NCBI RefSeq assembly: GCF_008692195.1
Contig: NZ_RXOM01000032.1
Span: 186,001 to 250,000, forward strand
Source of the DNA: Salegentibacter sp. R32
GTDB taxonomy: Bacteria > Bacteroidota > Bacteroidia > Flavobacteriales > Flavobacteriaceae
DNA length: 64,000 nucleotides
Reading direction: 5' to 3'
Part shown: in pieces, positions 1 to 64,000 of the stretch
Numbering within the stretch: position 1 is the stretch's first letter
Layout: every line of letters starts with the position of its first letter
The notes under the pieces: model-generated
The model's database searches: none
What the model saw: the letters and a program-made list of their open reading frames with translations, nothing else
Told to the model about the DNA's origin: nothing
Program-made: the position numbers and the translations under genes

Positions 1-2343
1 AAGCGTTTTCTTATTGGCAATATTTCTTTCTAAGGAAAGCAATAAAGATGGCAATAATAACAAGTTTGAAAGCATAGCGAAAAGTAAGGTAGCAGAAACC
101 AATCCGCCTAAGGCTTTGGTGCCGCCAAAACTACTAATCATAAATACGGAAAAACCAAAGAACAATACAATAGAAGTATAGAACATACTTACTGTGGTTT
201 CCCGAAGTGCGGGATAAACTGATTTTTTAATCTTCCAGTTGTGGGCTTTTAGTTCTTGTCGGTATTTCGCTAAGAAGTGAATGGTGTCATCTACTGAAAT
301 TCCAAAAGCGATACTAAATACCAAAATGGTGGAAGGTTTTATGGGAATTCCCAAAAAGCCCATCATTCCGGCGGTGATGAGTAAAGGCAATAGATTAGGA
401 ACTAATGAAATGATAATCATTCTAAACGAACGGAACATCCACGCCATAAAAATAGCAATGAGCACAATAGCTAAAGCTAGAGACATCACTAGGTTTTTGA
501 CTAAATAAGTAGTTCCTTTTTGAAAGACTAAAGCACGTCCCGTCATCGTAACTTCGTAACGGTCTTCCGGGAAAATTTTATAAATTTTAGGCCAAAGGTT
601 CTCTTCTATCTTTTCCATTTCTTCTGTACCTACATCTTTCATGAAAACCGTCATCCTTGCATATTGCCCGGTAGAATCTACATAAGCATCTAGCTGGTTA
701 CTGTTTCCGTTGGAAAGTGATTTGATATAGGGAAATATAAAATTTTGTTCTTGTGAAGTGGGCAGCTGATAGTATTTTGGATTTCCGTTATAATAAGCTT
801 GTTTGGAATATTTCATCAAATCTACTACAGAAACCGGCTGCGAAAGTTCAGGGATATCTAAGAGCAATTCTTCTAACTGCTGCATCCGTTTTAAGGTAGA
901 AAGTTTTAAAACCCCTTTTTTTCTTTCAGTATTAATTAAAATTTCAAGTGGTAAAATTCCATCAAATTCTTCTTCAAAAAATTCGATATCCTGAAAGAAA
1001 CCGGTGTCCTTAGGCATATCTTCCAATAAACTTCCTGAAACCCTAATTTGGTAAATCCCAATAATACTTGCCACTAAGAAGATAAGCGAACAAATGTAAA
1101 TGGTAATTCTTCTATATTTTACGGTACGCTGAATCCAATCTACAAAACCTTCAATCCACGTTTTGCCCAAATGCTTTAAATGTTTCTCTTTGGGTCGTGG
1201 CATGTAACTGTAAATAATAGGAATAATGAGGAGGCTTAGAATGAAGATAGCCAGGATATTCACTGAAGCTACAATACCAAATTCTTTTAAAAGAGTACTT
1301 TCTGTAATAATAAAGGTCGCAAAACCAGAAGCGGTGGTAACGTTGGTCATTAAAGTAGCATTCCCTACTTTGGTAATTACCCGTTGAAGGGATTTTGCTT
1401 GGTTTCCGTGATTTTTAATTTCCTGTTGATATTTGTTGATTAGGAAAATACAGTTAGGAATTCCGATAACAATAATTAGTGGTGGAATAATAGCCGTAAG
1501 TACCGTGATTTCATAATGCAACAATCCAAGAAAACCGAAGGACCACATTACTCCAATAATTACGGTAAACATGGAAATTAAAGTGGCTCTAAATGATCTG
1601 AAAAAGAAAAAGAAAATTAAGGAAGTTACCAATAAAGCGCCACCTACAAAGAGTCCGATTTCATCGATGATGCTTTGTGAATTCAAGGTTCTGATGTAAG
1701 GCATCCCAGAAACATGAACTTCTATGTTTTGCTCTTTTTCAAAGTTTTTGATGAGCGGAACAATTTCATCTAAAATGAAAATTTTCCGCCGTTTGGAATT
1801 CACAATATCTTTTTTGATGTAAACCGCAGTTTGTACCGTATTGGTGTTTTTACTGTACACCAATCCTTCATAAAACGGAAGACTGTCAAAAAGCTCCTTT
1901 TTATAATTGGCCGCTTGTTCTTTATTAACGCGGTCTTCTTTTACTAACGGAACTAACTCAAAGCGTGGAGGATTACTAAACTTTTGAAGTTTTTTAAGTT
2001 TGCCAATCCCGATCGTGTATTCCACTTCCGGAAAGGAATCTAATTTCTCTGCAAGCTTGTTCCAAGCATTGAATTTTTCAGGGGTAAATAAAGAAGCATC
2101 GTTGGTGGCAATGAGCAATACATTTCCTTCTTCCCCAAATTGATTTAAGAATTTTTGATATTCTTGATTAATTTCGTGATGGTCCGGAAGTAAATTTGCT
2201 TCTGTATAAGAAAAGCGCATATTTTTCCATTGCATCGCTAAAAAGACGGTAATAGCCGCAATAATCACTAAAATTACAGTACGATTACGCAAAATTACGC
2301 CTGCAATGGTATTCCAAAACCCGAAACTAAAAATCTTAGACAT
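1..2343 (-). CDS. RND/MMPL-family exporter (SSD-type), 3' end outside window
   Basis: This is an inner-membrane RND-superfamily transporter of the MMPL/COG1033 type, probably exporting lipids or hydrophobic compounds; the substrate is unknown. The frame reads without a stop for 781 codons from the ATG at 2343 to the left edge, so the C-terminus is missing. It starts with MSKIFSFGF and a first membrane segment, then a large periplasmic loop containing a conserved NDASLFTPE stretch. A block of membrane segments follows, then a second periplasmic loop and a second block ending near the edge with a FGISVDDTIHF motif, the expected two-fold RND layout. A TAnnTTTG element lies just upstream. It follows the DUF5686 gene on the same strand after about 60 bases. 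Family assignment is firm; function is inferred only from the family. Confidence 0.88.
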   Translation of the reverse strand, partial: MSKIFSFGFWNTIAGVILRNRTVILVIIAAITVFLAMQWKNMRFSYTEANLLPDHHEINQEYQKFLNQFGEEGNVLLIATNDASLFTPEKFNAWNKLAEKLDSFPEVEYTIGIGKLKKLQKFSNPPRFELVPLVKEDRVNKEQAANYKKELFDSLPFYEGLVYSKNTNTVQTAVYIKKDIVNSKRRKIFILDEIVPLIKNFEKEQNIEVHVSGMPYIRTLNSQSIIDEIGLFVGGALLVTSLIFFFFFRSFRATLISMFTVIIGVMWSFGFLGLLHYEITVLTAIIPPLIIVIGIPNCIFLINKYQQEIKNHGNQAKSLQRVITKVGNATLMTNVTTASGFATFIITESTLLKEFGIVASVNILAIFILSLLIIPIIYSYMPRPKEKHLKHLGKTWIEGFVDWIQRTVKYRRITIYICSLIFLVASIIGIYQIRVSGSLLEDMPKDTGFFQDIEFFEEEFDGILPLEILINTERKKGVLKLSTLKRMQQLEELLLDIPELSQPVSVVDLMKYSKQAYYNGNPKYYQLPTSQEQNFIFPYIKSLSNGNSNQLDAYVDSTGQYARMTVFMKDVGTEEMEKIEENLWPKIYKIFPEDRYEVTMTGRALVFQKGTTYLVKNLVMSLALAIVLIAIFMAWMFRSFRMIIISLVPNLLPLLITAGMMGFLGIPIKPSTILVFSIAFGISVDDTIHFLAKYRQELKAHNWKIKKSVYPALRETTVSMFYTSIVLFFGFSVFMISSFGGTKALGGLVSATLLFAMLSNLLLLPSLLLSLERNIANKKTL

Positions 2344-2361
2344 ATCTAAAAATTACGGGCG

Positions 2362-2369
2362 CAAAGGTA
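2362..2369 (-). promoter_or_regulatory. Candidate -7 element for the RND exporter
   Basis: TACCTTTG on the minus strand matches the Bacteroidota -7 consensus TAnnTTTG and would give a short leader before the ATG at 2343. No good -33 TTTG is seen 19-21 bases upstream, so this is only a candidate. Confidence 0.4.
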
Positions 2370-2403
2370 TAAAATGCTAGGTAATAACCTATTGAAAATT
2401 GTA

Positions 2404-4848
2404 TTAAAGCTTGAAATAAAATGTGAATTTAAAAGAGATGTTATCGGTGATTTCAGGAAGGTGGTAAGCACCGTAACGATAAGCGAAATTTAACCCAAAT
2501 CCGGCAAAAATATTATTTATTTCAAAACCAGATTCGTTATAGCCATGATTAAGCGTTTTAAAGTTTACTCCAAAATGTTCGTTTTTGTCGGTCATTCCGC
2601 CAATAGCATGTCGAGTGATTAATACCAATTGAGGTTTGGAATATTTACCCAATTCAAGCGGTCTAAAAAAATGTTTTATTTGAAGGTTGGCCAACTTGTC
2701 ACTAAAAAACTCACTAAAGTACATAGTTTCAAAAGTTCTTCTTCCGGCTACTGAAAAACGTTGAAAAACACTTCCTTTGTCAGGATTGTTGGGATAAGCG
2801 TGAAAACTGTGGGTTAGGGGCAAATCGCCAAAAGCATAATTTCCTTCCAAAATAAACTGAGTAGCAGTTTGGTTTAAGCGTTTATGGGTATAATTAATTT
2901 TTGCAGCAAATTTGGTAAAAGAAAAATCACTGCCTAAAATATTATCGACTGCTTGTACTGCTTGAAATGAAAAAATAGGATAACCTTCTTTGATTTCAAT
3001 ACTCCGGTCATCGGCTTGTAAATAATCGCTAAATGGAGTCCAACGGAAAGAGGCTGTCAATAAAGTAAGTTTGTAACTGCTGAATAGTTGACCGTTGTGA
3101 TTATAAATATATCCCCGGGTTTGTTCAATACTATTGCGGGAAATTTGAAATTCGCTTAGCAGTTCCGGTAAAAAACGGTGTTGTAAACTTATTAATGATT
3201 TTCGGTATTTGTAATAATAATTAATGTTTACCAAACGAGGTTCAAATAAGGAATACACGCGGGCATCAGTGAGGTAAAAGAAACTTCCCATTTCAGCAAT
3301 ATCATCAGTATAAATTGCATTGAGCCAAGTTTGTTTTTTCTTGTTTAATAAAACACCACCACCCAGGCTGTATTTGGCTTCCCGATCTTTAAATCCGTAA
3401 ACGCCATAACCCTGAAGTCTAAACTTTTCTGAAAGATTATCATTGGTTACTCCACCTAAACCTAAGCGGAATCCTTCATAGCGGTTGTATTTGATAATCC
3501 TTCTTAAATCGAAATCAAAAAAGCCTAAAGGGAAATAACCATTGTTGAAATGCTGAACAAGTTCTATTTTTCGGTCTATGTTTTCAGCTTTAATAACGCT
3601 ATCTACTCGTTGAAAAGTCTGTTGATCTCTATTGGTAAACGGAATGGTTCTCAGGTTTTGCCAAGTGCTGTCACTGGTTTTGATGGCTTCACTGCTAAGT
3701 TGTACTTCGGCTTGCTTCTTCTTGAGGTTTACAGGAATATTAAATTCAACCTCCTGATAAGTAGTAACCGATTTTAAATAGAGTTTTTCATTTTCGGAAC
3801 TTTCTTCAGGAAGCCTACCTAAATCAATATTTCCTCCGAATATGGAAATTTCTTTTCCTTGATTTCCCGGTTTGATGGTCACGGTATTTTGCTGTGGAAA
3901 CCAGATATTTTCTTCCGGGTAGTAACTAAATTGTTCTATAGCTTCCAGATTGACTTTTCCTTTGAGTTGTGCAATGGCTTTTTGCAATCCGTAGTTTTCG
4001 GTATCAATATAGAGAACGCCTTCTAAACTGGCTACACTTTTATTTTTCTTAGGCTGAAATAAAATCACATAGGCAGGTCGGCTGGTAGTTGTGGTATCTA
4101 AAATTTTGAAATTATAATTTCTGAAGGCACTATTGGAAAGTGGGGAAGCGTATTCTGAACCAAAAACCACATAATCTTTTTCATACCAACTGTTCGACTG
4201 TACTTTAGTGGTTAAAAGTTCGTAAACAGGTTCTTTAAAACCAGCAGTTCGAGTGGCTATGATGGTTTCTTTTTCACCTTTTTTTTGTTCAAATTGAATT
4301 AAACTACTTTTTTCAGCTAAATAATTTCTTCCATCCTCAATAACTGTTTCAATCCCTACATTGGAAGAATCTGCCGTAAGGTTGAGCTCTGCTTTTTGGT
4401 TGTCTATGATGAATTTGTTATAGCTGGAATATTGATAGCTAGAAAATTTTTGCTTGGGATTGTTTTGCGGTTTTCTATCTATTGCTTCCAGAATAATAGC
4501 GTTTGCTTTATTTCCTTCGGAAGAAATAAAAACTTTGTTTAATTCTTCCGGGTTAGGTTGAAGCTGAATTTCATAAAAATCTGCTCCGTTGATTTGAACC
4601 GATTTAGAATTGTAGCCAATATAACTGATGTTAAATTGGGTGATACTATCGGAAACTTGAAACTGAAAAGTTCCATCGGCATTTATCAAAAAGCTTTCAT
4701 TGCCAGGTTGAAGTTGAATGGTGGCATAAGGTAAAGTTTGTTGGGTTTCTTGGTCTTTTACAATGCCTTCAATAAGTTGTTGTGCGTTTATCGTAGATAG
4801 CGCTAAAATGAAGCATAAAATAATAAAAGCTTGTGGGGGCTTGATCAT
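2404..4848 (-). CDS. DUF5686 / carboxypeptidase-like regulatory domain outer-membrane protein
   Basis: An 814-residue exported protein. Residues 1-22 are a signal peptide ending in the INAQQ region. Residues about 25-95 form a CarboxypepD_reg-like beta-sandwich (EGIVKDQETQQTLPYATIQL). The rest matches the DUF5686 family, with a C-terminal half rich in alternating aromatic strands (for example RYGAYHLPE near the end) typical of an outer-membrane beta-barrel. Such proteins are common in Bacteroidota and have no established substrate. It lies downstream of the frr terminator and is probably transcribed separately from the translation cluster. The start ATG at 4848 gives the signal peptide directly. 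Confidence 0.85.
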   Translation of the reverse strand: MIKPPQAFIILCFILALSTINAQQLIEGIVKDQETQQTLPYATIQLQPGNESFLINADGTFQFQVSDSITQFNISYIGYNSKSVQINGADFYEIQLQPNPEELNKVFISSEGNKANAIILEAIDRKPQNNPKQKFSSYQYSSYNKFIIDNQKAELNLTADSSNVGIETVIEDGRNYLAEKSSLIQFEQKKGEKETIIATRTAGFKEPVYELLTTKVQSNSWYEKDYVVFGSEYASPLSNSAFRNYNFKILDTTTTSRPAYVILFQPKKNKSVASLEGVLYIDTENYGLQKAIAQLKGKVNLEAIEQFSYYPEENIWFPQQNTVTIKPGNQGKEISIFGGNIDLGRLPEESSENEKLYLKSVTTYQEVEFNIPVNLKKKQAEVQLSSEAIKTSDSTWQNLRTIPFTNRDQQTFQRVDSVIKAENIDRKIELVQHFNNGYFPLGFFDFDLRRIIKYNRYEGFRLGLGGVTNDNLSEKFRLQGYGVYGFKDREAKYSLGGGVLLNKKKQTWLNAIYTDDIAEMGSFFYLTDARVYSLFEPRLVNINYYYKYRKSLISLQHRFLPELLSEFQISRNSIEQTRGYIYNHNGQLFSSYKLTLLTASFRWTPFSDYLQADDRSIEIKEGYPIFSFQAVQAVDNILGSDFSFTKFAAKINYTHKRLNQTATQFILEGNYAFGDLPLTHSFHAYPNNPDKGSVFQRFSVAGRRTFETMYFSEFFSDKLANLQIKHFFRPLELGKYSKPQLVLITRHAIGGMTDKNEHFGVNFKTLNHGYNESGFEINNIFAGFGLNFAYRYGAYHLPEITDNISFKFTFYFKL

Positions 4849-4881
4849 AAACGCAAAAATTATCAGGAGGCTAATAAAATG

Positions 4882-4908
4882 AAAAAAAGCGACAAAAACT
4901 GCCGCTTT
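4882..4908 (-). terminator. Rho-independent terminator after frr
   Basis: A 9-bp stem (AAAGCGGCA with TGTCGCTTT on the minus strand, one G.U pair) is followed by seven U residues. The G.U pair and U tract are in the right place only for minus-strand RNA, so it terminates the pyrH-frr unit. Confidence 0.85.
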
Positions 4909-4933
4909 AATTAAAATTTAGTAAATATAAACC

Positions 4934-5488
4934 TTAAACAGTCATAATTTCTTTTTCTTTATGCGTTAAGATGTTATCTATTTTAGCGATATATTTATCA
5001 GTAAGGTTCTGCACATCTACTTCTGCATTTTTCTTTTCATCTTCAGAAGCTTCTTCTAATTTTTTAATATCGTTCATGGCAGATTTACGATCGTTTCTTA
5101 CCCCGATTTTTGCTTCTTCTCCTACTGCTTTAGCTTGCTTTGCTAATTCTTTACGACGCTCTTCGGTTAATGGAGGAACACTAATAATTACACTTTCTCC
5201 ATTGTTCATTGGGTTAAAACCAAGATTTGCCATTTGAATCCCTTTTTCGATTTCAGGAATAAGTGACTTTTCAAAAGGATGAATGGAAATGGTTCTTGCG
5301 TCTGGCGTGTTTACGTTTCCTACTTGGTTTAGTGGAGTTTTAGAACCGTAATATTCTACGAGTACGCTGCTTACCATGTTGGGATTGGCTTTTCCGGCCC
5401 TGATTTTTACCAATTCTTTTTCTAGGTGCGTGATTGCTTTCTGCATCGACTCTTCAGCAGAATCGATAATAAAATTAATTTCATCCAT
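4934..5488 (-). CDS. frr: Ribosome recycling factor
   Basis: A 184-residue RRF, the normal family length. With EF-G it splits the post-termination ribosome into subunits for a new round of translation. Diagnostic stretches are KIRAGKANPNMV near residue 30, the hinge region and helical domain I ending LTDKYIAKIDNIL. It follows pyrH by about 30 bases on the same strand, the conserved pyrH-frr order, and is followed by a strong terminator. Confidence 0.98.
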   Translation of the reverse strand: MDEINFIIDSAEESMQKAITHLEKELVKIRAGKANPNMVSSVLVEYYGSKTPLNQVGNVNTPDARTISIHPFEKSLIPEIEKGIQMANLGFNPMNNGESVIISVPPLTEERRKELAKQAKAVGEEAKIGVRNDRKSAMNDIKKLEEASEDEKKNAEVDVQNLTDKYIAKIDNILTHKEKEIMTV

Positions 5489-5519
5489 AACTTATTTTTT
5501 AAACCTGTTTTAGTTCAAC

Positions 5520-6227
5520 TTATAGGTTAACTTTTGTACCAATATTTTCACCGGAAACTACTTTTACTAGGTTTCCTTCTTTATTCATGTCAAAAACAAT
5601 AATGGGCAATTCATTTTCTTGGCTAAGGGTAAATGCCGTGGTGTCCATTACTTTTAATCCTTTGTTAATTACATCTTCAAACGAAATAAAATCAAATTTA
5701 GTCGCTTGACGGTCTTTTTCTGGGTCGGAAGTGTAAATACCATCTACCCGAGTTCCTTTTAAAATAACATCTGCTTGAATTTCGATAGCTCTCAATACTG
5801 CAGCTGAGTCTGTAGTGAAGTAGGGATTTCCTGTGCCACCACCAAAAATAACCACTCGGCCTTTCTCTAAATGCCTGAGGGCTTTTCTCCTGATAAAAGG
5901 TTCTGCTACTTCATTTATCTTTACGGCAGATTGTAAACGTGTTTCCATTCCTGCATCTTCACAAGCACTTTGTAAAGCTAAGCCGTTAATTACGGTAGCA
6001 AGCATTCCCATATGGTCTCCTTGAACGCGGTCCATTCCTTTGCTTGCTCCCGCAACTCCTCTAAAGATGTTTCCGCCGCCTATGACGATAGCAACTTGTA
6101 CTCCTTGATCTACTACAGATTTTATTTCTCTTGCGTAATCTGCTAATCGTTCTGGGTCTATACCATATTGGCGTTGTCCCATTAATGCTTCACCGGAAAG
6201 TTTTAGAAGAATTCTTTTGTATTGCAT
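5520..6227 (-). CDS. pyrH: UMP kinase
   Basis: Hexameric bacterial UMP kinase (UMP + ATP to UDP + ADP) of the amino-acid-kinase fold, first step from UMP to the pyrimidine triphosphates. The N-terminus [17 protein letters not shown] carries the nucleotide-binding motif; [10 protein letters not shown] and [15 protein letters not shown] are family hallmarks. I chose the ATG at 6227, giving the usual 235 residues. An in-frame ATG at 6251 would lie inside the candidate -7 element at 6249-6256 and adds eight non-conserved residues. It forms an operon with frr. Confidence 0.97.
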
Positions 6228-6248
6228 AGTTTTTCTTGTCGAGTTGTG

Positions 6249-6256
6249 CAAATATA
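6249..6256 (-). promoter_or_regulatory. Candidate -7 element for pyrH-frr
   Basis: TATATTTG on the minus strand matches TAnnTTTG. It lies just downstream of the tsf terminator and about 22 bases before the chosen pyrH start, with only a T-rich -33 region. It implies pyrH-frr has its own promoter. Confidence 0.55.
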
Positions 6257-6289
6257 GTGATTATCTTAATTTGAAAAAGTCTTGTATAA

Positions 6290-6324
6290 AAAAACCACTT
6301 TCAAAATAATTGAAAGCGGTTTTT
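6290..6324 (-). terminator. Rho-independent terminator after tsf
   Basis: A 15-bp stem joins AAAAACCGCTTTCAA to TTGAAAGTGGTTTTT on the minus strand, with a 5-base loop and further U residues. The single imperfect pair is G.U only in minus-strand RNA, so it ends the tsf transcript and separates it from pyrH-frr. Confidence 0.88.
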
Positions 6325-6348
6325 GCAAAATTTTATGTTTTCAGGAAA

Positions 6349-7176
6349 TTACCCTAAAGCTACTCTTTCAAAAGCAGTAACTTCTGCATCTTTTCCTAAA
6401 TTATCTGCTACGTATTGAGAAACAGATTTTTTGTTGTCTTTAATGAATGCTTGGTGCACCAAAGTGTTGTCTTTAAAGAAACGTTTGATTTTACCTTTAG
6501 CGATATTGTCTAACATTTCTTCTGGTTTACCTTCTTGACGTAATTGGTCTTTAGCAATTTCAATTTCTTTATCGATAGTTGCTTGCTCTACACCGTCTTC
6601 ATTTAAAGCTACAGGGTTCATCGCAGCTGCTTGCATAGAAACGTCTTTAGCTACTTCTTCTGCATTGTCTCCACCTTTAGATAGACCTGTTAACACAGCA
6701 ATTTTATTACCAGCGTGGATGTATGAACCTACAAATGGGGCTTCTAAAGTTTTGAAAGCACCAATTTCGATTTTCTCTCCAATAACTCCGGTTTGTTCTG
6801 TTAATTTCTCTTCAACAGTAATACCTTTATAATCTGCAGCTAATAATTCTTCTTTAGAATTTAATCCTAAAGCTAATTCTGCAAAATCGTTAGCAAGTGC
6901 TACGAAATCGTCATTTTTAGCCACGAAGTCTGTTTCACAGTTTAAAGAAATAATCACTCCTTTGTTAGCGTCTGCATTTACTTTTGCGATGGCAGCACCT
7001 TCAGAAGAATCTCTATCGGCTCTTTTGGCAGCAACTTTTTGACCTTTTTTACGAAGGTTCTCGATAGCCGCATCAAAATCACCATCAGCTTCTACTAAAG
7101 CTTTTTTACAATCCATCATTCCAGCTCCGGTAGCTTTTCTTAATTTATTTACTTCAGCAGCAGTTATTTTTGCCAT
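6349..7176 (-). CDS. tsf: Elongation factor Ts
   Basis: A 275-residue EF-Ts, which exchanges GDP for GTP on EF-Tu. The N-terminal UBA-like domain reads MAKITAAEVNKLRKATGAGM followed by MDCKKALVEADGD; the core contains NCETDFVAKND (the EF-Tu contact TDFV region) and the internal dimerisation-type domain. It sits downstream of rpsB in the conserved order. A long inverted repeat lies in the 103-base gap between the two genes, and a strong terminator follows. Length and motifs are typical. Confidence 0.98.
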   Translation of the reverse strand: MAKITAAEVNKLRKATGAGMMDCKKALVEADGDFDAAIENLRKKGQKVAAKRADRDSSEGAAIAKVNADANKGVIISLNCETDFVAKNDDFVALANDFAELALGLNSKEELLAADYKGITVEEKLTEQTGVIGEKIEIGAFKTLEAPFVGSYIHAGNKIAVLTGLSKGGDNAEEVAKDVSMQAAAMNPVALNEDGVEQATIDKEIEIAKDQLRQEGKPEEMLDNIAKGKIKRFFKDNTLVHQAFIKDNKKSVSQYVADNLGKDAEVTAFERVALG

Positions 7177-7205
7177 GATTGTTTGTTTTTTACTTGTTAA
7201 TAAAA

Positions 7206-7254
7206 TAAGTCGTTTAGCTTACGATTTTACAACTAAAATGAGCTAAACGACTTA
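7206..7254 (-). promoter_or_regulatory. 14-bp perfect inverted repeat between rpsB and tsf
   Basis: TAAGTCGTTTAGCT (7206-7219) and its exact complement (7241-7254) enclose a 21-base loop. On the minus strand the stem is followed by ATTTTATT, a weak U tract. It could be a partial terminator/attenuator setting the rpsB:tsf ratio, or a processing or protein-binding hairpin. The structure is seen; the role is inferred. Confidence 0.6.
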
Positions 7255-7279
7255 TCATTAAATTTATAAAATTGTTATA

Positions 7280-8179
7280 TTATTTGTCCTCTTTAGAATC
7301 AGACTCTGCTTTTTCTAAAGTTTCTTGTTTAGACTCTAACTTTACGTCTTTTTTAGCTTCTTTCATCGCCTTCTTGTCTTCATCTTCTTTAGAAGGAACT
7401 TCGCCTTTTGCTGGTTGAGGAGCTTCAGCTTTTTCAGCTTTCTCTTTTTTAGTAGCAGCTTTTTGTTCTTTCTTCGCTTCTTTGTCGGCTTTTCTTTCAG
7501 TTAAACCATCTACAATCGATTCAGAAACGTAAGACATTACTTTCTGGATTGATTTAGAGGCATCGTCATTTGCTGGGATTACGTAGTCTACTTCACGAGG
7601 ATCTGAGTTGGTATCTACCATTGCAAAGATTGGAATGTTTAATTTCTGTGCTTCTTTAATTGCAATGTGCTCACGTGTAATATCTACTACGAATAATGCT
7701 CCGGGTAAACGGGTCATATCTGCAATAGAACCTAAGTTTTTCTCTAACTTAGCTCTCATACGATCTACTTGAAGACGCTCTTTTTTAGAAAGAGAGTTAA
7801 AAGTCCCGTCTTTTTTCATACGGTCTACAGAAGCCATTTTCTTAACTGCTTTACGAATGGTAACGAAATTAGTTAACATTCCACCAGGCCAACGCTCGGT
7901 GATGTATGGCATGTTTGCTTTTTTAGCTTCTTCTGCAACAATTTCTTTTGCTTGTTTTTTGGTAGCTACAAATAAGATTTTTCTACCGCTTGCTGCGATT
8001 TTGCTTAAAGCTGTAGCAGCTTCTTGCATTTTTGCAGCACTCTTATATAAGTTGATGATGTGGATGCCGTTACGCTCCATATAGATATAAGGAGCCATAT
8101 TTGGATTCCATCTTCTGGTTAAATGTCCAAAATGTACACCCGCATCAAGTAATTCTTTAACTTCTACTTTGTTTGCCAT
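7280..8179 (-). CDS. rpsB: 30S ribosomal protein S2 with charged C-terminal tail
   Basis: S2 of the small ribosomal subunit. The core (residues 1 to about 228) begins MANKVEVKELLDAGVHFGH and includes RRWNPNMAPYIYMERNGIH, the standard S2 signature, and AMVDTNSDP. The protein is 299 residues because of a roughly 70-residue Lys/Glu/Ala-rich tail (EAKKEQKAATKKEKAEKAEA and onward), which is low complexity and probably disordered. Such extensions occur in Flavobacteriia S2 proteins. It lies between rpsI and tsf on the same strand. Confidence 0.97.
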   Translation of the reverse strand: MANKVEVKELLDAGVHFGHLTRRWNPNMAPYIYMERNGIHIINLYKSAAKMQEAATALSKIAASGRKILFVATKKQAKEIVAEEAKKANMPYITERWPGGMLTNFVTIRKAVKKMASVDRMKKDGTFNSLSKKERLQVDRMRAKLEKNLGSIADMTRLPGALFVVDITREHIAIKEAQKLNIPIFAMVDTNSDPREVDYVIPANDDASKSIQKVMSYVSESIVDGLTERKADKEAKKEQKAATKKEKAEKAEAPQPAKGEVPSKEDEDKKAMKEAKKDVKLESKQETLEKAESDSKEDK

Positions 8180-8335
8180 TTTTGTAATAGTTTACGTTCT
8201 GTTGAGATAGCAATAAACAAGTGGCGATCTTTTTTCGGCCTTGCTTATTTAGATGCTAAACTAACCTCTGCCGGCTGACAGAGTAACAACAAATACTTTT
8301 TAAAAATTTTAATTTTTTGAAAAAACAATTTCCAA
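8180..8335 (-). promoter_or_regulatory. rpsI-rpsB intergenic leader with small hairpin
   Basis: This 156-base gap has no terminator-like U tract. It contains CTCTGTCAGCCGGCAGAG (minus strand), a 5-bp stem with a GC-rich loop in an otherwise AT-rich stretch. It may be an rpsB leader, possibly an S2 feedback site, or simply a spacer. I see no TAnnTTTG element, so rpsB may be read from the rplM promoter. Confidence 0.35.
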
Positions 8336-8722
8336 TTAACGTTTTGAGAATTGGAACTTCTTACGAGCTTTTTTCTGCCCGAATTTCTTACGCTCAACCA
8401 TTCTAGGATCTCTTGTAAGTAATCCTTCTGGTTTAAGGGTAGTTCTGTTTTCTGCGTCTAACTCGCACATAGCTCTGGAGATTGCTAAACGTACAGCTTC
8501 TGCTTGTCCTGTAATACCACCTCCGTTAACACTTACAGTAAGATCGAAATTACCTTCGTTACCGGTTAACATTAAAGGTTGATTTACCTTATATTGTAAA
8601 GTCCCGGTAGTAAAGTAATTGTTTAGCTCTTTTTTGTTGATGGTAATATTACCTTTACCTTCAGAAAGGTAAACACGAGCTACGGCAGTCTTTCTACGAC
8701 CAATTTTGTGAATTGTCTCCAT
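8336..8722 (-). CDS. rpsI: 30S ribosomal protein S9
   Basis: A 128-residue S9 with N-terminal IGRRKTAVARVYLSEG and the conserved C-terminus ending KARKKFQFSKR, whose terminal Lys-Arg tail reaches the P-site tRNA. Its ATG follows the rplM stop codon with no gap (8722/8723), so translation is coupled. The rplM-rpsI pair is conserved across bacteria. Confidence 0.98.
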   Translation of the reverse strand: METIHKIGRRKTAVARVYLSEGKGNITINKKELNNYFTTGTLQYKVNQPLMLTGNEGNFDLTVSVNGGGITGQAEAVRLAISRAMCELDAENRTTLKPEGLLTRDPRMVERKKFGQKKARKKFQFSKR

Positions 8723-9178
8723 TTACACAAGTTCGTTTAGGTTAATAGATTTAGGCTTTTGAGCTTCATGATCATGTTCTGAACCTACATAAACCTTTAA
8801 ATTTTTGAAAAGGGCAGATCCTAATTTGTTTTTAGGTAACATCCCTTTTACAGATTTTTCGATAAGTCTCGTAGGATCTTTCTCGAATAACTCACTAGCT
8901 TTTAAGCTTCTTTGCCCACCTGGGTAATTGGTATAACGAAGGTATTCTTTCGCATCCCATTTTTTACCGGTCAAGTTGATTTTTTCTGCATTGATAACAA
9001 TTACGTTATCTCCGCAATCAACGTGTGGGGTGTAATTTGGCTTGTACTTTCCTCTAATAAACTTTGCAGCAATAGAAGCAAGACGACCAAGCGATTGTCC
9101 TTCAGCATCTAACACGACCCATTCTTTATTTACGGTCTTTTTGTTGGCAGATACTGTTTTGTAACTTAATGTGTCCAC
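8723..9178 (-). CDS. rplM: 50S ribosomal protein L13
   Basis: A 151-residue L13, an early-assembly protein of the large subunit. Motifs WVVLDAEGQSLGRLASIAAK and HVDCGDNVIVINAEKI are diagnostic, as is GMLPKNKLG. It is the first gene of the ribosomal cluster and is preceded by the best-formed promoter in the window, with a leader of about 50 bases. Confidence 0.98.
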   Translation of the reverse strand: MDTLSYKTVSANKKTVNKEWVVLDAEGQSLGRLASIAAKFIRGKYKPNYTPHVDCGDNVIVINAEKINLTGKKWDAKEYLRYTNYPGGQRSLKASELFEKDPTRLIEKSVKGMLPKNKLGSALFKNLKVYVGSEHDHEAQKPKSINLNELV

Positions 9179-9237
9179 ACTAACTATTTTTAAAAATTAA
9201 ACATTCCATTCCCGTCCCAATTCTGGGAAACGGGGTG

Positions 9238-9268
9238 CAAATGTACAATTATAAATTTATTTAACAAG
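9238..9268 (-). promoter_or_regulatory. Promoter of the rplM-rpsI-rpsB-tsf unit
   Basis: On the minus strand CTTG (9268-9265) is followed after 19 bases by TACATTTG (9245-9238). This fits the Bacteroidota primary-sigma pattern TTTG-N19-TAnnTTTG. The start point would be near 9231. Confidence 0.8.
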
Positions 9269-9419
9269 GGGTGCGCAGTAATAATTTTATCTAATAATCC
9301 TAGCTTCCAAGTATTTGGGATTCAAAATTATAACATATTAATGAAAAACCTATTGAATTTAACTATCTTGCTCGTTGAGTATTTCATCTCAAGAAGGGAT
9401 AAAAACTTAAAACTAAATC

Positions 9420-10118
9420 ATGGATAGAAAAAATTTTTTAAGGAATGGATTGGTTGGATTGGGAACCATCGTTGCAGTACCCACCGTAATGACTTCGTGT
9501 TCAGAAGAAGATGATAACAACTCAGATAATAACGCAACTACAGGAGATTGTGATTTATCACCAAGTGAAACAGTTGGACCTTTCCCCATTAAAACCCCTT
9601 CACAATTAGTACAAGAAAACATTATAGGAAATAGAACTGGAGTTGCATTATTAATTAATCTTACCATTCAAGACCAAAGCGATAATTGCAATCCGCTTTC
9701 AGGGGTGTTTGTAGATATATGGCACTGTGATGCTAAAGGGAATTATTCCCAATACGGAGGAAACCAATTACAGGCAACCGATTATACTGATGAAGATTTT
9801 CTGCGGGGCAGGCAAACCACCGATGCTAACGGACAAATATCTTTTATTAGTATTTTTCCGGGTTGGTATATGGGAAGGGCTACCCATATTCATGTGGAAG
9901 TATTAGATGCCAATGAAGATTCATTGCGGGTGACGCAAATTGCCTTTCCTCAAGATGTTTGTGATGAAGTTTACGCTACCAATAATTATAATGGAGAAGC
10001 AGATACCTCTAATACGGGTGACGCCATATTTGCTGATAGTCTTGATGAAAATATGCTTGATTCCATAACAGGTAATACCACCGATGGCTATACCCTTTCA
10101 AAAACAATTGTAGTTTAG
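9420..10118 (+). CDS. Lipoprotein intradiol ring-cleavage dioxygenase-like protein
   Basis: A 232-residue protein of the catechol/protocatechuate intradiol dioxygenase fold, which binds non-heme Fe(III) through two Tyr and two His. All four candidates are present: Y109 (KGNYSQY), Y150 (PGWYMGR), H156 and H158 (THIHVEV). The N-terminus is a lipoprotein signal with the lipobox MTSC and Cys27, followed by SEEDD. An acidic stretch after the lipid Cys resembles Bacteroidota surface-export signals, so the enzyme may sit on the outer surface. It stands alone, with no aromatic-degradation genes nearby, so the substrate is unknown. The ATG at 9420 overlaps nothing upstream. Confidence 0.85.
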   Translation: MDRKNFLRNGLVGLGTIVAVPTVMTSCSEEDDNNSDNNATTGDCDLSPSETVGPFPIKTPSQLVQENIIGNRTGVALLINLTIQDQSDNCNPLSGVFVDIWHCDAKGNYSQYGGNQLQATDYTDEDFLRGRQTTDANGQISFISIFPGWYMGRATHIHVEVLDANEDSLRVTQIAFPQDVCDEVYATNNYNGEADTSNTGDAIFADSLDENMLDSITGNTTDGYTLSKTIVV

Positions 10119-10145
10119 AAAATACTTGATATTTTTATTATTCCA

Positions 10146-10171
10146 GACCTGCCAGCCAGCGAGGCAGGTTT
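10146..10171. repeat. GC-rich hairpin (ACCTGCC/GGCAGGT)
   Basis: A 7-bp perfect stem, ACCTGCC with GGCAGGT, and a 9-base loop lie 28 bases after the dioxygenase stop. It is far richer in GC than its surroundings. It lacks a clean U tract, so it may be a dispersed repeat or a weak terminator. Confidence 0.45.
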
Positions 10172-10290
10172 GATCTGAGATCTCATAACAAGTTGAAAAA
10201 AATCTTCAGGACCACATGCTTTTATGATATACTATGGATAATCATTTTTTAATTCATACATATCTTATTATTAATTTTAAATACTAGAAA

Positions 10291-10863
10291 TTGAACCGAA
10301 CATTAAAAGAATTTACTAAAGAAGATTGGGATATACTATTTCCGATTGAACTTGTTGAGCACAATTCGGAGTGGAGTAGCATTTTTGAATCAGAAAAGAA
10401 AAAAATTAATGAAATCACAGATTCCAAATTCTTAAATAGAATTGAACATTTTGGTAGCTCATCTATCCCTAACATAAAGTCAAAACCCTATATAGATATT
10501 CTAATTGAAGTTCCTAGAAATTTTCTGTTCAATGAAAAGTTGATAAAACAACTAGAAAGCATTGGTTACACTTGCCTAACCCAACCAGATTCTGAAAATG
10601 AAAATAATTATATGATATTAGTAAAAGGCTATCATCCAAATGGAACCTGCGATCAAGTTTTTCATATGCATGCCTGTCCAAAAGATCATCCCATGATGAT
10701 ACAGTTAGAATTTAGAGATTTCCTTTTTGCAAATCCTGAACGGGCAAAAGAATACGAGAAATTAAAAACACAACTAGAACAAGAATATAAGAACGATAGG
10801 AGTGGTTATAGAATCGCTAAAACTGACTTCATCACCGAAACATTAGAATTAGCGAAAGAATAA
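10291..10863 (+). CDS. GrpB-family protein
   Basis: A 190-residue member of the GrpB (UPF0157) family, a nucleotidyltransferase-like fold. Motifs seen: ELVEHNSEWSSIFESEKKKI, IEHFGSSSIPNIKSKPYIDI (the GS-S nucleotidyltransferase-type motif followed by a D-x-D-like DI) and VFHMHACPKDHP. The start is TTG at 10291, since an in-frame TAG lies two codons upstream and the next ATG would remove conserved residues. The gene name is historical; no reaction is established for the family, though it has been linked to coenzyme A and tRNA-like nucleotidyl chemistry only by fold. It is followed 36 bases later by an unrelated membrane-anchored gene. Confidence 0.85.
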   Translation: MNRTLKEFTKEDWDILFPIELVEHNSEWSSIFESEKKKINEITDSKFLNRIEHFGSSSIPNIKSKPYIDILIEVPRNFLFNEKLIKQLESIGYTCLTQPDSENENNYMILVKGYHPNGTCDQVFHMHACPKDHPMMIQLEFRDFLFANPERAKEYEKLKTQLEQEYKNDRSGYRIAKTDFITETLELAKE

Positions 10864-10898
10864 AAAGCTTTCTAAAGTATAATAATTGAGGCTTACAA

Positions 10899-11534
10899 AT
10901 GAAAATTAATCCTTGGGCATTCGGAATTTTATTTTTTGTACTAGCTGTTGCTTTTATGCTCAATAACTTTGAAATTCCCTTTGCTTCCTTATTTAAGGAA
11001 ACTAAAAAAGCCGATGCGTTAATCGTTAATTCAAAAATTGTATTAGGCAAACTACCTCAGACTAAAAACTTAAGTGTTGATATTTTATTTAAAACTCAAG
11101 ATACTTTATACTTTACAAATTTAACTTTAAATAATAGCTACACCGACTTGAGTATTGGCGACTCCATAGCAATCGAATATCAAGTGGATAATCCCTTAAA
11201 ATGTAAAATTGAAAGAGCATACGGCAATGTGAAGAATAAATTTCCCTTTCACAAAGAGCATCAAATATTCACTTATATTAAATCAAACGGGTTTAAAGAA
11301 TTAGAATTGACAGAAAAGGTTTTTAAGTTCACAGATTATGGTGAATACAAGAAAATCCTAACTAAATATATCGGTCATTATCAGATTAAAAACGATACTA
11401 TTAAGTTAAAACCATTATTAGAATTTAAAAATAACAGTTACGAAGCCGTCTCTGAAAAAGTGAAGTTAAGTGAGTTTTTAATCACTTACGATGAGAAGGT
11501 TTGGGAAATAAACACCAAGCAAAAATATGATTAA
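10899..11534 (+). CDS. Hypothetical membrane-anchored protein
   Basis: A 211-residue protein that I do not recognise. It starts with one hydrophobic segment (about residues 5-31, WAFGILFFVLAVAFMLNNF), either an uncleaved anchor or a signal peptide. The soluble remainder contains a stretch (residues about 45-110) with the alternating pattern of a small beta-domain and GDSIAIEYQVDNP. Base composition and codon use look like the flanks. It is 36 bases downstream of the GrpB gene, possibly in one transcript. No function is assigned. Confidence 0.7.
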   Translation: MKINPWAFGILFFVLAVAFMLNNFEIPFASLFKETKKADALIVNSKIVLGKLPQTKNLSVDILFKTQDTLYFTNLTLNNSYTDLSIGDSIAIEYQVDNPLKCKIERAYGNVKNKFPFHKEHQIFTYIKSNGFKELELTEKVFKFTDYGEYKKILTKYIGHYQIKNDTIKLKPLLEFKNNSYEAVSEKVKLSEFLITYDEKVWEINTKQKYD

Positions 11535-11671
11535 ATATGTTTACCAAGAACAGTTTTATTTAAAACCTAACTTATTTATTTTTAGTTTAAGTTGTTCGTT
11601 TTAGTGAATTTTATAAGCAACCTTTTTTGATAGTTTTCACCTTCTACTTAAAACCTATTAATCACTAGGCA

Positions 11672-12070
11672 ATGAAAAATATACTGTCACTTCTTTTGAT
11701 ATTTGTTTTAATTACCGGGTGTTCTAAAGACGATTCAACAAATCAAAAAACAATAGAAGAAACGTTGGTTGGGAATAAATATGCCCATTTAAATTTTGAA
11801 ACACGTGAAGAGTGTGAAGCGGCTCAAGAGCAATATTTTATAAATTGTGCTCAAGTTTTAGAAATTCTTAATGATTCTGAAGCTCAAATTATACTTACCG
11901 ATATTGTCTACAATGTTAATTTCTTTATAGAAAACAATGAGTTGATTGTTGAAAGCTCTCCAACTACTTATGAGTTTTCTGAAGATTTAATTTTCACCCT
12001 ATTAGAAAGCGGAAATTTAAAATTAAATGGTAGTAATTGGATAGAATATGAGGAAGATTATTATGAATAA
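11672..12070 (+). CDS. Hypothetical lipoprotein with surface-export-like signal
   Basis: A 132-residue protein with a clear lipobox (LLIFVLITGC, Cys17) followed by SKDD. The order Cys-Ser-Lys-Asp-Asp fits the lipoprotein export signal described for Capnocytophaga and related Bacteroidota (a basic residue followed by acidic residues soon after Cys), so surface exposure is likely. The mature part is acidic, contains two Cys (ECEA and INCAQ) and resembles small beta-sandwich lipoproteins, without an identified family. It is isolated, with 137 bases of AT-rich DNA upstream. Confidence 0.72.
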   Translation: MKNILSLLLIFVLITGCSKDDSTNQKTIEETLVGNKYAHLNFETREECEAAQEQYFINCAQVLEILNDSEAQIILTDIVYNVNFFIENNELIVESSPTTYEFSEDLIFTLLESGNLKLNGSNWIEYEEDYYE

Positions 12071-12170
12071 TTTTCTTCTAAAGTAAGTAAATAATGAATG
12101 TCAGCGATTCTGCAAAAGATTTAAATTAAAATCAAGTCTTTTTTAATTTTAAGGTTAATTATTAGGATAT

Positions 12171-12220
12171 GCAGTCTTGATTAAGTATTGTATAATAATA
12201 AAGTCGGTAATTTTGCTCAT
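12171..12220 (+). repeat. Direct repeat copy 1 flanking the toxin-antitoxin pair
   Basis: A 50-base copy. It shares GCAGTCTT, a 22-base identical core starting AAGTATTGTATAATA, and AATTTTG with copy 2 at 12885-12933. Copy 1 includes TAATTTTG (12208-12215), a fit to the -7 consensus. Confidence 0.75.
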
Positions 12221-12251
12221 CTTGCTTTTTAACCTGAATTGTATTTTTTTG

Positions 12252-12259
12252 TAAATTTG
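12252..12259 (+). promoter_or_regulatory. Candidate -7 element of the antitoxin-toxin operon
   Basis: TAAATTTG matches TAnnTTTG and lies 17 bases before the antitoxin ATG. The -33 region is T-rich without a well-spaced TTTG. Confidence 0.45.
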
Positions 12260-12276
12260 TGATAAAGATTGTATAA

Positions 12277-12495
12277 ATGGACATTCGAACAACAAAACTT
12301 GAGTTGCTGAAGACTATCATAGAAAATGAAAATTCTGAATTCATTCAAAAAGTAGCTGACTTCGTAAAAAAGGAGAAATCTGATTTTTGGAATGAGCTAA
12401 GTGTGTCTGAACAAAAAGAAATCAAAAAAGGCGTGGAACAATTAAAAAATGGGAAAAGGGTTTCTTATGAATCATTTCTAAAGAAAATCTCTTGA
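12277..12495 (+). CDS. Antitoxin-like protein (addiction module, type II)
   Basis: A 72-residue, helix-rich protein placed directly before a ParE-like toxin. The sequence MDIRTTKLELLKTIIENENS, then an FWNELSVSEQKEIKKGVEQL stretch, resembles addiction-module antitoxins in which a C-terminal helix (WNELS..E...I..G...L..G) wraps the toxin. Its TGA overlaps the toxin ATG (TGATG), so the two are translationally coupled. It probably represses its own promoter, as is usual in the family. Confidence 0.75.
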   Translation: MDIRTTKLELLKTIIENENSEFIQKVADFVKKEKSDFWNELSVSEQKEIKKGVEQLKNGKRVSYESFLKKIS

Positions 12496-12800
12496 TGAAC
12501 GTATTTTTATCAGAACTTGCAGAATCAAAACTTACCCAACTCTTAGCCTACTTATTAGAAGAATGGAACGTGAAAACCCGTAATAAATTCATTCAGAAGT
12601 TAACCGATAAAATTAATCAAATTTCTTCCCAGCCAGATAGCTGTACAAAATCTACAGAATACGAAGGACTCTATAAATGCGTAGTCACTAAGCAAACAAC
12701 TTTTTGCTATCAGGTATTAGTAGAATCTAACGAAATTGAAATTATCACCTTGTTCGATACAAGGCAAAATCCTGATAAATTAAATAAAGATATTAAATAG
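12495..12800 (+). CDS. ParE/RelE-superfamily toxin
   Basis: A 101-residue toxin of the ParE/RelE fold. Features: an N-terminal LSELAESKLTQLLAYLLEEWN helix pair, SQPDSCTKSTEYEGLYKCVV and the C-terminal EIITLFDTRQNPDKL strand with the D-R-Q-P ending common in ParE proteins. ParE toxins poison gyrase and RelE toxins cut mRNA; the sequence alone does not separate these. I start at ATG 12495 (overlapping the antitoxin stop) rather than the in-frame TTG one codon earlier. The pair is enclosed by direct repeats. Confidence 0.82.
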   Translation: MNVFLSELAESKLTQLLAYLLEEWNVKTRNKFIQKLTDKINQISSQPDSCTKSTEYEGLYKCVVTKQTTFCYQVLVESNEIEIITLFDTRQNPDKLNKDIK

Positions 12801-12884
12801 AAAAGGACGAACGACTAATAAGCAATTACATTATATACCAAGACTTTGTTAGTTTAATATCAATAACCTAATTACTGAAAATAA

Positions 12885-12933
12885 GCAGTCTTCTAAAGTA
12901 TTGTATAATAATAAAGTTGACAATTTTGTTTAT
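12885..12933 (+). repeat. Direct repeat copy 2 flanking the toxin-antitoxin pair
   Basis: A 49-base copy of the element at 12171-12220, one base shorter. The TA of the -7-like element is changed to CA here. It lies 84 bases after the toxin stop and 71 bases before the frameshifted gene. Confidence 0.75.
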
Positions 12934-13003
12934 TTTAGTTTTTTAAAAAATCCGCAATTGAAAAGTTATATAAATTCATTTCTGCCATTTAAAGAATATT
13001 AAT

Positions 13004-13494
13004 ATGGAGATAGATGATCTATTGCCGCTATTGTTTACATCAATACTTACTGTGTTGAGTTGGTTTATTTTACATAGACTTAATAAATCAAAGAAAGAGA
13101 TGCTAAAAGGAAAGATTTAATTGTCTCATATTTAATAGAAGCTTGGCAAAAACTTGAATATGCTTCTCATAGATTTGAATATGATAAGATAGAATATTTG
13201 GAAAAACCAATTGCTAAGATTCAAATTTTTGGAACCAAAGAGCAGATAGAACTTGCTCAAAAGTTTGCGAATGATATGTCTTCAGAAAATCAAGCTTCTC
13301 TTACTGAACTTCTACTAAGCTTAAGGCAACATTTGAGAAAAGAATTAAACCTAGAACCTGTTCCAAAAAAAATAAAACATTTAAGATTTTCAAATGATAG
13401 GATATTCTCTCACAACGAACATTGTATCCAATGTGGAGAGGCTTTGCTAAAAGGGCAAGATATCTGTAGGTTTTGTAATCCAGAACTAACTTAA
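13004..13494 (+). pseudogene. Frameshifted membrane-anchored protein with C-terminal zinc-ribbon-like CxxC pair
   Basis: ATG 13004 opens a frame encoding a membrane segment (LLPLLFTSILTVLSWFILHRL) and stops at 13118-13120. The +1-related frame is open from 13087 to 13494 and reads DAKRKDLIVSYLIEAWQKLE, then EKPIAKIQIFGTKEQIELAQ, ending with CIQCGEALLKGQDICRFC, a four-Cys zinc-ribbon-like tail. Joining them at about 13090-13097 (AAAGAAAGAGA) by a -1 shift gives one continuous protein of about 163 residues of a kind I know only as uncharacterised. Either a real frameshift mutation, a sequence error in an A-rich stretch, or recoding. No typical X-XXY-YYZ slippery heptamer is seen. Confidence 0.65.
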
Positions 13495-13616
13495 ATATAA
13501 AGTATGGAAAGAAAACAGGATATAAAGATGTAGAAATTAAGCCATCAAAGATTCCATATCGGATATGAAAAACCTATATTCCTAAAACCTATCACTCAAA
13601 ACCAACTACCTCAATC

Positions 13617-16466
13617 CTAATGCGCTTCCAGCCAATTTTGTCCTGTGCCCAGTTCCACCTCCAAAGGAACCTCCAGTTCAAAAGCATTTTCCATTTCAGA
13701 TTGAATCATCGGTTTTAATTCTTCCAGTTCCTCTTTGTGCACATCAAACACCAATTCATCATGAACCTGCAATAACATTTTAGATTTATAGTTGCCTGCT
13801 TTTAATTTCTTTTGAATGTTAATCATTGCCACTTTAATAATATCGGCAGCACTTCCTTGAATAGGCGCATTCACCGCATTACGTTCCGCACCGCTTCTCA
13901 CCACGTGATTTCTCGCGTTGATGTCTTTTAAATATCGGCGTCTTCCCATTACTGTAGAAACATAACCGTGTTCACGCGCAAACTCTACCTGCTCGTCAAT
14001 ATAATCACGGAGTTTCGGGTAGGTTTTATAATAGGTTTCAATCAGTTCTTTCGATTCAGCACGGGTTAAATCCGTTTGGTTGCTGAGTCCAAAAGCAGAA
14101 ACCCCATAAATAATCCCGAAGTTCACCGTTTTGGCATTGCTTCGTTGCTCGCGGGTCACTTCTTCCATCGGCACGTTAAAAACTTTTGCAGCCGTAGAAG
14201 CGTGAATATCTTCCCCGTCCTGAAAAGCCTTCATCATATTTTCTTCCTTACTCAACGCGGCAATAATCCGCAATTCTATCTGCGAATAATCCGCAGCCAG
14301 CAAGACATAATTTTCATCCCTCGGGATAAACGCTTTTCGCACCTCGCGACCCCGTTCCGTTCTAATCGGGATGTTTTGCAAGTTCGGGTTGTTAGAACTT
14401 AACCTTCCCGTCGCTGCCACCGTTTGCATATAATCGGTATGGATTCTTCCTGTTTTTTCTTCAATCTGTTCAGGGAGCGCATCCACATAGGTGTTTTTCA
14501 ACTTTACCAATCCACGCCATTCCAGAACATCAGCTACAATTTGATGGTCACTGGCCAAATAAGAAAGTACATCTTCGGCGGTAGAATATTGTCCCGTTCT
14601 GGTTTTTTTCGGTTTATCGACCAATTTTAGTTTTCCGAAGAGAATATCACCCAACTGCTTAGGTGAACCAATGTTGAATTCTTCCCCGGCTTCCTCATAA
14701 ATGGTTTTTTCCAGTTGAAGAATATCTTTCTCCAAGGCATCCGATAATTTATTGAGGAAATCTTTATCCAATCGAATCCCTTCCATTTCCATCGCTGCCA
14801 GTACCCGAAGTAAGGGAACTTCAATTTCGTTGAACAACTTTTCGTTATTGGCGTCTTTCAGTTCTTCCGCAAAAAAACGTTTCAATTGAAGCGTAATATC
14901 AGCATCTTCCACCGCATATTCCGTTTGCTCCTTTACAGGAACTTCCCGCATCGATTTTTGGTTTTTGCCTTTCTTCCCAATAAGACTTTCAATAGAAACC
15001 GGTTGATAATTCAAATAAGTTTCCGACAGCACATCCATATTGTGGCGCATATCGGGATTAATAATGTAATGCGCCAACATCGTATCGAATAAAGGCCCTT
15101 TTACCTCGATATTATAATTGGCCATTACCTTAATATCGTATTTCAGGTTTTGGCCTATTTTCTCTATTTCTTCAGCTTCAAAAAACGGTCGCAGTAAATT
15201 TACTGTATTTTGTGCTTTTTCATCCTCTTCAGGAATAGGCAAATAATAGCCCTTTCCTTTTTCCCAGCTAAAAGCAATCCCGACTAATTTTGCTTGATGC
15301 GTATTTAAATCAGTCGTTTCCGTATCAAAACAAACCGATTTTTGTTGTATTAGTTTTTCGATGAAAATTTCGGTCGCTAGGCCTTCTTCCACCATTTGGT
15401 AAAAGTGCGAAGTATTTTCAATAGTTAAATAACCCTGAATATTTTCTGCGGAAATATTTTCTGAATCGCCATCGCCGCCAAAAAGGGAAAATTGTCCCGC
15501 ACCGGCCGTTGGTTTTTCTTTCTTTTTCTTTTCTAAAGGGGATTGCGGAGTGGTTAATCCTTTCGTGGAAACTTCGCCTTCCTGATTGTACATTTTTACA
15601 AACTGCTCCGTCAGCCTTCTAAACTCCAGTTCTTTGAAGATTTCGATGACTTTTTCAGCATCTGGTTGAGAAAGTTCGTAATCATCTGCATCAAATTTGA
15701 CGTTACATTCCGTAAAAATGGTCGCCAGTTTTTTAGACAGCAATCCTAATTCAGAATTTTCGATGACTTTTTCTTTCATTTTTCCTTTTAGCTGATCGGT
15801 ATTTTCCAGCAAGCCTTCCATACTCCCAAATTGCTTGATGAATTTTTTAGCGGTTTTATCGCCAACCCCGGGAAGTCCGGGAATATTATCAGAAGCATCG
15901 CCCATCATTCCCAAATAATCAATCACTTGTTCGGGACGTTCTACCCCAAAACGTTTTTGTACTTCAGGAATTCCCCAAACTTCAATACCGTTACCCATTC
16001 TTGCGGGACGGTACATAAAAATATTTTCAGAAACCAATTGCCCAAAATCTTTGTCAGGCGTGACCATAAAGACTTGGTAGTTTTCTTTTTCGGCTTGTTT
16101 GGCTAAAGTCCCGATAATGTCATCGGCTTCCAATCCCGAAAGCTCAACACAGGGAATGTGCATCGCTTTTAAAATATCCTGAATAATGGGAACCGACTCT
16201 TTAATAACGGTAGGCGTTTCATCTCGATTGGCTTTGTAATCTTCATAAAGTTCGGTACGCTCGGCACTTCCGTCTTTATCAAAACAAACGGCCAAATGGT
16301 CCGGGTTTTCCCTTTTGATCACATCGAAAAGAGAATTCATAAATCCCATAACGGCTGAGGTGTCTTGACCTTTAGAGTTTATTCTCGGGTTTTTAATTAA
16401 GGCATAATATCCTCTAAAAATAAGTGCGTAAGCGTCGAGAAGGAAAAGTCTTTTTTGTTCAGCCAT
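13617..16466 (-). CDS. polA: DNA polymerase I
   Basis: A 949-residue family A polymerase for Okazaki-fragment maturation and repair. The 5' nuclease is residues about 1-290 (LDAYALIFRGYYALI; DKDFGQLVS; LPGVGDKTAKK). The middle 3'-5' exonuclease has its DxE motif intact (VCFDTETTDL), so proofreading is probably active. The polymerase domain shows DYSQIELR (motif A), the O helix RSNAKTVNFGIIYG and QVHDELVFD (motif C). I use ATG 16466 (MAEQKRLFLLDAY); the upstream in-frame ATG at 16490 overlaps a candidate -7 element. Confidence 0.97.
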   Translation of the reverse strand: MAEQKRLFLLDAYALIFRGYYALIKNPRINSKGQDTSAVMGFMNSLFDVIKRENPDHLAVCFDKDGSAERTELYEDYKANRDETPTVIKESVPIIQDILKAMHIPCVELSGLEADDIIGTLAKQAEKENYQVFMVTPDKDFGQLVSENIFMYRPARMGNGIEVWGIPEVQKRFGVERPEQVIDYLGMMGDASDNIPGLPGVGDKTAKKFIKQFGSMEGLLENTDQLKGKMKEKVIENSELGLLSKKLATIFTECNVKFDADDYELSQPDAEKVIEIFKELEFRRLTEQFVKMYNQEGEVSTKGLTTPQSPLEKKKKEKPTAGAGQFSLFGGDGDSENISAENIQGYLTIENTSHFYQMVEEGLATEIFIEKLIQQKSVCFDTETTDLNTHQAKLVGIAFSWEKGKGYYLPIPEEDEKAQNTVNLLRPFFEAEEIEKIGQNLKYDIKVMANYNIEVKGPLFDTMLAHYIINPDMRHNMDVLSETYLNYQPVSIESLIGKKGKNQKSMREVPVKEQTEYAVEDADITLQLKRFFAEELKDANNEKLFNEIEVPLLRVLAAMEMEGIRLDKDFLNKLSDALEKDILQLEKTIYEEAGEEFNIGSPKQLGDILFGKLKLVDKPKKTRTGQYSTAEDVLSYLASDHQIVADVLEWRGLVKLKNTYVDALPEQIEEKTGRIHTDYMQTVAATGRLSSNNPNLQNIPIRTERGREVRKAFIPRDENYVLLAADYSQIELRIIAALSKEENMMKAFQDGEDIHASTAAKVFNVPMEEVTREQRSNAKTVNFGIIYGVSAFGLSNQTDLTRAESKELIETYYKTYPKLRDYIDEQVEFAREHGYVSTVMGRRRYLKDINARNHVVRSGAERNAVNAPIQGSAADIIKVAMINIQKKLKAGNYKSKMLLQVHDELVFDVHKEELEELKPMIQSEMENAFELEVPLEVELGTGQNWLEAH

Positions 16467-16487
16467 CAGGAAATTTTTATGATTTCT

Positions 16488-16495
16488 CAAAACTA
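16488..16495 (-). promoter_or_regulatory. Candidate -7 element of polA
   Basis: TAGTTTTG on the minus strand matches TAnnTTTG and would start transcription close to 16481, 15 bases before the chosen ATG. A TTTTG lies upstream but at a shorter spacing than usual. Confidence 0.45.
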
Positions 16496-16598
16496 CAAGT
16501 TATTTCAACAAAACGGAAATGTAGTTTTATATGATTTGAAACACTTTTTATTTTTTATCAAAGAGAGATAATGAATAACGTTTTAAAAGGCTTCCTTT

Positions 16599-17333
16599 TT
16601 ATAAGAGTCTAATGCAAGCATTCATAATATTTACGAGGTTATGCCCGAAAATAGGAAGAATAACATTGCCGGAAAATTTTCTAAGCAAACCAAGACTTAA
16701 TGAGGTAATTAAGGTTAAATAGATTATCGTGATGAGGTCGAAATTGAAAGTAAGATTTTCTGATAATGAAACACCATGCATCATAGCAAAAAGAACAGTA
16801 ACAATAATAAAATTCCAACCAAAAGAAATACCTTTAATCTTTTTATAAGATGTAAAAGCTTTGCCGAGTAACCATAAATAAATTCCTCTAAAAAGTAACT
16901 CCTCAGTTAGCCCTGGCATAGTAGATTGAAAAAGAAAAGTTTCGATATTAAAATCGCCTCCTTTTGGGAAAAGAATTAATTTAAAAACCAAATCGAATAA
17001 AAGAAAACCACTAAAAATATAAACTCCGGTTTTTAATGTTCTTCTGTTGAATTTAAAAGTGAAACCTATATCTTTTCTAATTTCTTTATTATGGAAAAGA
17101 ATAAAACTCAAGCTTAAACATAGGCTTAAAATTTTTCCGCTCCAATTCCAATTTAACCCCAAAGCATCTAAGGATAAAAATTTTGCCCCTAAGGATTGTA
17201 GATAGCAGTCTGCCAAAAAATAAATAATAAAACCAAAGAGATATTTTAAGTGTGTTTTTTGTGAGGTGATTTTAGCGATAATAAATAAAGGGGAGATTAA
17301 TGAAATCCATAGAATTGGTGTCCAAAATGACAT
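16599..17333 (-). CDS. CPBP-family intramembrane metalloprotease
   Basis: A 244-residue, multi-pass membrane protein of the CPBP (CAAX protease and bacteriocin-processing/immunity; Rce1-like) family. The three motifs are present: TEELLFRGIYLW (EE-x3-R), FAMMHGV (second, with His) and FGHNLVN (third, H-N). These ligate the metal inside the membrane. About eight hydrophobic segments are visible. The substrate is unknown. It is transcribed alone and diverges from the phosphoesterase gene. Confidence 0.87.
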   Translation of the reverse strand: MSFWTPILWISLISPLFIIAKITSQKTHLKYLFGFIIYFLADCYLQSLGAKFLSLDALGLNWNWSGKILSLCLSLSFILFHNKEIRKDIGFTFKFNRRTLKTGVYIFSGFLLFDLVFKLILFPKGGDFNIETFLFQSTMPGLTEELLFRGIYLWLLGKAFTSYKKIKGISFGWNFIIVTVLFAMMHGVSLSENLTFNFDLITIIYLTLITSLSLGLLRKFSGNVILPIFGHNLVNIMNACIRLL

Positions 17334-17470
17334 AATAGTGTGGTTTAGGTTTTCAATCGATATACTACTAAGATGACGAATGAAGCTCTTCTTTGTTACG
17401 TTTTACTATAAAAACGAATCCATTTTGCGTTAAATATTTAGAAATCATCGTTTAGACACCTTATTTGATT

Positions 17471-17478
17471 TAATTTTG
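17471..17478 (+). promoter_or_regulatory. Candidate -7 element of the phosphoesterase gene
   Basis: TAATTTTG matches TAnnTTTG, 20 bases before the ATG at 17498. No convincing -33 element. Confidence 0.4.
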
Positions 17479-17497
17479 CGGGCTGAAAATAGAATAT

Positions 17498-18715
17498 ATG
17501 CGTTGGGCAATTTTTATAGTGGTTTACATAGTGGTAGATATTTATGCATTTCAGGCATTAAAAACTATCACTAAAAGCAGTTGGGTTCATTATTTATATT
17601 TAGCCATTTCTTTATTGGTATTGGGTAATTTTCTTTTTCAATTTCTTCAACCGGGAGAAGGTCGCGTGCTTTCAGTAGCTAAAAGTTATGCTTTTGGTTT
17701 TTTGTTGGCCTTACTTTCAGCAAAACTGATTTTAGTAGTGTTTATGTTCGGGGAAGATTTGGTGAGGTTAATTATCGGCGGAATTCGTAAAGTTTCCAAT
17801 AGCGAAGCAGAAAAAATGATTCCTTCCCGAAGGGGCTTTTTAAGTAAAATTGCTTTGGGGATTGCCGCGATTCCTTTCGCTTCCTTACTCTACGGAATGT
17901 ATAAAGGAAAGTACAATTACCGCGTATTGAAGTATGAACTGGCGTTTGATGATTTACCGGATGCATTTGATGGTTACCAGATTACACAAATTAGCGATGT
18001 GCATAGCGGAAGTTTTGACAATCATAAAGAAATTGAATATGCGGTGAATTTGGCTAATGAGCAGGAGAGTGATGTAATTTTCTTTACGGGAGATTTGGTG
18101 AATAACTTAGCTTCTGAAATGAAAAACTGGCAATCACTTTTTTCAACTTTAAAAGCAAAAGATGGTGTGTTTTCTATTTTAGGAAATCACGATTATGGCG
18201 ATTATGTAGATTGGAGTAGTGCGGAAGAGAAAGCTGAAAATCTTCAACGTTTAAAAAACCTTCAGCAGCAAATGGGTTGGGATTTATTGCTGAATGAACA
18301 TCGAATTCTAAAAAAGGGAAACGATAGATTAGCTATTGTAGGTGTTGAAAATTGGGGAGCCGGCGGTTTTGTAAAACATGGTGATGCCGATAAAGCTGCC
18401 GAAGGACTTTCAGCAGAAGATTTTAAAATTATGTTGAGCCACGATCCATCGTACTGGCAGGAGAAGTTAAAAAATGACCCTAAAAAATATCAATTAACCT
18501 TAAGCGGACACACACACGGTATGCAGTTTGGTATTGAAATTCCGGGGTGGATTAAATGGAGCCCGGTAAAATATCGTTATAAAAACTGGGCCGGTGTTTA
18601 TGAAGAGTTTGGCAATTACATCAACGTTAATAGAGGTTTTGGTTATATTGGTTATCCAGGTAGGGTAGGGATTTGGCCAGAGATTTCCGTGATTAAGTTG
18701 AAGAAAAAAGCTTGA
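17498..18715 (+). CDS. Membrane-anchored metallophosphoesterase
   Basis: A 405-residue calcineurin-like phosphoesterase of the YkuE/YaeI-like group. Residues 1-100 hold three hydrophobic segments; another lies near residues 118-138 after the sequence SRRGFLSK. The catalytic domain carries QISDVHSG (D167, H169), FTGDLVNN, GNHDYG, LSHDP and SGHTHGMQ, the complete set of metal ligands. Members of this group act on lipid A-type precursors (UDP-diacylglucosamine) or other membrane phosphoesters; which one cannot be told here. Confidence 0.88.
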   Translation: MRWAIFIVVYIVVDIYAFQALKTITKSSWVHYLYLAISLLVLGNFLFQFLQPGEGRVLSVAKSYAFGFLLALLSAKLILVVFMFGEDLVRLIIGGIRKVSNSEAEKMIPSRRGFLSKIALGIAAIPFASLLYGMYKGKYNYRVLKYELAFDDLPDAFDGYQITQISDVHSGSFDNHKEIEYAVNLANEQESDVIFFTGDLVNNLASEMKNWQSLFSTLKAKDGVFSILGNHDYGDYVDWSSAEEKAENLQRLKNLQQQMGWDLLLNEHRILKKGNDRLAIVGVENWGAGGFVKHGDADKAAEGLSAEDFKIMLSHDPSYWQEKLKNDPKKYQLTLSGHTHGMQFGIEIPGWIKWSPVKYRYKNWAGVYEEFGNYINVNRGFGYIGYPGRVGIWPEISVIKLKKKA

Positions 18716-18765
18716 TTTAATAAAAGATTAATATTTTATTAAAAACTCAAATAATTATCACTTCG

Positions 18766-18773
18766 TAGATTTG
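18766..18773 (+). promoter_or_regulatory. Candidate -7 element of the first QVGINTTTP gene
   Basis: TAGATTTG matches TAnnTTTG, with the predicted start near 18780. It overlaps the TTG at 18771, which therefore cannot be the start codon, and supports ATG 18798. Confidence 0.5.
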
Positions 18774-18797
18774 GCGATTTTTAAAATTACCCCACCT

Positions 18798-19544
18798 ATG
18801 AAGATTGTTTCTATTTTAATTTTATTGATTTCTTTTAGTCTAAGTGCCCAAGTAGGAATAAATACTACTACTCCTAATGAATCAGCCGCATTGGATATTC
18901 AAAGCTCTGAAAAGGGAATCTTAATTCCTCGATTAAGTACAGAAGAAAAACAAGCCATTACAGACCCTGCTGCAAATTTATTAATTTTCGATACAGATGA
19001 GAATAACTATGAGTATAATTCGGGAACACCAGCAGAGCCCGAGTGGACCCGAACATTAGATGAAACTTACAGTGGGGCTCGTGCTGCTATGAATATTACT
19101 TCTTCTGCTTATGATGCTGGACCTCAAACTACTTTTAGTACTAAAGGTATTGCAACCCGACAAAAAATAGCTGGTACTACTAATGCTTCAGATTTAGCCA
19201 ACTTTCAGGCGAGTGGAAATAATCGATTAGTTTATACGGGGTCACAAACCCGTTATTTTCGGGTAAGTGCGTCAGTTTCTTTTTATTCTAGTGCTAACAA
19301 CACTATTTTAGCTTTTTATGTAGCAAAAGGTAATTCCGGATCTAATGCTCCAACTGTTCTTCAAGATACAAAATCTTATGTTATTTCTTCTGGAACCAGC
19401 GACGTGGTTACCGTACCTGTTACCGGTTCGCTAGAACTCTCAGAAGGAGATTTTATAGAGATTTGGGTAGAAAGGGATGCTGATTCCGGTGGCGGAAGTA
19501 ATGCTTTTATTCGTGTCTCTACGATGAATGTAGTAATAAATTAG
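18798..19544 (+). CDS. Secreted QVGINTTTP-type protein, paralogue 1 (short)
   Basis: A 248-residue exported protein: signal peptide KIVSILILLISFSLSAQ, then mature start VGINTTTPNESAALDIQSSE. The block of about 65 residues that follows (GILIPRLSTEEKQAITDPA, then LLIFDTDEN) is widespread in Flavobacteriia surface proteins annotated only as hypothetical. It resembles the head/neck region of trimeric adhesins or phage-tail proteins. The C-terminal 130 residues form a beta-rich domain ending in SLELSEGDFIEIWVERD, shared with the next two genes. There is no T9SS sorting domain. The short version lacks the middle domain of its neighbours. No function known. Confidence 0.75.
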   Translation: MKIVSILILLISFSLSAQVGINTTTPNESAALDIQSSEKGILIPRLSTEEKQAITDPAANLLIFDTDENNYEYNSGTPAEPEWTRTLDETYSGARAAMNITSSAYDAGPQTTFSTKGIATRQKIAGTTNASDLANFQASGNNRLVYTGSQTRYFRVSASVSFYSSANNTILAFYVAKGNSGSNAPTVLQDTKSYVISSGTSDVVTVPVTGSLELSEGDFIEIWVERDADSGGGSNAFIRVSTMNVVIN

Positions 19545-19784
19545 AACTTGACTTTATTTCTGTTGAATAATTATAGCTATTTGATTATAAACTAGAATTT
19601 TAGTTTCATTTAGAATAATTGATAGGAATGTATGTTTATAGTTAAAAAGGCTTACATGTTGTGGTTTAGATAAATATTGGTTAATTTTATTTTATTCTGA
19701 ATAAACATTTGTTTTTTTGGTATTTTAACTATTTTTTATAGCACTTAATCTGTTTTGTTTATTAATTTGAAAAAAAAGATGCAA

Positions 19785-21317
19785 ATGAAACAGAGACTAC
19801 CTCAAATTTTGGTAATGGCATTTTTTATTTTTTCCATACCAAATTTAAAAGCGCAAGTAGGAATAAATACAACTACTCCTGAAGAATCTGCAGCATTAGA
19901 TATTCAAAGTACAGAGAGTGGATTGTTAATTCCTAGAATGACTACAGCAGAAAGAAATGCTATTGCAGATCCTGCAACTTCTTTATTGATATACGATACC
20001 GATTTAAATGGTTATTATTTTAATGAAGGAACTCCTGCTGTCCCAGACTGGGTTTTATTATTGACTTCTACCAATGAACGGGAAAATTTTAAATTGGTGA
20101 ACTCTACTGATGATCTAAGTGAAGAACTTACTGCCGGCGGAGGCTCTACTTATGAGCTCTCAGAAGATACATTTTATGAAATTAACGGTACCGTAGTTGT
20201 TGATAATCCTATTGATTTAAACGGTGCTTATGTAGCAGGTTTAGATACGAGTGAAGATGTTTTGGTAAATGCTACTGGTGGTACTCTTTTTCAGAGTACA
20301 AGTTCTGGCGGAAGCTTGCGAAACTTAACATTAAATGGTAATGGCGCTCAACTGTTTGGGATTAGCGGTGACGGCTCTCAAAATTTTATTATTAATAATA
20401 GTGTAATAGTAGGAGCAAATAGTGTAGGTTCTTTTTCTAATATGAATGTGGTTTTTTTTAGTATTATTCAATTCGTGAATAATACCGGAGGGCTTACTTC
20501 TTCAGATATTCATTCTTATTTTTTTAATTTAGCATATTGGAACGAGTCTAACTCAGGCACTTTTCAAGATTTATCAGGAAGCTTTACCGATATTCAATTT
20601 GCCAGTGGTAGGATAATTTCAGAAACAGGGGAAACAGGTTTAGACCTAAGCTCTAATCCTTCTGTAAGCCGTTCTGCAGTAATTACCGATGTGACTTTTG
20701 ATGGTGCAGGGACAAGGGTAAACCCTTATACAGGAACGGGAACTTACTCCGGGTATAATTTTACGAATGATTGGGAAGTTGCTTCTCCAGGTATACCAAG
20801 AGAATCTGATGATAATGCTTTTGGTAATATTTATATCACCCGAAATTCTACTACCGGTAACCCATCATTTAGTATCGCTTCTGCAACTCCTATTGATGCG
20901 AGTATAGATGAAGGACAATTATTCAGGTTTTCTACAGATAACGCTAATGTGACCGGTAATAATAATATATTGGTTTATGAAGGTCAAGAAACACGTACGT
21001 TTAGTGTTCGTGGCAATTTAGCTTTTGAACCAACTACAACTTCTGGTGGTGCTACTGTTTATGCGTTTTACATTAGAAGGTTTGATAGTGCCGGAAACTC
21101 TATAGAGATCCCATTAGGAACAGAAGTATATGAAGAAGTAGGTTCGGCAACTAACTCAAGTTCAGGAGATTTTTTAGTAAGAGCTATTCCTTTAAGTGGA
21201 AAAGTTACTTTAGACCCGGGAGATTATGTTAGAATTTACGGTCAGTTTATTTCAAACTCTGGAAGTGGTGCAAGAAATAATATTCGGGTTTATTCAGTAA
21301 GTTTAACCTTGGATTGA
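19785..21317 (+). CDS. Secreted QVGINTTTP-type protein, paralogue 2
   Basis: A 510-residue exported protein using ATG 19785 (an ATG at 19779 and a TTG at 19755 are in frame). After the signal peptide (ending NLKAQ) comes the same VGINTTTPEESAALDIQS block as paralogue 1. A middle domain of about 230 residues follows, with SDDL-type starts and repeated NLTLNGNGAQLFGISGDGS and SFSNMNVVFF motifs, suggesting a beta-helix. The C-terminal beta domain closes with KVTLDPGDYVRIYGQ. It is closely similar to paralogue 3, so a recent tandem duplication is likely. A terminator follows. Confidence 0.75.
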   Translation: MKQRLPQILVMAFFIFSIPNLKAQVGINTTTPEESAALDIQSTESGLLIPRMTTAERNAIADPATSLLIYDTDLNGYYFNEGTPAVPDWVLLLTSTNERENFKLVNSTDDLSEELTAGGGSTYELSEDTFYEINGTVVVDNPIDLNGAYVAGLDTSEDVLVNATGGTLFQSTSSGGSLRNLTLNGNGAQLFGISGDGSQNFIINNSVIVGANSVGSFSNMNVVFFSIIQFVNNTGGLTSSDIHSYFFNLAYWNESNSGTFQDLSGSFTDIQFASGRIISETGETGLDLSSNPSVSRSAVITDVTFDGAGTRVNPYTGTGTYSGYNFTNDWEVASPGIPRESDDNAFGNIYITRNSTTGNPSFSIASATPIDASIDEGQLFRFSTDNANVTGNNNILVYEGQETRTFSVRGNLAFEPTTTSGGATVYAFYIRRFDSAGNSIEIPLGTEVYEEVGSATNSSSGDFLVRAIPLSGKVTLDPGDYVRIYGQFISNSGSGARNNIRVYSVSLTLD

Positions 21318-21349
21318 TAAGCCTAATAATGATTTTGTAAAAGAAAAGT

Positions 21350-21383
21350 TAAAAAACCCGATAATCATTATCGGGTTTTTTTA
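21350..21383 (+). terminator. Rho-independent terminator after paralogue 2
   Basis: A near-perfect palindrome, AAAAAACCCGATAA and TTATCGGGTTTTTT with a three-base loop, ends in seven T residues. It is symmetric, but only the plus-strand gene upstream needs it. Confidence 0.88.
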
Positions 21384-21548
21384 TCGTTAAAAATTTGAAA
21401 TTCATTTACCTAGCAAAATATGTATTTCACCGTCTTCAGGTATTGGATAAGCGAAAAAAATAAAATAGAAACATAATTATATAAATATTTACTAAAAAAA
21501 TTAGCTATTCTTTAAAACCTTGATTTAAGAATAGATGTGTAAATATCT

Positions 21549-23021
21549 ATGATTATGAAAAAAATATATCCTTTTGTCTTTGTGCTAGCAGTAACGTTTA
21601 ATATTTCTTTGTTGAAAGCTCAAGTAGGAATTAATACTACTACTCCAGACGCTTCTTCTACCTTGGAAATTGAAAGTACAGAGGGAGGCATATTAATTCC
21701 AAGAATGAGCACTGCACAAAGAAATGCCATTACGGATCCAGCGCATTCCTTGTTAGTATATGATACCGATTTAAAGCAGTATTATTATAATGAGGGGTCT
21801 ACTTCTACGCCCAACTGGAAAGCCATTTTAAGTGATGCTACTGAGAGGGATAACTATAAACTGGTAAAATCTACTGCCGACTTGCAAGACGAATTGACGG
21901 CCGGAGGAGGTACTACTTACCAACTCTCGTCTAATGCGCTTTACGAAATTAATGGCACAGTCGCTATTGACTATCCAATAAATATTAATGGTGCTTATAT
22001 AATTGGTTTAGACTCTAGTGAAGATATTTTGGTTAATGCTACCGGTAGCACTCTTTTTCAAAGTACATCATCTAGTGGGGCCTTGAGAAATTTAACTTTA
22101 AACGGAAACGGTAATCAACTTTTTAATATTAGTGGAAATGGTAGTCAACAATTTCTTTTCAATAACTGTGTTATCGCCGGAGCGAGTAGTGTTGGTTCTT
22201 TTTCTAATATGGGAATCGTTTTTTTTAATATTGTAGATTTTATAAATAATTCAGATGGTATTCAAGCTTCAGATATAAATTCTTACTTTTTTAGTATTGG
22301 TTATTGGGAACAATCAAATTCCGGTACATTTCAAGAGCTTTCTGGGACGTTTACCGATATTCAATTCGAGAATGGACGGATTGTAGCTGATACCGGAGAA
22401 ATAGGTTTTGATGTAAGCGCAAATCCTACTGTGACAAGATCAGGTGTTTTAATGGGTTTTGTTTTTGGTGGAGATGGTACAAGGGTAAATCCCTATACTG
22501 GAACAGGAACTTATACGGGGTTTAATTTCACGAAGGAATGGGAGGTAGATTGTCCCGGAATACCTTTAGAGTCTGATATAAATGCAACAGGGAATATCTA
22601 TTATGACGGGAGCTTGACCACAGGTTATTCAATGACTGTTAGTAATAATTCTGCTTTTAGTATTGCTACCAATGGTTCTACAACGGCTCCTAAATTATTT
22701 AGGTTTTCTTCACCGCAAACGGGAAGGTTAACTTATGAAGGACAAGAAACCAGAAACTTTCAAGTGAATGCTTCCGTTTCAGAAAGAGTGACCGGTGCAT
22801 CAGGAGATTTTTATGCTTTTTTAATAGCTAAAAACGGTACGGAGTTAATAGAAAGTAATTCGGTACAAAGAATTAGCAGTGATAGTGATATCCAGTCGGT
22901 GTCGATAACTGCCACAGTTGAGCTATCTCCAGGGGATTATATCGAGATTTATGCAGAGCGATTAACCGGTTCCGGAACAGATTCTCTAATTATTTTTTCC
23001 TCTAACCTTACTATTCACTAA
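21549..23021 (+). CDS. Secreted QVGINTTTP-type protein, paralogue 3
   Basis: A 490-residue exported protein, signal peptide MIMKKIYPFVFVLAVTFNIS and onward to KAQ (an alternative ATG lies two codons in). The mature protein begins VGINTTTPDASSTLEIES and has the same three parts as paralogue 2: conserved block, beta-helix-like middle (NLTLNGNGNQLFNISGNGS; IQFENGRIVADTGE) and C-terminal beta domain. Much of the middle is identical or conservatively changed between the two. It is separately transcribed, with a terminator upstream. It converges with the deacetylase gene: the stop codons are one base apart. Confidence 0.75.
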   Translation: MIMKKIYPFVFVLAVTFNISLLKAQVGINTTTPDASSTLEIESTEGGILIPRMSTAQRNAITDPAHSLLVYDTDLKQYYYNEGSTSTPNWKAILSDATERDNYKLVKSTADLQDELTAGGGTTYQLSSNALYEINGTVAIDYPININGAYIIGLDSSEDILVNATGSTLFQSTSSSGALRNLTLNGNGNQLFNISGNGSQQFLFNNCVIAGASSVGSFSNMGIVFFNIVDFINNSDGIQASDINSYFFSIGYWEQSNSGTFQELSGTFTDIQFENGRIVADTGEIGFDVSANPTVTRSGVLMGFVFGGDGTRVNPYTGTGTYTGFNFTKEWEVDCPGIPLESDINATGNIYYDGSLTTGYSMTVSNNSAFSIATNGSTTAPKLFRFSSPQTGRLTYEGQETRNFQVNASVSERVTGASGDFYAFLIAKNGTELIESNSVQRISSDSDIQSVSITATVELSPGDYIEIYAERLTGSGTDSLIIFSSNLTIH

Positions 23022-23022
23022 A

Positions 23023-23646
23023 TCACGGTAATTTTTTAAAAACATACCCTAAACTTGAATAATGCCCCAAAACCTTCGGCAATACTTGTCGAAGGTTTTT
23101 TTCTGCTTTTAAGCTATCGTGGAAAATAATAATACTTCCATTTTTAACTTGTGATAGAACTGTTTGTAAGCAATGTTCAGGAGATAGGTTCTGGTCGTAA
23201 TCTTCGCTGATTACATCCCACATGACAATTTTATAGCCTTTTTGAATAATTGCCTTCGCTTGAGCGGAAGTACATTTGCCATAAGGAGGCCGAAAATAAG
23301 CGGTAGAATACCCTAACTTTTCAAATTGAATCACATCCTGTAGGTATTCCTCTGTAGTAACTTCCCAACCTTTAAGGTGATGAAAAGTATGATTACCTAT
23401 TTGATGTCCTTCTTCTTTTACCTGTTGAAGGATTTCTGGATGCTTTTCAATATTTTTTCCTAAACAAAAGAAGGTAGCTTGGGCCTGATATTTTTTTAAT
23501 TGTTGAAGCACCCACGGAGTCACTTCCGGGATAGGACCATCATCAAAAGTAAGGTAAAGTACTTTTTCCTTTTTGGAAGGCAAACGCCACAGTCTTTTAG
23601 GATAAGCAATTTTTAAAAATGGCACAAGTGTATTGAACCACCTCAC
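23023..23646 (-). CDS. Polysaccharide deacetylase (NodB domain, CE4)
   Basis: A 207-residue carbohydrate esterase family 4 protein. All motifs are present: TFDDGP (catalytic Asp and metal Asp), HTFHH (two metal His), RPPYGKCT, and IIFHDS (catalytic His). The substrate could be peptidoglycan or an exopolysaccharide. No signal peptide is evident, so it may be cytoplasmic or anchored by its first basic, aromatic residues. Its ATG at 23646 lies two bases after the stop of the DUF2723 gene upstream, so the two are probably cotranscribed, and envelope glycan work is a shared theme. Confidence 0.9.
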   Translation of the reverse strand: MRWFNTLVPFLKIAYPKRLWRLPSKKEKVLYLTFDDGPIPEVTPWVLQQLKKYQAQATFFCLGKNIEKHPEILQQVKEEGHQIGNHTFHHLKGWEVTTEEYLQDVIQFEKLGYSTAYFRPPYGKCTSAQAKAIIQKGYKIVMWDVISEDYDQNLSPEHCLQTVLSQVKNGSIIIFHDSLKAEKNLRQVLPKVLGHYSSLGYVFKKLP

Positions 23647-23648
23647 AA

Positions 23649-26600
23649 CTAAGAATTTGGGTCTAGTTGTGAAGTAGTGTCAACATCTAATGTTCTGGGT
23701 TGCATGAGTTCGTTCTCCAGTCCATCAATTTCTGAATTTTCAGCGGGTACAGGATCTTCTTCGAAACCTTCATTGTCATCGTAAAAATGCTTGAACTTCT
23801 TTAAATAATTATTGAATTCTTCAGCTTTCGTACGCATTAGTTTTTCATCTTGTTGAAGAATCAAAATATCCACCAAGCTTCGGTAGCGTTCAATATTGGT
23901 AATAATTTCATCCCCTAATTGATATTGTTCCTGCAATGGCAACTGACTAAAATATACGAGTTTCTCATGATATTTTTCTGCCACATCTTCCCAGAGTTCT
24001 CTAGCTTTTTCAGTTTCACCTATTTCATAATAACCTTGAATAAAAGGTTCTAATAGGGTGTAATACCCAAATTTATCTACCGGCATTTTTTCCATTCCTA
24101 AATCAAGTACTTTTTTAGCCCTTACCGTATCTTTTTCAGCTAAAAGATTTTCTACTAATCTTGCTAAGTTTCCTCGATAGGTAATCGAGTTTTTACGGGT
24201 TTCTGGGTCGTGGTAAATTTCATCACTACCTGAATTGCCCCATTCCCAATCCATAACAATATCGTACATTTTATCGGTGTCAATTCTACCCATATCGTAA
24301 GGTACGTCAGGATCTATTGGAGTTTTAATAGGAACTAGTTTATAGCAAACTCCTTCCAATTGTAAGTAGTCTTTCATCCATAAATAATCGGAATCGTTAA
24401 AACTACCTCCGGTAAAATAAACCGGTCGCTTCCAATCGGTATTGGCAACTACATCAAACATTAAAAGTCTGTTCTTGTAGATAGCACTACTGTTAATGGT
24501 AATGTCAATATACGGTACAATTTTATCCCTATCTTCTTCTTTTACTATTCCACTTTCTATAGCATTGCTCGCACTTACCGGTAGCCTAATGTGCTTTGTA
24601 GGGAAGGTGTTAATCATTTGTCCGTTTTGCATTTCAGCTTTTGTACTTGGATTATCACTTTTAATGTATTTAATCCAATTTTCAACTAACATGGTATCGC
24701 GTACACGTGGATCTTTATAATACCTAATATAATCGTTGGTCCCGTAACTATAATCGCTATGTTCTAAGGTAGTTTTTACCGCTTTACTTTTATAGGCGGC
24801 GCGTTTCATTTGGTCAATGTACCACGCTGTAGCAAATAAAGAAGTGTTAATAACGCGAACATCGGTACGGTAACCTTCAATTTCTTGCGCATACCAAAGG
24901 GCAAACGTATCATTATCACCAATGGTAAAGAGGATTCCGTTTTCATCTACCGAATCAAGGTACATTTTTGCCATCGAGGTGGCGGTGTATTTATCGGAAC
25001 GGTCATGGTCATCCCAGTTATTGGCCACTAAAATGCCGGGAACGGCCAGCAGACAAACAATAGTAATTGCCGGCGCCACAATTTTAGGTGTTACGTATTT
25101 TTTGAGTGAATCAAAAAGCGCATAGACTCCAAAACCAATCCAAATCGCGAAAACATAAAAAGAACCGACGAGGGCATAATCCCTTTCACGCGGTTCAAAA
25201 GGGCGTTCGTTGAGGTAAATTTTTAGGGCAATTCCTGTGAATAGGAAAAACACCAACAATACCCAAAAGCTTTTGTTGTCTTTATTTAAATGAAAGAAGA
25301 AACCTACTAAGCCTAATATTAAAGGAAGAAAATAATAGGTGTTTCTCGCCTTGTTGTTTTCTACATCACTTGGTAAGTTATCTTGTGAACCAAGATGCCA
25401 TTCATCTATAAAATCGATACCGCTTAGCCAGTTGCCGTGTAATCTACCATATTGTCCTTGTTCATCGTCTTGGCGCCCTACGAAATTCCACATAAAATAG
25501 CGCCAGTACATATAGCCTATTTGATATTCAAATAAATATCGAAAGTTGGAAGAGGTAGAAGGTTTTTCAACCTTAATATAAGGAGCGAATTGTTGAAGGA
25601 AGCTTGCATAATCATCATTAGAAATCTGCCCCATGTTGTAAGCTCTTCTAAATTCATTGACCGTCTGTACAAGTTGCTGTTCACTTTGGTATTCCGGTAA
25701 AATGGTAAAATCAATAGGACCGGTAAATTGCATGTAATTGGCTACGTGGTCGGTGCTCCACATTCTAGGCAAGAATGTTTTATGTTCGGCACTAGAATTT
25801 TGCTTGGTGTTTTTCCACTCGTTTACAATAATGTATTTTCCGGTTTTTTCATCTTCCTCATATTTTGGTTTATCATCAATATAAGGTTCATCAGGGTCTA
25901 GACCACCATAAATATCGGTGAATTGCGGACCATAGAATAATTTTGTTTCCGGGTATTGTTCACGGTTGTAATACGCGAGTAATTCCCGTGCGTTGTTCGG
26001 GCTGTTTTCATTAATCGTAGTTCCTGCGTTAGCACGTATGGGTAGCATAATCCAACTGGAAAAGCCTACAAATATGAAAAGCACACATAATAATAAGGTA
26101 TTGGCGTGAATATAACTTTTCTTTCTTGTATAATTTAAACCGAAATAGAAAAGTGCAATTAAAGCTAAAGCAGCGATAATAGTTCCTGAATTAAAAGGCA
26201 ACCCTATAGAATTCACGAAGAATACTTCCGCTACCGCAAAGAAAGTTAAACTATACGGTAAAAGGAGTTTGAAAATAAACATAAGAATCGCGACTACAAT
26301 AATATTGGCGATAATGAAATTTTTAATGGTAACTTTTTCTGTGTTTTTAAAGAAATATAAAAACCCGATGGCCGGAATAGTAAGCAAAGCCATAAAATGC
26401 ACTCCAAAGGAAAGCCCTATAATAAACGAAATTAAAATAAGCCAGCGGTTTCCTCGTGGCTTGAACATATCTCTTTCCCATAGTAAGCCGGCGTAGAACA
26501 ATACCGCCATTAAGAAACTTGCCATAGCGTAAACTTCCGCCTCTACGGCACTAAACCAAAAACTATCAGTAAACGTAAATGCCAACGAACCCACTAAAGC

Positions 26601-26972
26601 ACTTCCTAGAACTGCAATTTTAGAAGGAGCAGAAAGTGTTTCTGCCGGGCCGGCAATTTTTCTTACCAATAAAGTAATGGACCAAAACATAAATAAAATG
26701 GTAAAAGCGCTACTGAAGCCAGAAACTAAATTTACCATAAGCGCTACTTGGTCTGCATCTGAAGCAAAGGTAGAAAAGAATGCTCCCATCATTTGAAAAA
26801 GTGGGGCTCCCGGAGGGTGTCCCACCTGCAATTTTGAGGAAGTCGAAATATATTCTCCCGCATCCCAAAAACTTGCTGTGGGTTCTACGGTACACATATA
26901 AGTGATAAGGGCGATGGCAAAAACCAACCATCCTAATATCTTATTCCACTTTTGAAAGTCAAAATTTGTCAT
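23649..26972 (-). CDS. DUF2723 protein O-mannosyltransferase-like membrane protein
   Basis: An 1107-residue polytopic protein. The N-terminus has the DUF2723 signature, WDAGEYISTSSKLQVGHPPG, with an acidic residue in the first loop as in GT-C glycosyltransferases. About ten to twelve hydrophobic segments follow, alternating with two large soluble parts. A C-terminal helical region (LLAEKDTVRAKKVLDLGMEKM) is TPR-like. The fold class is GT-C; the human relative TMEM260 transfers mannose to proteins, so a lipid-linked sugar donor is inferred, not shown. It ends in an acidic, Pro/Glu-rich tail. Co-directional with the deacetylase. Confidence 0.85.
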   Translation of the reverse strand: MTNFDFQKWNKILGWLVFAIALITYMCTVEPTASFWDAGEYISTSSKLQVGHPPGAPLFQMMGAFFSTFASDADQVALMVNLVSGFSSAFTILFMFWSITLLVRKIAGPAETLSAPSKIAVLGSALVGSLAFTFTDSFWFSAVEAEVYAMASFLMAVLFYAGLLWERDMFKPRGNRWLILISFIIGLSFGVHFMALLTIPAIGFLYFFKNTEKVTIKNFIIANIIVVAILMFIFKLLLPYSLTFFAVAEVFFVNSIGLPFNSGTIIAALALIALFYFGLNYTRKKSYIHANTLLLCVLFIFVGFSSWIMLPIRANAGTTINENSPNNARELLAYYNREQYPETKLFYGPQFTDIYGGLDPDEPYIDDKPKYEEDEKTGKYIIVNEWKNTKQNSSAEHKTFLPRMWSTDHVANYMQFTGPIDFTILPEYQSEQQLVQTVNEFRRAYNMGQISNDDYASFLQQFAPYIKVEKPSTSSNFRYLFEYQIGYMYWRYFMWNFVGRQDDEQGQYGRLHGNWLSGIDFIDEWHLGSQDNLPSDVENNKARNTYYFLPLILGLVGFFFHLNKDNKSFWVLLVFFLFTGIALKIYLNERPFEPRERDYALVGSFYVFAIWIGFGVYALFDSLKKYVTPKIVAPAITIVCLLAVPGILVANNWDDHDRSDKYTATSMAKMYLDSVDENGILFTIGDNDTFALWYAQEIEGYRTDVRVINTSLFATAWYIDQMKRAAYKSKAVKTTLEHSDYSYGTNDYIRYYKDPRVRDTMLVENWIKYIKSDNPSTKAEMQNGQMINTFPTKHIRLPVSASNAIESGIVKEEDRDKIVPYIDITINSSAIYKNRLLMFDVVANTDWKRPVYFTGGSFNDSDYLWMKDYLQLEGVCYKLVPIKTPIDPDVPYDMGRIDTDKMYDIVMDWEWGNSGSDEIYHDPETRKNSITYRGNLARLVENLLAEKDTVRAKKVLDLGMEKMPVDKFGYYTLLEPFIQGYYEIGETEKARELWEDVAEKYHEKLVYFSQLPLQEQYQLGDEIITNIERYRSLVDILILQQDEKLMRTKAEEFNNYLKKFKHFYDDNEGFEEDPVPAENSEIDGLENELMQPRTLDVDTTSQLDPNS

Positions 26973-27081
26973 AAAGCGCTATTAAGGTCTTAATAATCTT
27001 GGGCGAATTTAAGAATAAATGCTGAATGTAATAGGAACGTTTGAAGGCTAAAAATATTTTAAAAAATAATTCAAAAAAATA

Positions 27082-27112
27082 TTTGGAAGATTGTAAGAAT
27101 GTATTAAATTTG
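27082..27112 (+). promoter_or_regulatory. Promoter of tRNA-Gln
   Basis: TTTG (27082-27085), a 19-base spacer, then TAAATTTG (27105-27112), a full match to the Bacteroidota promoter. The start would fall at about 27119, some 11 bases before the tRNA. Confidence 0.8.
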
Positions 27113-27129
27113 CATCCGCATTACGCAAT

Positions 27130-27202
27130 TGGCCTATGGTGTAACTGGCAACACGTCTGGTTTTGGTCCAGAAGAGTCTAGGTTCGAGCCCTAGTAGGCC
27201 AA
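27130..27202 (+). tRNA. tRNA-Gln (anticodon TTG)
   Basis: The cloverleaf can be drawn by hand. The acceptor arm TGGCCTA pairs with TAGGCCA. The anticodon stem TCTGG/CCAGA holds the 7-base loop TTTTGGT, anticodon TTG. The T arm is CTAGG-TTCGAGC-CCTAG. The 3' CCA is not encoded, as in many Bacteroidota. A promoter precedes it and a terminator follows within 10 bases, so it is a single-gene transcript. Confidence 0.95.
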
Positions 27203-27210
27203 CAAAAATT

Positions 27211-27242
27211 AAATCCCAATCTTTTCAGGTTGGGATTTTTTT
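27211..27242 (+). terminator. Rho-independent terminator after tRNA-Gln
   Basis: A 9-bp stem, AAATCCCAA with TTGGGATTT and a 10-base loop, is followed by more T residues. Confidence 0.88.
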
Positions 27243-27482
27243 ATTTTGGAAAGCATGTATTCTCGGGCAGAAGTTTATTGATTAAGCCTAATTGTTGTGT
27301 TTAAACAAAAGTCGTAGTTAATCTATAAAGGAAGAATTCTATATCTTCACTCCTCTAGACTAAGTCCTAAAGGGTTTTATTTTTGTACTGAAAAATTCTA
27401 GCTCAAGTATTTTTACTTCTTAATATAAATAAATTTTAAAGATATTTAAAAAAGAGTTTTTAAGTAAAAATAGAAAGAGGTT

Positions 27483-29161
27483 TTAGATAGGACTAGTAGG
27501 ATTTTGAGTAGGAGCTATTTTTTTCTGCGTCTCCCTTGCGTCTTCAGTGATTTGAGAAGGATAGTTATAAAGCTCAAGGATTTTAATGGCGTTTCTGGTT
27601 TTTAATTTCCCTTCTTTGAGCTGATGATCAAAGCTGAGCTCATTATTTTCAATTTGTTCGCTAAAATGATATAGATCAAACTTTTCCTTTTGAAGAAAAT
27701 CTGTTAATTCAATATCGTGGGTAGAAACCAAAACCATATTATTTTCACTATTTAGGTAAGAGAGTATGGCTTTTCCGCCGGCAATCCTTTCGATGGTATT
27801 AGTTCCTTTAAAAATTTCATCAAGAATAAATAAACATGGCTCGGGATCTTGTGAGGACTTAATGAACTCTTGTAAAGTTAATACTTCTTTTAAGTAATAA
27901 CTGGTATTCTCCAATACATCATCTGCAATCCTAATAGAAGAATATAATTTGAAAAAGGGAGTAGCAAACTCTTTCGCAAAACAAATGTTTAAGGTTTGGC
28001 CCAATATACTATTGATTCCCACGCTCCGGATGAAGGTAGTTTTTCCCGACATATTAGAGCCCGTTAGTAATAAACTAGAATGCGCCCTAGATTTAAATTA
28101 TTGGGAATACAGTTTTCAATTAAAGGATGAGTAATTTCTTTAATTGTTAAGTTTTTAGATGTTGTAAATGTTGGGCTGCAGCACGTAAAATTGCTTGCTT
28201 TTAAAGAAGCCGTTGAAATAGCAGCATCAATCTCTCCTATAAAATGAAACATTTTACATAACTCTTCTTGTTTATCCCGAATGGAATCAACAAAACTGTA
28301 AAACACAATGTACTCTACATTGAAAAGAATTTTAATGAACTCAATAAGCAACCAGATTACAGAAGCAAATTCATTATCAATATTCTTTTCAAAACTGATA
28401 AATTTTGTTTTCAGCTTAATTTTTTCTACGTTTTTTATGAAACTAGTTTCCGAAAATTTACTTTTCACTTTAGAATAACCAGCAATGGTTTTGCTAACTT
28501 GAAGTACTTTAGTCATCTGGACAACTCCATCTAAGTAAGTAGATACATTCCATTTATTTTTATAATGAAAAGCCATATTGGTTGCTACAACAGGAATAAG
28601 AAACAAATAAAAAATCGGGAAAAAGAAACCTAAGGTTATAAAAAGCAGGGATAAAAAAGACAAGGTATAGATGAGCCCTATGAATTTAGGCTTAGGGATG
28701 GGTTCAGAATTAACCAATTCTTCAAAATGGTAAGAAGCGTTGGAATTGATTTGTGATAGTTGAAATTGGGTTTTTAATCGTAGTTCTTTGTCTTGTGCAA
28801 ATAGTTGGGTTATAGCATCAAATTCAGCTAAACTATCTTTGTCTTGAATGGTTCTTATTTTATAATATAAGTACTGTTGTCCAACTTTAGAACTGGTCCT
28901 GTCTATTACTTTAAAAACTTCATCAAGATCTAAGTCTTTGGCACAGCGGTCTGAGATAATATGATAAGCCTCCTGAAATTTCCGAGTGTTTTCAAAATAT
29001 TTTTCAATATAGTAAAAGTTGAAAAATTCCTCAGATTTACTTTTTCCCCAATTATCACGAAGATTTTGGAGGGTTCTTTGTCGCTTCTTTTTAGCTCGGT
29101 AATTAACGATCATTATACCTAGAATAATAATTATCAAAAGTCCGAGAATCCAATTCATCAT
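27483..29161 (-). pseudogene. MutS-like ATPase split by a frameshift
   Basis: Two adjacent frames together encode a MutS-related protein with core and ATPase domains but no mismatch-recognition domain. The first (29161 to 28064, 365 residues) has an N-terminal membrane segment, then the MutS core, ending NLNLGRILVYY before a stop. The second (28052 to 27483) begins just inside the Walker A motif (MSGKTTF) and carries Walker B (LFILDEIFKGTN) and a switch motif (VSTHDIEL). Adding one base near the C run at 28085-28087 would join NLG to AHSSLLLTGSNMSGKTTF, restoring the expected sequence. A single-base loss is therefore the simplest explanation. The family is uncharacterised in Bacteroidota. Confidence 0.75.
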
Positions 29162-29327
29162 ACAATAAAGGATTTGTTCAGATACGAAGTCTGATTTTTC
29201 AGCAAAAAAGTATTAGAAATAGGTGCAAAGTTGTTGGTCTTTATCCCTTGGGCCGTATCTTAAAGCTACTTCAATAGAATTTATGGTAATGTTGGGTGCT
29301 AAATATAGAAAAAATTATTTATAACAA

Positions 29328-29600
29328 TTACTGCCAATAATTAAATACATCATCTCCATTTTCATTTTGATAAATCTTATCTTCTTCTGCTTTAACCATT
29401 CATATCTTTCCAATTGGATAGGTATAGTTAGCATATATCAAGAGGCGATTGTAACCTTATTATAATCCATAAAAATCTGTAACCAATTGAATATTGGTTT
29501 TATTATGTGAATTTAAATCATTATCACTCCTACATGAAGAAATAATTAAGCAGATGGCTATGATCGAGGTAAGAAAAAGTTTGAAAATGGAATTATTCAT
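29328..29600 (-). pseudogene. Small lipoprotein and decayed continuation
   Basis: ATG 29600 opens a 46-residue frame (to 29460) with a clean lipoprotein signal, IIAICLIISSC (Cys at 23), then RSDNDLNSHNKT. It stops early, and open fragments in other frames follow: NRLLIYANYTYPIGK, then MVKAEEDKIYQNENGDDVFN ending in YWQ and a stop at 29328. The pieces read like one small protein broken by at least two frameshifts. The ATG overlaps the last bases of the preceding lipoprotein gene, so it was probably its operon partner. A genuine 46-residue lipoprotein remains possible. Confidence 0.45.
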
Positions 29601-30405
29601 AATAATTAAACTGAATTTCATAGGTATCATCATATACTTGCTTATGAAGTAAGAAAGGATAATTTTTTTCGTTAACTTCAAATACCTGGTTTTCGTCTTT
29701 AATTAAATACGGAGTGGTTCCATAGTTATTTTGAATTTGTAGTCCTAAATAGAAGTTTAGATAATAAGTTTTTTGATAAAATTTATAGAATGAATCATAA
29801 TACGGGTTTTTGATATCTTCATAAGTATAATTTCTTATTATTTCTTCAGCATTCTCATAAGAAGTGGTAATAGTTTTAATAATATTCCCTCTATTGTCAT
29901 ATTCATATATGATTTCTTCACCTTCCTCAGGAGTGAGATTTACCATTTTTACAATACGTCCCTCATTATCTAAAAATAGTTCTCTTTCTTCTGAAACACT
30001 ATTATTATTCCCATATTCGTAATATTTATGAGTTATTACTTTATTTTTTTCGTATGATAAAGCAATATAATTATTAGTTCCTACTTCCTTTTGTTTAGAA
30101 AGTCTTCCTTGGGTATCATATTCATAAGTAAAATATTCGTATTCATTTTGCATACTTTCCAAACGACCTTCCTTACTATAAGAATAATTACCTAGTAAGC
30201 TAGTGTATCCAGAAGCAGAGGTCAATAAACCATTATCATACTCATAAAATTCATCGTAATTTGGAGCGTCAGACGGAAGGTTAAGATAGATTTTAGACTG
30301 TAAAAGTTCTAAATCATTTAAATTGTCCTGATCTTTAACATCTGTAGAACAAGCAAGACATACAAAAATAAAGGCAGCGAAATAAGATAAAAGTTTTATT
30401 TTCAA
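29593..30405 (-). CDS. Hypothetical lipoprotein with YD-like repeats
   Basis: A 270-residue lipoprotein, lipobox FVCLAC with the lipid Cys near residue 19. The mature part has several imperfect copies of a Tyr-rich beta-hairpin repeat: YEYDNGLLTSASGYT, YEYDTQGRLSKQKE and YEYDNRGNIIKTITT, about 20-25 residues each. These resemble the YD/RHS repeat or the lipoprotein-type repeat found in many Bacteroidota. No function is known. The short lipoprotein remnant overlaps its 3' end by eight bases. Confidence 0.72.
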   Translation of the reverse strand: MKIKLLSYFAAFIFVCLACSTDVKDQDNLNDLELLQSKIYLNLPSDAPNYDEFYEYDNGLLTSASGYTSLLGNYSYSKEGRLESMQNEYEYFTYEYDTQGRLSKQKEVGTNNYIALSYEKNKVITHKYYEYGNNNSVSEERELFLDNEGRIVKMVNLTPEEGEEIIYEYDNRGNIIKTITTSYENAEEIIRNYTYEDIKNPYYDSFYKFYQKTYYLNFYLGLQIQNNYGTTPYLIKDENQVFEVNEKNYPFLLHKQVYDDTYEIQFNYYE

Positions 30406-30630
30406 AATTTTAAATAGTTTGGATGAAAAATAAATTGTGTTGGTAAAACTAAAATAAATATTGGGATATAATAATTGTTCTATGCGAATAAAAACTTGAA
30501 CTTTACAAGTTAAGTTAGATCTTAATTATGATGTTTTAAGATTAATCCATAATTGAAAAAAACTCTTATAAAGAGTTTACAAAAACCTTAAGGTTCTTTT
30601 ATCTTTATTGTATATATAAGACATAACGGC

Positions 30631-31242
30631 TTATTTAAAATTTAAAGTTGCTACTTTTTTATCTTTATAAAAAAGTTCATAATTTAAATCTATATTCTCT
30701 TTTAGAATTGGGAAAAAAAGTTCAGCTGTAAATTTTTTAAACTGAGTTTCTCCAAAATAAATGATACTTAACTTAGGATTTTTATTTGTTCCAAAATTAA
30801 TCGGTATTTCAAAGTTAGTATATCCTTCTTTATCATAATCATTAAAATAATCTTTTTCTGATTTATCGAAAGGAGGTCCGTTCTGAATTGATTTTCCTTT
30901 TTTATTATATAATTCTTTCTTTCGATAAGGAATAAGTTCTGGATAACCTATAATACTGGCATATCCTTTATAATCTGCTAAGCGATACCTGATTTTGTTT
31001 TTAGTATCCAGTAAAGAAAAAGCACTTAGTTTAGTTTTGTTGTGAGGAGTTGATTCAATTTTAGTCTTAATCATTACTTTTTGTAACTTGTCACTTTTTA
31101 CTCTCAGTTGCCTTATCCCTATTACACTTACATTATCTACTTGTTTAGATTTTTTTATCTTTATTTCGATTTCTTCACTCGTTTCTGACTGAGAATAAGC
31201 AATGGAGGTACAAAAGAGCAAGATGACAAGAATTTTCTTCAT
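30631..31242 (-). CDS. Hypothetical exported protein
   Basis: A 203-residue protein starting MKKILVILLFCTSIAYSQ at ATG 31242, a signal peptide cleaved after the YSQ region (an in-frame ATG at 31293 adds 17 residues in front of the signal). The mature protein is basic and beta-rich, with no motif that I recognise. It is flanked by AT-rich spacers on both sides and is probably transcribed alone. Confidence 0.68.
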   Translation of the reverse strand: MKKILVILLFCTSIAYSQSETSEEIEIKIKKSKQVDNVSVIGIRQLRVKSDKLQKVMIKTKIESTPHNKTKLSAFSLLDTKNKIRYRLADYKGYASIIGYPELIPYRKKELYNKKGKSIQNGPPFDKSEKDYFNDYDKEGYTNFEIPINFGTNKNPKLSIIYFGETQFKKFTAELFFPILKENIDLNYELFYKDKKVATLNFK

Positions 31243-31400
31243 CAAGAATTTATTTAAATTTTTAACGAGATAAAAATAGACATTTGTTTTCAATTACGTA
31301 GACGAAAAACAACAAGAAGAAAAGTTTTTAATTATTAAAAGTTGCATAAATTTCTAAACTAAACCATTCTTCAGAATACACTGCATCCTACAAATTCTTT

Positions 31401-31408
31401 TACCTTTG
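31401..31408 (+). promoter_or_regulatory. Candidate -7 element of the UvrA-like gene
   Basis: TACCTTTG matches TAnnTTTG and lies 28 bases before the ATG. No clear -33 TTTG. Confidence 0.45.
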
Positions 31409-31436
31409 AAGTTGCATCCAAGAAAATTTACGCTTT

Positions 31437-34400
31437 ATGCGCCTTCAAAACGCTACTCAGAATAACCTTAAAAATATTTCTTTAAGCCTACCTGAAAACC
31501 AATTGATTGTGGTTACCGGTCTTTCTGGTTCGGGTAAGTCTTCGCTGGCGATGGGTACGATCGCTAACGAAGGTTATCGTTATTTTTTAGAAAGCTTACC
31601 GGCTTATCATCAACAAAACAGTATTGGCATTCCTACGGCAGAAGTCGATGCCATTAGTGGTTTGCCACCGGTAGTGAAGGTAGAACAATCTAAACGTTTT
31701 CAGTCCATCAAAGCTACTTTTGGTACGTTGTCTGAACTCGCGCCTATTTTTAGAGTTTTATTTGCGCGTTATGCAGGTAAAGAGAAAATGAGTAAATCGT
31801 TATTTTCTTTTAATCATCCTCAAGGAGCGTGTGCTCAATGTCGTGGAATTGGAGAGGAAGAATATATCGATATTGAAAAACTAATCGGTGACGAAAGCAA
31901 AACCTTGCGTGAGGGTGCGATTGTCACCACTTTACCTAATGGTTATATTGTGTATTCGCAAGTTACCGTTGAAGAACTCAATAAAGTTTGTAAAGCGCAC
32001 GGTTTTCACGTCGATATGCCTTGGAAAGACTTAACCGAAGAGCAAAAAAATGTAATTCTCTACGGCAGCGATCGCCTTCAGGTGTTTTATGGCAAACACA
32101 GCATCGAATCGCGTTTACGTTGGCAAGGCTTTAAAGCCAAACCGCGAGAAGAAGGTTATTACAAAGGGGTGATGCCTATTATGGAAAACATTCTTCGACT
32201 CGATCGTAACAAAAGTATTTTGCGTTTTGTGAGTTCGCGAACCTGCCCCAACTGTGGCGGAGCCAGAATTAAACCGGAACACTTAGCATTTCAGTGGTAC
32301 GGATTAAATTTTCAAGAATGGATGCAACTTCCCTTAACCGAACTGTATGAGCGCTTGCAAAAATTAGAATTTTCAGCAGGTGAACAGGTTTTGGTTGATA
32401 AAATGAATACCCAATTGTTCGATTTTATTCGATTGGGAATGGAGCATTACCGTTTAAATACGCCGAGCACTGAAATTTCTTCGGGTGACGCCCAGCGCAT
32501 CAAACTCATCAAGCAAGTGAACAGTAGCTTGCAAGGCATTTTGTATGTGTTTGACGAACCTTCGATCGGTCTTTCTGAAGCCTATCAAGAACATCTACTT
32601 CATATTTTACGCCGACTCATTCGCAACGGAAATACCGTGATGGTGGTCGAGCACGATCTCGAATTTATTCGATCGGCAGATTGGGTGGTCGAGTTAGGTC
32701 CGGGAGCGGGAGTTGAAGGCGGCGAAGTCTTGTTTAACGGGAAGCTAACAGATTTTTTAACTGCGGAAGAAATCACTACTCCAACGAAAAAGGCTTTTGA
32801 AAGTGATCGTTTGACTGTTGAAAAAGTTAAAGCGGTACAACCAAAAGATTTTCAACCTCAGGTGGAAGCTTTGCATGTGATCAGTAAAAAAACGAAAGCG
32901 GTTACCGAGAAAATAGTTTCTTTTTGTAAGAACAATGATTTTCAACTGCATCAGGTCGACGATCAACCCATTGGGAAAACTCCACGAAGCAATCCTGCGA
33001 CCTATACCGGTTTGGCCGATAAGATTCGGGATTTGTTAGCGAAAACTACCGCTGCCAAAGAAGCGAAACTCATGAAAAGTGCTTTTTCTTTTAATAATAA
33101 AGCCGGACGATGCCCACATTGCGAAGGCGCCGGTGTGATCATCTTATCGATGAGTATGCTGGGAACGGTGAATCAAACTTGTCCGCATTGTTTAGGAAAA
33201 CGCTTTCAGCCTGAAGTCTTAGAAGTCACATGGAATCAAAAAAACATTGCCGATATTTATGAGCTGAGCATTGATGAAGCGCTCGATTTCTTTTCTGAAG
33301 AAAAAAAATTAGCAGGCATTTTATCATTAATGCATCAATTGGGCTTGGGGTATCTCAAGCTCGGGCAAGCCTCAAATACTTTATCGGGAGGAGAAGCACA
33401 GCGTATCAAACTCACAAAGCATTTTGCCAAATCGGCAAAGAAAACCTTGTTGTGGTTAGAAGAACCTAGTATTGGTTTACATCAGCAAAATGTAGCTCAA
33501 TTACTGGCAGCCTTGCAGCAATTAAAGGTGAAAACAGCCGGAATTGTTTGTATAGAGAATCATCAACTTTTTCAGCAAGCGGCCGATGTTTGGCTCGATA
33601 ATGCTGAAGTTATTCCGTATCAAGAACCAACGCTTCCTGCGGTTCAGCAGCAAGATGTTATTTCGGTAAGAGGAGCGCGAACCCACGCTTTAAAAGATTT
33701 GAATGTTGAATTTCCGAAGCAACAATTATCGGTGGTGACCGGTATTTCAGGTTCAGGTAAATCGTCTTTAGTGATCGATACCTTGCACGGTTATGGTTTG
33801 CAAGAAATGACCAAGCAATTTTCAAGTTACGAGCAATCTCGCGTCGGTGTTAATTTTCAGCTAGAAGTGGAACATATCGAAGGTTTAACGCCTAGTATTT
33901 GCATTAGCCGGAAAGAGAAAAATTTTACTGATCGCTCCGATCTTGCTAAGCAAACCGATATTGATAAAAGTTTACGTTTTGCCTTTTCAAGAAAAGCACA
34001 GTATGAAGGAAAAGATTGGACGGCGAGTCATTTTTCTAATCAGCACGAATTAGGAAAATGTGTGGTTTGCGATGGCTTGGGAGAAGAGCAATTGCCCGAC
34101 CCGCAAAAAGTGGTGATCGATGCCAAAAAAAGCATTACCGAAGGAGTTTTTACCCATAACAAAGCGCTGGCGTATTATGGGCAACCTGATAGTCAATATA
34201 TGGCGGTGTTGAAGGAAGTAGGGAAGGCGAATGGCTTCGGTTTACAAACGCCTTTTGAAGATTTAACGCCTGCGCAACAAGAACTCATTTTTAATGGAAT
34301 TCCCGATAAAAAGTGGAAGGCTACTTGGGAGTTTAAAACCAAAACCCGAACCGGAACCCAAGAATTGCATATGGTTTGGGAAGGGTTGTTTACCTATTTA

Positions 34401-35924
34401 CGTGATGAATATTTAAAAACGCGAAAAAACAAACACATCAAAGCTTTGCAAGCTTTACTTTCGGCACAAACCTGTAGCCATTGTCAAGGCAGCGGCTTGA
34501 AGCCGGAGCGATTAGCCATTGAAATTGGCGGCAAGTCGTTGCACGATTTAAAATCGATGAATTTTGAAGAATTTGCTGAATTTTTATCGGAAACTTCTTC
34601 ATTTTCCCAAATTGATCGAGATCTAGTGAAGCGTTTAGAAGAACATTTACAAACCACTCTTTTACGCGCGCAGCAATTGCATATCGATTATTTACAGTTG
34701 AACCGAAAATCGAAAACGCTGAGTGGCGGTGAACAACAACGCGTTGCATTGATCAAGCAATTAAATAGTCCGTTGCAAGGCGTTACCTATTTGTTAGATG
34801 AACCTTCGGCCGGTTTATCGCAAGCTAATATTCCCGATTTAATTCGGTTATTGAAAGAATTGGTAGCGAAAGGAAATACGGTGATCGTGATCGAACACCA
34901 TAAAGATATCATCTTGGCTGCTGATCGACTGTACGAGATCGGTCCCAAAGCCGGAAGTTTAGGAGGTGAGTTGATGTTTGAAGGGAGTCCGCAAGCATAT
35001 TTGAAAACTGAACATTGTCATTCGTTTTTGAAACAAGCTCCCGAGGCGATTCAGCTTCAACCGGGAACGAAACAAATTCAGCTTCAGCAATTAGAAAAAC
35101 ACAGTTTAAAGAAAGCGCATTTGGCCATTCCTGTGGGCGGAATTACCGCCATTTCCGGTAAATCGGGCGTGGGAAAAACTACGTTGGTCAAAGAAATTTT
35201 AATCCCCAGTATGGAACGAGGCAAACCGGTGAATTGTGCGCAAATTGAATTTCCTACTACTTATGCCGGCGTTGATTATTTTGAACCGAAAAAGTTACGC
35301 GCGCATCACAAAACCTTGTTGGTCGATTATTTAGATCTCCTGAAAGTGATCACCAAAGTATTTGCCGATCACAGCGAACAACCGTCTCGCTATTTTTCTT
35401 ATAAAACCAAGAGCAGCCAATGCCCCAACTGTAAGGGCAAAGGGTTTGTAGAAACCAGTTTAGATGTGGTCGCTAATGCTGTGGAAGTTTGTGAAGTTTG
35501 CGAAGGCAAGCGTTATCAAACTGAAGTTTTGGACGTGAAGGTCGAAGCGAAAAGTATTGCGGATGTTCTTGCGTTTAGCATTTCAGCATTAAAAGATTGG
35601 CTGCAAAACTTCGCGGTAAAATCTACTACAGAAAAATTCCTGCAGCAGCTCATCGAAATTGGCTTAGGACATTTAGCGATCGATCAAGCGGTTACTTCAC
35701 TTTCTTCCGGAGAAAAACAGCGTTTATTATTGCTAAATTGGCTTCAGCAACCTGAAGAAAATCAATTATATATTTTAGATGAACCCAGTACCGGATTGCA
35801 TTATGCCGATATTGATTTGTTGTTCAGTATTCTTCAGCAACTCAGTACCACTAATGATTTGCTGGTGATCGATCACAATCTTTATTTGTTAGAAAAAATA
35901 GGCGTTGGGATGATCTTGGTATAA
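31437..35924 (+). CDS. Tandem UvrA-like protein with four ABC modules
   Basis: A 1495-residue protein made of two UvrA-like halves (about 1-735 and 740-1495). Half 1: Walker A GLSGSGKSS (28-36), signature ISSGDAQR (347-354), FDEPS (D373/E374). Its second module has TPRSNPATYTG (515-525), CxxC pairs at 559/562 and 582/585, LSGGEAQR (649-656) and LEEPS (675-676), but no P-loop. Half 2: GISGSGKSS (from 769), LSGGEQQR (1095-1102), LDEPS (D1121), then GKSGVGKTT (1241-1249), CxxC at 1329/1332 and 1352/1355, LSSGEKQR (1422-1429), LDEPS (D1448). In both halves the segment that holds UvrB-binding domain and first zinc pair in UvrA is absent. Genuine UvrA is about 940 residues. It may act on drug- or lesion-bound DNA without UvrB; the DNA looks less AT-rich than its flanks. 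Confidence 0.85.
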   Translation: MRLQNATQNNLKNISLSLPENQLIVVTGLSGSGKSSLAMGTIANEGYRYFLESLPAYHQQNSIGIPTAEVDAISGLPPVVKVEQSKRFQSIKATFGTLSELAPIFRVLFARYAGKEKMSKSLFSFNHPQGACAQCRGIGEEEYIDIEKLIGDESKTLREGAIVTTLPNGYIVYSQVTVEELNKVCKAHGFHVDMPWKDLTEEQKNVILYGSDRLQVFYGKHSIESRLRWQGFKAKPREEGYYKGVMPIMENILRLDRNKSILRFVSSRTCPNCGGARIKPEHLAFQWYGLNFQEWMQLPLTELYERLQKLEFSAGEQVLVDKMNTQLFDFIRLGMEHYRLNTPSTEISSGDAQRIKLIKQVNSSLQGILYVFDEPSIGLSEAYQEHLLHILRRLIRNGNTVMVVEHDLEFIRSADWVVELGPGAGVEGGEVLFNGKLTDFLTAEEITTPTKKAFESDRLTVEKVKAVQPKDFQPQVEALHVISKKTKAVTEKIVSFCKNNDFQLHQVDDQPIGKTPRSNPATYTGLADKIRDLLAKTTAAKEAKLMKSAFSFNNKAGRCPHCEGAGVIILSMSMLGTVNQTCPHCLGKRFQPEVLEVTWNQKNIADIYELSIDEALDFFSEEKKLAGILSLMHQLGLGYLKLGQASNTLSGGEAQRIKLTKHFAKSAKKTLLWLEEPSIGLHQQNVAQLLAALQQLKVKTAGIVCIENHQLFQQAADVWLDNAEVIPYQEPTLPAVQQQDVISVRGARTHALKDLNVEFPKQQLSVVTGISGSGKSSLVIDTLHGYGLQEMTKQFSSYEQSRVGVNFQLEVEHIEGLTPSICISRKEKNFTDRSDLAKQTDIDKSLRFAFSRKAQYEGKDWTASHFSNQHELGKCVVCDGLGEEQLPDPQKVVIDAKKSITEGVFTHNKALAYYGQPDSQYMAVLKEVGKANGFGLQTPFEDLTPAQQELIFNGIPDKKWKATWEFKTKTRTGTQELHMVWEGLFTYLRDEYLKTRKNKHIKALQALLSAQTCSHCQGSGLKPERLAIEIGGKSLHDLKSMNFEEFAEFLSETSSFSQIDRDLVKRLEEHLQTTLLRAQQLHIDYLQLNRKSKTLSGGEQQRVALIKQLNSPLQGVTYLLDEPSAGLSQANIPDLIRLLKELVAKGNTVIVIEHHKDIILAADRLYEIGPKAGSLGGELMFEGSPQAYLKTEHCHSFLKQAPEAIQLQPGTKQIQLQQLEKHSLKKAHLAIPVGGITAISGKSGVGKTTLVKEILIPSMERGKPVNCAQIEFPTTYAGVDYFEPKKLRAHHKTLLVDYLDLLKVITKVFADHSEQPSRYFSYKTKSSQCPNCKGKGFVETSLDVVANAVEVCEVCEGKRYQTEVLDVKVEAKSIADVLAFSISALKDWLQNFAVKSTTEKFLQQLIEIGLGHLAIDQAVTSLSSGEKQRLLLLNWLQQPEENQLYILDEPSTGLHYADIDLLFSILQQLSTTNDLLVIDHNLYLLEKIGVGMILV

Positions 35925-35966
35925 TATAACCTCAGGGAAATTTTTCAATTTCCCTGAGGATTACGT

Positions 35967-36989
35967 TTAGTTTTTCAACACTTTTTGCGACCAACTAGCT
36001 CCACTAATATCGGTGAGTTTAAGTTGGTAATTGCCTTTAGGTAATTGTTTAAACCTTTCGTTGGTAAAGCTTAAAACTGCTTTTGCTCCTAACGGAATCA
36101 CTAAACTATGTTTGCCTGGTTTTACTTTAGCCACATATTTATTTTTAATTTGATGGCTGTTAAGTTGGGCTAAATCTTCTTGTTTGTAAGCCATCACTAT
36201 TTTGTTTTCGGTATTCAATACTTCCACTTTAATAAGCCAAGAGCCGTAAACATCAACGCCTTCTGTTCTGTAAACTTCAAAAGAAAGGTTTTCTTGGTTG
36301 ATGCTTGCCTGGCTAATTTCTAATTTGGGTTTAACCGATTTGTTATGCAATTCTCCCCATAGGCCACCGTGAAAAATTTGATTGGTACTCAAGGTGATCG
36401 CTAAAATTACCAATGAGCCTACGAGTACAAATTTTGGTAAAAGCTTTGTGTTTAACGGGAAGTCACCAGAACCTAGCCACGCAAAATATTTGGTTTGGGT
36501 CAATTTAACTTGTTGCTGAAGCCAATAGTGATCGATCGAGTAGGTGCTGCTTCCGGTGAGAAACAGTACAAAACCTGCGGCAATCCCTAACACTCCAATT
36601 TGCCATTCGTCGAGGCAGGTCGTGCCAATCCACCCCGAACCTAAAAGAATACCCAGTGCTAAACCCATCACGCCGATACTCATTAATCGAGTAAATGCAC
36701 CGAACATTAAACATAAGCCTACTAAACCTTCGATAATGGTAAAGATGAGCATATGTAGCCATAAGGCCTCCGGATGTTCTACTAAATATTCGATAAAAGG
36801 TTGTATACCGAGTGCGTTTGGCAAAAAGTGATTGAATTTTTTACCGATGTAACCGGCAAATTCAGGATCTAGTTTTGGAGCCAAGATGGTTCTGCGCCAA
36901 AATGCAGAAAAGTACGTCCAGCCCACGACGAGTCTTAAAACTAAAGTGAACAGTCCGCTATTGTGATTGAGATTTATATTTTTCATCAT
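35967..36989 (-). CDS. DoxD/DoxA-type (thiosulfate:quinone oxidoreductase-like) membrane protein
   Basis: A 340-residue protein. The N-terminal half (about 1-170) is a DoxX/DoxD-like four-helix membrane domain (LRLVVGWTYFSAFWRR; then LGILLGSGWIGTTCLDEWQI). The C-terminal half, after a further membrane segment, is a beta-rich DoxA-like domain. In Acidianus these two subunits form thiosulfate:quinone oxidoreductase; in Bacteroidota the fused form has no proven substrate. Its ATG (36989) overlaps the stop of the DsrE-like gene by one base (TAATG), so both are cotranslated. The DsrE neighbour supports a sulfur role, by inference. Confidence 0.82.
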   Translation of the reverse strand: MMKNINLNHNSGLFTLVLRLVVGWTYFSAFWRRTILAPKLDPEFAGYIGKKFNHFLPNALGIQPFIEYLVEHPEALWLHMLIFTIIEGLVGLCLMFGAFTRLMSIGVMGLALGILLGSGWIGTTCLDEWQIGVLGIAAGFVLFLTGSSTYSIDHYWLQQQVKLTQTKYFAWLGSGDFPLNTKLLPKFVLVGSLVILAITLSTNQIFHGGLWGELHNKSVKPKLEISQASINQENLSFEVYRTEGVDVYGSWLIKVEVLNTENKIVMAYKQEDLAQLNSHQIKNKYVAKVKPGKHSLVIPLGAKAVLSFTNERFKQLPKGNYQLKLTDISGASWSQKVLKN

Positions 36990-37408
36990 TAAATACTTAG
37001 GGTTAAAAATCCTTGTTTTTGAAGTTGAAAAGCGTGTAAAATTCCGTTTTCGGTAATTGGTAAACCGGGCGGTACATCTTTTTTACTCAGGTTAAATTTG
37101 GTTAATGAAATTCCGCAGGCAAAAATTTTCACCCGTTGCTTTTTTGCAGTTTTTAATAGAGCTGCAAAGTCTTGGTTTTGTGGAATGTTCTGAAGGGTTT
37201 TTCCGCAGAAAATCACCTGAAATTCTCCAAATAGTTCACCGTCTTCATTTTTTAATGCAGTGGCGGTTTGTAAAATAGCCGGTAGTTGTTGAATGTTTTT
37301 AGAAAGCACCACATACTTATTTTTTTCAAGTTGAGTTTGTGCTTTTAAATTTGAAGTTGCCATTCCGAAGAAAAAGAGAGAACAGCATATCATGATCGTA
37401 TTTTTCAT
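36989..37408 (-). CDS. Periplasmic DsrE/DsrF-like protein
   Basis: A 139-residue exported DsrE-family protein. The signal peptide ends about SNLKAQ (residue 24). The DsrE fold is indicated by FQVIFCGKTLQNI, then the conserved RVKIFACGISLTKF, whose Cys corresponds to the sulfur-carrying position of DsrE-like proteins. Most DsrE proteins are cytoplasmic sulfur relays; this one is exported, as are many Bacteroidota DsrE proteins. It is translationally coupled to the DoxD/DoxA protein and is the first gene of that pair. Confidence 0.82.
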   Translation of the reverse strand: MKNTIMICCSLFFFGMATSNLKAQTQLEKNKYVVLSKNIQQLPAILQTATALKNEDGELFGEFQVIFCGKTLQNIPQNQDFAALLKTAKKQRVKIFACGISLTKFNLSKKDVPPGLPITENGILHAFQLQKQGFLTLSI

Positions 37409-37577
37409 TTGATAAATGATTTAAAATTTGATATTAATAGTTGTGAACCCTTACGTGAGGTAAGCGTTTTAGAAAAGTTGGAAAGTAGCTTAAGTGAGCA
37501 TTGAAATTTTAGGTATAGCAGAAAGCCCCTTTTGTAGGGTGAATAAAAAGAACTACGTAAAAAAGCTTCAGCTTAAG

Positions 37578-37967
37578 CTATGCGAAATAAGAAGGGTGAT
37601 CTTTAAAATTCTGGTAGAGAATGTAGAGCGGGACCGGTTCATTTCTCAAAATTTGAGAAGTTAGTAGCGGACCAACTTTCGTTTTTATTTCGGTGGAATA
37701 AAAACCGGCAGAAACTGAATTAGGTAAAACGGCAAGCGTTTGAAAAGTTGCCTCATTTTTTACCGTAGTTGCGGTAACTGCTTCAAAAGCCACACAACTT
37801 GCTGGGCTGAGTGTCGCTTTACTTTTATTGGTAGCTTCGGTAGTTTCTACACCAATTTGATCCTGAATAAAATTGCGAAGCTTGCAGGGTGAAAGTACTA
37901 ATAAAACAGCGCATACCGCGACGGCGGTATTATGCAAAAGGTAGTTATGGGAGTGATGTACTTTCAA
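37578..37967 (-). CDS. Hypothetical small exported or anchored protein
   Basis: A 129-residue protein with one N-terminal hydrophobic segment (residues about 10-28, LLHNTAVAVCAVLLVLSPC) and a further Cys after LSPAS. The pattern VLSPCKLRNFIQDQIG is one I associate with small conserved Flavobacteriia proteins of unknown function. It precedes the DsrE/DoxD pair on the same strand by 170 bases; whether it belongs to that unit is unclear. Confidence 0.6.
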   Translation of the reverse strand: MKVHHSHNYLLHNTAVAVCAVLLVLSPCKLRNFIQDQIGVETTEATNKSKATLSPASCVAFEAVTATTVKNEATFQTLAVLPNSVSAGFYSTEIKTKVGPLLTSQILRNEPVPLYILYQNFKDHPSYFA

Positions 37968-38120
37968 AAAAACTATTTCAGTTTATTGGTCATCTAATTC
38001 AGCTAAAGTACGAATTTTAATATGAATGTTCGTTGAATCTACTTTTTTTAGTAAACGTTCTTTATGGTAAAATAGTATTTGTGTTCCAAACCTAAATAAT
38101 GCATTATCATCTATAAAAGA

Positions 38121-39599
38121 TTAAATTTCTTTTCCACTTTTTAAATATACTTTAAAATTAGAACCTTTATTTATTTCACTTTCTACTTCTATGGAGCCTC
38201 CTAATGCTTCTATTTGATTTTTTGTGATAAATAATCCTATTCCCCGGGAATCTTTGTGATTGTGGAAGGTTTTGTACATCCCAAAAAGTTTAGCTCCAAT
38301 TTTCTCTAAATCCATGCCAAGACCATTATCTATTACTTCAAGCTCAATAAAGTTAGCTGTTTTTTTGGCAGCTATCTTTATTTTCAATTCCTTTTCCGGA
38401 TTTCTATATTTAATAGCATTGGTGATTAAATTCAACAGTATGCTCTCTAAATAAGCCGGAATCGCCTTAACCTTTAATTTTTCATCTACATCTATTTGTA
38501 GGTGAGCGTTTTCAGATTTAATAGAGGCAGAGACATTTTCTACTGTTTTTTCAACATAGTGGAGCAGATTTAAGTTTTCAATATTTTTCTTATCAACGTT
38601 CTGCATCGCCACTACTTCGTTTAAATGGCTTATTGTTTCACTTAAATTATCTACCGACTGTTCTAAAAGAGGCATCAATTCATTTTCTTGTAACTCGGGA
38701 TAATCTGAATTCATGAGTTCCAATAACATGGATAAATTACCAGAATGAGATTTTAAGTTGTGTGAAACAATATGTGCAAAATTTATTAAACGTTGGTTTT
38801 GATCTGTAGTGATATCTAAATAAGAAGTAAGCTTTTGTTTACTTTCATATTGGGCAGATAGATCGATTATTTGTGCTAAAAAATTTAATATTTGTCCATT
38901 TAGATCTCTAATTACAGTGAGCACTAAATGGATATGTAAAGTGTTTCCGTTTTTGTGCTTTAAACATTTTTCTGTGGTGTAAGTATTAATTCTGCCTTCT
39001 TTCAGTTTGTTAAAACTGATGAGAAAGCGTTCTAGGTTTTTTTGGATGATATATTCCTTAAAATTGGTTTCTTCCATTACATCACAGGAATATCCCATTA
39101 TCTTGCATAAGCCATCATTGGTGTTTTTAATGACACCGTTTTTATCTAAAAAAGCGATTCCTATACTGGTGTTTTTTAATACATCATTGGTGATTTGTAA
39201 TTGTCTGTGAAGGCGTTCTTGCTTTCTTTCTTCTTTATCAATATCTTGAAATAAACCATATATACTAATACATTTACCGTTTTTAAAAACTGGGACACCA
39301 ATAGCTCTTACCCATATATCTCTTCCCTTAGCGGTATTTATTTTTACTTTTATATCGTATTCTATATCTTGCTGTATGGCTTTTTTATAGCTTTCTTTTA
39401 TTTTTTTAAAAGAAGTGGGGTCTTTATAAAAGCTCCAAATATTTTCAAAATTACATTGAAAATTTTCATCAACATCATGAATTAATTTCGTGACCTTACT
39501 CCAATAAATTTCATTTTTTTCAAAATCTATTTCCCAGCTACCCATCTTTGCATGAATAGCGGTTTTTTCGAGTAAGGCATTAAAATTTTTTTGAGACAT
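38121..39599 (-). CDS. PAS-domain sensor histidine kinase
   Basis: A 492-residue cytoplasmic histidine kinase without membrane segments. Two PAS domains (about 10-130, with GSWEIDFEKNEIYWSK; and about 135-255, with GIAFLDKNGVIKNTND) are followed by the phosphorylation site FAHIVSHNLKSH and the HATPase with NLITNAIKY, DNGLGMDLEK and GIGLFITKN. The N box HNLKSHSGN variant is typical of Bacteroidota HWE-related PAS kinases. No response regulator is adjacent, so the partner is elsewhere. The adjacent long AT-rich region may hold its promoter. Confidence 0.88.
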   Translation of the reverse strand: MSQKNFNALLEKTAIHAKMGSWEIDFEKNEIYWSKVTKLIHDVDENFQCNFENIWSFYKDPTSFKKIKESYKKAIQQDIEYDIKVKINTAKGRDIWVRAIGVPVFKNGKCISIYGLFQDIDKEERKQERLHRQLQITNDVLKNTSIGIAFLDKNGVIKNTNDGLCKIMGYSCDVMEETNFKEYIIQKNLERFLISFNKLKEGRINTYTTEKCLKHKNGNTLHIHLVLTVIRDLNGQILNFLAQIIDLSAQYESKQKLTSYLDITTDQNQRLINFAHIVSHNLKSHSGNLSMLLELMNSDYPELQENELMPLLEQSVDNLSETISHLNEVVAMQNVDKKNIENLNLLHYVEKTVENVSASIKSENAHLQIDVDEKLKVKAIPAYLESILLNLITNAIKYRNPEKELKIKIAAKKTANFIELEVIDNGLGMDLEKIGAKLFGMYKTFHNHKDSRGIGLFITKNQIEALGGSIEVESEINKGSNFKVYLKSGKEI

Positions 39600-40018
39600 A
39601 GGTTTGTTCTATAAAAATAAAGTTTGATGATTATGACTTTCAAAATGCAAAAAACTACAATATGACTTTATATAATATATAATTATCAATTTTTTATGAT
39701 TACATTATATTTTTTTAAGAAAATTGAGAATATTGAAATTACCAAAGTAGTTTTATTAGTTAAATTGAATTTTTATTTTCGTTAGCATAGGTGCCGTTGA
39801 AGTTTAATGGTAACTAAGTGAAGTTAAATGGAAAGATAAAATATTAACTCAAATAATTAGAAGTGATTTTCTTTATAATTATGATATTTTAATAAATAAA
39901 ATGTTCTGTTAACAATAATTTGTATTATTTGATGTGTTTGCGTCAATAATTCATTGAATATGACAATTGCGTAAGAAATAAATAAAAGAGCTTTGCATAG
40001 TAAAACCATAAAATTGCT
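39600..40018. other. AT-rich intergenic region with two 12-base direct repeats
   Basis: This 419-base gap divides the histidine kinase and the GntA-like gene, which are divergent. It holds GAAGTTTAATGG (39799-39810) and GAAGTTAAATGG (39820-39831), differing at one position and spaced exactly 21 bases, two helical turns. That spacing suits a dimeric regulator. No coding frame is convincing. Confidence 0.45.
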
Positions 40019-40666
40019 ATGAAAAAGAATACCATCCAAACCGATTTTGAAGAATTTATCTTGCAGCAAAATCATCCTTGTGTGATGGCGCAAAGTGTTT
40101 TTAATTTTGAAAAAGCCACTATCAATGATTATAAATATTTAGCTCATCCTACAAGAAGTTCAGAACTTTTAAGCGACTTAGAAAATTATATTCAAAACTA
40201 CGATTTTACCACTAACGAATTTAAGACCTTTATCGCGGTTTTTAGTGAACAAAACATTCCATCAGAAAAAGATTTTGAAGAAAAATTATGGCAGCAGTTA
40301 TCACTACTATCTTCCTTAGATCCTCTTCCGTGGGACGATCAAGTACAAAGCGATCCAGCTCATAAAGAGTTTAGTTTTAGTTTATTGGGAAAATCTTTTT
40401 ATCTTGTAGGAATGCATCCCAAAAGTAGTAGGCTTGCGAGACAAAGTCCTTATCCGGCAATTGTTTTCAATTTGCATTGGCAGTTTGAAAAATTAAGGGA
40501 AATGGGAACTTATTCTTACATAAGAAATAAAATACGTAAACGCGATAAAGCTTTACAAGGAAGTATTAATCCCATGCTGGAAGATTTTGGGGAAAATAGT
40601 GAAGCTAGACAATATAGTGGAAGAGCTGTAGACGAATCTTGGAAATGTCCTTTTCATAACCAATAA
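40019..40666 (+). CDS. GntA/YqcI-family heme-dependent N-hydroxylase-like protein
   Basis: A 215-residue member of the YqcI/YcgG family, whose characterised member GntA is the heme enzyme that N-hydroxylates the guanidine of the guanitoxin precursor. Seen here: the N-terminal FILQQNHPCVMAQS, central FYLVGMHPKSSRLARQ and PAIVFNLHWQFEKL, and the C-terminal CPFHNQ, all family hallmarks. The rest of the guanitoxin pathway is not present. A substrate with a guanidine or amine is inferred from the family only. It is followed nine bases later by the DUF1989 gene, a common partner. Confidence 0.8.
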   Translation: MKKNTIQTDFEEFILQQNHPCVMAQSVFNFEKATINDYKYLAHPTRSSELLSDLENYIQNYDFTTNEFKTFIAVFSEQNIPSEKDFEEKLWQQLSLLSSLDPLPWDDQVQSDPAHKEFSFSLLGKSFYLVGMHPKSSRLARQSPYPAIVFNLHWQFEKLREMGTYSYIRNKIRKRDKALQGSINPMLEDFGENSEARQYSGRAVDESWKCPFHNQ

Positions 40667-40675
40667 ATTTATATT

Positions 40676-41269
40676 ATGTGCAGAATCGAAACCATCGCCA
40701 AACAAACCGGAGCTGCTTTTACTTTACGTAAGGGCGATTATTTAAAAGTGATTGATCCTGAAGGAGAGCAAGTGAGTGATCTTGTTTTATTTAATAAAGA
40801 CGATATAAGGGAACGGATCTCTAACGGAAAAAGCATGGACTTTGAAGAAAGTATATTACTAACTCAAGGCAATACGCTGTGGAGTAACCGAAGCCGAAAA
40901 ATGGCTACTATTGTGGAAGATACAAACGGGCGAAACGATTTTTTGTTGGCGCCTTGCAGTCCGGCAACTTTCAAGATTATGTATAACAATCACGAAGAAC
41001 ACCCCAGTTGCTTTGAAAATTTACTAAGAAACTTGGAACCTTATGGCGTTCGTCCTGATGATATCCCTACTGCTTTCAATGTTTTTATGAATGTTCAATT
41101 TGATAAAGATGGAAAATTAAGCGTTGAACCTCCTACGAGTAAGGCAGGGGACTATGTGCTGTTTCAAGCAGAGATGGATTTAATTGTGGGCCTCACCGCT
41201 TGCTCGGCCGAAGAAAGTAATAACTACTCTTTTAAACCCATACAATATCAAATTATAGAAAACAAATAA
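40676..41269 (+). CDS. DUF1989 (urea carboxylase-associated-type) protein
   Basis: A 197-residue DUF1989 protein. Relatives occur beside urea/guanidine carboxylases and beside GntA-like genes. Seen: GDYLKVIDPEGEQVSDLVLFN at the start (the family's opening), LLAPCSPATF, HPSCFENL and LTACSAEESN, with Cys that could form a metal site. It is the second gene of an apparent two-gene operon with the GntA-like protein. No reaction is established. Confidence 0.82.
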   Translation: MCRIETIAKQTGAAFTLRKGDYLKVIDPEGEQVSDLVLFNKDDIRERISNGKSMDFEESILLTQGNTLWSNRSRKMATIVEDTNGRNDFLLAPCSPATFKIMYNNHEEHPSCFENLLRNLEPYGVRPDDIPTAFNVFMNVQFDKDGKLSVEPPTSKAGDYVLFQAEMDLIVGLTACSAEESNNYSFKPIQYQIIENK

Positions 41270-41328
41270 TTTTAAAATAGCGTCAAACCTAGCGCTTACC
41301 TTAACTTTTTTATAAGTATATAACTCTT

Positions 41329-41354
41329 ATTTTCTATCTATTTTTATAGAAAAT
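41329..41354 (+). promoter_or_regulatory. 9-bp inverted repeat before the first AraC gene
   Basis: ATTTTCTAT and ATAGAAAAT enclose an 8-base loop and end eight bases before the ATG at 41363. It could be an autoregulatory operator or a leader hairpin affecting translation of the regulator. Confidence 0.4.
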
Positions 41355-41362
41355 CCAGACCG

Positions 41363-42373
41363 ATGAAAGTTTATAACCTTGAAGGAATAACCGTAAAAGA
41401 TATATTAGAAGAGCTTTCCCAACAAATGGAAACTTCTTTAAAAGAAAATTTTACAGAATATACTTTAAAAATACCGGAAGAACTTGGGGAAGGAGAAATA
41501 CAGGGAATTAATTTTCCAAATGGAGTAGGACTTTTAAAGTTTAAAGGGAAATTTAAAAAGCAAGTAGTCTTACACTTAAAAAGTAGCGATGTACATCCCT
41601 TAAAATTTATCTACGGGGTAAAAGGAGAGCTTACCCATTCTATTAAACCAGATGGTGAACGTAAATTTATTCAAGAATTACAAAGTGCTATTGTCGCCAC
41701 TTATTTTAATTATGGACATATCTATAAATTTCCGGTCAATGAAGAATTTTATTTTCAAAGTGTTGAAATAGACCGAAAAAAATTCAGAAAGCATATTGAT
41801 TATCAGCTAGAAGATATGCCTTACTACTTCTATAAAATATTTGCCGATGTGGAAGGGGTTCAGCCTTTATTTTACAAGAGCAATTACAGCTTAAAAATTG
41901 CTCAACTTATAGAAGAAATGGAAACTTTTGCCAAAGAAGGTCTTATTAGGGTAAACTATTTGGGGGCAAAAGCCTTAGAAATCTTAGCCTTAATGCTCAG
42001 TCAATTTGAAGACGATCAAAAAGATAATCAAGACCAACGTATTCTTAGAAAAAGTGAAATAAAGACGATAGCGGAAATCGCAGAATTCATAAATAAAAAT
42101 TATGCTCAATTTGAAAATATTGATAAACTGGCACAAGAATTTGGATTGAGCAAAGGAAAAATTCAACAAGGTTTTCAAAGTGCATATCAACAAACCATTA
42201 ATGAGTATTTAGTTAGGATTCGTTTAGAAAAAGCCCTTGAATTATTAAACGAGGGAGAGAAAAACATAAGTGAAATTGTATATGAAATAGGCCTTTCGAG
42301 CCGTAGCTATTTCTCTAAAATTTTTAAGGAACGTTTTAAAATTACTCCAAGTGATTATGCCAAAAGAAATTAA
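41363..42373 (+). CDS. AraC-family transcriptional regulator, paralogue 1
   Basis: A 336-residue regulator. The N-terminal 220 residues form an unidentified sensing domain: MKVYNLEGITVKDILEELSQ, then KGKFKKQVVLHLKSSDVHPL. The C-terminal 100 residues are the AraC double helix-turn-helix, with FENIDKLAQEFGLSKGKIQQ and ISEIVYEIGLSSRSYFSKIF. It lies 93 bases after the DUF1989 gene in the same direction and is a close paralogue of the gene at 45315, with which it brackets the catalase locus. Confidence 0.88.
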   Translation: MKVYNLEGITVKDILEELSQQMETSLKENFTEYTLKIPEELGEGEIQGINFPNGVGLLKFKGKFKKQVVLHLKSSDVHPLKFIYGVKGELTHSIKPDGERKFIQELQSAIVATYFNYGHIYKFPVNEEFYFQSVEIDRKKFRKHIDYQLEDMPYYFYKIFADVEGVQPLFYKSNYSLKIAQLIEEMETFAKEGLIRVNYLGAKALEILALMLSQFEDDQKDNQDQRILRKSEIKTIAEIAEFINKNYAQFENIDKLAQEFGLSKGKIQQGFQSAYQQTINEYLVRIRLEKALELLNEGEKNISEIVYEIGLSSRSYFSKIFKERFKITPSDYAKRN

Positions 42374-42374
42374 T

Positions 42375-42806
42375 TCAAAAATGTTTCAATAGAAAAAAAC
42401 ATGTAAAACTGAAGATAATGTGAGCAATAATAAGTTGTAAACTATATTCAATAAATTTAATTTTTGGAGGTTTAGGATGTAAAACGAAGAATATTTTCCA
42501 CCCAATACTTCCTATAATTCCGGCAATAATACCAATGAGTAGTGTATTTATCCAATTTGGTTGCATAAACGTTTCCCAAAAAAGATAGATGATAACTGTA
42601 AAAATTATTCCGAACACAAAATGCAATATCCACCCCACTATACTTTTCTTCCTAATAGGAATCCCTGAAATTCTGGTAAGTAAAAGATTTAATAATTGGG
42701 GTTCTTTAAAATTACCTTTACTTAAATAGGCATACAAATAACTAAAAGCAGTCATTAGCAAAGTGGCTACAGCACTTACCACTAATAGAGTTAGATAAAT
42801 ATTCAT
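42375..42806 (-). CDS. Hypothetical four-helix membrane protein
   Basis: A 143-residue protein with four hydrophobic segments (about 5-28, 55-78, 88-107, 120-140) and no recognised motif beyond the RKKSIVGWILHF stretch. Its start is 27 bases beyond the catalase terminator, so it may rely on read-through or on its own promoter. It converges with the AraC gene, whose stop is one base from its own. Confidence 0.7.
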   Translation of the reverse strand: MNIYLTLLVVSAVATLLMTAFSYLYAYLSKGNFKEPQLLNLLLTRISGIPIRKKSIVGWILHFVFGIIFTVIIYLFWETFMQPNWINTLLIGIIAGIIGSIGWKIFFVLHPKPPKIKFIEYSLQLIIAHIIFSFTCFFLLKHF

Positions 42807-42832
42807 ACACCTGTTTTTTCAATATATAATAG

Positions 42833-42875
42833 AAAAATAGGGCTATAATATAATAAAATATAGCCCTATTTTTTT
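42833..42875 (-). terminator. Rho-independent terminator after katE
   Basis: A 15-bp perfect stem, AAAAATAGGGCTATA with TATAGCCCTATTTTT and an 11-base loop, is followed on the minus strand by U residues. It can work in both directions, but the catalase stop lies just upstream on the minus strand. Confidence 0.85.
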
Positions 42876-42882
42876 AGCTTGA

Positions 42883-45018
42883 TTAAGCCGGAATACTTTT
42901 AGCTTTTTCTTCTCGGTCCCAATTTCGGTGATTGGCGATGGCTTTAGCAAAATCATCAGCCGATTGGTTTATAAAAACCGCTTTATCATCCTTAAAATCT
43001 TTACCATACGTGGCGTCTAGTAATTGTTCACCTTCCTTGCTTACTGCTAAAGCTTTACAGTGCATTAAAGATTCATTGATAAATTTTTTGGCTTTAGCTT
43101 CAGCTAATAAATCATTTACGCTTTCTTCTCCGCCAGGTATAAAAATCGCATCAAATAATACACTTTCTGTAGTAAGTAAAGCGGCATCTACTTGATGATT
43201 TTTACCTTTATCACATGTTACAGTTCCTCCATGAGTGGCTACAAGTTGAATAATAGCTCCCTTTTCTTCTAGCGCATTTTTCATGTTCATCAAAGCTTCT
43301 CCATCAAATCCGTCGCTTACCAATGCAGCAATTTTTCGACTTACAATGCTGTCTCCGGAAAGATGGGTTTGGCTTAGAGCTTCAGATTTATCTAAATAGA
43401 CTTTTTTCTTTGGAGGTTGGTGTTTTTCCACATCGGCATCTGCCCCGATAGCTTGGTTTAAAGGAGTGTCTATTTCGGTAGGTATTTCCATTCCTAAACC
43501 TTTGGCTACTTTAGCTGCTAAATCTTCTTCAATCTGATTCAAGATATAGAGCATTCTTTGTTTGATATAATCGTAAGTGCATTTACCCAATTCAAAGGTA
43601 TAAGCATCTACCAAGTGGTTTTGTTCCCAGGCTTGTAAGCTTCGGTAAAAAAGAGCGGGCTGGCTAAAGTGATCGTTAAAGCTTTCACTACGTTCCCTTA
43701 CTTTTTTAGCGTCGATTCTTTCTTCATAGGATGTAAAACCTCCCTCGGCCATTTTAGCTAAATGAGGGCAGCCACCTCCAATAGAGTTAGGAAAATAAGC
43801 GGTTTTACCTTTATTTACGGTCATCCGCATATGAGCATCACGCTGATTATTATGTACTTCGTTTATTGGGCGGTTAATAGGGATTTCCGAAAAATTTGGA
43901 CTGCCCAATCTAGAAAGTTGAGTGTCGGTATAAGAGAAAAGACGACCTTGCAATAAAGGATCGTTGGTAAAGTCTATACCTGGCACCACGTGACCGGGAT
44001 GAAAAGCTACTTGTTCTGTTTCTGCAAAGAAATTATCTGGGTTACGGTTCAGCGTCATTTTACCGATGCGTTGTACGGGAACCATTTCTTCAGGAATCAA
44101 TTTAGTAGGATCTAAAATATCAAAATCAAATTTGTGTTCATCTTCTTCCGGTATTATCTGAAAGCCTAATTCCCATTCTGGGTAATGCCCGGCTTCTATG
44201 GCGTCCCAAAGATCACGGCGGTGAAAATCGGTATCGGCGCCGTGAATTTTTACCGCTTCATCCCAAGTAATAGAGTGAACTCCCAATAAAGGTTTCCAAT
44301 GAAATTTTACAAAATGTGACTTTCCTTCATGATTAATCAGTCGAAATGTATGTATTCCAAAACCTTCCATCATTCTAAAACTTCTTGGGATGGCCCGGTC
44401 ACTCATTACCCAAATTTGGTTGTGCAAGGTTTCTGTAGTATGAGAAACAAAATCGTAAAAAGTATCGTGAGCAGAGGCTGCCTGTGGTATTTCACGATCG
44501 GGCTCAGGTTTGACGGAGTGAATTAAATCGGGAAACTTCATCGCATCTTGAATAAAGAAAATAGGCATATTATTACCCACTAAATCAAAAATACCTTCTT
44601 CAGTATAAAATTTAGTAGCAAAACCTCTTACATCCCTAGCCAAATCTGCAGAACCCTTGTTACCGGCTACCGTTGAAAATCTTACAAACACAGGGGTCTT
44701 TCTTGAAGTATCTGTAAAGATACCGGCTTTTGTATATTTTTCTTGACTTTCATATAATTCAAAATAACCGTGTGCACCACTTCCTCGGGCGTGTACAATT
44801 CGCTCAGGAATACGCTCGTGATCAAAGTGAGTGATTTTTTCACGTAGAATAAAATCTTCTAGAAGGGTAGCGCCACGTTCTCCGGCTTTTAAGGAGTTGT
44901 TGGTGTCGTTTACTTTTTGTCCTTGATTAGTGGTCATTGCTTTTCCTTCAGCATCTTTTGTATTTCTTTTTAAATCTTCTTGCTTAGGATTGTGCTCTTC
45001 AGATGAGTTCTTTTTCAT
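42883..45018 (-). CDS. katE: Large-subunit monofunctional catalase (HPII type)
   Basis: A 711-residue heme catalase (2 H2O2 to 2 H2O + O2), the long clade-2 type. The active-site His is in RIVHARGSGAHGYF, the conserved Asn in VGNNMPIFFI, and the heme-ligating Tyr in LFSYTDTQLSRLG. The C-terminal ~150 residues form the flavodoxin/DJ-1-like domain (KIAALVSDGFDG; IFIPGGEESVNDL), usual in this clade. The N-terminus is a Lys/Glu/Asn-rich tail of about 50 residues. It is flanked by two AraC paralogues and has a long divergent control region upstream, so control by one of them is plausible. Confidence 0.95.
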   Translation of the reverse strand: MKKNSSEEHNPKQEDLKRNTKDAEGKAMTTNQGQKVNDTNNSLKAGERGATLLEDFILREKITHFDHERIPERIVHARGSGAHGYFELYESQEKYTKAGIFTDTSRKTPVFVRFSTVAGNKGSADLARDVRGFATKFYTEEGIFDLVGNNMPIFFIQDAMKFPDLIHSVKPEPDREIPQAASAHDTFYDFVSHTTETLHNQIWVMSDRAIPRSFRMMEGFGIHTFRLINHEGKSHFVKFHWKPLLGVHSITWDEAVKIHGADTDFHRRDLWDAIEAGHYPEWELGFQIIPEEDEHKFDFDILDPTKLIPEEMVPVQRIGKMTLNRNPDNFFAETEQVAFHPGHVVPGIDFTNDPLLQGRLFSYTDTQLSRLGSPNFSEIPINRPINEVHNNQRDAHMRMTVNKGKTAYFPNSIGGGCPHLAKMAEGGFTSYEERIDAKKVRERSESFNDHFSQPALFYRSLQAWEQNHLVDAYTFELGKCTYDYIKQRMLYILNQIEEDLAAKVAKGLGMEIPTEIDTPLNQAIGADADVEKHQPPKKKVYLDKSEALSQTHLSGDSIVSRKIAALVSDGFDGEALMNMKNALEEKGAIIQLVATHGGTVTCDKGKNHQVDAALLTTESVLFDAIFIPGGEESVNDLLAEAKAKKFINESLMHCKALAVSKEGEQLLDATYGKDFKDDKAVFINQSADDFAKAIANHRNWDREEKAKSIPA

Positions 45019-45101
45019 AAGTTTTTGGTTTTAGATTTTTCCGAAGATAGATAATCGTTTTTCAAAAGACTCTTAAAATTATATTTAAAAAATGTTAAAC
45101 A

Positions 45102-45149
45102 ATTGCTTTACAGTTAATTACGAGAGGTTTTTAGGTGTTGTAAAGCAAT
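45102..45149. promoter_or_regulatory. 10-bp inverted repeat in the katE / AraC-2 divergent region
   Basis: ATTGCTTTAC (45102-45111) and GTAAAGCAAT (45140-45149) are exact complements, 28 bases apart, about 39 bases centre to centre. They lie between the divergent katE and second AraC genes and could be binding half-sites or a hairpin. Confidence 0.4.
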
Positions 45150-45279
45150 AGCGTCCGTTTATTATAAACCTTATCTGCTTATAACCAACCAAATACAATT
45201 TATTAAGCTTGAAATGTTCTATATAAGTAAAAGTTTTGACTGTAATAATTCAAAAGATATTAACATTTATAAAAGCTTC

Positions 45280-45287
45280 TATTTTTG
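45280..45287 (+). promoter_or_regulatory. Candidate -7 element of the second AraC gene
   Basis: TATTTTTG matches TAnnTTTG, 27 bases before the GTG start at 45315. No matching -33. Confidence 0.4.
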
Positions 45288-45314
45288 TGGTCACTTCCAT
45301 AAAACGAGCAACCA

Positions 45315-46331
45315 GTGATTGTATACGATATTCATTCAGTAAATGTGATTGAAATTCTTAAAGACCTTGCACATGAAATGAAGGCTAACCTAAATTCAGC
45401 TTTTGGAGAATATACGTTGAATGTTCCTGATCATTTAGGGGCTGGGAAGGTTGAGGGAATAGAGTTTTCCAAGGGGATAGGCTTATTCAAAATAAATGTG
45501 GTTTTAAAAAAGCAATTGATTATTCATTTAAAGAGCAAGAAAGTTCATCCCCTTAAATTGTTTTATAGTTTAGAGGGTGATTTTAAGCATAGTATGAAGC
45601 CAGGTGATCAATGGTTGCGCATTCATGAGCTACAAGGAGCTATTTTAGGGTCTCATTTTAAATTGGGACATATTTATAATTTACCGGTTCAACAAAAAAT
45701 TTGTTTTTATTTTATTGAAGTTGACCGAACTACTTTTCTTAAAGAATTAAATTATAAAGCTCAAGAACTTCCATATTATTTTTATAAACTTTTTGCAGAT
45801 GTACAAGGGGTTTATCCATTTAGCTTTAAAGGAAAACCCAGCTTAAAAATAGCTAAAGTATTTAAGCAAATGGAAAGTTTTGAGGGAAAGGGCATGGTAA
45901 GGATGAATTTTTTAGAGGCTAAGGTTTTGGAAATATTTTCGCTTATGCTTGCTCAATTTGAAGCACATCAGTTTGAAGCGGAAGAGAGTATAGGTTTACG
46001 AAATCATGAACTCAAATTAATTCATCAAATTGCCAACCATATTCAAGAAAATTATGCTAATTTTCAAAACATAGATGAAATATCGCGTGAATTTGGATTA
46101 AGTAAAAGTAAAATACAGCAAGGGTTTCAACAGGAATACGGTTACACGGTAAATGAATACCTGAACGATGTAAGATTAGAAAATTCTATTCGGCTAATGA
46201 AAGAAGGAGACAAGAATATAAGTGAAATTGTTTACGCAATTGGGCTTTCCAGCCGCAGCTACTTTTCTAAAATTTTCAAAGAAAAATTTAAAGTCCTTCC
46301 CAGCATTTATTTAAAAGAATTTGAGAAATAA
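45315..46331 (+). CDS. AraC-family transcriptional regulator, paralogue 2
   Basis: A 338-residue regulator with the same organisation as the gene at 41363: an N-terminal domain starting MIVYDIHSVNVIEILKDLAH and a C-terminal AraC DNA-binding domain (FQNIDEISREFGLSKSKIQQ; ISEIVYAIGLSSRSYFSKIF). GTG 45315 is the start, since the paralogue's MKVYN aligns to its MIVYD. It is divergent from katE across about 300 bases. The two regulators are likely duplicates; which signals they sense is unknown. Confidence 0.88.
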   Translation: MIVYDIHSVNVIEILKDLAHEMKANLNSAFGEYTLNVPDHLGAGKVEGIEFSKGIGLFKINVVLKKQLIIHLKSKKVHPLKLFYSLEGDFKHSMKPGDQWLRIHELQGAILGSHFKLGHIYNLPVQQKICFYFIEVDRTTFLKELNYKAQELPYYFYKLFADVQGVYPFSFKGKPSLKIAKVFKQMESFEGKGMVRMNFLEAKVLEIFSLMLAQFEAHQFEAEESIGLRNHELKLIHQIANHIQENYANFQNIDEISREFGLSKSKIQQGFQQEYGYTVNEYLNDVRLENSIRLMKEGDKNISEIVYAIGLSSRSYFSKIFKEKFKVLPSIYLKEFEK

Positions 46332-46859
46332 TTATAGCTCCTCTTCATTTTCTGTATGAATTAAAGGGTGATCTTGTCTATTAAGGCCAATAATTTTAAT
46401 AAGTGTGGTGATAGCTTCATACAACATAATAATTACCGAAACTATTGCTCCACAAACAAGACTGGAAGTAATTGATAAGCTATAGTACAAATAGGTGTAA
46501 ACCTTTACATTAATTCCATCAGCTTTGGTTAAAGGATTATTAATAAGCAAAAAGGTAATTACACTAACTATAAAAACCAAGGCGTCTAATCTTGCCACTG
46601 CAATAAATCGATGATAAAATTCTTTTTTTAAGGTAGTATTAGAACCATAACTAATATTGGTAATAGTTAATAGCAAAGTTAGAATTGTTCCCGAAGCTAA
46701 AACTACCGTGTTGAAAAATGTATTCATTCGGGGAAGGGAATTTTCTATAAGTTCTTTGGCTTTTAAACCAGAGATGTGATCTAATAATAGCATTCCCACA
46801 GAAGTGATGAGTGTGGCTGCAATACCACCAAAAATAATTCGTTTGGTATGCGTTTTCAT
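46332..46859 (-). CDS. Hypothetical four-helix membrane protein
   Basis: A 175-residue membrane protein with four hydrophobic segments: IIFGGIAATLITSVGMLLLD near the N-terminus, TVVLASGTILTLLLTITNI, LDALVFIVSVITFLLI and SLVCGAIVSVIIMLYEAI. No family recognised. It converges with the second AraC gene with no intergenic space. Confidence 0.68.
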   Translation of the reverse strand: MKTHTKRIIFGGIAATLITSVGMLLLDHISGLKAKELIENSLPRMNTFFNTVVLASGTILTLLLTITNISYGSNTTLKKEFYHRFIAVARLDALVFIVSVITFLLINNPLTKADGINVKVYTYLYYSLSITSSLVCGAIVSVIIMLYEAITTLIKIIGLNRQDHPLIHTENEEEL

Positions 46860-46937
46860 ATTTTTTTGAACAAAGAACAGAAAATAAACAGGGGAGCTTT
46901 AATGCAATTGGTGTTTTTCTTTGTGCAATCACAGTGA

Positions 46938-46970
46938 AGAAAAAAAAGCGGGAGATTGAAAAATCTCCCG
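46938..46970 (-). terminator. Rho-independent terminator after the 88-residue gene
   Basis: A 9-bp stem, CGGGAGATT with AATCTCCCG on either strand, is followed on the minus strand by GC and eight U residues, so it ends transcription of the gene at 46979-47245. Confidence 0.85.
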
Positions 46971-46978
46971 GGTTTACT

Positions 46979-47245
46979 TTAATTTAAGGAAGACTTCAAT
47001 TGTTTGTTTTGATGGTACAGAAAAGCGTGAGTAGTAACTTCATCTTTTATAGGACAACAATCTTGACAGAGCGCCACCTTAGCGTAATATTTATGAGCTT
47101 CTTTTAGGATTTCTTGAGAATTTCTGAAAAATCCTAATTTAATTTGGTAAAGTGGTGCAGGTTTTAGCTCACATTCATAGGCATGAACATAACGAAATCC
47201 GTCCTTTGAAGGCTCCCGGTTTAAATAATAAAATCTTTCTTCCAT
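46979..47245 (-). CDS. Hypothetical 88-residue protein
   Basis: A small soluble protein, MEERFYYLNREPSKDGFRYV and onward, with three Cys including CQDCCP, which could bind a metal. It has no signal peptide and is followed by a strong terminator. A compact, probably cytoplasmic, protein known only as hypothetical in relatives; I cannot assign a role. Confidence 0.65.
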   Translation of the reverse strand: MEERFYYLNREPSKDGFRYVHAYECELKPAPLYQIKLGFFRNSQEILKEAHKYYAKVALCQDCCPIKDEVTTHAFLYHQNKQLKSSLN

Positions 47246-47395
47246 TATCTTAAGTTTTAAAGGTTGTTTCCAAATTTAGGATATCAATTATTTTTTAAAT
47301 CCTTATAAAATGTGAATTAATACCCCTTTAACTGCTATTTTTCTTTTTGCGTTACTACTGGCACTTATAGCGTTAAAGAGAAATACTATCCCTTC

Positions 47396-47403
47396 TATAT
47401 TTG
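47396..47403 (+). promoter_or_regulatory. Candidate -7 element of the 53-residue membrane protein
   Basis: TATATTTG matches TAnnTTTG, about 51 bases before the ATG at 47454. Confidence 0.4.
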
Positions 47404-47453
47404 CCGATTGTTTTTTTAAATTTATGAATATAAAATATTTAACTTATTAAATT

Positions 47454-47615
47454 ATGGAAAAAGAATCAACAAATAGGGATAATCGGGAGGATATTGAAGA
47501 GTTATCACACGATATTAAACTAACCAATAGAACCGGCTTACTTATAGCAGTAATTCTCATTTTAATTTTAAGCATATCCTTATTAGGCTATTATTTTAAT
47601 TGGTGGCAATTATAA
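47454..47615 (+). CDS. Small single-pass membrane protein
   Basis: A 53-residue protein, reading MEKESTNRDNREDIEELSHD with an acidic cytoplasmic N-terminus, then one hydrophobic segment LLIAVILILILSISLLGYYF and a short end NWWQL. Start ATG, TAnnTTTG upstream and a large hairpin right after the stop support a real gene. Function unknown. Confidence 0.55.
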   Translation: MEKESTNRDNREDIEELSHDIKLTNRTGLLIAVILILILSISLLGYYFNWWQL

Positions 47616-47617
47616 AC

Positions 47618-47660
47618 AAGTTAAGTTGTCGCCCCTAGGGTGATCAACTTAACTTAACTT
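47618..47660. terminator. Long hairpin between convergent genes
   Basis: AAGTTAAGTTG (47618-47628) pairs with CAACTTAACTT (47645-47655); an inner CGCCC/GGGTG pairing extends the stem with one bulge. It lies between the plus small gene and the minus uxuA gene, so it may end both. Confidence 0.65.
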
Positions 47661-47690
47661 AAGTTTATTTTATAGGAATAGGCTTTTTTC

Positions 47691-48875
47691 CTAAGCATTT
47701 AAAATCCCGAACTCTAAACCTCTTAATTCAGCTAATCCCCTTAACCTCCCAATAGCAGAATAACCGGGATTGGTAGTTTTCTTTAAATCATCTAGCATTT
47801 TGTGACCGTGGTCGGGGCGCATAGGCATTCGTAAATCTTTTCTGCCGGCTTTTGTTCTTTTCGCTTGTTCTGCCAATAAAGCTTTCATGACTTTGGCCAT
47901 CGGGACATCACCTTCTAAATGATTGGCTTCATGAAAATTACCTTTTTCATCGCGTTGGGTACTTCTTAAATGAATAAAATGAATTCTATCTCCTAAATTT
48001 TTAATCATTTTCGGTAAATGATTATCAGGTCGTACGCCAAAAGAACCCGTACAAAAAGTAAGTCCGTTATTACGACTATTCACCGCTTGGTAGATATCTA
48101 AAATATCTTTTTCGGTACTTACTACCCGCGGCAATCCTAAAATAGGATAAGGAGGGTCGTCTGGGTGAATACATAAGTTAACTCCGGCTTTTTCTGCAGA
48201 AGGAATGACTTCTTTTAAAAAATAGAATAAATGTTCCTTGAGTTGTGGAGCATCAATGTTGTCATAAGTAGCTAATATTTCGTTAAACTCTTCTAAGGAG
48301 TATCCTTCTTCAGCGCCCGGCAATCCGGCGATGATATTGTTAATGAGCACTTGCTTTTTTTCTGGGGAAAGTGCTTCCGCATAATCTTTGGCTTCTTTAA
48401 TTTCTTCTTCAGAATAATTCTCTTCAGCATTTGGTCTTTGCAATAAAAATAATTCAAAAGCAGCAAAAGCTACCGCTTCAAACCTTAATCCGGTAGAACC
48501 ATCTTCCATTTCATAATCTAGATCGGTTCGTGTCCAGTCCAAAACTGGCATAAAATTGTAGCATAACGTATCAATACCATATTCGCCTAGGTTTAAAATA
48601 GTTTGCTTGTAATTTTCAATATGTTTTTTAAAATCCCCTTGATGGGTTTTAATACTTTCGTGAACAGGAACACTCTCTACGACCGACCAACTTAATCCGT
48701 ATTTTTCTATTTCTTCTTTTCTCTTTTTTATTTCACTAACCGGCCAGACTTCTCCATTGGGAATATGATGCAATGCGGTTACAATCCCCGTGGCGCCGGC
48801 CTGTTTGATATCTAAAAGTGATACATTGTCTTGAGGACCATACCATCTCCAAGTTTTTTCTAAAGTTAAGTTCAT
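47691..48875 (-). CDS. uxuA: Mannonate dehydratase
   Basis: A 394-residue UxuA-type enzyme that removes water from D-mannonate to give 2-keto-3-deoxygluconate. It has the TIM-barrel family's opening ([20 protein letters not shown]), [11 protein letters not shown] and RPDHGHKM metal-binding motifs. It is the second gene after the SDR gene (17 bases apart), so the pair converts fructuronate to KDG in two steps. Upstream and downstream parts (glucuronate isomerase uxaC, kdgK, kdgA) are not in the window. Confidence 0.95.
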
Positions 48876-48892
48876 TGTTTTTAATTTTATAA

Positions 48893-49720
48893 TTAGACCC
48901 CGCTGTAAGCACTAAAACCTCCATCTATAGGAACAACGATTCCGGTAATAAAGTTAGAACTTTTATTACAAAGCCAAAGGGTCGTACCCACAAGATCTTC
49001 CGGATTTCCAAAACGTTCCATCGGTGTTTGTTGAATAATGGTTTTTCCTCTTTCCGTAAGTTCACCATTTTCTTGAGTTAATAAAGCTCTATTCTGGTCG
49101 GTTAAAAAGAAACCGGGAGCCAGTGCGTTTACCCGAATTCCCACTTTTGCAAAATGTACCGCCAACCATTGCGTGAAGTTAGAAATAGAGGCTTTTGCAG
49201 CGCTATAAGCCGGTATTTTGGTTAAGGGCGTAAAAGCATTCATCGAAGAAATATTTAAAATGCTACAACCTTCCTTACCCACCATATCTTTTGAAAATAC
49301 CTGAGTGGGCAATAAAGTTCCGATAAAGTTCAAATTGAAAACAAATTGAATTCCTTCCGTATCGAGATCAAAAAAACTTTTAAAATCAGCTTGAGTATTT
49401 TCCAAGTCTTCTTGTTCTAAATGTGTTTTAGAAGTGGTTCCCAACGGATGGTTTCCTCCGGCGCCATTAATTAAAATATCACAACTGCCAAATGCTTCAT
49501 GAATTTTAGCCTTGGCTTCTTCCAATGATTTTTTTTCAAGTACATTGGTCTTTAAAGCGAGTGCTTGCCCACCTTCTTCCTGAATTTGTTGTGCTACAAG
49601 CGCTGCATGTTCAAGTTTTAAATCTAAAATCGCCACTTGATGACCTTCTTTGGCAAGAGCTTTTGCGATGGTGCTGCATAACACACCTCCGCCACCGGTA
49701 ATTACAATTGTTTTTTGCAT
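48893..49720 (-). CDS. SDR-family D-fructuronate reductase (mannonate oxidoreductase)
   Basis: A 275-residue short-chain dehydrogenase. The Rossmann motif is [15 protein letters not shown] with NGAGG; the catalytic residues are Ser in NISSMNAF and YSAAK (Tyr-x3-Lys). It is not the polyol-dehydrogenase-type UxuB of Escherichia coli; the assignment rests on its operon with uxuA and on the Bacteroidota SDR oxidoreductases that occupy this position. Its ATG faces the beta-helix gene across 305 bases. Confidence 0.85.
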
Positions 49721-50025
49721 AAGAAAAATTTTATTGAATGTTCCAAAGTTCTTTATTTCTAAGGCAACAAAAATTTCAATAGTTCAAAAAAAGGGTCGAT
49801 TTATACAGGGATTTGTTTTTAGGAAAAGTCTTATGAAGGATGCTGAATACGATGGATTTTATAAACTTGAATAAGTTAAAGAATAATTTTTTTTTGATTT
49901 AAAGCACTAGGATTAAGCAATCTGTACAATAATTACCTCGATTTAGAACTTTTATTATCCTTTTTCCAATTTCCTTTTCGTGCTTCAACACTTAACTTTA
50001 CGCAAATTGAAATTTCGATACTTAA
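49721..50025. other. Divergent control region of the uronate locus
   Basis: A 305-base AT-rich gap between the fructuronate reductase and the beta-helix gene. I see no full TAnnTTTG promoter on either strand; the minus strand has a partial GAACTTTG before the reductase. No gene is supported here. It is the likely site for the hybrid two-component regulator. Confidence 0.4.
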
Positions 50026-51687
50026 ATGAATTCTGATTTTTATAAAAAAACCTTCGTTTGCTTCATTTTATTGATTCTGTGTGCTCATCTTCAAGGACAA
50101 CAACTCCCTGAAATTATAAGCAACAAAAAGGTGATGAAAAATAATTACCTGCCGGATTTTAGCTATGCCGGTTATCATTTTGGAGAAGAATCTCCCGATA
50201 CTCAACATTGGAAAATGGTGAAGGCCACCGACTATGGAGTGATTGCTAATGATGATAAAGACGATTCTGAAGCTTTATTGAAAGCGATGAAAGCCGTAAA
50301 AGAATTAAATGAGCCTATAATCTTACAGTTACCAGCCGGTAAAATTATCTTAAGTGAAATTATCTATATCGAGCGGAGTAATTTTGTATTAAGAGGAACA
50401 GGAAGCGGTCAACAGGGAACTGAACTTTATTTTCCGCGGCCTTTAAACTATATTAAAAATCCTGAGCCGTTGAAAGAATTACGGGAATATTTGAAGAAAT
50501 TCAATAAACGTCAACGTGTAAAATCTAAAAATATAGATTTACCCTTTTCACAATATGCTTGGTCGGGTGGTTTTATCTGGACGCAAGTGCCGGGAAAGCG
50601 GGTGAAATATTATTTAAAAGAATATGACCAGCCTAAAAATATATTAGCGGAAGTAGAGAAAGGAGAAAGAGGAAGTCATGTGCTACAAGTGAAAAAATCT
50701 CATCAGCTGAAGGTGGGTGACGTAGTGCAATTGGAAATTTACAACAAAAATGGTGAAAATGGGAAATTGATTACAGAATTATATAAAGATACCGATGTAA
50801 AAGTGGGCGGTCACCATTGGAACTTTCCTCAGTTGCCTATCGTGCGTCAACAAGTGACAATTACTTCAGTTTCAAAAAATAAAATTGAAATTAAATCGCC
50901 TTTAACCATTCCTGTTCAACCTTCTTATCAAGCGAAAATTGTAGAGTGGAAACATTTAAAAGAAGTTGGGATTGAGCATTTGCGCATCACTTTTCCCACT
51001 TCGCCAAAAATAGCGCATCACGTAGAGATGGGGTATAACGCCATTTATTTAACCGGTTTGTACAATAGCTGGGTGAAAGACGTGAAAATAACGAATGCCG
51101 ATAGTGGTATACTTACAGAAGGAGTTGCCAATACGACCATTCAAAATATTGAAACCAATGGGGAAAACCTTGCGCATTATTCGGTGGCGATGTCTGGGGT
51201 TTATAATGTGTTGGTAAATAATTTACAGGTAAAAAATGAAGTTACCCATCCGCTAAGTTTTAACACCTTTGCTACCAAAAGCGTTTATCAAGACTGTGAA
51301 GTTTTTACAGAACCGGTTTTAGACCAACATTCCGGCGCAAACCATCAAAATCTTTTTGATAATATTAAAGTTCATTTGAATGTTGATGAAAACGGAGAAT
51401 ACCCACTATTTAAAGGAGGTGGCGCCGGTTATTGGAAACCTTCTCACGGAGCGTACAGTACTTTTTGGAATATCGATATCCACTTTCAAAACCAACTTTC
51501 GCAAGAGAAATCTTTCGTGTTGAATGGAATGAAAGATGGAGTATATGCTAGGCTTATTGGCGTTCACGGGAATCATAACTTAGAAATAAATTATGCTCCT
51601 CAACCTTATATTGAAATGACGAATAAAGAAATAAAAGAAATATCGTCGTTGTACAATTATCAGTTAAAAAAACGCCTTCGTCAATAG
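50026..51687 (+). CDS. Secreted beta-helix protein (candidate polysaccharide-active enzyme)
   Basis: A 553-residue exported protein; signal peptide to about residue 25 (CAHLQGQQ). The fold is that of the pectate-lyase superfamily: the opening TDYGVIANDDKDDSEALLKA is the pectate-lyase-3 type start, then repeated short strands (IYLTGLYNSWVKDVKITNAD and TTIQNIETNGENL). His-rich YWKPSHGAYSTFWN and DQHSGANHQNLF stretches are unusual and may be catalytic. I do not recognise a named CAZy family. It opens the plus-strand side of the uronate locus, facing the reductase. Confidence 0.65.
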   Translation: MNSDFYKKTFVCFILLILCAHLQGQQLPEIISNKKVMKNNYLPDFSYAGYHFGEESPDTQHWKMVKATDYGVIANDDKDDSEALLKAMKAVKELNEPIILQLPAGKIILSEIIYIERSNFVLRGTGSGQQGTELYFPRPLNYIKNPEPLKELREYLKKFNKRQRVKSKNIDLPFSQYAWSGGFIWTQVPGKRVKYYLKEYDQPKNILAEVEKGERGSHVLQVKKSHQLKVGDVVQLEIYNKNGENGKLITELYKDTDVKVGGHHWNFPQLPIVRQQVTITSVSKNKIEIKSPLTIPVQPSYQAKIVEWKHLKEVGIEHLRITFPTSPKIAHHVEMGYNAIYLTGLYNSWVKDVKITNADSGILTEGVANTTIQNIETNGENLAHYSVAMSGVYNVLVNNLQVKNEVTHPLSFNTFATKSVYQDCEVFTEPVLDQHSGANHQNLFDNIKVHLNVDENGEYPLFKGGGAGYWKPSHGAYSTFWNIDIHFQNQLSQEKSFVLNGMKDGVYARLIGVHGNHNLEINYAPQPYIEMTNKEIKEISSLYNYQLKKRLRQ

Positions 51688-51741
51688 ACGAGTAACCACC
51701 ATAAGTCAACTTGAAATTTTCTCGTTTTGTATAGGTTTCTC

Positions 51742-51749
51742 TACATTTG
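51742..51749 (+). promoter_or_regulatory. Candidate -7 element of the HTCS gene
   Basis: TACATTTG matches TAnnTTTG. Transcription would start at about 51756, so the in-frame ATG at 51754 cannot be used and ATG 51817 is favoured. Confidence 0.5.
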
Positions 51750-51816
51750 ACATATGAATATAGAACTAGGATTTATGCTTGAGGATGAATGTGATTTTTA
51801 CTCTAAAACTAAGAAA

Positions 51817-54800
51817 ATGAAACGTTTGATTTTTCAAATGCTCTTAGGGCTGTTATTGTTTTCAAATCCCCTTTTAGCACAACAGGATTCCTTAGAGTTT
51901 AGAAAAATTTCTACTTCCGATGGACTTTCCCAAAGTTCAGTAATTACGATAGAGCAGGACCGTTTAGGGCGAATGTGGCTAGGGACTCGGGACGGTTTAA
52001 ATCTTTATAATGGAAATACATTTAAAGTATTTAGAAATAATCCCAACGATAGCCTTTCCATTAGTAACAGCGACATTCTTTCTATTGATGAAGACCAGGA
52101 AGGTTTTATTTGGGTGGGAACCTATTATGGCTTAAATCGTTATAACCCGCAAAAAAATACTTTTCAGCGTTTCGTTCATCATAATTCCAACTCCATTGCC
52201 GGCAATACAGTGTGGAGTGTGAAGGTTTTAAAAAATGAAGAAGTGTGGATAGGAACTTCCGAAGGAATTTCAATTTATCATCCCCAAACCCAAACTTTCT
52301 CCCAGTTAAATATCAACGATTTATTTGAAGGAATTTCTGTTCAAAGTATAACGGAAGCTACAAATGCCACAGTTTGGTTGGGAACTTCAGTGGGCTTGTT
52401 TAAAGTTGAAAAAAAGACGGAAGAAAAATTTGATATTCAACATTTTGGTGAAGGATTATTTGTTCAAGATGTTATAGAAGGGGAAAACGGAAAATTGTGG
52501 TTAGGTACAAAATCCCGTGGACTCTATACCTTTGAAGTTGCCACAGGTAAACTGCAGGCATTCCAACATAAGGAAGCCGATAAGATTAATAAAAATGTAC
52601 GCTCCTTAGATTTTGATAAAGAAGGCACACTTTGGGTGGGAACTTATAACGGCGTGAATTTAATTTATCCCAATGGAAAAATAACCAAGGTAACCAGTAA
52701 TCCCTATCAGCAAAAGAGCTTAAGCAAAAATACCGTCAAATCTGTTTTTGTAGATAAAAAAGGTTCGGTATGGATTGGCGCTTATTATGGAGGCGTGAAT
52801 ATTTGGGATATTTCCAATACAAATTTCAACAGTTATAGTGAGAAAACCGGTAAAGTTGGCTTGAGTTACGATGTGGTAAGTTCTATAGAAAGCGATGGTG
52901 AAAACTTCTATTTGGGGACAGAAGGCGGCGGCATCACTATTTTGAATCAAGCAGAAAATACAACTTCCTATTTAAACCAAGAAACGCTTCCCGATTTTCC
53001 TAGCGGAAATATTAAATCGCTTCTCTACGTGAATAATCAACTGTGGGTAGGAACATTTAATGCCGGAGTTGCTCTTTACGATTTCAAGAAAAAAGCTATT
53101 ATATCTACCAAACTCACACAAAAAATAAATACCTATTTACAAGGTACAGGAGTTTACGCCATAGAGAAACAAACCGATTCTATACTTTGGTTGGGAAGTT
53201 TTGGTAAAGGTTTACTAAAGTTGAATATTAAAGAAAAAAGTCTTCAAACCTTTAAAGCGCAACCGGAGATAAAAAACGCTTTATCGAGCAATAATATTAG
53301 AACCCTGCTCGTGGATAAGGCACAGAAACTTTGGGTGGGAACCGATAAAGGTTTAAACCAGTTGCAAAATCTGTCATCTGAAAATAGTGTAATTCAGCGA
53401 TACCTGTTCAATCAAGAAGAAGTCACGGGCGATGATGTACTTAGTATTTATCAAGATACAAATGAAATTATCTGGGTAGGAACTAAATATAACGGACTTT
53501 TTAGCTTTCAGAATAATTCCCTTAAAAAAGTAACGGTTAAGATTGCTGAAGAAAGAATTACTACAATTCACGCGATTGTAGAAGATAAAAACGGCCATCT
53601 TTGGTTAAGCAGTAACCAAGGAATTATTGACTTCGATCCTCAAAAAAACACTTCAGAATTATACAATCAAAAAGACGGATTGGTAAGTAATGAGTTTAAT
53701 AATAATGCCGGTTTTCAGCAAGGAAACCGTATTTATTTTGGCGGTCCTTCAGGAGTAACTTTCTTTAACCCTCAAAAAATCACTAAAAATGCTTATTCAC
53801 CCCAAGTCATCCTAACCGATTTTAAAATTCAAAATAAAAGTGTGGAAGTAGGTGGAGAAGAAAAAATACTTCAAGAAAATATTACTTATACCGATGAAGT
53901 AGAATTGAGTTACGATAAGTCTAATTTTTCTATTCAATATGCAATTCCCAATTTTATAAGTTCCAGTAACAATCAATACAAATACCGTTTGTTGGGCTTG
54001 GAAAAAGAATGGAACCTTACCTCAAGTAACGAAGTTAACTACATTATCCAAAAACCGGGAACTTATACTTTTGAAGTAAAAGGTGCCAATAATGACGGAA
54101 AGTGGAATGAAGAAGCCACACAATTAAAAATCACCGTTCATCCCGCACCTTGGCGTAGTGCTTGGGCTTTTATTATTTATGCGTTACTTATAGCTGGTGC
54201 TTTATTCGGTTTGTTACGCATTATAAAATCCAAATCAAAGCTTCAGCATAAATTAGAATTAGAGAAAATTGAAAGTGAAAATAACCGAAAACTCAATAAA
54301 GCCAAATTAGAATTTTTCACCAATATATCCCATGAATTCAGAACACCTTTAACCTTGATTATCGGTCCGTTACAGCAACTCTTAGCAGACTATAAAGGCA
54401 GTAATTTAATGTATAAGAAATTATTGGTGATAGAAAGTAGTGCTAATCAATTGTTGCAATTGATTAACCGCTTAATGGATTTTAGAAAACTGGAGAACAA
54501 CCAAACCAAATTGGAAGCTGCGGAAGGAAACATCGTTAAGTTTCTACGGGAAATCTATCTTTCGTTTAGCGAATACGCTGAAAACGGAGACTATACCTAT
54601 ACGTTTAAAACTTCGCACGAATCGATGCTGGTTTACTACGACCGGGTTCAATTAGAACGGGTATTTTTCAACTTAATTTCCAACGCGTTTCGATACACTC
54701 CCAAAGGAGGCGAAATTTCAGTAGAAATAGAAAAAGAAGAAAACGAAATTAAAATCGCTATCAAAGATTCCGGTGTGGGAATTCCTGAAGATAGTTTAGC

Positions 54801-55887
54801 TAAAATTTTTGACCGTTTTTATGAAGTAGAAAAACCCCAACCTGCCGAAAATTATAACCAAGGAACCGGAATAGGACTTTCTATAGCTAAAAATATTGTT
54901 CAATTGCATCAAGGCAAAATCAAGGCAGAAAACCAGTCCCAAGGGGGAGCGGTGTTTACGGTAATCTTAAAAACCGGGAAAGAACATCTTTCTGAAGAAG
55001 ACCTTATCAAAGACTTCAAGTTTAGTGACGACATTTCCCAATATGTTAACCAATTGGAACGCCCGGAGAAAATTATTAAAAAAGAATTTGATGACTTGGT
55101 GCTGGAAGAAGGCAAGCACACTTTACTATTGGTGGAAGATAGTGAACCGCTTCGTTCCTTTATGGCCAACCTTTTAAAAAGTGAGTACAACATCATAGAA
55201 GCCGAAAACGGAAAAGTAGCGTTAGAAAAAACCTTGAAATACATGCCAGATTTAATTGTGAGCGATGTTATTATGCCAGAAATGGTGGGGACAGAACTTT
55301 GTTCACAAATTAAGAAAAATGTAAAAACAAGTCATATTCCGGTGATTCTGTTAACGTCTAGAAGTGCGCTGGTTTATAAGTTTGAAGGTCTGGAAAGTGG
55401 TGCCGATGATTACATTAGCAAACCTTTTAATGTGAAAGAATTTCAGTTAAGAATTAAAAACTTAATCGATTCTACCCAACGTTTAAAAGCTAAATTTTCT
55501 TCAGAAAATAATTTGGTGCCCGAAGATATGACGGTTTCTTCCCTCGATGAAAAGTTATTTAAAAAAGCCTTGGATATTGTACGGGAAAATATTTCCAACG
55601 AGCAATTTAACATCCCCACTTTTAGTGCCGAACTGGGAGTGAGCAGAACCATGCTTTTTACAAAAATTAAAGCTTGGACCAATTGTACGCCCAACGAATT
55701 TATTCAGGAAATAAGAATGAAAACCGCCGCACAATTATTAGAAAAAGGAAAGATAAATATTTCTGAAGTAAGTTATAAAGTAGGTTTTAAAAACCCGAAA
55801 TATTTCTCTAAATGCTTTCAGAAAAAATACGGAAAAACACCTACGCAATATTCCAATACCTTTTTTGAAGATTCACAGGAAAACTAA
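51817..55887 (+). CDS. Hybrid two-component system sensor-regulator (HTCS)
   Basis: A 1356-residue HTCS, sensor and regulator fused. Signal peptide (MKRLIFQMLLGLLLFSNPLL), a periplasmic two-bladed beta-propeller made of about fourteen WxGT repeats such as RMWLGTRDGLNLY, then a Y_Y_Y-type domain, membrane segment (about 783-803), kinase with NISHEFRTP (H839) and a full HATPase, receiver domain with D1150 (SDVIMPEM) and AraC-type HTH at the end. In Bacteroides such proteins bind a breakdown oligosaccharide and switch on the neighbouring degradation genes; that is inferred here from position. Same strand as GH88 and GH2. Confidence 0.93.
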   Translation: MKRLIFQMLLGLLLFSNPLLAQQDSLEFRKISTSDGLSQSSVITIEQDRLGRMWLGTRDGLNLYNGNTFKVFRNNPNDSLSISNSDILSIDEDQEGFIWVGTYYGLNRYNPQKNTFQRFVHHNSNSIAGNTVWSVKVLKNEEVWIGTSEGISIYHPQTQTFSQLNINDLFEGISVQSITEATNATVWLGTSVGLFKVEKKTEEKFDIQHFGEGLFVQDVIEGENGKLWLGTKSRGLYTFEVATGKLQAFQHKEADKINKNVRSLDFDKEGTLWVGTYNGVNLIYPNGKITKVTSNPYQQKSLSKNTVKSVFVDKKGSVWIGAYYGGVNIWDISNTNFNSYSEKTGKVGLSYDVVSSIESDGENFYLGTEGGGITILNQAENTTSYLNQETLPDFPSGNIKSLLYVNNQLWVGTFNAGVALYDFKKKAIISTKLTQKINTYLQGTGVYAIEKQTDSILWLGSFGKGLLKLNIKEKSLQTFKAQPEIKNALSSNNIRTLLVDKAQKLWVGTDKGLNQLQNLSSENSVIQRYLFNQEEVTGDDVLSIYQDTNEIIWVGTKYNGLFSFQNNSLKKVTVKIAEERITTIHAIVEDKNGHLWLSSNQGIIDFDPQKNTSELYNQKDGLVSNEFNNNAGFQQGNRIYFGGPSGVTFFNPQKITKNAYSPQVILTDFKIQNKSVEVGGEEKILQENITYTDEVELSYDKSNFSIQYAIPNFISSSNNQYKYRLLGLEKEWNLTSSNEVNYIIQKPGTYTFEVKGANNDGKWNEEATQLKITVHPAPWRSAWAFIIYALLIAGALFGLLRIIKSKSKLQHKLELEKIESENNRKLNKAKLEFFTNISHEFRTPLTLIIGPLQQLLADYKGSNLMYKKLLVIESSANQLLQLINRLMDFRKLENNQTKLEAAEGNIVKFLREIYLSFSEYAENGDYTYTFKTSHESMLVYYDRVQLERVFFNLISNAFRYTPKGGEISVEIEKEENEIKIAIKDSGVGIPEDSLAKIFDRFYEVEKPQPAENYNQGTGIGLSIAKNIVQLHQGKIKAENQSQGGAVFTVILKTGKEHLSEEDLIKDFKFSDDISQYVNQLERPEKIIKKEFDDLVLEEGKHTLLLVEDSEPLRSFMANLLKSEYNIIEAENGKVALEKTLKYMPDLIVSDVIMPEMVGTELCSQIKKNVKTSHIPVILLTSRSALVYKFEGLESGADDYISKPFNVKEFQLRIKNLIDSTQRLKAKFSSENNLVPEDMTVSSLDEKLFKKALDIVRENISNEQFNIPTFSAELGVSRTMLFTKIKAWTNCTPNEFIQEIRMKTAAQLLEKGKINISEVSYKVGFKNPKYFSKCFQKKYGKTPTQYSNTFFEDSQEN

Positions 55888-55969
55888 ATAAGTCTTCCAA
55901 AGTCAATGAAAATCAGGGAGATTGTATTTTTTTATCCTTTTTTTGAATTATTAGGTAAAGCTTAGGGCG

Positions 55970-55977
55970 TAGATTTG
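55970..55977 (+). promoter_or_regulatory. Candidate -7 element before the small gene and GH88
   Basis: TAGATTTG matches TAnnTTTG. TTTG lies 24 bases upstream, somewhat far. The start would fall at about 55981-55984, on the ATG of the 31-residue gene. Confidence 0.45.
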
Positions 55978-55981
55978 AAGT

Positions 55982-56077
55982 ATGAAATTTAATAAGCCCG
56001 GGTCTAAAGCCACCGAAATTTTCTTAATGCTAATCATTATAGTATTGGGGCTCGTTATTATTTATTTAAGCTATTAA
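55982..56077 (+). CDS. Possible 31-residue membrane peptide
   Basis: MKFNKPGSKATEIFLMLIII then VLGLVIIYLSY: a basic start and a single hydrophobic segment, a plausible small membrane protein. The predicted transcription start coincides with its ATG, so translation would be nearly leaderless. It lies between the HTCS and GH88 genes. It could equally be a leader region for GH88. Confidence 0.4.
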   Translation: MKFNKPGSKATEIFLMLIIIVLGLVIIYLSY

Positions 56078-56106
56078 TTAGCTGAAAAATTCTAGAAAAA
56101 GAAGCT

Positions 56107-57297
56107 ATGTTTAAAATAAAAATAGTAGCATATATTATTGCGTTTATATTACTGGGTTGTCAACCTAAGAAAAAGAATAAGGAAGAACGTGTAGAGGTAG
56201 AAAAAGAAGAAAATGTGGTGTTGAACTCCCGTTACCAAAAACTTTTAGACTATCCGGTAGATTCCCTTTCTTTTCCCAGAAGTGCAGACTCATTAGGTCA
56301 AATTAAAAAAGTACCTTCCGGAGATTGGACCAGTGGTTTTTTTGCAGGGAATTTATGGCAACTCTATCAATTAACAGAAGAGCAAGAATACCGTGATAAA
56401 GCTCAACAATGGACAGTTTTTATCGAAAAAGAAAAGCTGAACGGTAAAAGTCACGATGTAGGATTTAAAGTATTTTGCAGTTTTGGGAATGGTTTAGAAG
56501 TAAACCCTGAAAATAAGCATTATCAAAAAGTGGTGGTGAAAGCGGCTAACACCCTTGCCAGCCGATACAGCGATAAGGTGAAGTCCATCCGTTCTTGGGA
56601 TTTCAATAAAAAACAATGGCAATTTCCGGTCATCATTGATAATATGATGAATTTAGAATTGCTCTTTGAAGCAGCTAAAATTGCGAAAGACAGTACTTTT
56701 TACGAGATAGCCGTCAATCATGCCAATACCACTTTAAAAAACCACTTTAGGGAAAACAACAGTACATTTCATGTGGTAGATTACGATTCCCTTTCCGGTA
56801 ATATCCACGAAAAAGTCACTCACCAAGGTTTTAACGATTCCTCTTCGTGGGCAAGAGGGCAGGCTTGGGCAATTTATGGTTTTACGATGGCCTATCGTTA
56901 CACGCAGAACGAACGTTATTTAAATCAAGCCAAAGCCACAGTGAAATTCTTTATTAATCATAAAAACTTACCGGAGGATGGGATTCCTTATTGGGATTTT
57001 AACGACCCAGATATTCCCCAAGCACCAAGAGATGTTTCTGCGGCTACTGTAGTGGCTTCCGGATTGTTAGAGTTATATACTTATACCCAAGAAGAGCCTT
57101 TTTTAGCCTATGCAGAAAAAGTGCTTCACACCTTAAATTCTAAGGAATATCTTCTGAAAACTGAAAATGAAATTCCGTTTATTTTTAAACATAGTACCGG
57201 TAATTATCCCAAAAACGATGAGATAGATGTTCCCATTGTTTATGCAGATTATTATTACTTGGAAGCCCTACTGAGAAAGAAAAAATTTAATTTATAA
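56107..57297 (+). CDS. GH88 unsaturated glucuronyl hydrolase, lipoprotein
   Basis: A 396-residue family 88 glycoside hydrolase, which removes the unsaturated 4,5-uronic residue that polysaccharide lyases leave at the non-reducing end of oligosaccharides. It has a lipobox (ILLGC, Cys18) then a Lys/Glu-rich tether. The alpha/alpha barrel shows the two conserved Asp, D117 (KSHDVGF) and D178 (IIDNMMNLEL), plus WARGQAWAIYGF. The lipid anchor suggests the periplasm or outer membrane. It is followed by GH2 after 11 bases, so they are cotranscribed. Confidence 0.93.
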   Translation: MFKIKIVAYIIAFILLGCQPKKKNKEERVEVEKEENVVLNSRYQKLLDYPVDSLSFPRSADSLGQIKKVPSGDWTSGFFAGNLWQLYQLTEEQEYRDKAQQWTVFIEKEKLNGKSHDVGFKVFCSFGNGLEVNPENKHYQKVVVKAANTLASRYSDKVKSIRSWDFNKKQWQFPVIIDNMMNLELLFEAAKIAKDSTFYEIAVNHANTTLKNHFRENNSTFHVVDYDSLSGNIHEKVTHQGFNDSSSWARGQAWAIYGFTMAYRYTQNERYLNQAKATVKFFINHKNLPEDGIPYWDFNDPDIPQAPRDVSAATVVASGLLELYTYTQEEPFLAYAEKVLHTLNSKEYLLKTENEIPFIFKHSTGNYPKNDEIDVPIVYADYYYLEALLRKKKFNL

Positions 57298-57308
57298 ATT
57301 CCCTATAG

Positions 57309-59744
57309 ATGAAGTTATACCAAAAAGCAATCTTGCTATTGCTAGCTATACAAGTATCTACAAGTATGCTTGCAAAGCCTGTTGAAAAAGAACAAAAATC
57401 GTCGAAGAATATTGTTAGAACAAAAACCAATCTCAATAAAAATTGGGGGTATTGGCCCAATAATACTAAGGATATCACAAAAGTAGAAGCTTCAACTAGT
57501 TGGACAAAGATCAACCTTCCCCATACTTGGAATGATAAAGATGTGGTGGACAGCGAACCGGGCTACCGCAGAAGTGCTAGTTGGTATAAAAAAGAATTGA
57601 ATATAGATGAACTTTCTTCAGAAGTAATTTACCAACTTTATTTTGAAGGTGCTAACATTACCACCAAAGTGTATGTGAATGGACAAGAAGCAGGCGGTCA
57701 CGTAGGAGGTTATTTGGGTTTTAAAATTCCCATTAATAATTTCATAAAAGAGGGAAAAAATGAAATTTTGGTGCGGGTAGATAATAGCTATAACCCGGAA
57801 ATTATTCCCTCACAACAAAACGATTTTTTCATTTATGGCGGAATCACCCGCGATGTTTGGTTAGAAAAATTACCAAAAAACAATATTGAAAAAATAAAAG
57901 TAACCACTCCAAACGTTTCAGAAAAAAAGGCATCCTTAAGCGTAGCGGTTAATGTAAATGATATTTCTGCTAATCTCCATATCAAAGGAATAGTAAAAAA
58001 CCCTGCAGGAAAGTTGGTAACGACTAAAACTGTAAAAGCTAAAGCTGAAAATAATTCTTTACAGTTTTCTACCATTAAAAATCCTCAATTGTGGGATACC
58101 GAAAATCCGCAATTATATACATTAGAAATAGTATTGATGAAAGGAGATGAGGTGATAGATTGGGTTTCAGAAAAAGTAGGTTTCCGCTGGTTTGAATTTA
58201 AAGAACACGGCCCATTTTACCTCAATGGAAAACGATTACTGCTTAGGGGAACTCACCGGCACGAAGAAATTGCCGGGGATGGAGCAGCGATGACCAATGA
58301 GCAGCACCGGAAAGATATGCAAGAAATTAAAGAAATGGGGGCTAACTTTGTGCGTTTGGCCCATTACCCACAAGATCCTGAAGTTTATAAAATGTGTGAT
58401 AGCTTGGGTATTTTAGTGTGGGATGAATTATCTTGGAGCCGTGGTGGAGTGGGTAATCAAACCTGGAAAAAAAACACCAAACGTTTATTGAAAGAAATGA
58501 TACTTCAGAATCAAAACCACCCCAGTATCATTATCTGGTCCATGGGAAATGAAATTTATTGGTTACCCGATTTTGAAGATGGAAATAACCCGGAAAAAAT
58601 TAACCCGTTTCTACAAGAACTCAACGATCTCTCTCATGAATTAGACCCTTCCCGAAAAACCGCCATCCGAAAATATTATGAAGGAGCCGATATTGTAGAT
58701 GTTTTTTCTCCTTCCATTTGGTCCGGCTGGTATTCCGGAAGTTATAAAAGTTATGAAAAAGCGGTTCAAAAATATAAAAAAGAATATCCCCATTTCTTAC
58801 ATGCCGAGTATGGAGGTTCTAGTCATTTAGGGCGACATACCGAAAATCCTGTGACAGGAGAAGGAGTGATTAAATCAGATGGCTGGGAAGAAGAGATCGT
58901 ACAAACCAAGGTGAAGAATATTGCCCAGATTGGTGATTGGAGCGAAAATTATATGGTCGATCTTTTTGATTGGCACTTACGTATCTCTGAAAATGATCCC
59001 ACTTTTATAGGGAATGCTCAATGGGCATTTCGGGATTTTGCCACACCATTACGGCCTGAAAATGATATTCCTTATATGAATCAGAAAGGTTTAACTTCGC
59101 GCTCCGGAGAACCCAAAGATGCCTATTATGTGTTTAAAAGTTATTGGGCCAAGGAACCTTTTACCTATATTGAATCTCATACGTGGAAACATCGCCAAGG
59201 TCCTGAAGAATTAGCCCGTACGGTAAATGTTTTTAGTAATTGTAACAAAGTCGAGTTTTTTATGAATGGTAAGAGTTTAGGAGTGAAAGAAAAAGACCTC
59301 ACTAAATTCCCTGCTTCAGGACTAACCTGGGAAGTTAATTTCAAAGAAGGCGAAAATCAACTTCAGTCGATAGGTTATGCGAAAGATGGGGAGAAGGTAA
59401 AAGATAAGTTAACCGTTAATTACCGTTACGAAAAAAATGGAGTAGCAGAAGCTTTAAAACTCGATTATAAAAAACTGGAAAATGGAAATTACCTTGTAAC
59501 CGCAATTGCTGAAGATGAGAATGGTTTACGCTGTTTGGATTATGAAAAGAAAGTCTATTTTCAATGTTTAGAAGGAGGAAAAGCTCTCAAACATCAAGGA
59601 ACTTATCAAGGCAGCAACATCATCGCTATGGCTAATGGAAAAGCTTCTATTGAAGTAATTCCCAACCCGGAAGGAGATTTTATAGTAATGAGCGTACTTA
59701 ATCAAAGTTTTAAGGGAACCTATTTAAAAATCCCGTTAAAATAG
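57309..59744 (+). CDS. GH2 glycoside hydrolase
   Basis: An 811-residue family 2 glycoside hydrolase with a signal peptide (to about TSMLAK). Domains in order: sugar-binding jelly-roll (about 45-190), immunoglobulin-like domain, TIM barrel (about 290-600) and C-terminal beta domains. The acid/base E415 (SMGNEIYW) and nucleophile E500 (HAEYGG) are present. Family activities include beta-galactosidase, beta-glucuronidase and others; the substrate pocket cannot be read here. Next to GH88 and the uronate genes, a beta-glucuronidase-like role would fit, as would side-chain removal. Confidence 0.88.
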   Translation: MKLYQKAILLLLAIQVSTSMLAKPVEKEQKSSKNIVRTKTNLNKNWGYWPNNTKDITKVEASTSWTKINLPHTWNDKDVVDSEPGYRRSASWYKKELNIDELSSEVIYQLYFEGANITTKVYVNGQEAGGHVGGYLGFKIPINNFIKEGKNEILVRVDNSYNPEIIPSQQNDFFIYGGITRDVWLEKLPKNNIEKIKVTTPNVSEKKASLSVAVNVNDISANLHIKGIVKNPAGKLVTTKTVKAKAENNSLQFSTIKNPQLWDTENPQLYTLEIVLMKGDEVIDWVSEKVGFRWFEFKEHGPFYLNGKRLLLRGTHRHEEIAGDGAAMTNEQHRKDMQEIKEMGANFVRLAHYPQDPEVYKMCDSLGILVWDELSWSRGGVGNQTWKKNTKRLLKEMILQNQNHPSIIIWSMGNEIYWLPDFEDGNNPEKINPFLQELNDLSHELDPSRKTAIRKYYEGADIVDVFSPSIWSGWYSGSYKSYEKAVQKYKKEYPHFLHAEYGGSSHLGRHTENPVTGEGVIKSDGWEEEIVQTKVKNIAQIGDWSENYMVDLFDWHLRISENDPTFIGNAQWAFRDFATPLRPENDIPYMNQKGLTSRSGEPKDAYYVFKSYWAKEPFTYIESHTWKHRQGPEELARTVNVFSNCNKVEFFMNGKSLGVKEKDLTKFPASGLTWEVNFKEGENQLQSIGYAKDGEKVKDKLTVNYRYEKNGVAEALKLDYKKLENGNYLVTAIAEDENGLRCLDYEKKVYFQCLEGGKALKHQGTYQGSNIIAMANGKASIEVIPNPEGDFIVMSVLNQSFKGTYLKIPLK

Positions 59745-59772
59745 TCTAATTCTCAAATTTGCTTTTAATTTC

Positions 59773-59813
59773 AAAACTTCATAGGGTGTTTTCAACATCT
59801 TATGAAGTTTTTT
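59773..59813 (+). terminator. Rho-independent terminator after GH2
   Basis: A 16-bp stem (AAAACTTCATAGGGTG with CATCTTATGAAGTTTT, two G.U pairs valid only in plus-strand RNA, 7-base loop) with a U tract to 59813. It ends the GH88-GH2 transcript. Confidence 0.9.
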
Positions 59814-60143
59814 GTTTGAAAATAGCAGTAATAACTCAGACTTTCCCAACAGATTTTAAACGATAGCTCTAAAGATACGCCTAGGCAAAGCCATAGTGCG
59901 AGTAAGGTGCGTCCATAGCCCAAGCACAGTCAGAGCACAATAGTCCAATAATGAGTGGAGGCAAGGCAGGTTCGAGGTGTTGAATCCGAATATTTAAGAT
60001 GCGAAATTTATAACATAAGGGATAACTTCTTAAAAGTAGAAGGAGGGTGTAAGAAATTTAGAGATTTACTTTAAAAAAATCACTTTTCTGATTATACTTT
60101 GGGTAGACTTAAAACGAAGTAATAATTGTAGTTAATAAAAAAA
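59814..60143. other. Non-coding region with GC-rich segment
   Basis: Between convergent genes. About 59875-59995 is distinctly richer in G and C than the rest of the window and contains CCTAGG and a GGTTCGA string. Short frames exist on the minus strand, but I find no supported gene. A dispersed repeat, a decayed element or an RNA are all possible. Confidence 0.4.
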
Positions 60144-61205
60144 CTAATCCCTAATAATCACTTTCTGAAAGAAATTTTGAGTTGATGTAACCACTTTCAT
60201 AAGGTACATTCCTTTGGGTAAGGAAGAAATATCTATGGGATTGGTAGGATATGAAAGCGTACTTATTTCCTGCCCATTCATATTGAAAATTGAGATGGAA
60301 CTTAGGCTTTCTTCTTTACCGGTTTCAATAAACAAATTACCTTTTGTGGGAATTGGGTAAATGAGTGTTTTCTTTTTTTTTAAAGCTCCTTGACTTTGAT
60401 TGGCCAACTGAATTTTTTCAATATAAAAATCGGCGAATTTTACGCATTCATCCCTTAAATAGGAAGCGTTTAGCAAACTTCGGTAAATTCCCCATTTAGG
60501 ACGAAGAAAATTAGCACCAGTCTTCCACATTCTTAAGTTTTGAGAAGAATAATCAAGGATAATTTGATTACTGTCTATTTGTGTTAAAAGGAGTTGATAA
60601 TTGGCTAGCCCTACTTCTCCATAGGTAATGGTTTCTTCGGCTTGTATCCATTGGCCGGTCACTTGATCTAAATTAATTTGAGTGATTTTTTCTTGGTCAT
60701 TGGTTTCGGCATGAATGAGCTGTAATTTATTGGGAGAAGCTTTACGCGCTGTTAAGGTAATGGTAGGCATACCGCTTTGGGAGCCGCCTACTGCCTTAAT
60801 TTGATGTAAATGAGTGAAGTTGGGAGAGGGTTTGAAGTTAGCATCTAATTTAAATTTCCATCTGTAAATTACGGTATCTCCCAAAAAGCCTTTCAACTCA
60901 TTGGGCGAACTGCCATAAGTTTTAATTTCGGTTCTTTGCCTGTCATAATTAATACAACGGTCATTGTCTTCATCGGTATGAGCGTAAAAAGTAAACACAT
61001 AGTCTTCTAATTCTGCATCCCAAGCTTGTTGAATATGTTCTCCAAATGCAGGATGTGCACAGTCGGGTACTTCTACTACATTTCCTGAAGGGGCAAGTAC
61101 GCTATTAATAAGTGAATAGGTATTGCTTTGGCCATCGGCATTCAATGTAGTTTGCGCATAAGTGCTTATACTTACCAAGAAAAAGAAAACTATGTGTTTT
61201 TTCAT
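60144..61205 (-). CDS. T9SS-secreted jelly-roll polysaccharide-lyase-like protein
   Basis: A 353-residue secreted protein. The signal peptide ends at STYAQ. The body (about 20-265) contains CAHPAFGEHIQQAW, DRQRTEIKTYG and FTHLHQIKAVGG, with an RxxE/K and a His-Gln motif like those of alginate- and glucuronan-lyase jelly-roll enzymes; I think the PL20 glucuronan-lyase group is the nearest kind, but this is by memory of the pattern. The last ~75 residues (YPIPTKGNLFIETGKEESLS to the end) are a T9SS sorting domain. It is four bases after the stop of the lamin-tail gene. Confidence 0.65.
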   Translation of the reverse strand: MKKHIVFFFLVSISTYAQTTLNADGQSNTYSLINSVLAPSGNVVEVPDCAHPAFGEHIQQAWDAELEDYVFTFYAHTDEDNDRCINYDRQRTEIKTYGSSPNELKGFLGDTVIYRWKFKLDANFKPSPNFTHLHQIKAVGGSQSGMPTITLTARKASPNKLQLIHAETNDQEKITQINLDQVTGQWIQAEETITYGEVGLANYQLLLTQIDSNQIILDYSSQNLRMWKTGANFLRPKWGIYRSLLNASYLRDECVKFADFYIEKIQLANQSQGALKKKKTLIYPIPTKGNLFIETGKEESLSSISIFNMNGQEISTLSYPTNPIDISSLPKGMYLMKVVTSTQNFFQKVIIRD

Positions 61206-61209
61206 AAGC

Positions 61210-63336
61210 TTATTTTACAATGAATCTTTTTGTTAATTTTTGATCATTACTATTAATCTCTACAATATACATTCCTCTGCTAAGACTAGAAACCGATAGG
61301 GTCTTATTTCTACCAATTACTTTTTGTAATACTTGTTGTCCCAACATATTATAAATTTTTACTTCTTTAATTTCAATATTGTTTTTAGTGAGGAAAGAAA
61401 TTTGAGTAGAAGCTGGATTAGGATAAATACTTACTTGCAAGTTTTCAAAATTATCTATGGCTAAAGTAGGGGCTAATCCTGGTGTTCCAAATAAACCGGA
61501 GTCCCCGTAAGATTCGGTAGCGACAACCCAATTATTGGCTTCATCGTTGGCATTACTATCGTAAGCATTTTCCATTAACTCAACACTGTAGCCTTCGGCT
61601 GTTCCTTGTGGAGGTAAATTAATGGGCATACTTCCGTAGCCGTAATTGTAAATTACTTCGTCAATTAAGGTTCCATCATTTAAGGTAAGTCTGATGCCAT
61701 CAGTTTCATCATCGGAAGTATCACCATCGTCAAAACTAGTTTCATTATTCAATCGGGGATAGTCATCGGCATTAATGGTACTTCCATCAGGAGAAGAAGC
61801 AAATCCATAAGCATAGGTAACATTGGTAATCCCGCTGTTTTCAGTTTCATCCTCAGTGGGTGAAAAGACTGCATAGCTATTGGCCGGTACGATTGCTGAA
61901 GAAGTTATTAAGTGAGCCTTGGAACTGGAAGAAACATCTTCAATTATCCACCCTTCCATATCAATAGCTTCATCTGTGGTGTTGTACACTTCAAACCATT
62001 CGGTAAGCCCTTCATTTCCGGTAGGGTCCGTCATTAATTCTGTAATAATAATATCTCCTTCTTCTGGAGCGTTAAAAGTTTGGTAGCCCGGTGTTCCAAA
62101 CATACCGGAGTCTCCGTAAGCTGTGGTTGCCACTACCCAATTTGTAGCGACATCATTAGCTGCGCTGTCGTAAGCATTTTCAATTAATTCCATACTGTAA
62201 CCTTCGGGAGTTCCTTGTGGAGGTAGGTTAATAGGCATGCTCCCGTAGCCGTAATTATAAATTACTTGATCGATTAGGGTACCATCGGCTGACATTAAAA
62301 TATAGCCATCTTCCTCATCATCGGTAGTATCACCATCATCAAAACTGTTTTCGTTGTTCATCCTTGGGTAATCCTGTGAACCTAGTTCATTTCCGTTTTC
62401 ATCAAAACCAAACGCATAAGCGACATTGGTGATTCCGCCATTTTCGGTTTCATCATCGGTAGGAGAAAAAACCGCATAAGCATTTGCAGGGACGATTACT
62501 GAAGAATGGATGACATGAGTGAGACTACTATTAGACCCATCACCAATAATCCATCCTTCCATATCAATGGCTTCGTTGGTGGTGTTATATACTTCAAACC
62601 ATTCCCTTTTAGATTCGTTGCCGATAGGATCATTCATAAATTCAGTGATAATGATGTCCCCTTCTTCCGGCGTGTCAAAGGTTTGGTATCCCGGTGTTCC
62701 AAACATCCCGGAATCTCCATAGGCTGTCGTGGCCACTACCCAATTGGTATCTACATCGTTGGCAGCGCTATCATATGCCCCTAAGATGAGTTCGACACTA
62801 AAGCCTTCAGCTGTTCCTTGAGGAGGAAAATTAATGGGCATACTTCCGTACCCATAGTTATAGATTACTTCATCAATTAAGGTGCCGTCGTTTAAAGTTA
62901 TTCGAATGCCATCGGTTTCATCATCAGAGGTATCGCCATCATCAAAACTGGTTTCATTATTCAGTCGCGGGTAATCATCGGGGTCAATCGTACTTCCATC
63001 GGGAGAAGAAGCAAATCCATAGGCATAAGCCACATTGGTGATTCCGCCGTTTTCGGTATCATCATTTGTGGGTGAAAATACCGCATAATCATTAGCAAGA
63101 ATGATTACTGAGGAAGTAATTAAATGAGCTTTAGAGCTGGAAGATTCGTCTTCAATAATCCAACCGTTCATATCAATGTCTTGGTTGGTGGTATTGTACA
63201 CTTCAAACCATTCTTTATTGCCTTCATTTCCGCTGGGATCTGTCATTAATTCTGTAATGATAATATCCCCTTCATTTTGGGAATATCCTAGATAACTCGC
63301 AAGGAGCAATAGGATATAAAGTAGATTTTTTTTCAT
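61210..63336 (-). CDS. T9SS-secreted protein with three lamin-tail domains
   Basis: A 708-residue secreted protein. After a signal peptide (to about LGYSQ) come three near-identical lamin-tail (LTD) repeats, each opening GDIIITE and containing WFEVYNTT, GWII, YAVFSPT and PGYQTF-like ends, then a short C-terminal T9SS sorting domain (QVSIYPNPAST and SRGMYIVEINSNDQKLTKRF). LTD domains in exported bacterial proteins are usually calcium-binding or structural; a role in binding polysaccharide or nucleic acid is not shown. Upstream of the lyase-like gene and probably cotranscribed with it. Confidence 0.87.
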   Translation of the reverse strand: MKKNLLYILLLLASYLGYSQNEGDIIITELMTDPSGNEGNKEWFEVYNTTNQDIDMNGWIIEDESSSSKAHLITSSVIILANDYAVFSPTNDDTENGGITNVAYAYGFASSPDGSTIDPDDYPRLNNETSFDDGDTSDDETDGIRITLNDGTLIDEVIYNYGYGSMPINFPPQGTAEGFSVELILGAYDSAANDVDTNWVVATTAYGDSGMFGTPGYQTFDTPEEGDIIITEFMNDPIGNESKREWFEVYNTTNEAIDMEGWIIGDGSNSSLTHVIHSSVIVPANAYAVFSPTDDETENGGITNVAYAFGFDENGNELGSQDYPRMNNENSFDDGDTTDDEEDGYILMSADGTLIDQVIYNYGYGSMPINLPPQGTPEGYSMELIENAYDSAANDVATNWVVATTAYGDSGMFGTPGYQTFNAPEEGDIIITELMTDPTGNEGLTEWFEVYNTTDEAIDMEGWIIEDVSSSSKAHLITSSAIVPANSYAVFSPTEDETENSGITNVTYAYGFASSPDGSTINADDYPRLNNETSFDDGDTSDDETDGIRLTLNDGTLIDEVIYNYGYGSMPINLPPQGTAEGYSVELMENAYDSNANDEANNWVVATESYGDSGLFGTPGLAPTLAIDNFENLQVSIYPNPASTQISFLTKNNIEIKEVKIYNMLGQQVLQKVIGRNKTLSVSSLSRGMYIVEINSNDQKLTKRFIVK
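61455..63270 (-). repeat. Three tandem ~605-bp repeats within the lamin-tail gene
   Basis: GDIIITE starts recur at about 63270, 62662 and 62058 (spacing about 608 and 604 bases). The first and third units are more alike (both with SSKAHLITSS), the middle one diverges (GDGSNSSLTHVI). A recent internal duplication is likely. Confidence 0.75.
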
Positions 63337-63402
63337 TTCATTCTATTTTTGTTAAACAAATATTTAATGGGTAACTTTTAGTTGAATTTTAATTAAGGTT
63401 TT

Positions 63403-64000
63403 TTATCCTTCTTCCGCCCAATATTGATCACTTGACCAGTCTTCTGCGTCAAATTCGGTAAGCACACTATCGGTAATGATGAACCAGTCTAGACTCTGCT
63501 CTTTTATCTCTGCTCCAGAAGAAGTAGGCTGAATTCTTATATCCAACTGAGTTGATAAATCACTTGCCGTGCTAATAAAGTTTTTGAGGTTCACGGCCAC
63601 TAGAATCCATTCGCCATTTGTACTTCGGTAATCATCTTCCAGTTCCCTTCTTTGTCCACCCATATATATTTTGATGGAAGAAACACCATCTGATTTGTAC
63701 CAAAAGTGGAGGTAGGGAGTATTGTTGAATTCTCCATCGTTTAGGACTGTGGAAAGTGGTTGCTCGTTACCGGGAATATCGTTAAGCCTAAAATCGGAAA
63801 CCGAACTATTAGTCAAACCTTCGTGTACCACATTATAATAGGCTTGGCTATTAGGAGGGAAAGAAGGCTGTAAAGCCGGATCTGTGATATACTCTTGAAT
63901 AGCAGTAATCGGATCGGGATCAAAACGGATTTCGTCTCCATCGATGGGATAATTGTCAAAATCCAGCACATTTATAAAATCACCATCAATATAGGGAATG
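63403..64000 (-). CDS. Secreted-type protein, N-terminus outside window
   Basis: The frame is open to the right edge (199 codons), so the start is missing. The C-terminal part visible here has a jelly-roll-like region: TPYLHFWYKSDGVSSIKIYM then GEWILVAVNLKNF and SLDWFIITDS, a pattern of carbohydrate-binding type beta domains. There is no T9SS sorting tail at the end. It lies upstream of the lamin-tail gene and reads in the same direction. Confidence 0.6.
   Translation of the reverse strand, partial: IPYIDGDFINVLDFDNYPIDGDEIRFDPDPITAIQEYITDPALQPSFPPNSQAYYNVVHEGLTNSSVSDFRLNDIPGNEQPLSTVLNDGEFNNTPYLHFWYKSDGVSSIKIYMGGQRRELEDDYRSTNGEWILVAVNLKNFISTASDLSTQLDIRIQPTSSGAEIKEQSLDWFIITDSVLTEFDAEDWSSDQYWAEEG

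Follow-up and report, generated by a model that had tools for sequence, protein, structure and literature searches.

UvrA acts as a homodimer, in which a mutation hits both copies at once, and the sharing of work among its four ATP sites is hard to test for that reason. Tandem fusions of UvrA are usual in betaproteobacteria. According to an earlier report (PMC6486640) the ATP sites of UvrA are composite, with an Arg before signature I and a Gln before signature II, and signature domain II and the insertion domain take part in DNA contact, as stated in another (PMC7835731). The drug-resistance protein Ecm16 is described in PMC10192343 as having neither the UvrB-binding domain nor zinc module 1, and it acts independently of UvrB.

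The double UvrA-like gene and its integrity

The window (the whole stretch of 64,000 nucleotides from the marine bacterium Salegentibacter sp. R32 that was analysed) contains an open reading frame at 31437-35924 (+), with ATG at 31437 and stop at 35922-35924, encoding a double UvrA-like protein of 1495 aa (Table 1). It had been predicted as one frame with two UvrA-like halves, and coordinates, strand and length proved exact; the half 1/half 2 boundary at 735/736 is our own choice. A search for a canonical uvrA elsewhere in the genome, proposed at the same time, found two ordinary UvrAs (L001 and L002) together with one UvrB and one UvrC, and the double is therefore not the only UvrA of this genome.

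The possibility that the double is an assembly artefact joining two genes, or a two-gene fusion in decay, is favoured by its rarity alone (5/395 order genomes). However, the gene was complete at 60 of the 62 loci found in the scan of named genomes, the remaining two being cut off, and it was uninterrupted and full-length in 8 of 16 genus genomes, source genome included, with no stop in those eight copies. The dN/dS of 0.06-0.09 indicates strong purifying selection, and dozens of motif residues were identical in all 61 aligned sequences over which motif status was scored. Orthologues and dN/dS thus refute the artefact, the probability of which we consider negligible.

The distribution of the gene is patchy: it is present in 3 of the 100 genomes of the family and in 5 of the 395 of the order, with carriers scattered in the gene tree. 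It stands alone and its neighbours change between loci: when neighbours were clustered by family around the window and 62 further loci, some of them ending at a contig edge, the commonest family occurred within 9 kb of 10 of these 63, and the clusters revealed neither a conserved operon or partner gene nor any constant association with genes for drug biosynthesis, transport or regulators. No relative was detected in the scanned viral contigs with two seven-residue peptide patterns followed by tblastn, and plasmid and phage records (909 and 54) gave only matches below 60% identity, with 25 plasmid and 10 phage rows among the matches listed being 31.5-34.3% identical; carriage by phage or plasmid was rejected on these grounds. 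A stand-alone relative of half 2 outside the doubles was not found in 395 phylum genomes with one 251-aa query stretch at a strict E of 1e-25. Upstream of the gene, TTG-N17-23-TAnnTTTG, of which TAnnTTTG is the -7 element consensus, occurred in 5/61 upstream regions and in 8/1200 random stretches, and TAnnTTTG alone in 26/61, a figure without control; this is suggestive only of a promoter shared among double genes.

Table 1. Features of the double UvrA-like gene, with positions in the window
Feature	Residues	Position	Strand	Evidence
Possible promoter -7 element, TACCTTTG		31401..31408	+	weak; 28 bases before ATG
Double UvrA-like protein gene	1495 aa	31437..35924	+	ORF translation; orthologues in other genomes
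Half 1	1-735	31437..33641	+	best PDB sequence matches 3pih, 2r6f, 2vf7
P-loop 1, half 1 proximal site	28-36	31518..31544	+	identical 61/61
Junction, half 1 (UvrB-binding domain and zinc module 1 missing)	107-131	31755..31829	+	no PF17760; spacing vs canonical UvrA
DNA-binding insertion domain, half 1	145-250	31869..32186	+	PF17755, E 3.8e-15
Signature 1, altered to ISSGD	347-351	32475..32489	+	I and D 61/61; S348, S349 60/61
Degenerate ATP-binding region II, half 1, no P-loop	441-505	32757..32951	+	P-loop pattern 0/61
Conserved Q-loop/signature-domain-II segment, half 1, QPIGKTPRSNPATYTG	507-531	32955..33029	+	retention 0.78
Zinc module 3, half 1	559-585	33111..33191	+	4 Cys 61/61
Signature 2, LSGGE intact, half 1	649-653	33381..33395	+	61/61
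Degenerate Walker B (EE) and H-loop (EN), module 2, half 1	671-709	33447..33563	+	E675 59/61; N708 58/61
Half 2	736-1495	33642..35921	+	PDB sequence matches: best 9gxk and two variants, then 2r6f, 3pih
P-loop 3, half 2 proximal site	769-777	33741..33767	+	Gly, Lys, Ser/Thr 61/61
Junction, half 2 (UvrB-binding domain missing)	848-874	33978..34058	+	no PF17760; spacing
DNA-binding insertion domain, half 2	888-999	34098..34433	+	PF17755, E 1.9e-14
Signature 3, LSGGE intact, with distal-site Arg1090	1095-1099	34719..34733	+	61/61
P-loop 4, half 2 distal site	1241-1249	35157..35183	+	Gly, Lys, Ser/Thr 61/61
Replaced Q-loop/signature-domain-II segment, half 2	1281-1306	35277..35354	+	canonical-invariant retention 0.23
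Zinc module 3, half 2	1329-1355	35421..35501	+	4 Cys 61/61
Signature 4, LSSGE	1422-1426	35700..35714	+	S1424 60/61; other four 61/61

Missing domains and the ATP sites of the two halves

PF17760, the Pfam UvrB-interaction domain, was matched in neither half at a threshold of 1e-4, whereas L001 and L002, the ordinary UvrAs of this genome, both matched it (E 7.7e-29 and 2.8e-19). The R111-C132 spacing in half 1 was 21 residues in 60 of the 61 sequences and 54 in the other, and the R852-C875 spacing in half 2 was 23 residues in all but one sequence, which had 31. In the region aligned with R111-C132, the 23 canonical UvrAs compared have 155-177 residues, and the seven class II proteins have 21-60. 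Domain absence and spacing together bear out the claim that neither half has room for the UvrB-binding domain. Zinc module 1 is absent along with it, and both halves thereby lack the pair of features (PF17760 and zinc module 1) that marks canonical UvrA. The zinc pairs present in each half are modules 2 and 3, their 16 cysteines being invariant (61/61), and in the alignment most of the C-terminal stretch of canonical and class II UvrA is missing from both halves.

The proposed likeness to UvrA2-type proteins thus holds as to what is missing, and the double has the combination that characterizes class II, UvrA2 and Ecm16-like proteins, i.e. no UvrB-binding domain but an insertion domain and zinc modules 2 and 3. 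On the other hand, class II proteins are single-size chains (about 750-890 aa; 750-885 aa in the seven rows compared) and the double is a fused chain of 1495 aa. Trees were built with 13 of the 23 canonical sequences and 6 or 7 of the 7 class II sequences, each half being represented by 7 or 9 sequences; eight loci of the family whose UvrA frames were cut or short were excluded. Each half was placed on its own long branch and neither grouped with class II UvrA; such a grouping was, however, not rejected, the p-AU being 0.40 for half 1 and 0.45 for half 2, in both cases with the long-branch row L121 excluded. The two halves were joined with a support of 77, which is not decisive. Since half 1 is equally near canonical UvrA (35.6-39.0% identity) and class II (33.3-37.8%), the analogy with drug resistance is drawn from what both lack and not from a common ancestry.

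In the composite-site scheme used here the proximal site consists of ATP-binding region I and signature II, and the distal site of ATP-binding region II and signature I. All three predicted P-loops (residues 28, 769 and 1241) were confirmed, with Gly, Lys and Ser/Thr invariant in 61/61 sequences. The original prediction was right in counting three P-loops for four modules, but left unsaid that the fourth is truly lost: the P-loop pattern was found at residues 441-520 in 0/61 aligned sequences. Its four signature motifs are likewise present, albeit two are altered (ISSGD at 347, LSSGE at 1422), and its notion of one specialised half stands as to specialisation but not as to number. Each half is specialised, the changes running in opposite directions, and this overlooked asymmetry is fixed over the 61 sequences with few exceptions. 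In half 1, retention of canonical invariants was 0.09 for ATP-binding region II and 0.78 for the Q-loop segment that follows it; the corresponding values in half 2 were 0.46 and 0.23.

The proximal site of half 1 is fully canonical (P-loop 1, Q84, Walker B 1, H406 and signature 2), and half 1 retains the PRSNPATYTG segment that half 2 has lost, with R517, S518, N519, P520, T522, Y523 and R531 each in 61/61. At the distal site of half 1 a P-loop is lacking in all 61 sequences, and this half thus differs from a canonical UvrA unit, in which both composite ATP sites are complete. Walker B, H-loop and signature of this distal site are all changed, and the Arg five residues before signature 1 is replaced by T in 56 and by S in 5 of the 61. 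At residues 441-500, in the degenerate ATP-binding region II, dN/dS was 0.13-0.82 as compared to 0.06-0.09 overall. Going by these motifs, we take the distal site of half 1 to be dead. The proximal site of half 2 comprises P-loop 3 and the signature LSSGE, with Arg nearly always replacing the Q-loop Gln, and its distal site comprises P-loop 4, the intact signature 3, the adenine-stacking Arg and an altered Q-loop. Half 2 retains both P-loops. Its Q-loop glutamines are lost in nearly all sequences, and therefore catalysis in half 2 may be weak.

Proposed function and alternatives

Both halves lack the repair-recruiting part and have changed in opposite directions, and the double is therefore likely to remove something from DNA unaided and not to start normal repair. 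From sequence and analogy we give an even chance to the double being a single-chain asymmetric UvrA relative that would scan double-stranded DNA and clear it by an ATP-driven process. ATP use would push or strip a bulky adduct, or a small molecule bound there, off the DNA, with no handover to UvrB, for which the binding domain is missing. Half 1 and half 2 would come together around a single DNA duplex to form a pseudo-dimer, with canonical DNA reading contributed by half 1 and the distal ATP site by half 2, and by analogy with Ecm16 the outcome may be UvrB-independent protection against DNA-binding compounds. The gene is best read as a stand-alone accessory gene that spreads as such. Somewhat more tentatively, the double may be a fused UvrA "heterodimer" spreading in marine/saline Bacteroidota and clearing DNA without UvrB, in which half 1 (DNA-face segment, canonical proximal site, dead distal site) would account for DNA reading, and half 2 (both P-loops, the only live distal site) for ATP use.

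Two doubles might instead form a dimer with two DNA-binding saddles, in which either each half pairs with its like from the other chain or half 1 and half 2 pair across chains. UvrA and Ecm16 are dimers according to PMC6486640 and PMC10192343, and the sequence does not fix which halves pair; but the losses are complementary between the halves and a single asymmetric unit is simpler, which, although not decisive, makes such an assembly rather improbable in our view. We also regard as unlikely that the double is a lesion sensor feeding nucleotide excision repair via ordinary UvrA, UvrC or a transcription-coupled factor, and not via UvrB. The genome does encode two canonical UvrAs, UvrB and UvrC, and UvrA2-type proteins are linked to DNA-damage tolerance in PMC5128194. 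However, the UvrB-binding domain is missing from both halves, and since only 3 of 100 family genomes have the gene, the double is presumably no core part of repair in its relatives, most of which do without it. A role in defence against phages or plasmids appears very unlikely, albeit the patchy distribution and the matches to the PADLOC models mad3 (E 7.1e-88) and mad8 (E 3.8e-32) point in that direction: an ordinary UvrA of the same genome outscores the double on both (321.9 vs 293.6 bits for mad3, 142.6 vs 110 for mad8), and there are no conserved partner genes at the 63 loci. Identification as MADS mad3 or mad8 was rejected because the match is non-specific and conserved neighbours are missing.

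If the double is the single-chain clearing protein preferred here, and acts independently of UvrB, it would represent a second architecture among the UvrA-like proteins guarding DNA against drugs, and such protection would occur outside antibiotic gene clusters, where UvrA-like drug protectors are known. In any case the double is a natural asymmetric version of UvrA in one chain, with one site taken as dead, two altered and one canonical, and each ATP site can therefore be tested alone.

Comparison with known UvrA systems

Ecm16 and DrrC are UvrA-like proteins of drug self-resistance. Ecm16 resembles the double in having no UvrB-binding domain or zinc module 1, but an insertion domain and zinc modules 2 and 3, and both halves matched its structure 7sh1 in the PDB sequence search. 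In contrast to the fused double, Ecm16 (792 aa) and DrrC (764 aa) are single-size chains. According to PMC10192343 Ecm16 forms a homodimer and has four ATP sites, whereas the double has one site taken as dead; Ecm16 and DrrC are located in antibiotic gene clusters, and the double in no conserved cluster. The UvrA2 of Deinococcus radiodurans (class II; PDB 2VF7/2VF8) lacks the same domain as the double according to PMC5128194, and half 1 matched 2vf7 with an E of 5.6e-137 (best stretch 3-436), but this UvrA2 is an unfused chain of 842 residues.

As to canonical UvrA, each half is 33-39% identical to L001 and L002, and the whole double passes the TIGR00630 cut-off (1099 vs 729.8 bits). The NCBIfam model PRK00635 (1809 positions), which stands for the chlamydial tandem UvrA, and the Cupriavidus tandem UvrA (L122) consist, like the double, of two UvrA copies head to tail. 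The double scored below the PRK00635 cut-off (705.2 vs 3054 bits) and does not qualify as a chlamydial tandem, and unlike the double both frames of the Cupriavidus tandem match PF17760 (E 6.7e-9 and 1.6e-14). A double UvrA without the UvrB-binding domain did not appear in titles and abstract openings among the matches listed in searches of the open literature. Tandem UvrAs are already known elsewhere, and the double is a variant of them.

Domain make-up and ATP sites of the double UvrA

The double UvrA (half 1, residues 1-735; half 2, residues 736-1495) exceeded the TIGR00630 (UvrA) cut-off as a whole, the match falling in five separate stretches, and each half contains PF17755, the UvrA DNA-binding insertion domain, together with ABC ATPase parts. 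PF17760, the UvrB-interaction domain, was found in each of the two ordinary UvrAs that this genome encodes and in neither half (Pfam, E 1e-4). From the LFAR motif to the next zinc pair there are 155-177 residues in canonical UvrA (n=23); the corresponding spacing is 21 residues in half 1 and 23 in half 2, each in 60/61 aligned double UvrAs. Most of the C-terminal stretch beyond the last H-loop is also missing from both halves. A sequence search of solved structures (E 1e-10) returned 11 distinct matches for each half, all named UvrA and including, for both, D. radiodurans UvrA2 (2vf7) and 7sh1, identified as Ecm16 in excerpts of PMC10192343.

The ATP sites were read in the 61 sequences by the composite-site scheme of PMC6486640, in which the proximal site combines ATP-binding I with signature II and the distal site ATP-binding II with signature I; in UvrA, according to excerpts of that paper, an adenine-stacking Arg precedes the distal signature and a Gln the proximal one. 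The proximal site of half 1 is fully canonical (P-loop 1, Q84, D373/E374, H406, LSGGE 649-653 and Q644, each 61/61). In its distal site a P-loop pattern occurs within residues 441-520 in 0/61, the Walker B Asp is replaced by Glu in 59/61, and the H-loop His position holds Asn in 58/61. The distal signature reads ISSGD (I, G and D in 61/61, S348 and S349 in 60/61), with the stacking Arg replaced by Thr (56/61) or Ser (5/61). Because the P-loop is missing, the half 1 distal site would be unable to bind ATP.

In the proximal site of half 2, P-loop 3 is conserved, as are Walker B and H1154 (61/61); the signature there is LSSGE (S1424 in 60/61), and Arg takes the place of the Q-loop Gln in 59/61, with Gln in 2/61. 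P-loop 4, Walker B, H1480, LSGGE and Arg1090 of the half 2 distal site are kept in 61/61; the Q-loop region there reads FE..(K)L, with a Gln anywhere in residues 1281-1287 in only 4/61. Ten of these asymmetry marks hold jointly in all 61 sequences.

On the DNA side the pattern runs opposite to that of the ATP regions. A role in contacting DNA is described for signature domain II and the insertion domain in PMC7835731. Retention was measured on the 260 alignment columns that are conserved in 95% or more of 23 canonical UvrAs, with 14 sequences per half. The segment that directly follows the second P-loop (it comprises the Q-loop, the beginning of signature domain II and the PRSNPATYT motif, which itself presumably contacts DNA) was retained at 0.78 in half 1, slightly lowered by the alignment, in which Q510 is displaced by one column, and at 0.23 in half 2. 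For the second ATP-binding region the values were 0.09 and 0.46, respectively; the seven class II proteins (UvrA2-type or Ecm16-like, lacking the UvrB-binding domain) gave 0.73 and 0.72 for the same two regions.

Genomic setting and distribution

Features of the window
Feature	Position	Strand	Remarks
Double UvrA gene	31437-35924	+	ATG start, 1495 aa
Candidate promoter element TACCTTTG	31401-31408	+	28 bases before the double UvrA start codon
MutS-like piece 1	28064-29161	-	365 aa, MutS by eye
MutS-like piece 2	27483-28052	-	189 aa, other frame, MutS domain V, E 7.6e-24

The assembly (4.08 Mb, 68 contigs, 99.8% complete) holds two ordinary UvrAs (943 and 928 aa when counted from the first ATG), and one UvrB and one UvrC above curated cut-offs. 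A second, partial UvrC match (positions 4-184 of 574, E 1.6e-28) lies inside a 457-aa frame on contig C64 (126213-126758). The double UvrA gene stands alone: the upstream ORF runs in the opposite direction, and the downstream one, encoding a DoxD/DoxA protein, is convergent. Among the 62 scan loci described below plus the window, no neighbour is conserved, the commonest family lying near 10/63 loci at most, and the neighbour families revealed no drug link. The candidate promoter element resembles what we take to be the Bacteroidota -7 element, and TAnnTTTG occurs in 26/61 of the 150-base regions upstream of double UvrA genes. Also in the window is an apparently split MutS-family gene (27483-29161), searched as two separate pieces; piece 1 was judged by eye since it had no Pfam match over the cut-off.

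Full-length, uninterrupted double UvrA was found in 8/16 genomes of the genus (the other seven 66-96% identical), in 3/100 of the family sample and in 5/395 of the order sample (E 1e-250); a 251-aa stretch of half 2 was matched in 2/395 genomes of the phylum sample (E 1e-25), own genome included throughout. Mesonia mobilis and further Mesonia are the nearest named relatives. Scanning named genomes yielded 62 loci, in Mesonia, Salegentibacter, Christiangramia, Zunongwangia, Sinomicrobium, Psychroflexus, Robertkochia, Marivirga, Echinicola, Brumimicrobium, Fluviicola and others; its two peptide patterns were derived from three double UvrA sequences, so more distant relatives would escape it. The protein is complete at 60/62 loci (L079 and L101, which are cut off, were dropped), giving 61 sequences with the window's copy. 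The 60 scan sequences placed in the gene tree are all labelled Bacteroidota (Flavobacteriaceae, Crocinitomicaceae, Marivirgaceae, Cyclobacteriaceae or unassigned), and most hosts are presumably marine or saline organisms, as their names also suggest. Against four Mesonia copies dN/dS was 0.059-0.094 overall and 0.13-0.82 over residues 441-500, the expected place of the missing P-loop; the latter figures are rough because the stretch has only 60 codons.

Descent and spread

The halves are 34.3% identical to each other, similar to the identity of either half to canonical UvrA (30-39%) or class II UvrA (32-38%). Canonical UvrAs cluster as a single group in trees, the class II proteins do not, and the two halves each sit on a long branch of their own. 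The halves join with support 77, which may be long-branch attraction, and topologies that put either half with class II UvrA were not rejected. The gene tree of the 61 sequences (FastTree, some branches weak) spreads Mesonia, Salegentibacter and Marivirga copies over distant places and nests Pustulibacterium inside Zunongwangia. This scatter, together with the changing neighbours, suggests horizontal transfer, for which gene loss and paralogy may be alternatives.

Single-size UvrA-like proteins of 750-810 aa are encoded at L012, in a genome of the family sample (G029), and at L116-L118, three loci on plasmids; PF17760 was not found in L012 or L116 (Pfam, thresholds 1e-6 and 1e-4). One plasmid UvrA-like gene adjoins a TetR regulator; its plasmid, from Roseivivax, is 15 kb long and was classed as conjugative.

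Proposed function and known architectures

The domain losses and motif changes are observed directly; how the halves pair, what the substrate is and what the protein does in the cell are inferences. Since the UvrB-binding domain is missing, the double UvrA should not load UvrB. Its nearest tested precedent is Ecm16; both lack the UvrB-binding domain and zinc module 1. Excerpts of PMC10192343 describe these losses in Ecm16, state that it requires ATPase activity and works without UvrA, UvrB, UvrC or UvrD, and report that its insertion domain is required for DNA binding and for the ATPase jump on drug-bound DNA. On this precedent we favour the reading that the double UvrA is probably a self-contained machine, made as a single asymmetric chain, that clears a ligand or adduct from DNA.

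Both the tandem architecture and the absence of the UvrB-binding domain from UvrA-like proteins have precedents. NCBIfam holds a tandem-size UvrA model (PRK00635, 1809 positions), which we take to be chlamydial. Another kind of tandem UvrA is carried by a Cupriavidus sp. EM10 megaplasmid (NZ_CP076061.1), as two overlapping open frames whose reading frame looks broken in the record; both pieces match PF17760, whereas both halves of the double UvrA lack it. What is new in the double UvrA, and not described in any title or abstract opening listed by searches of open-access literature, is that the tandem form and the missing UvrB-binding domain are combined with a fixed, complementary asymmetry.
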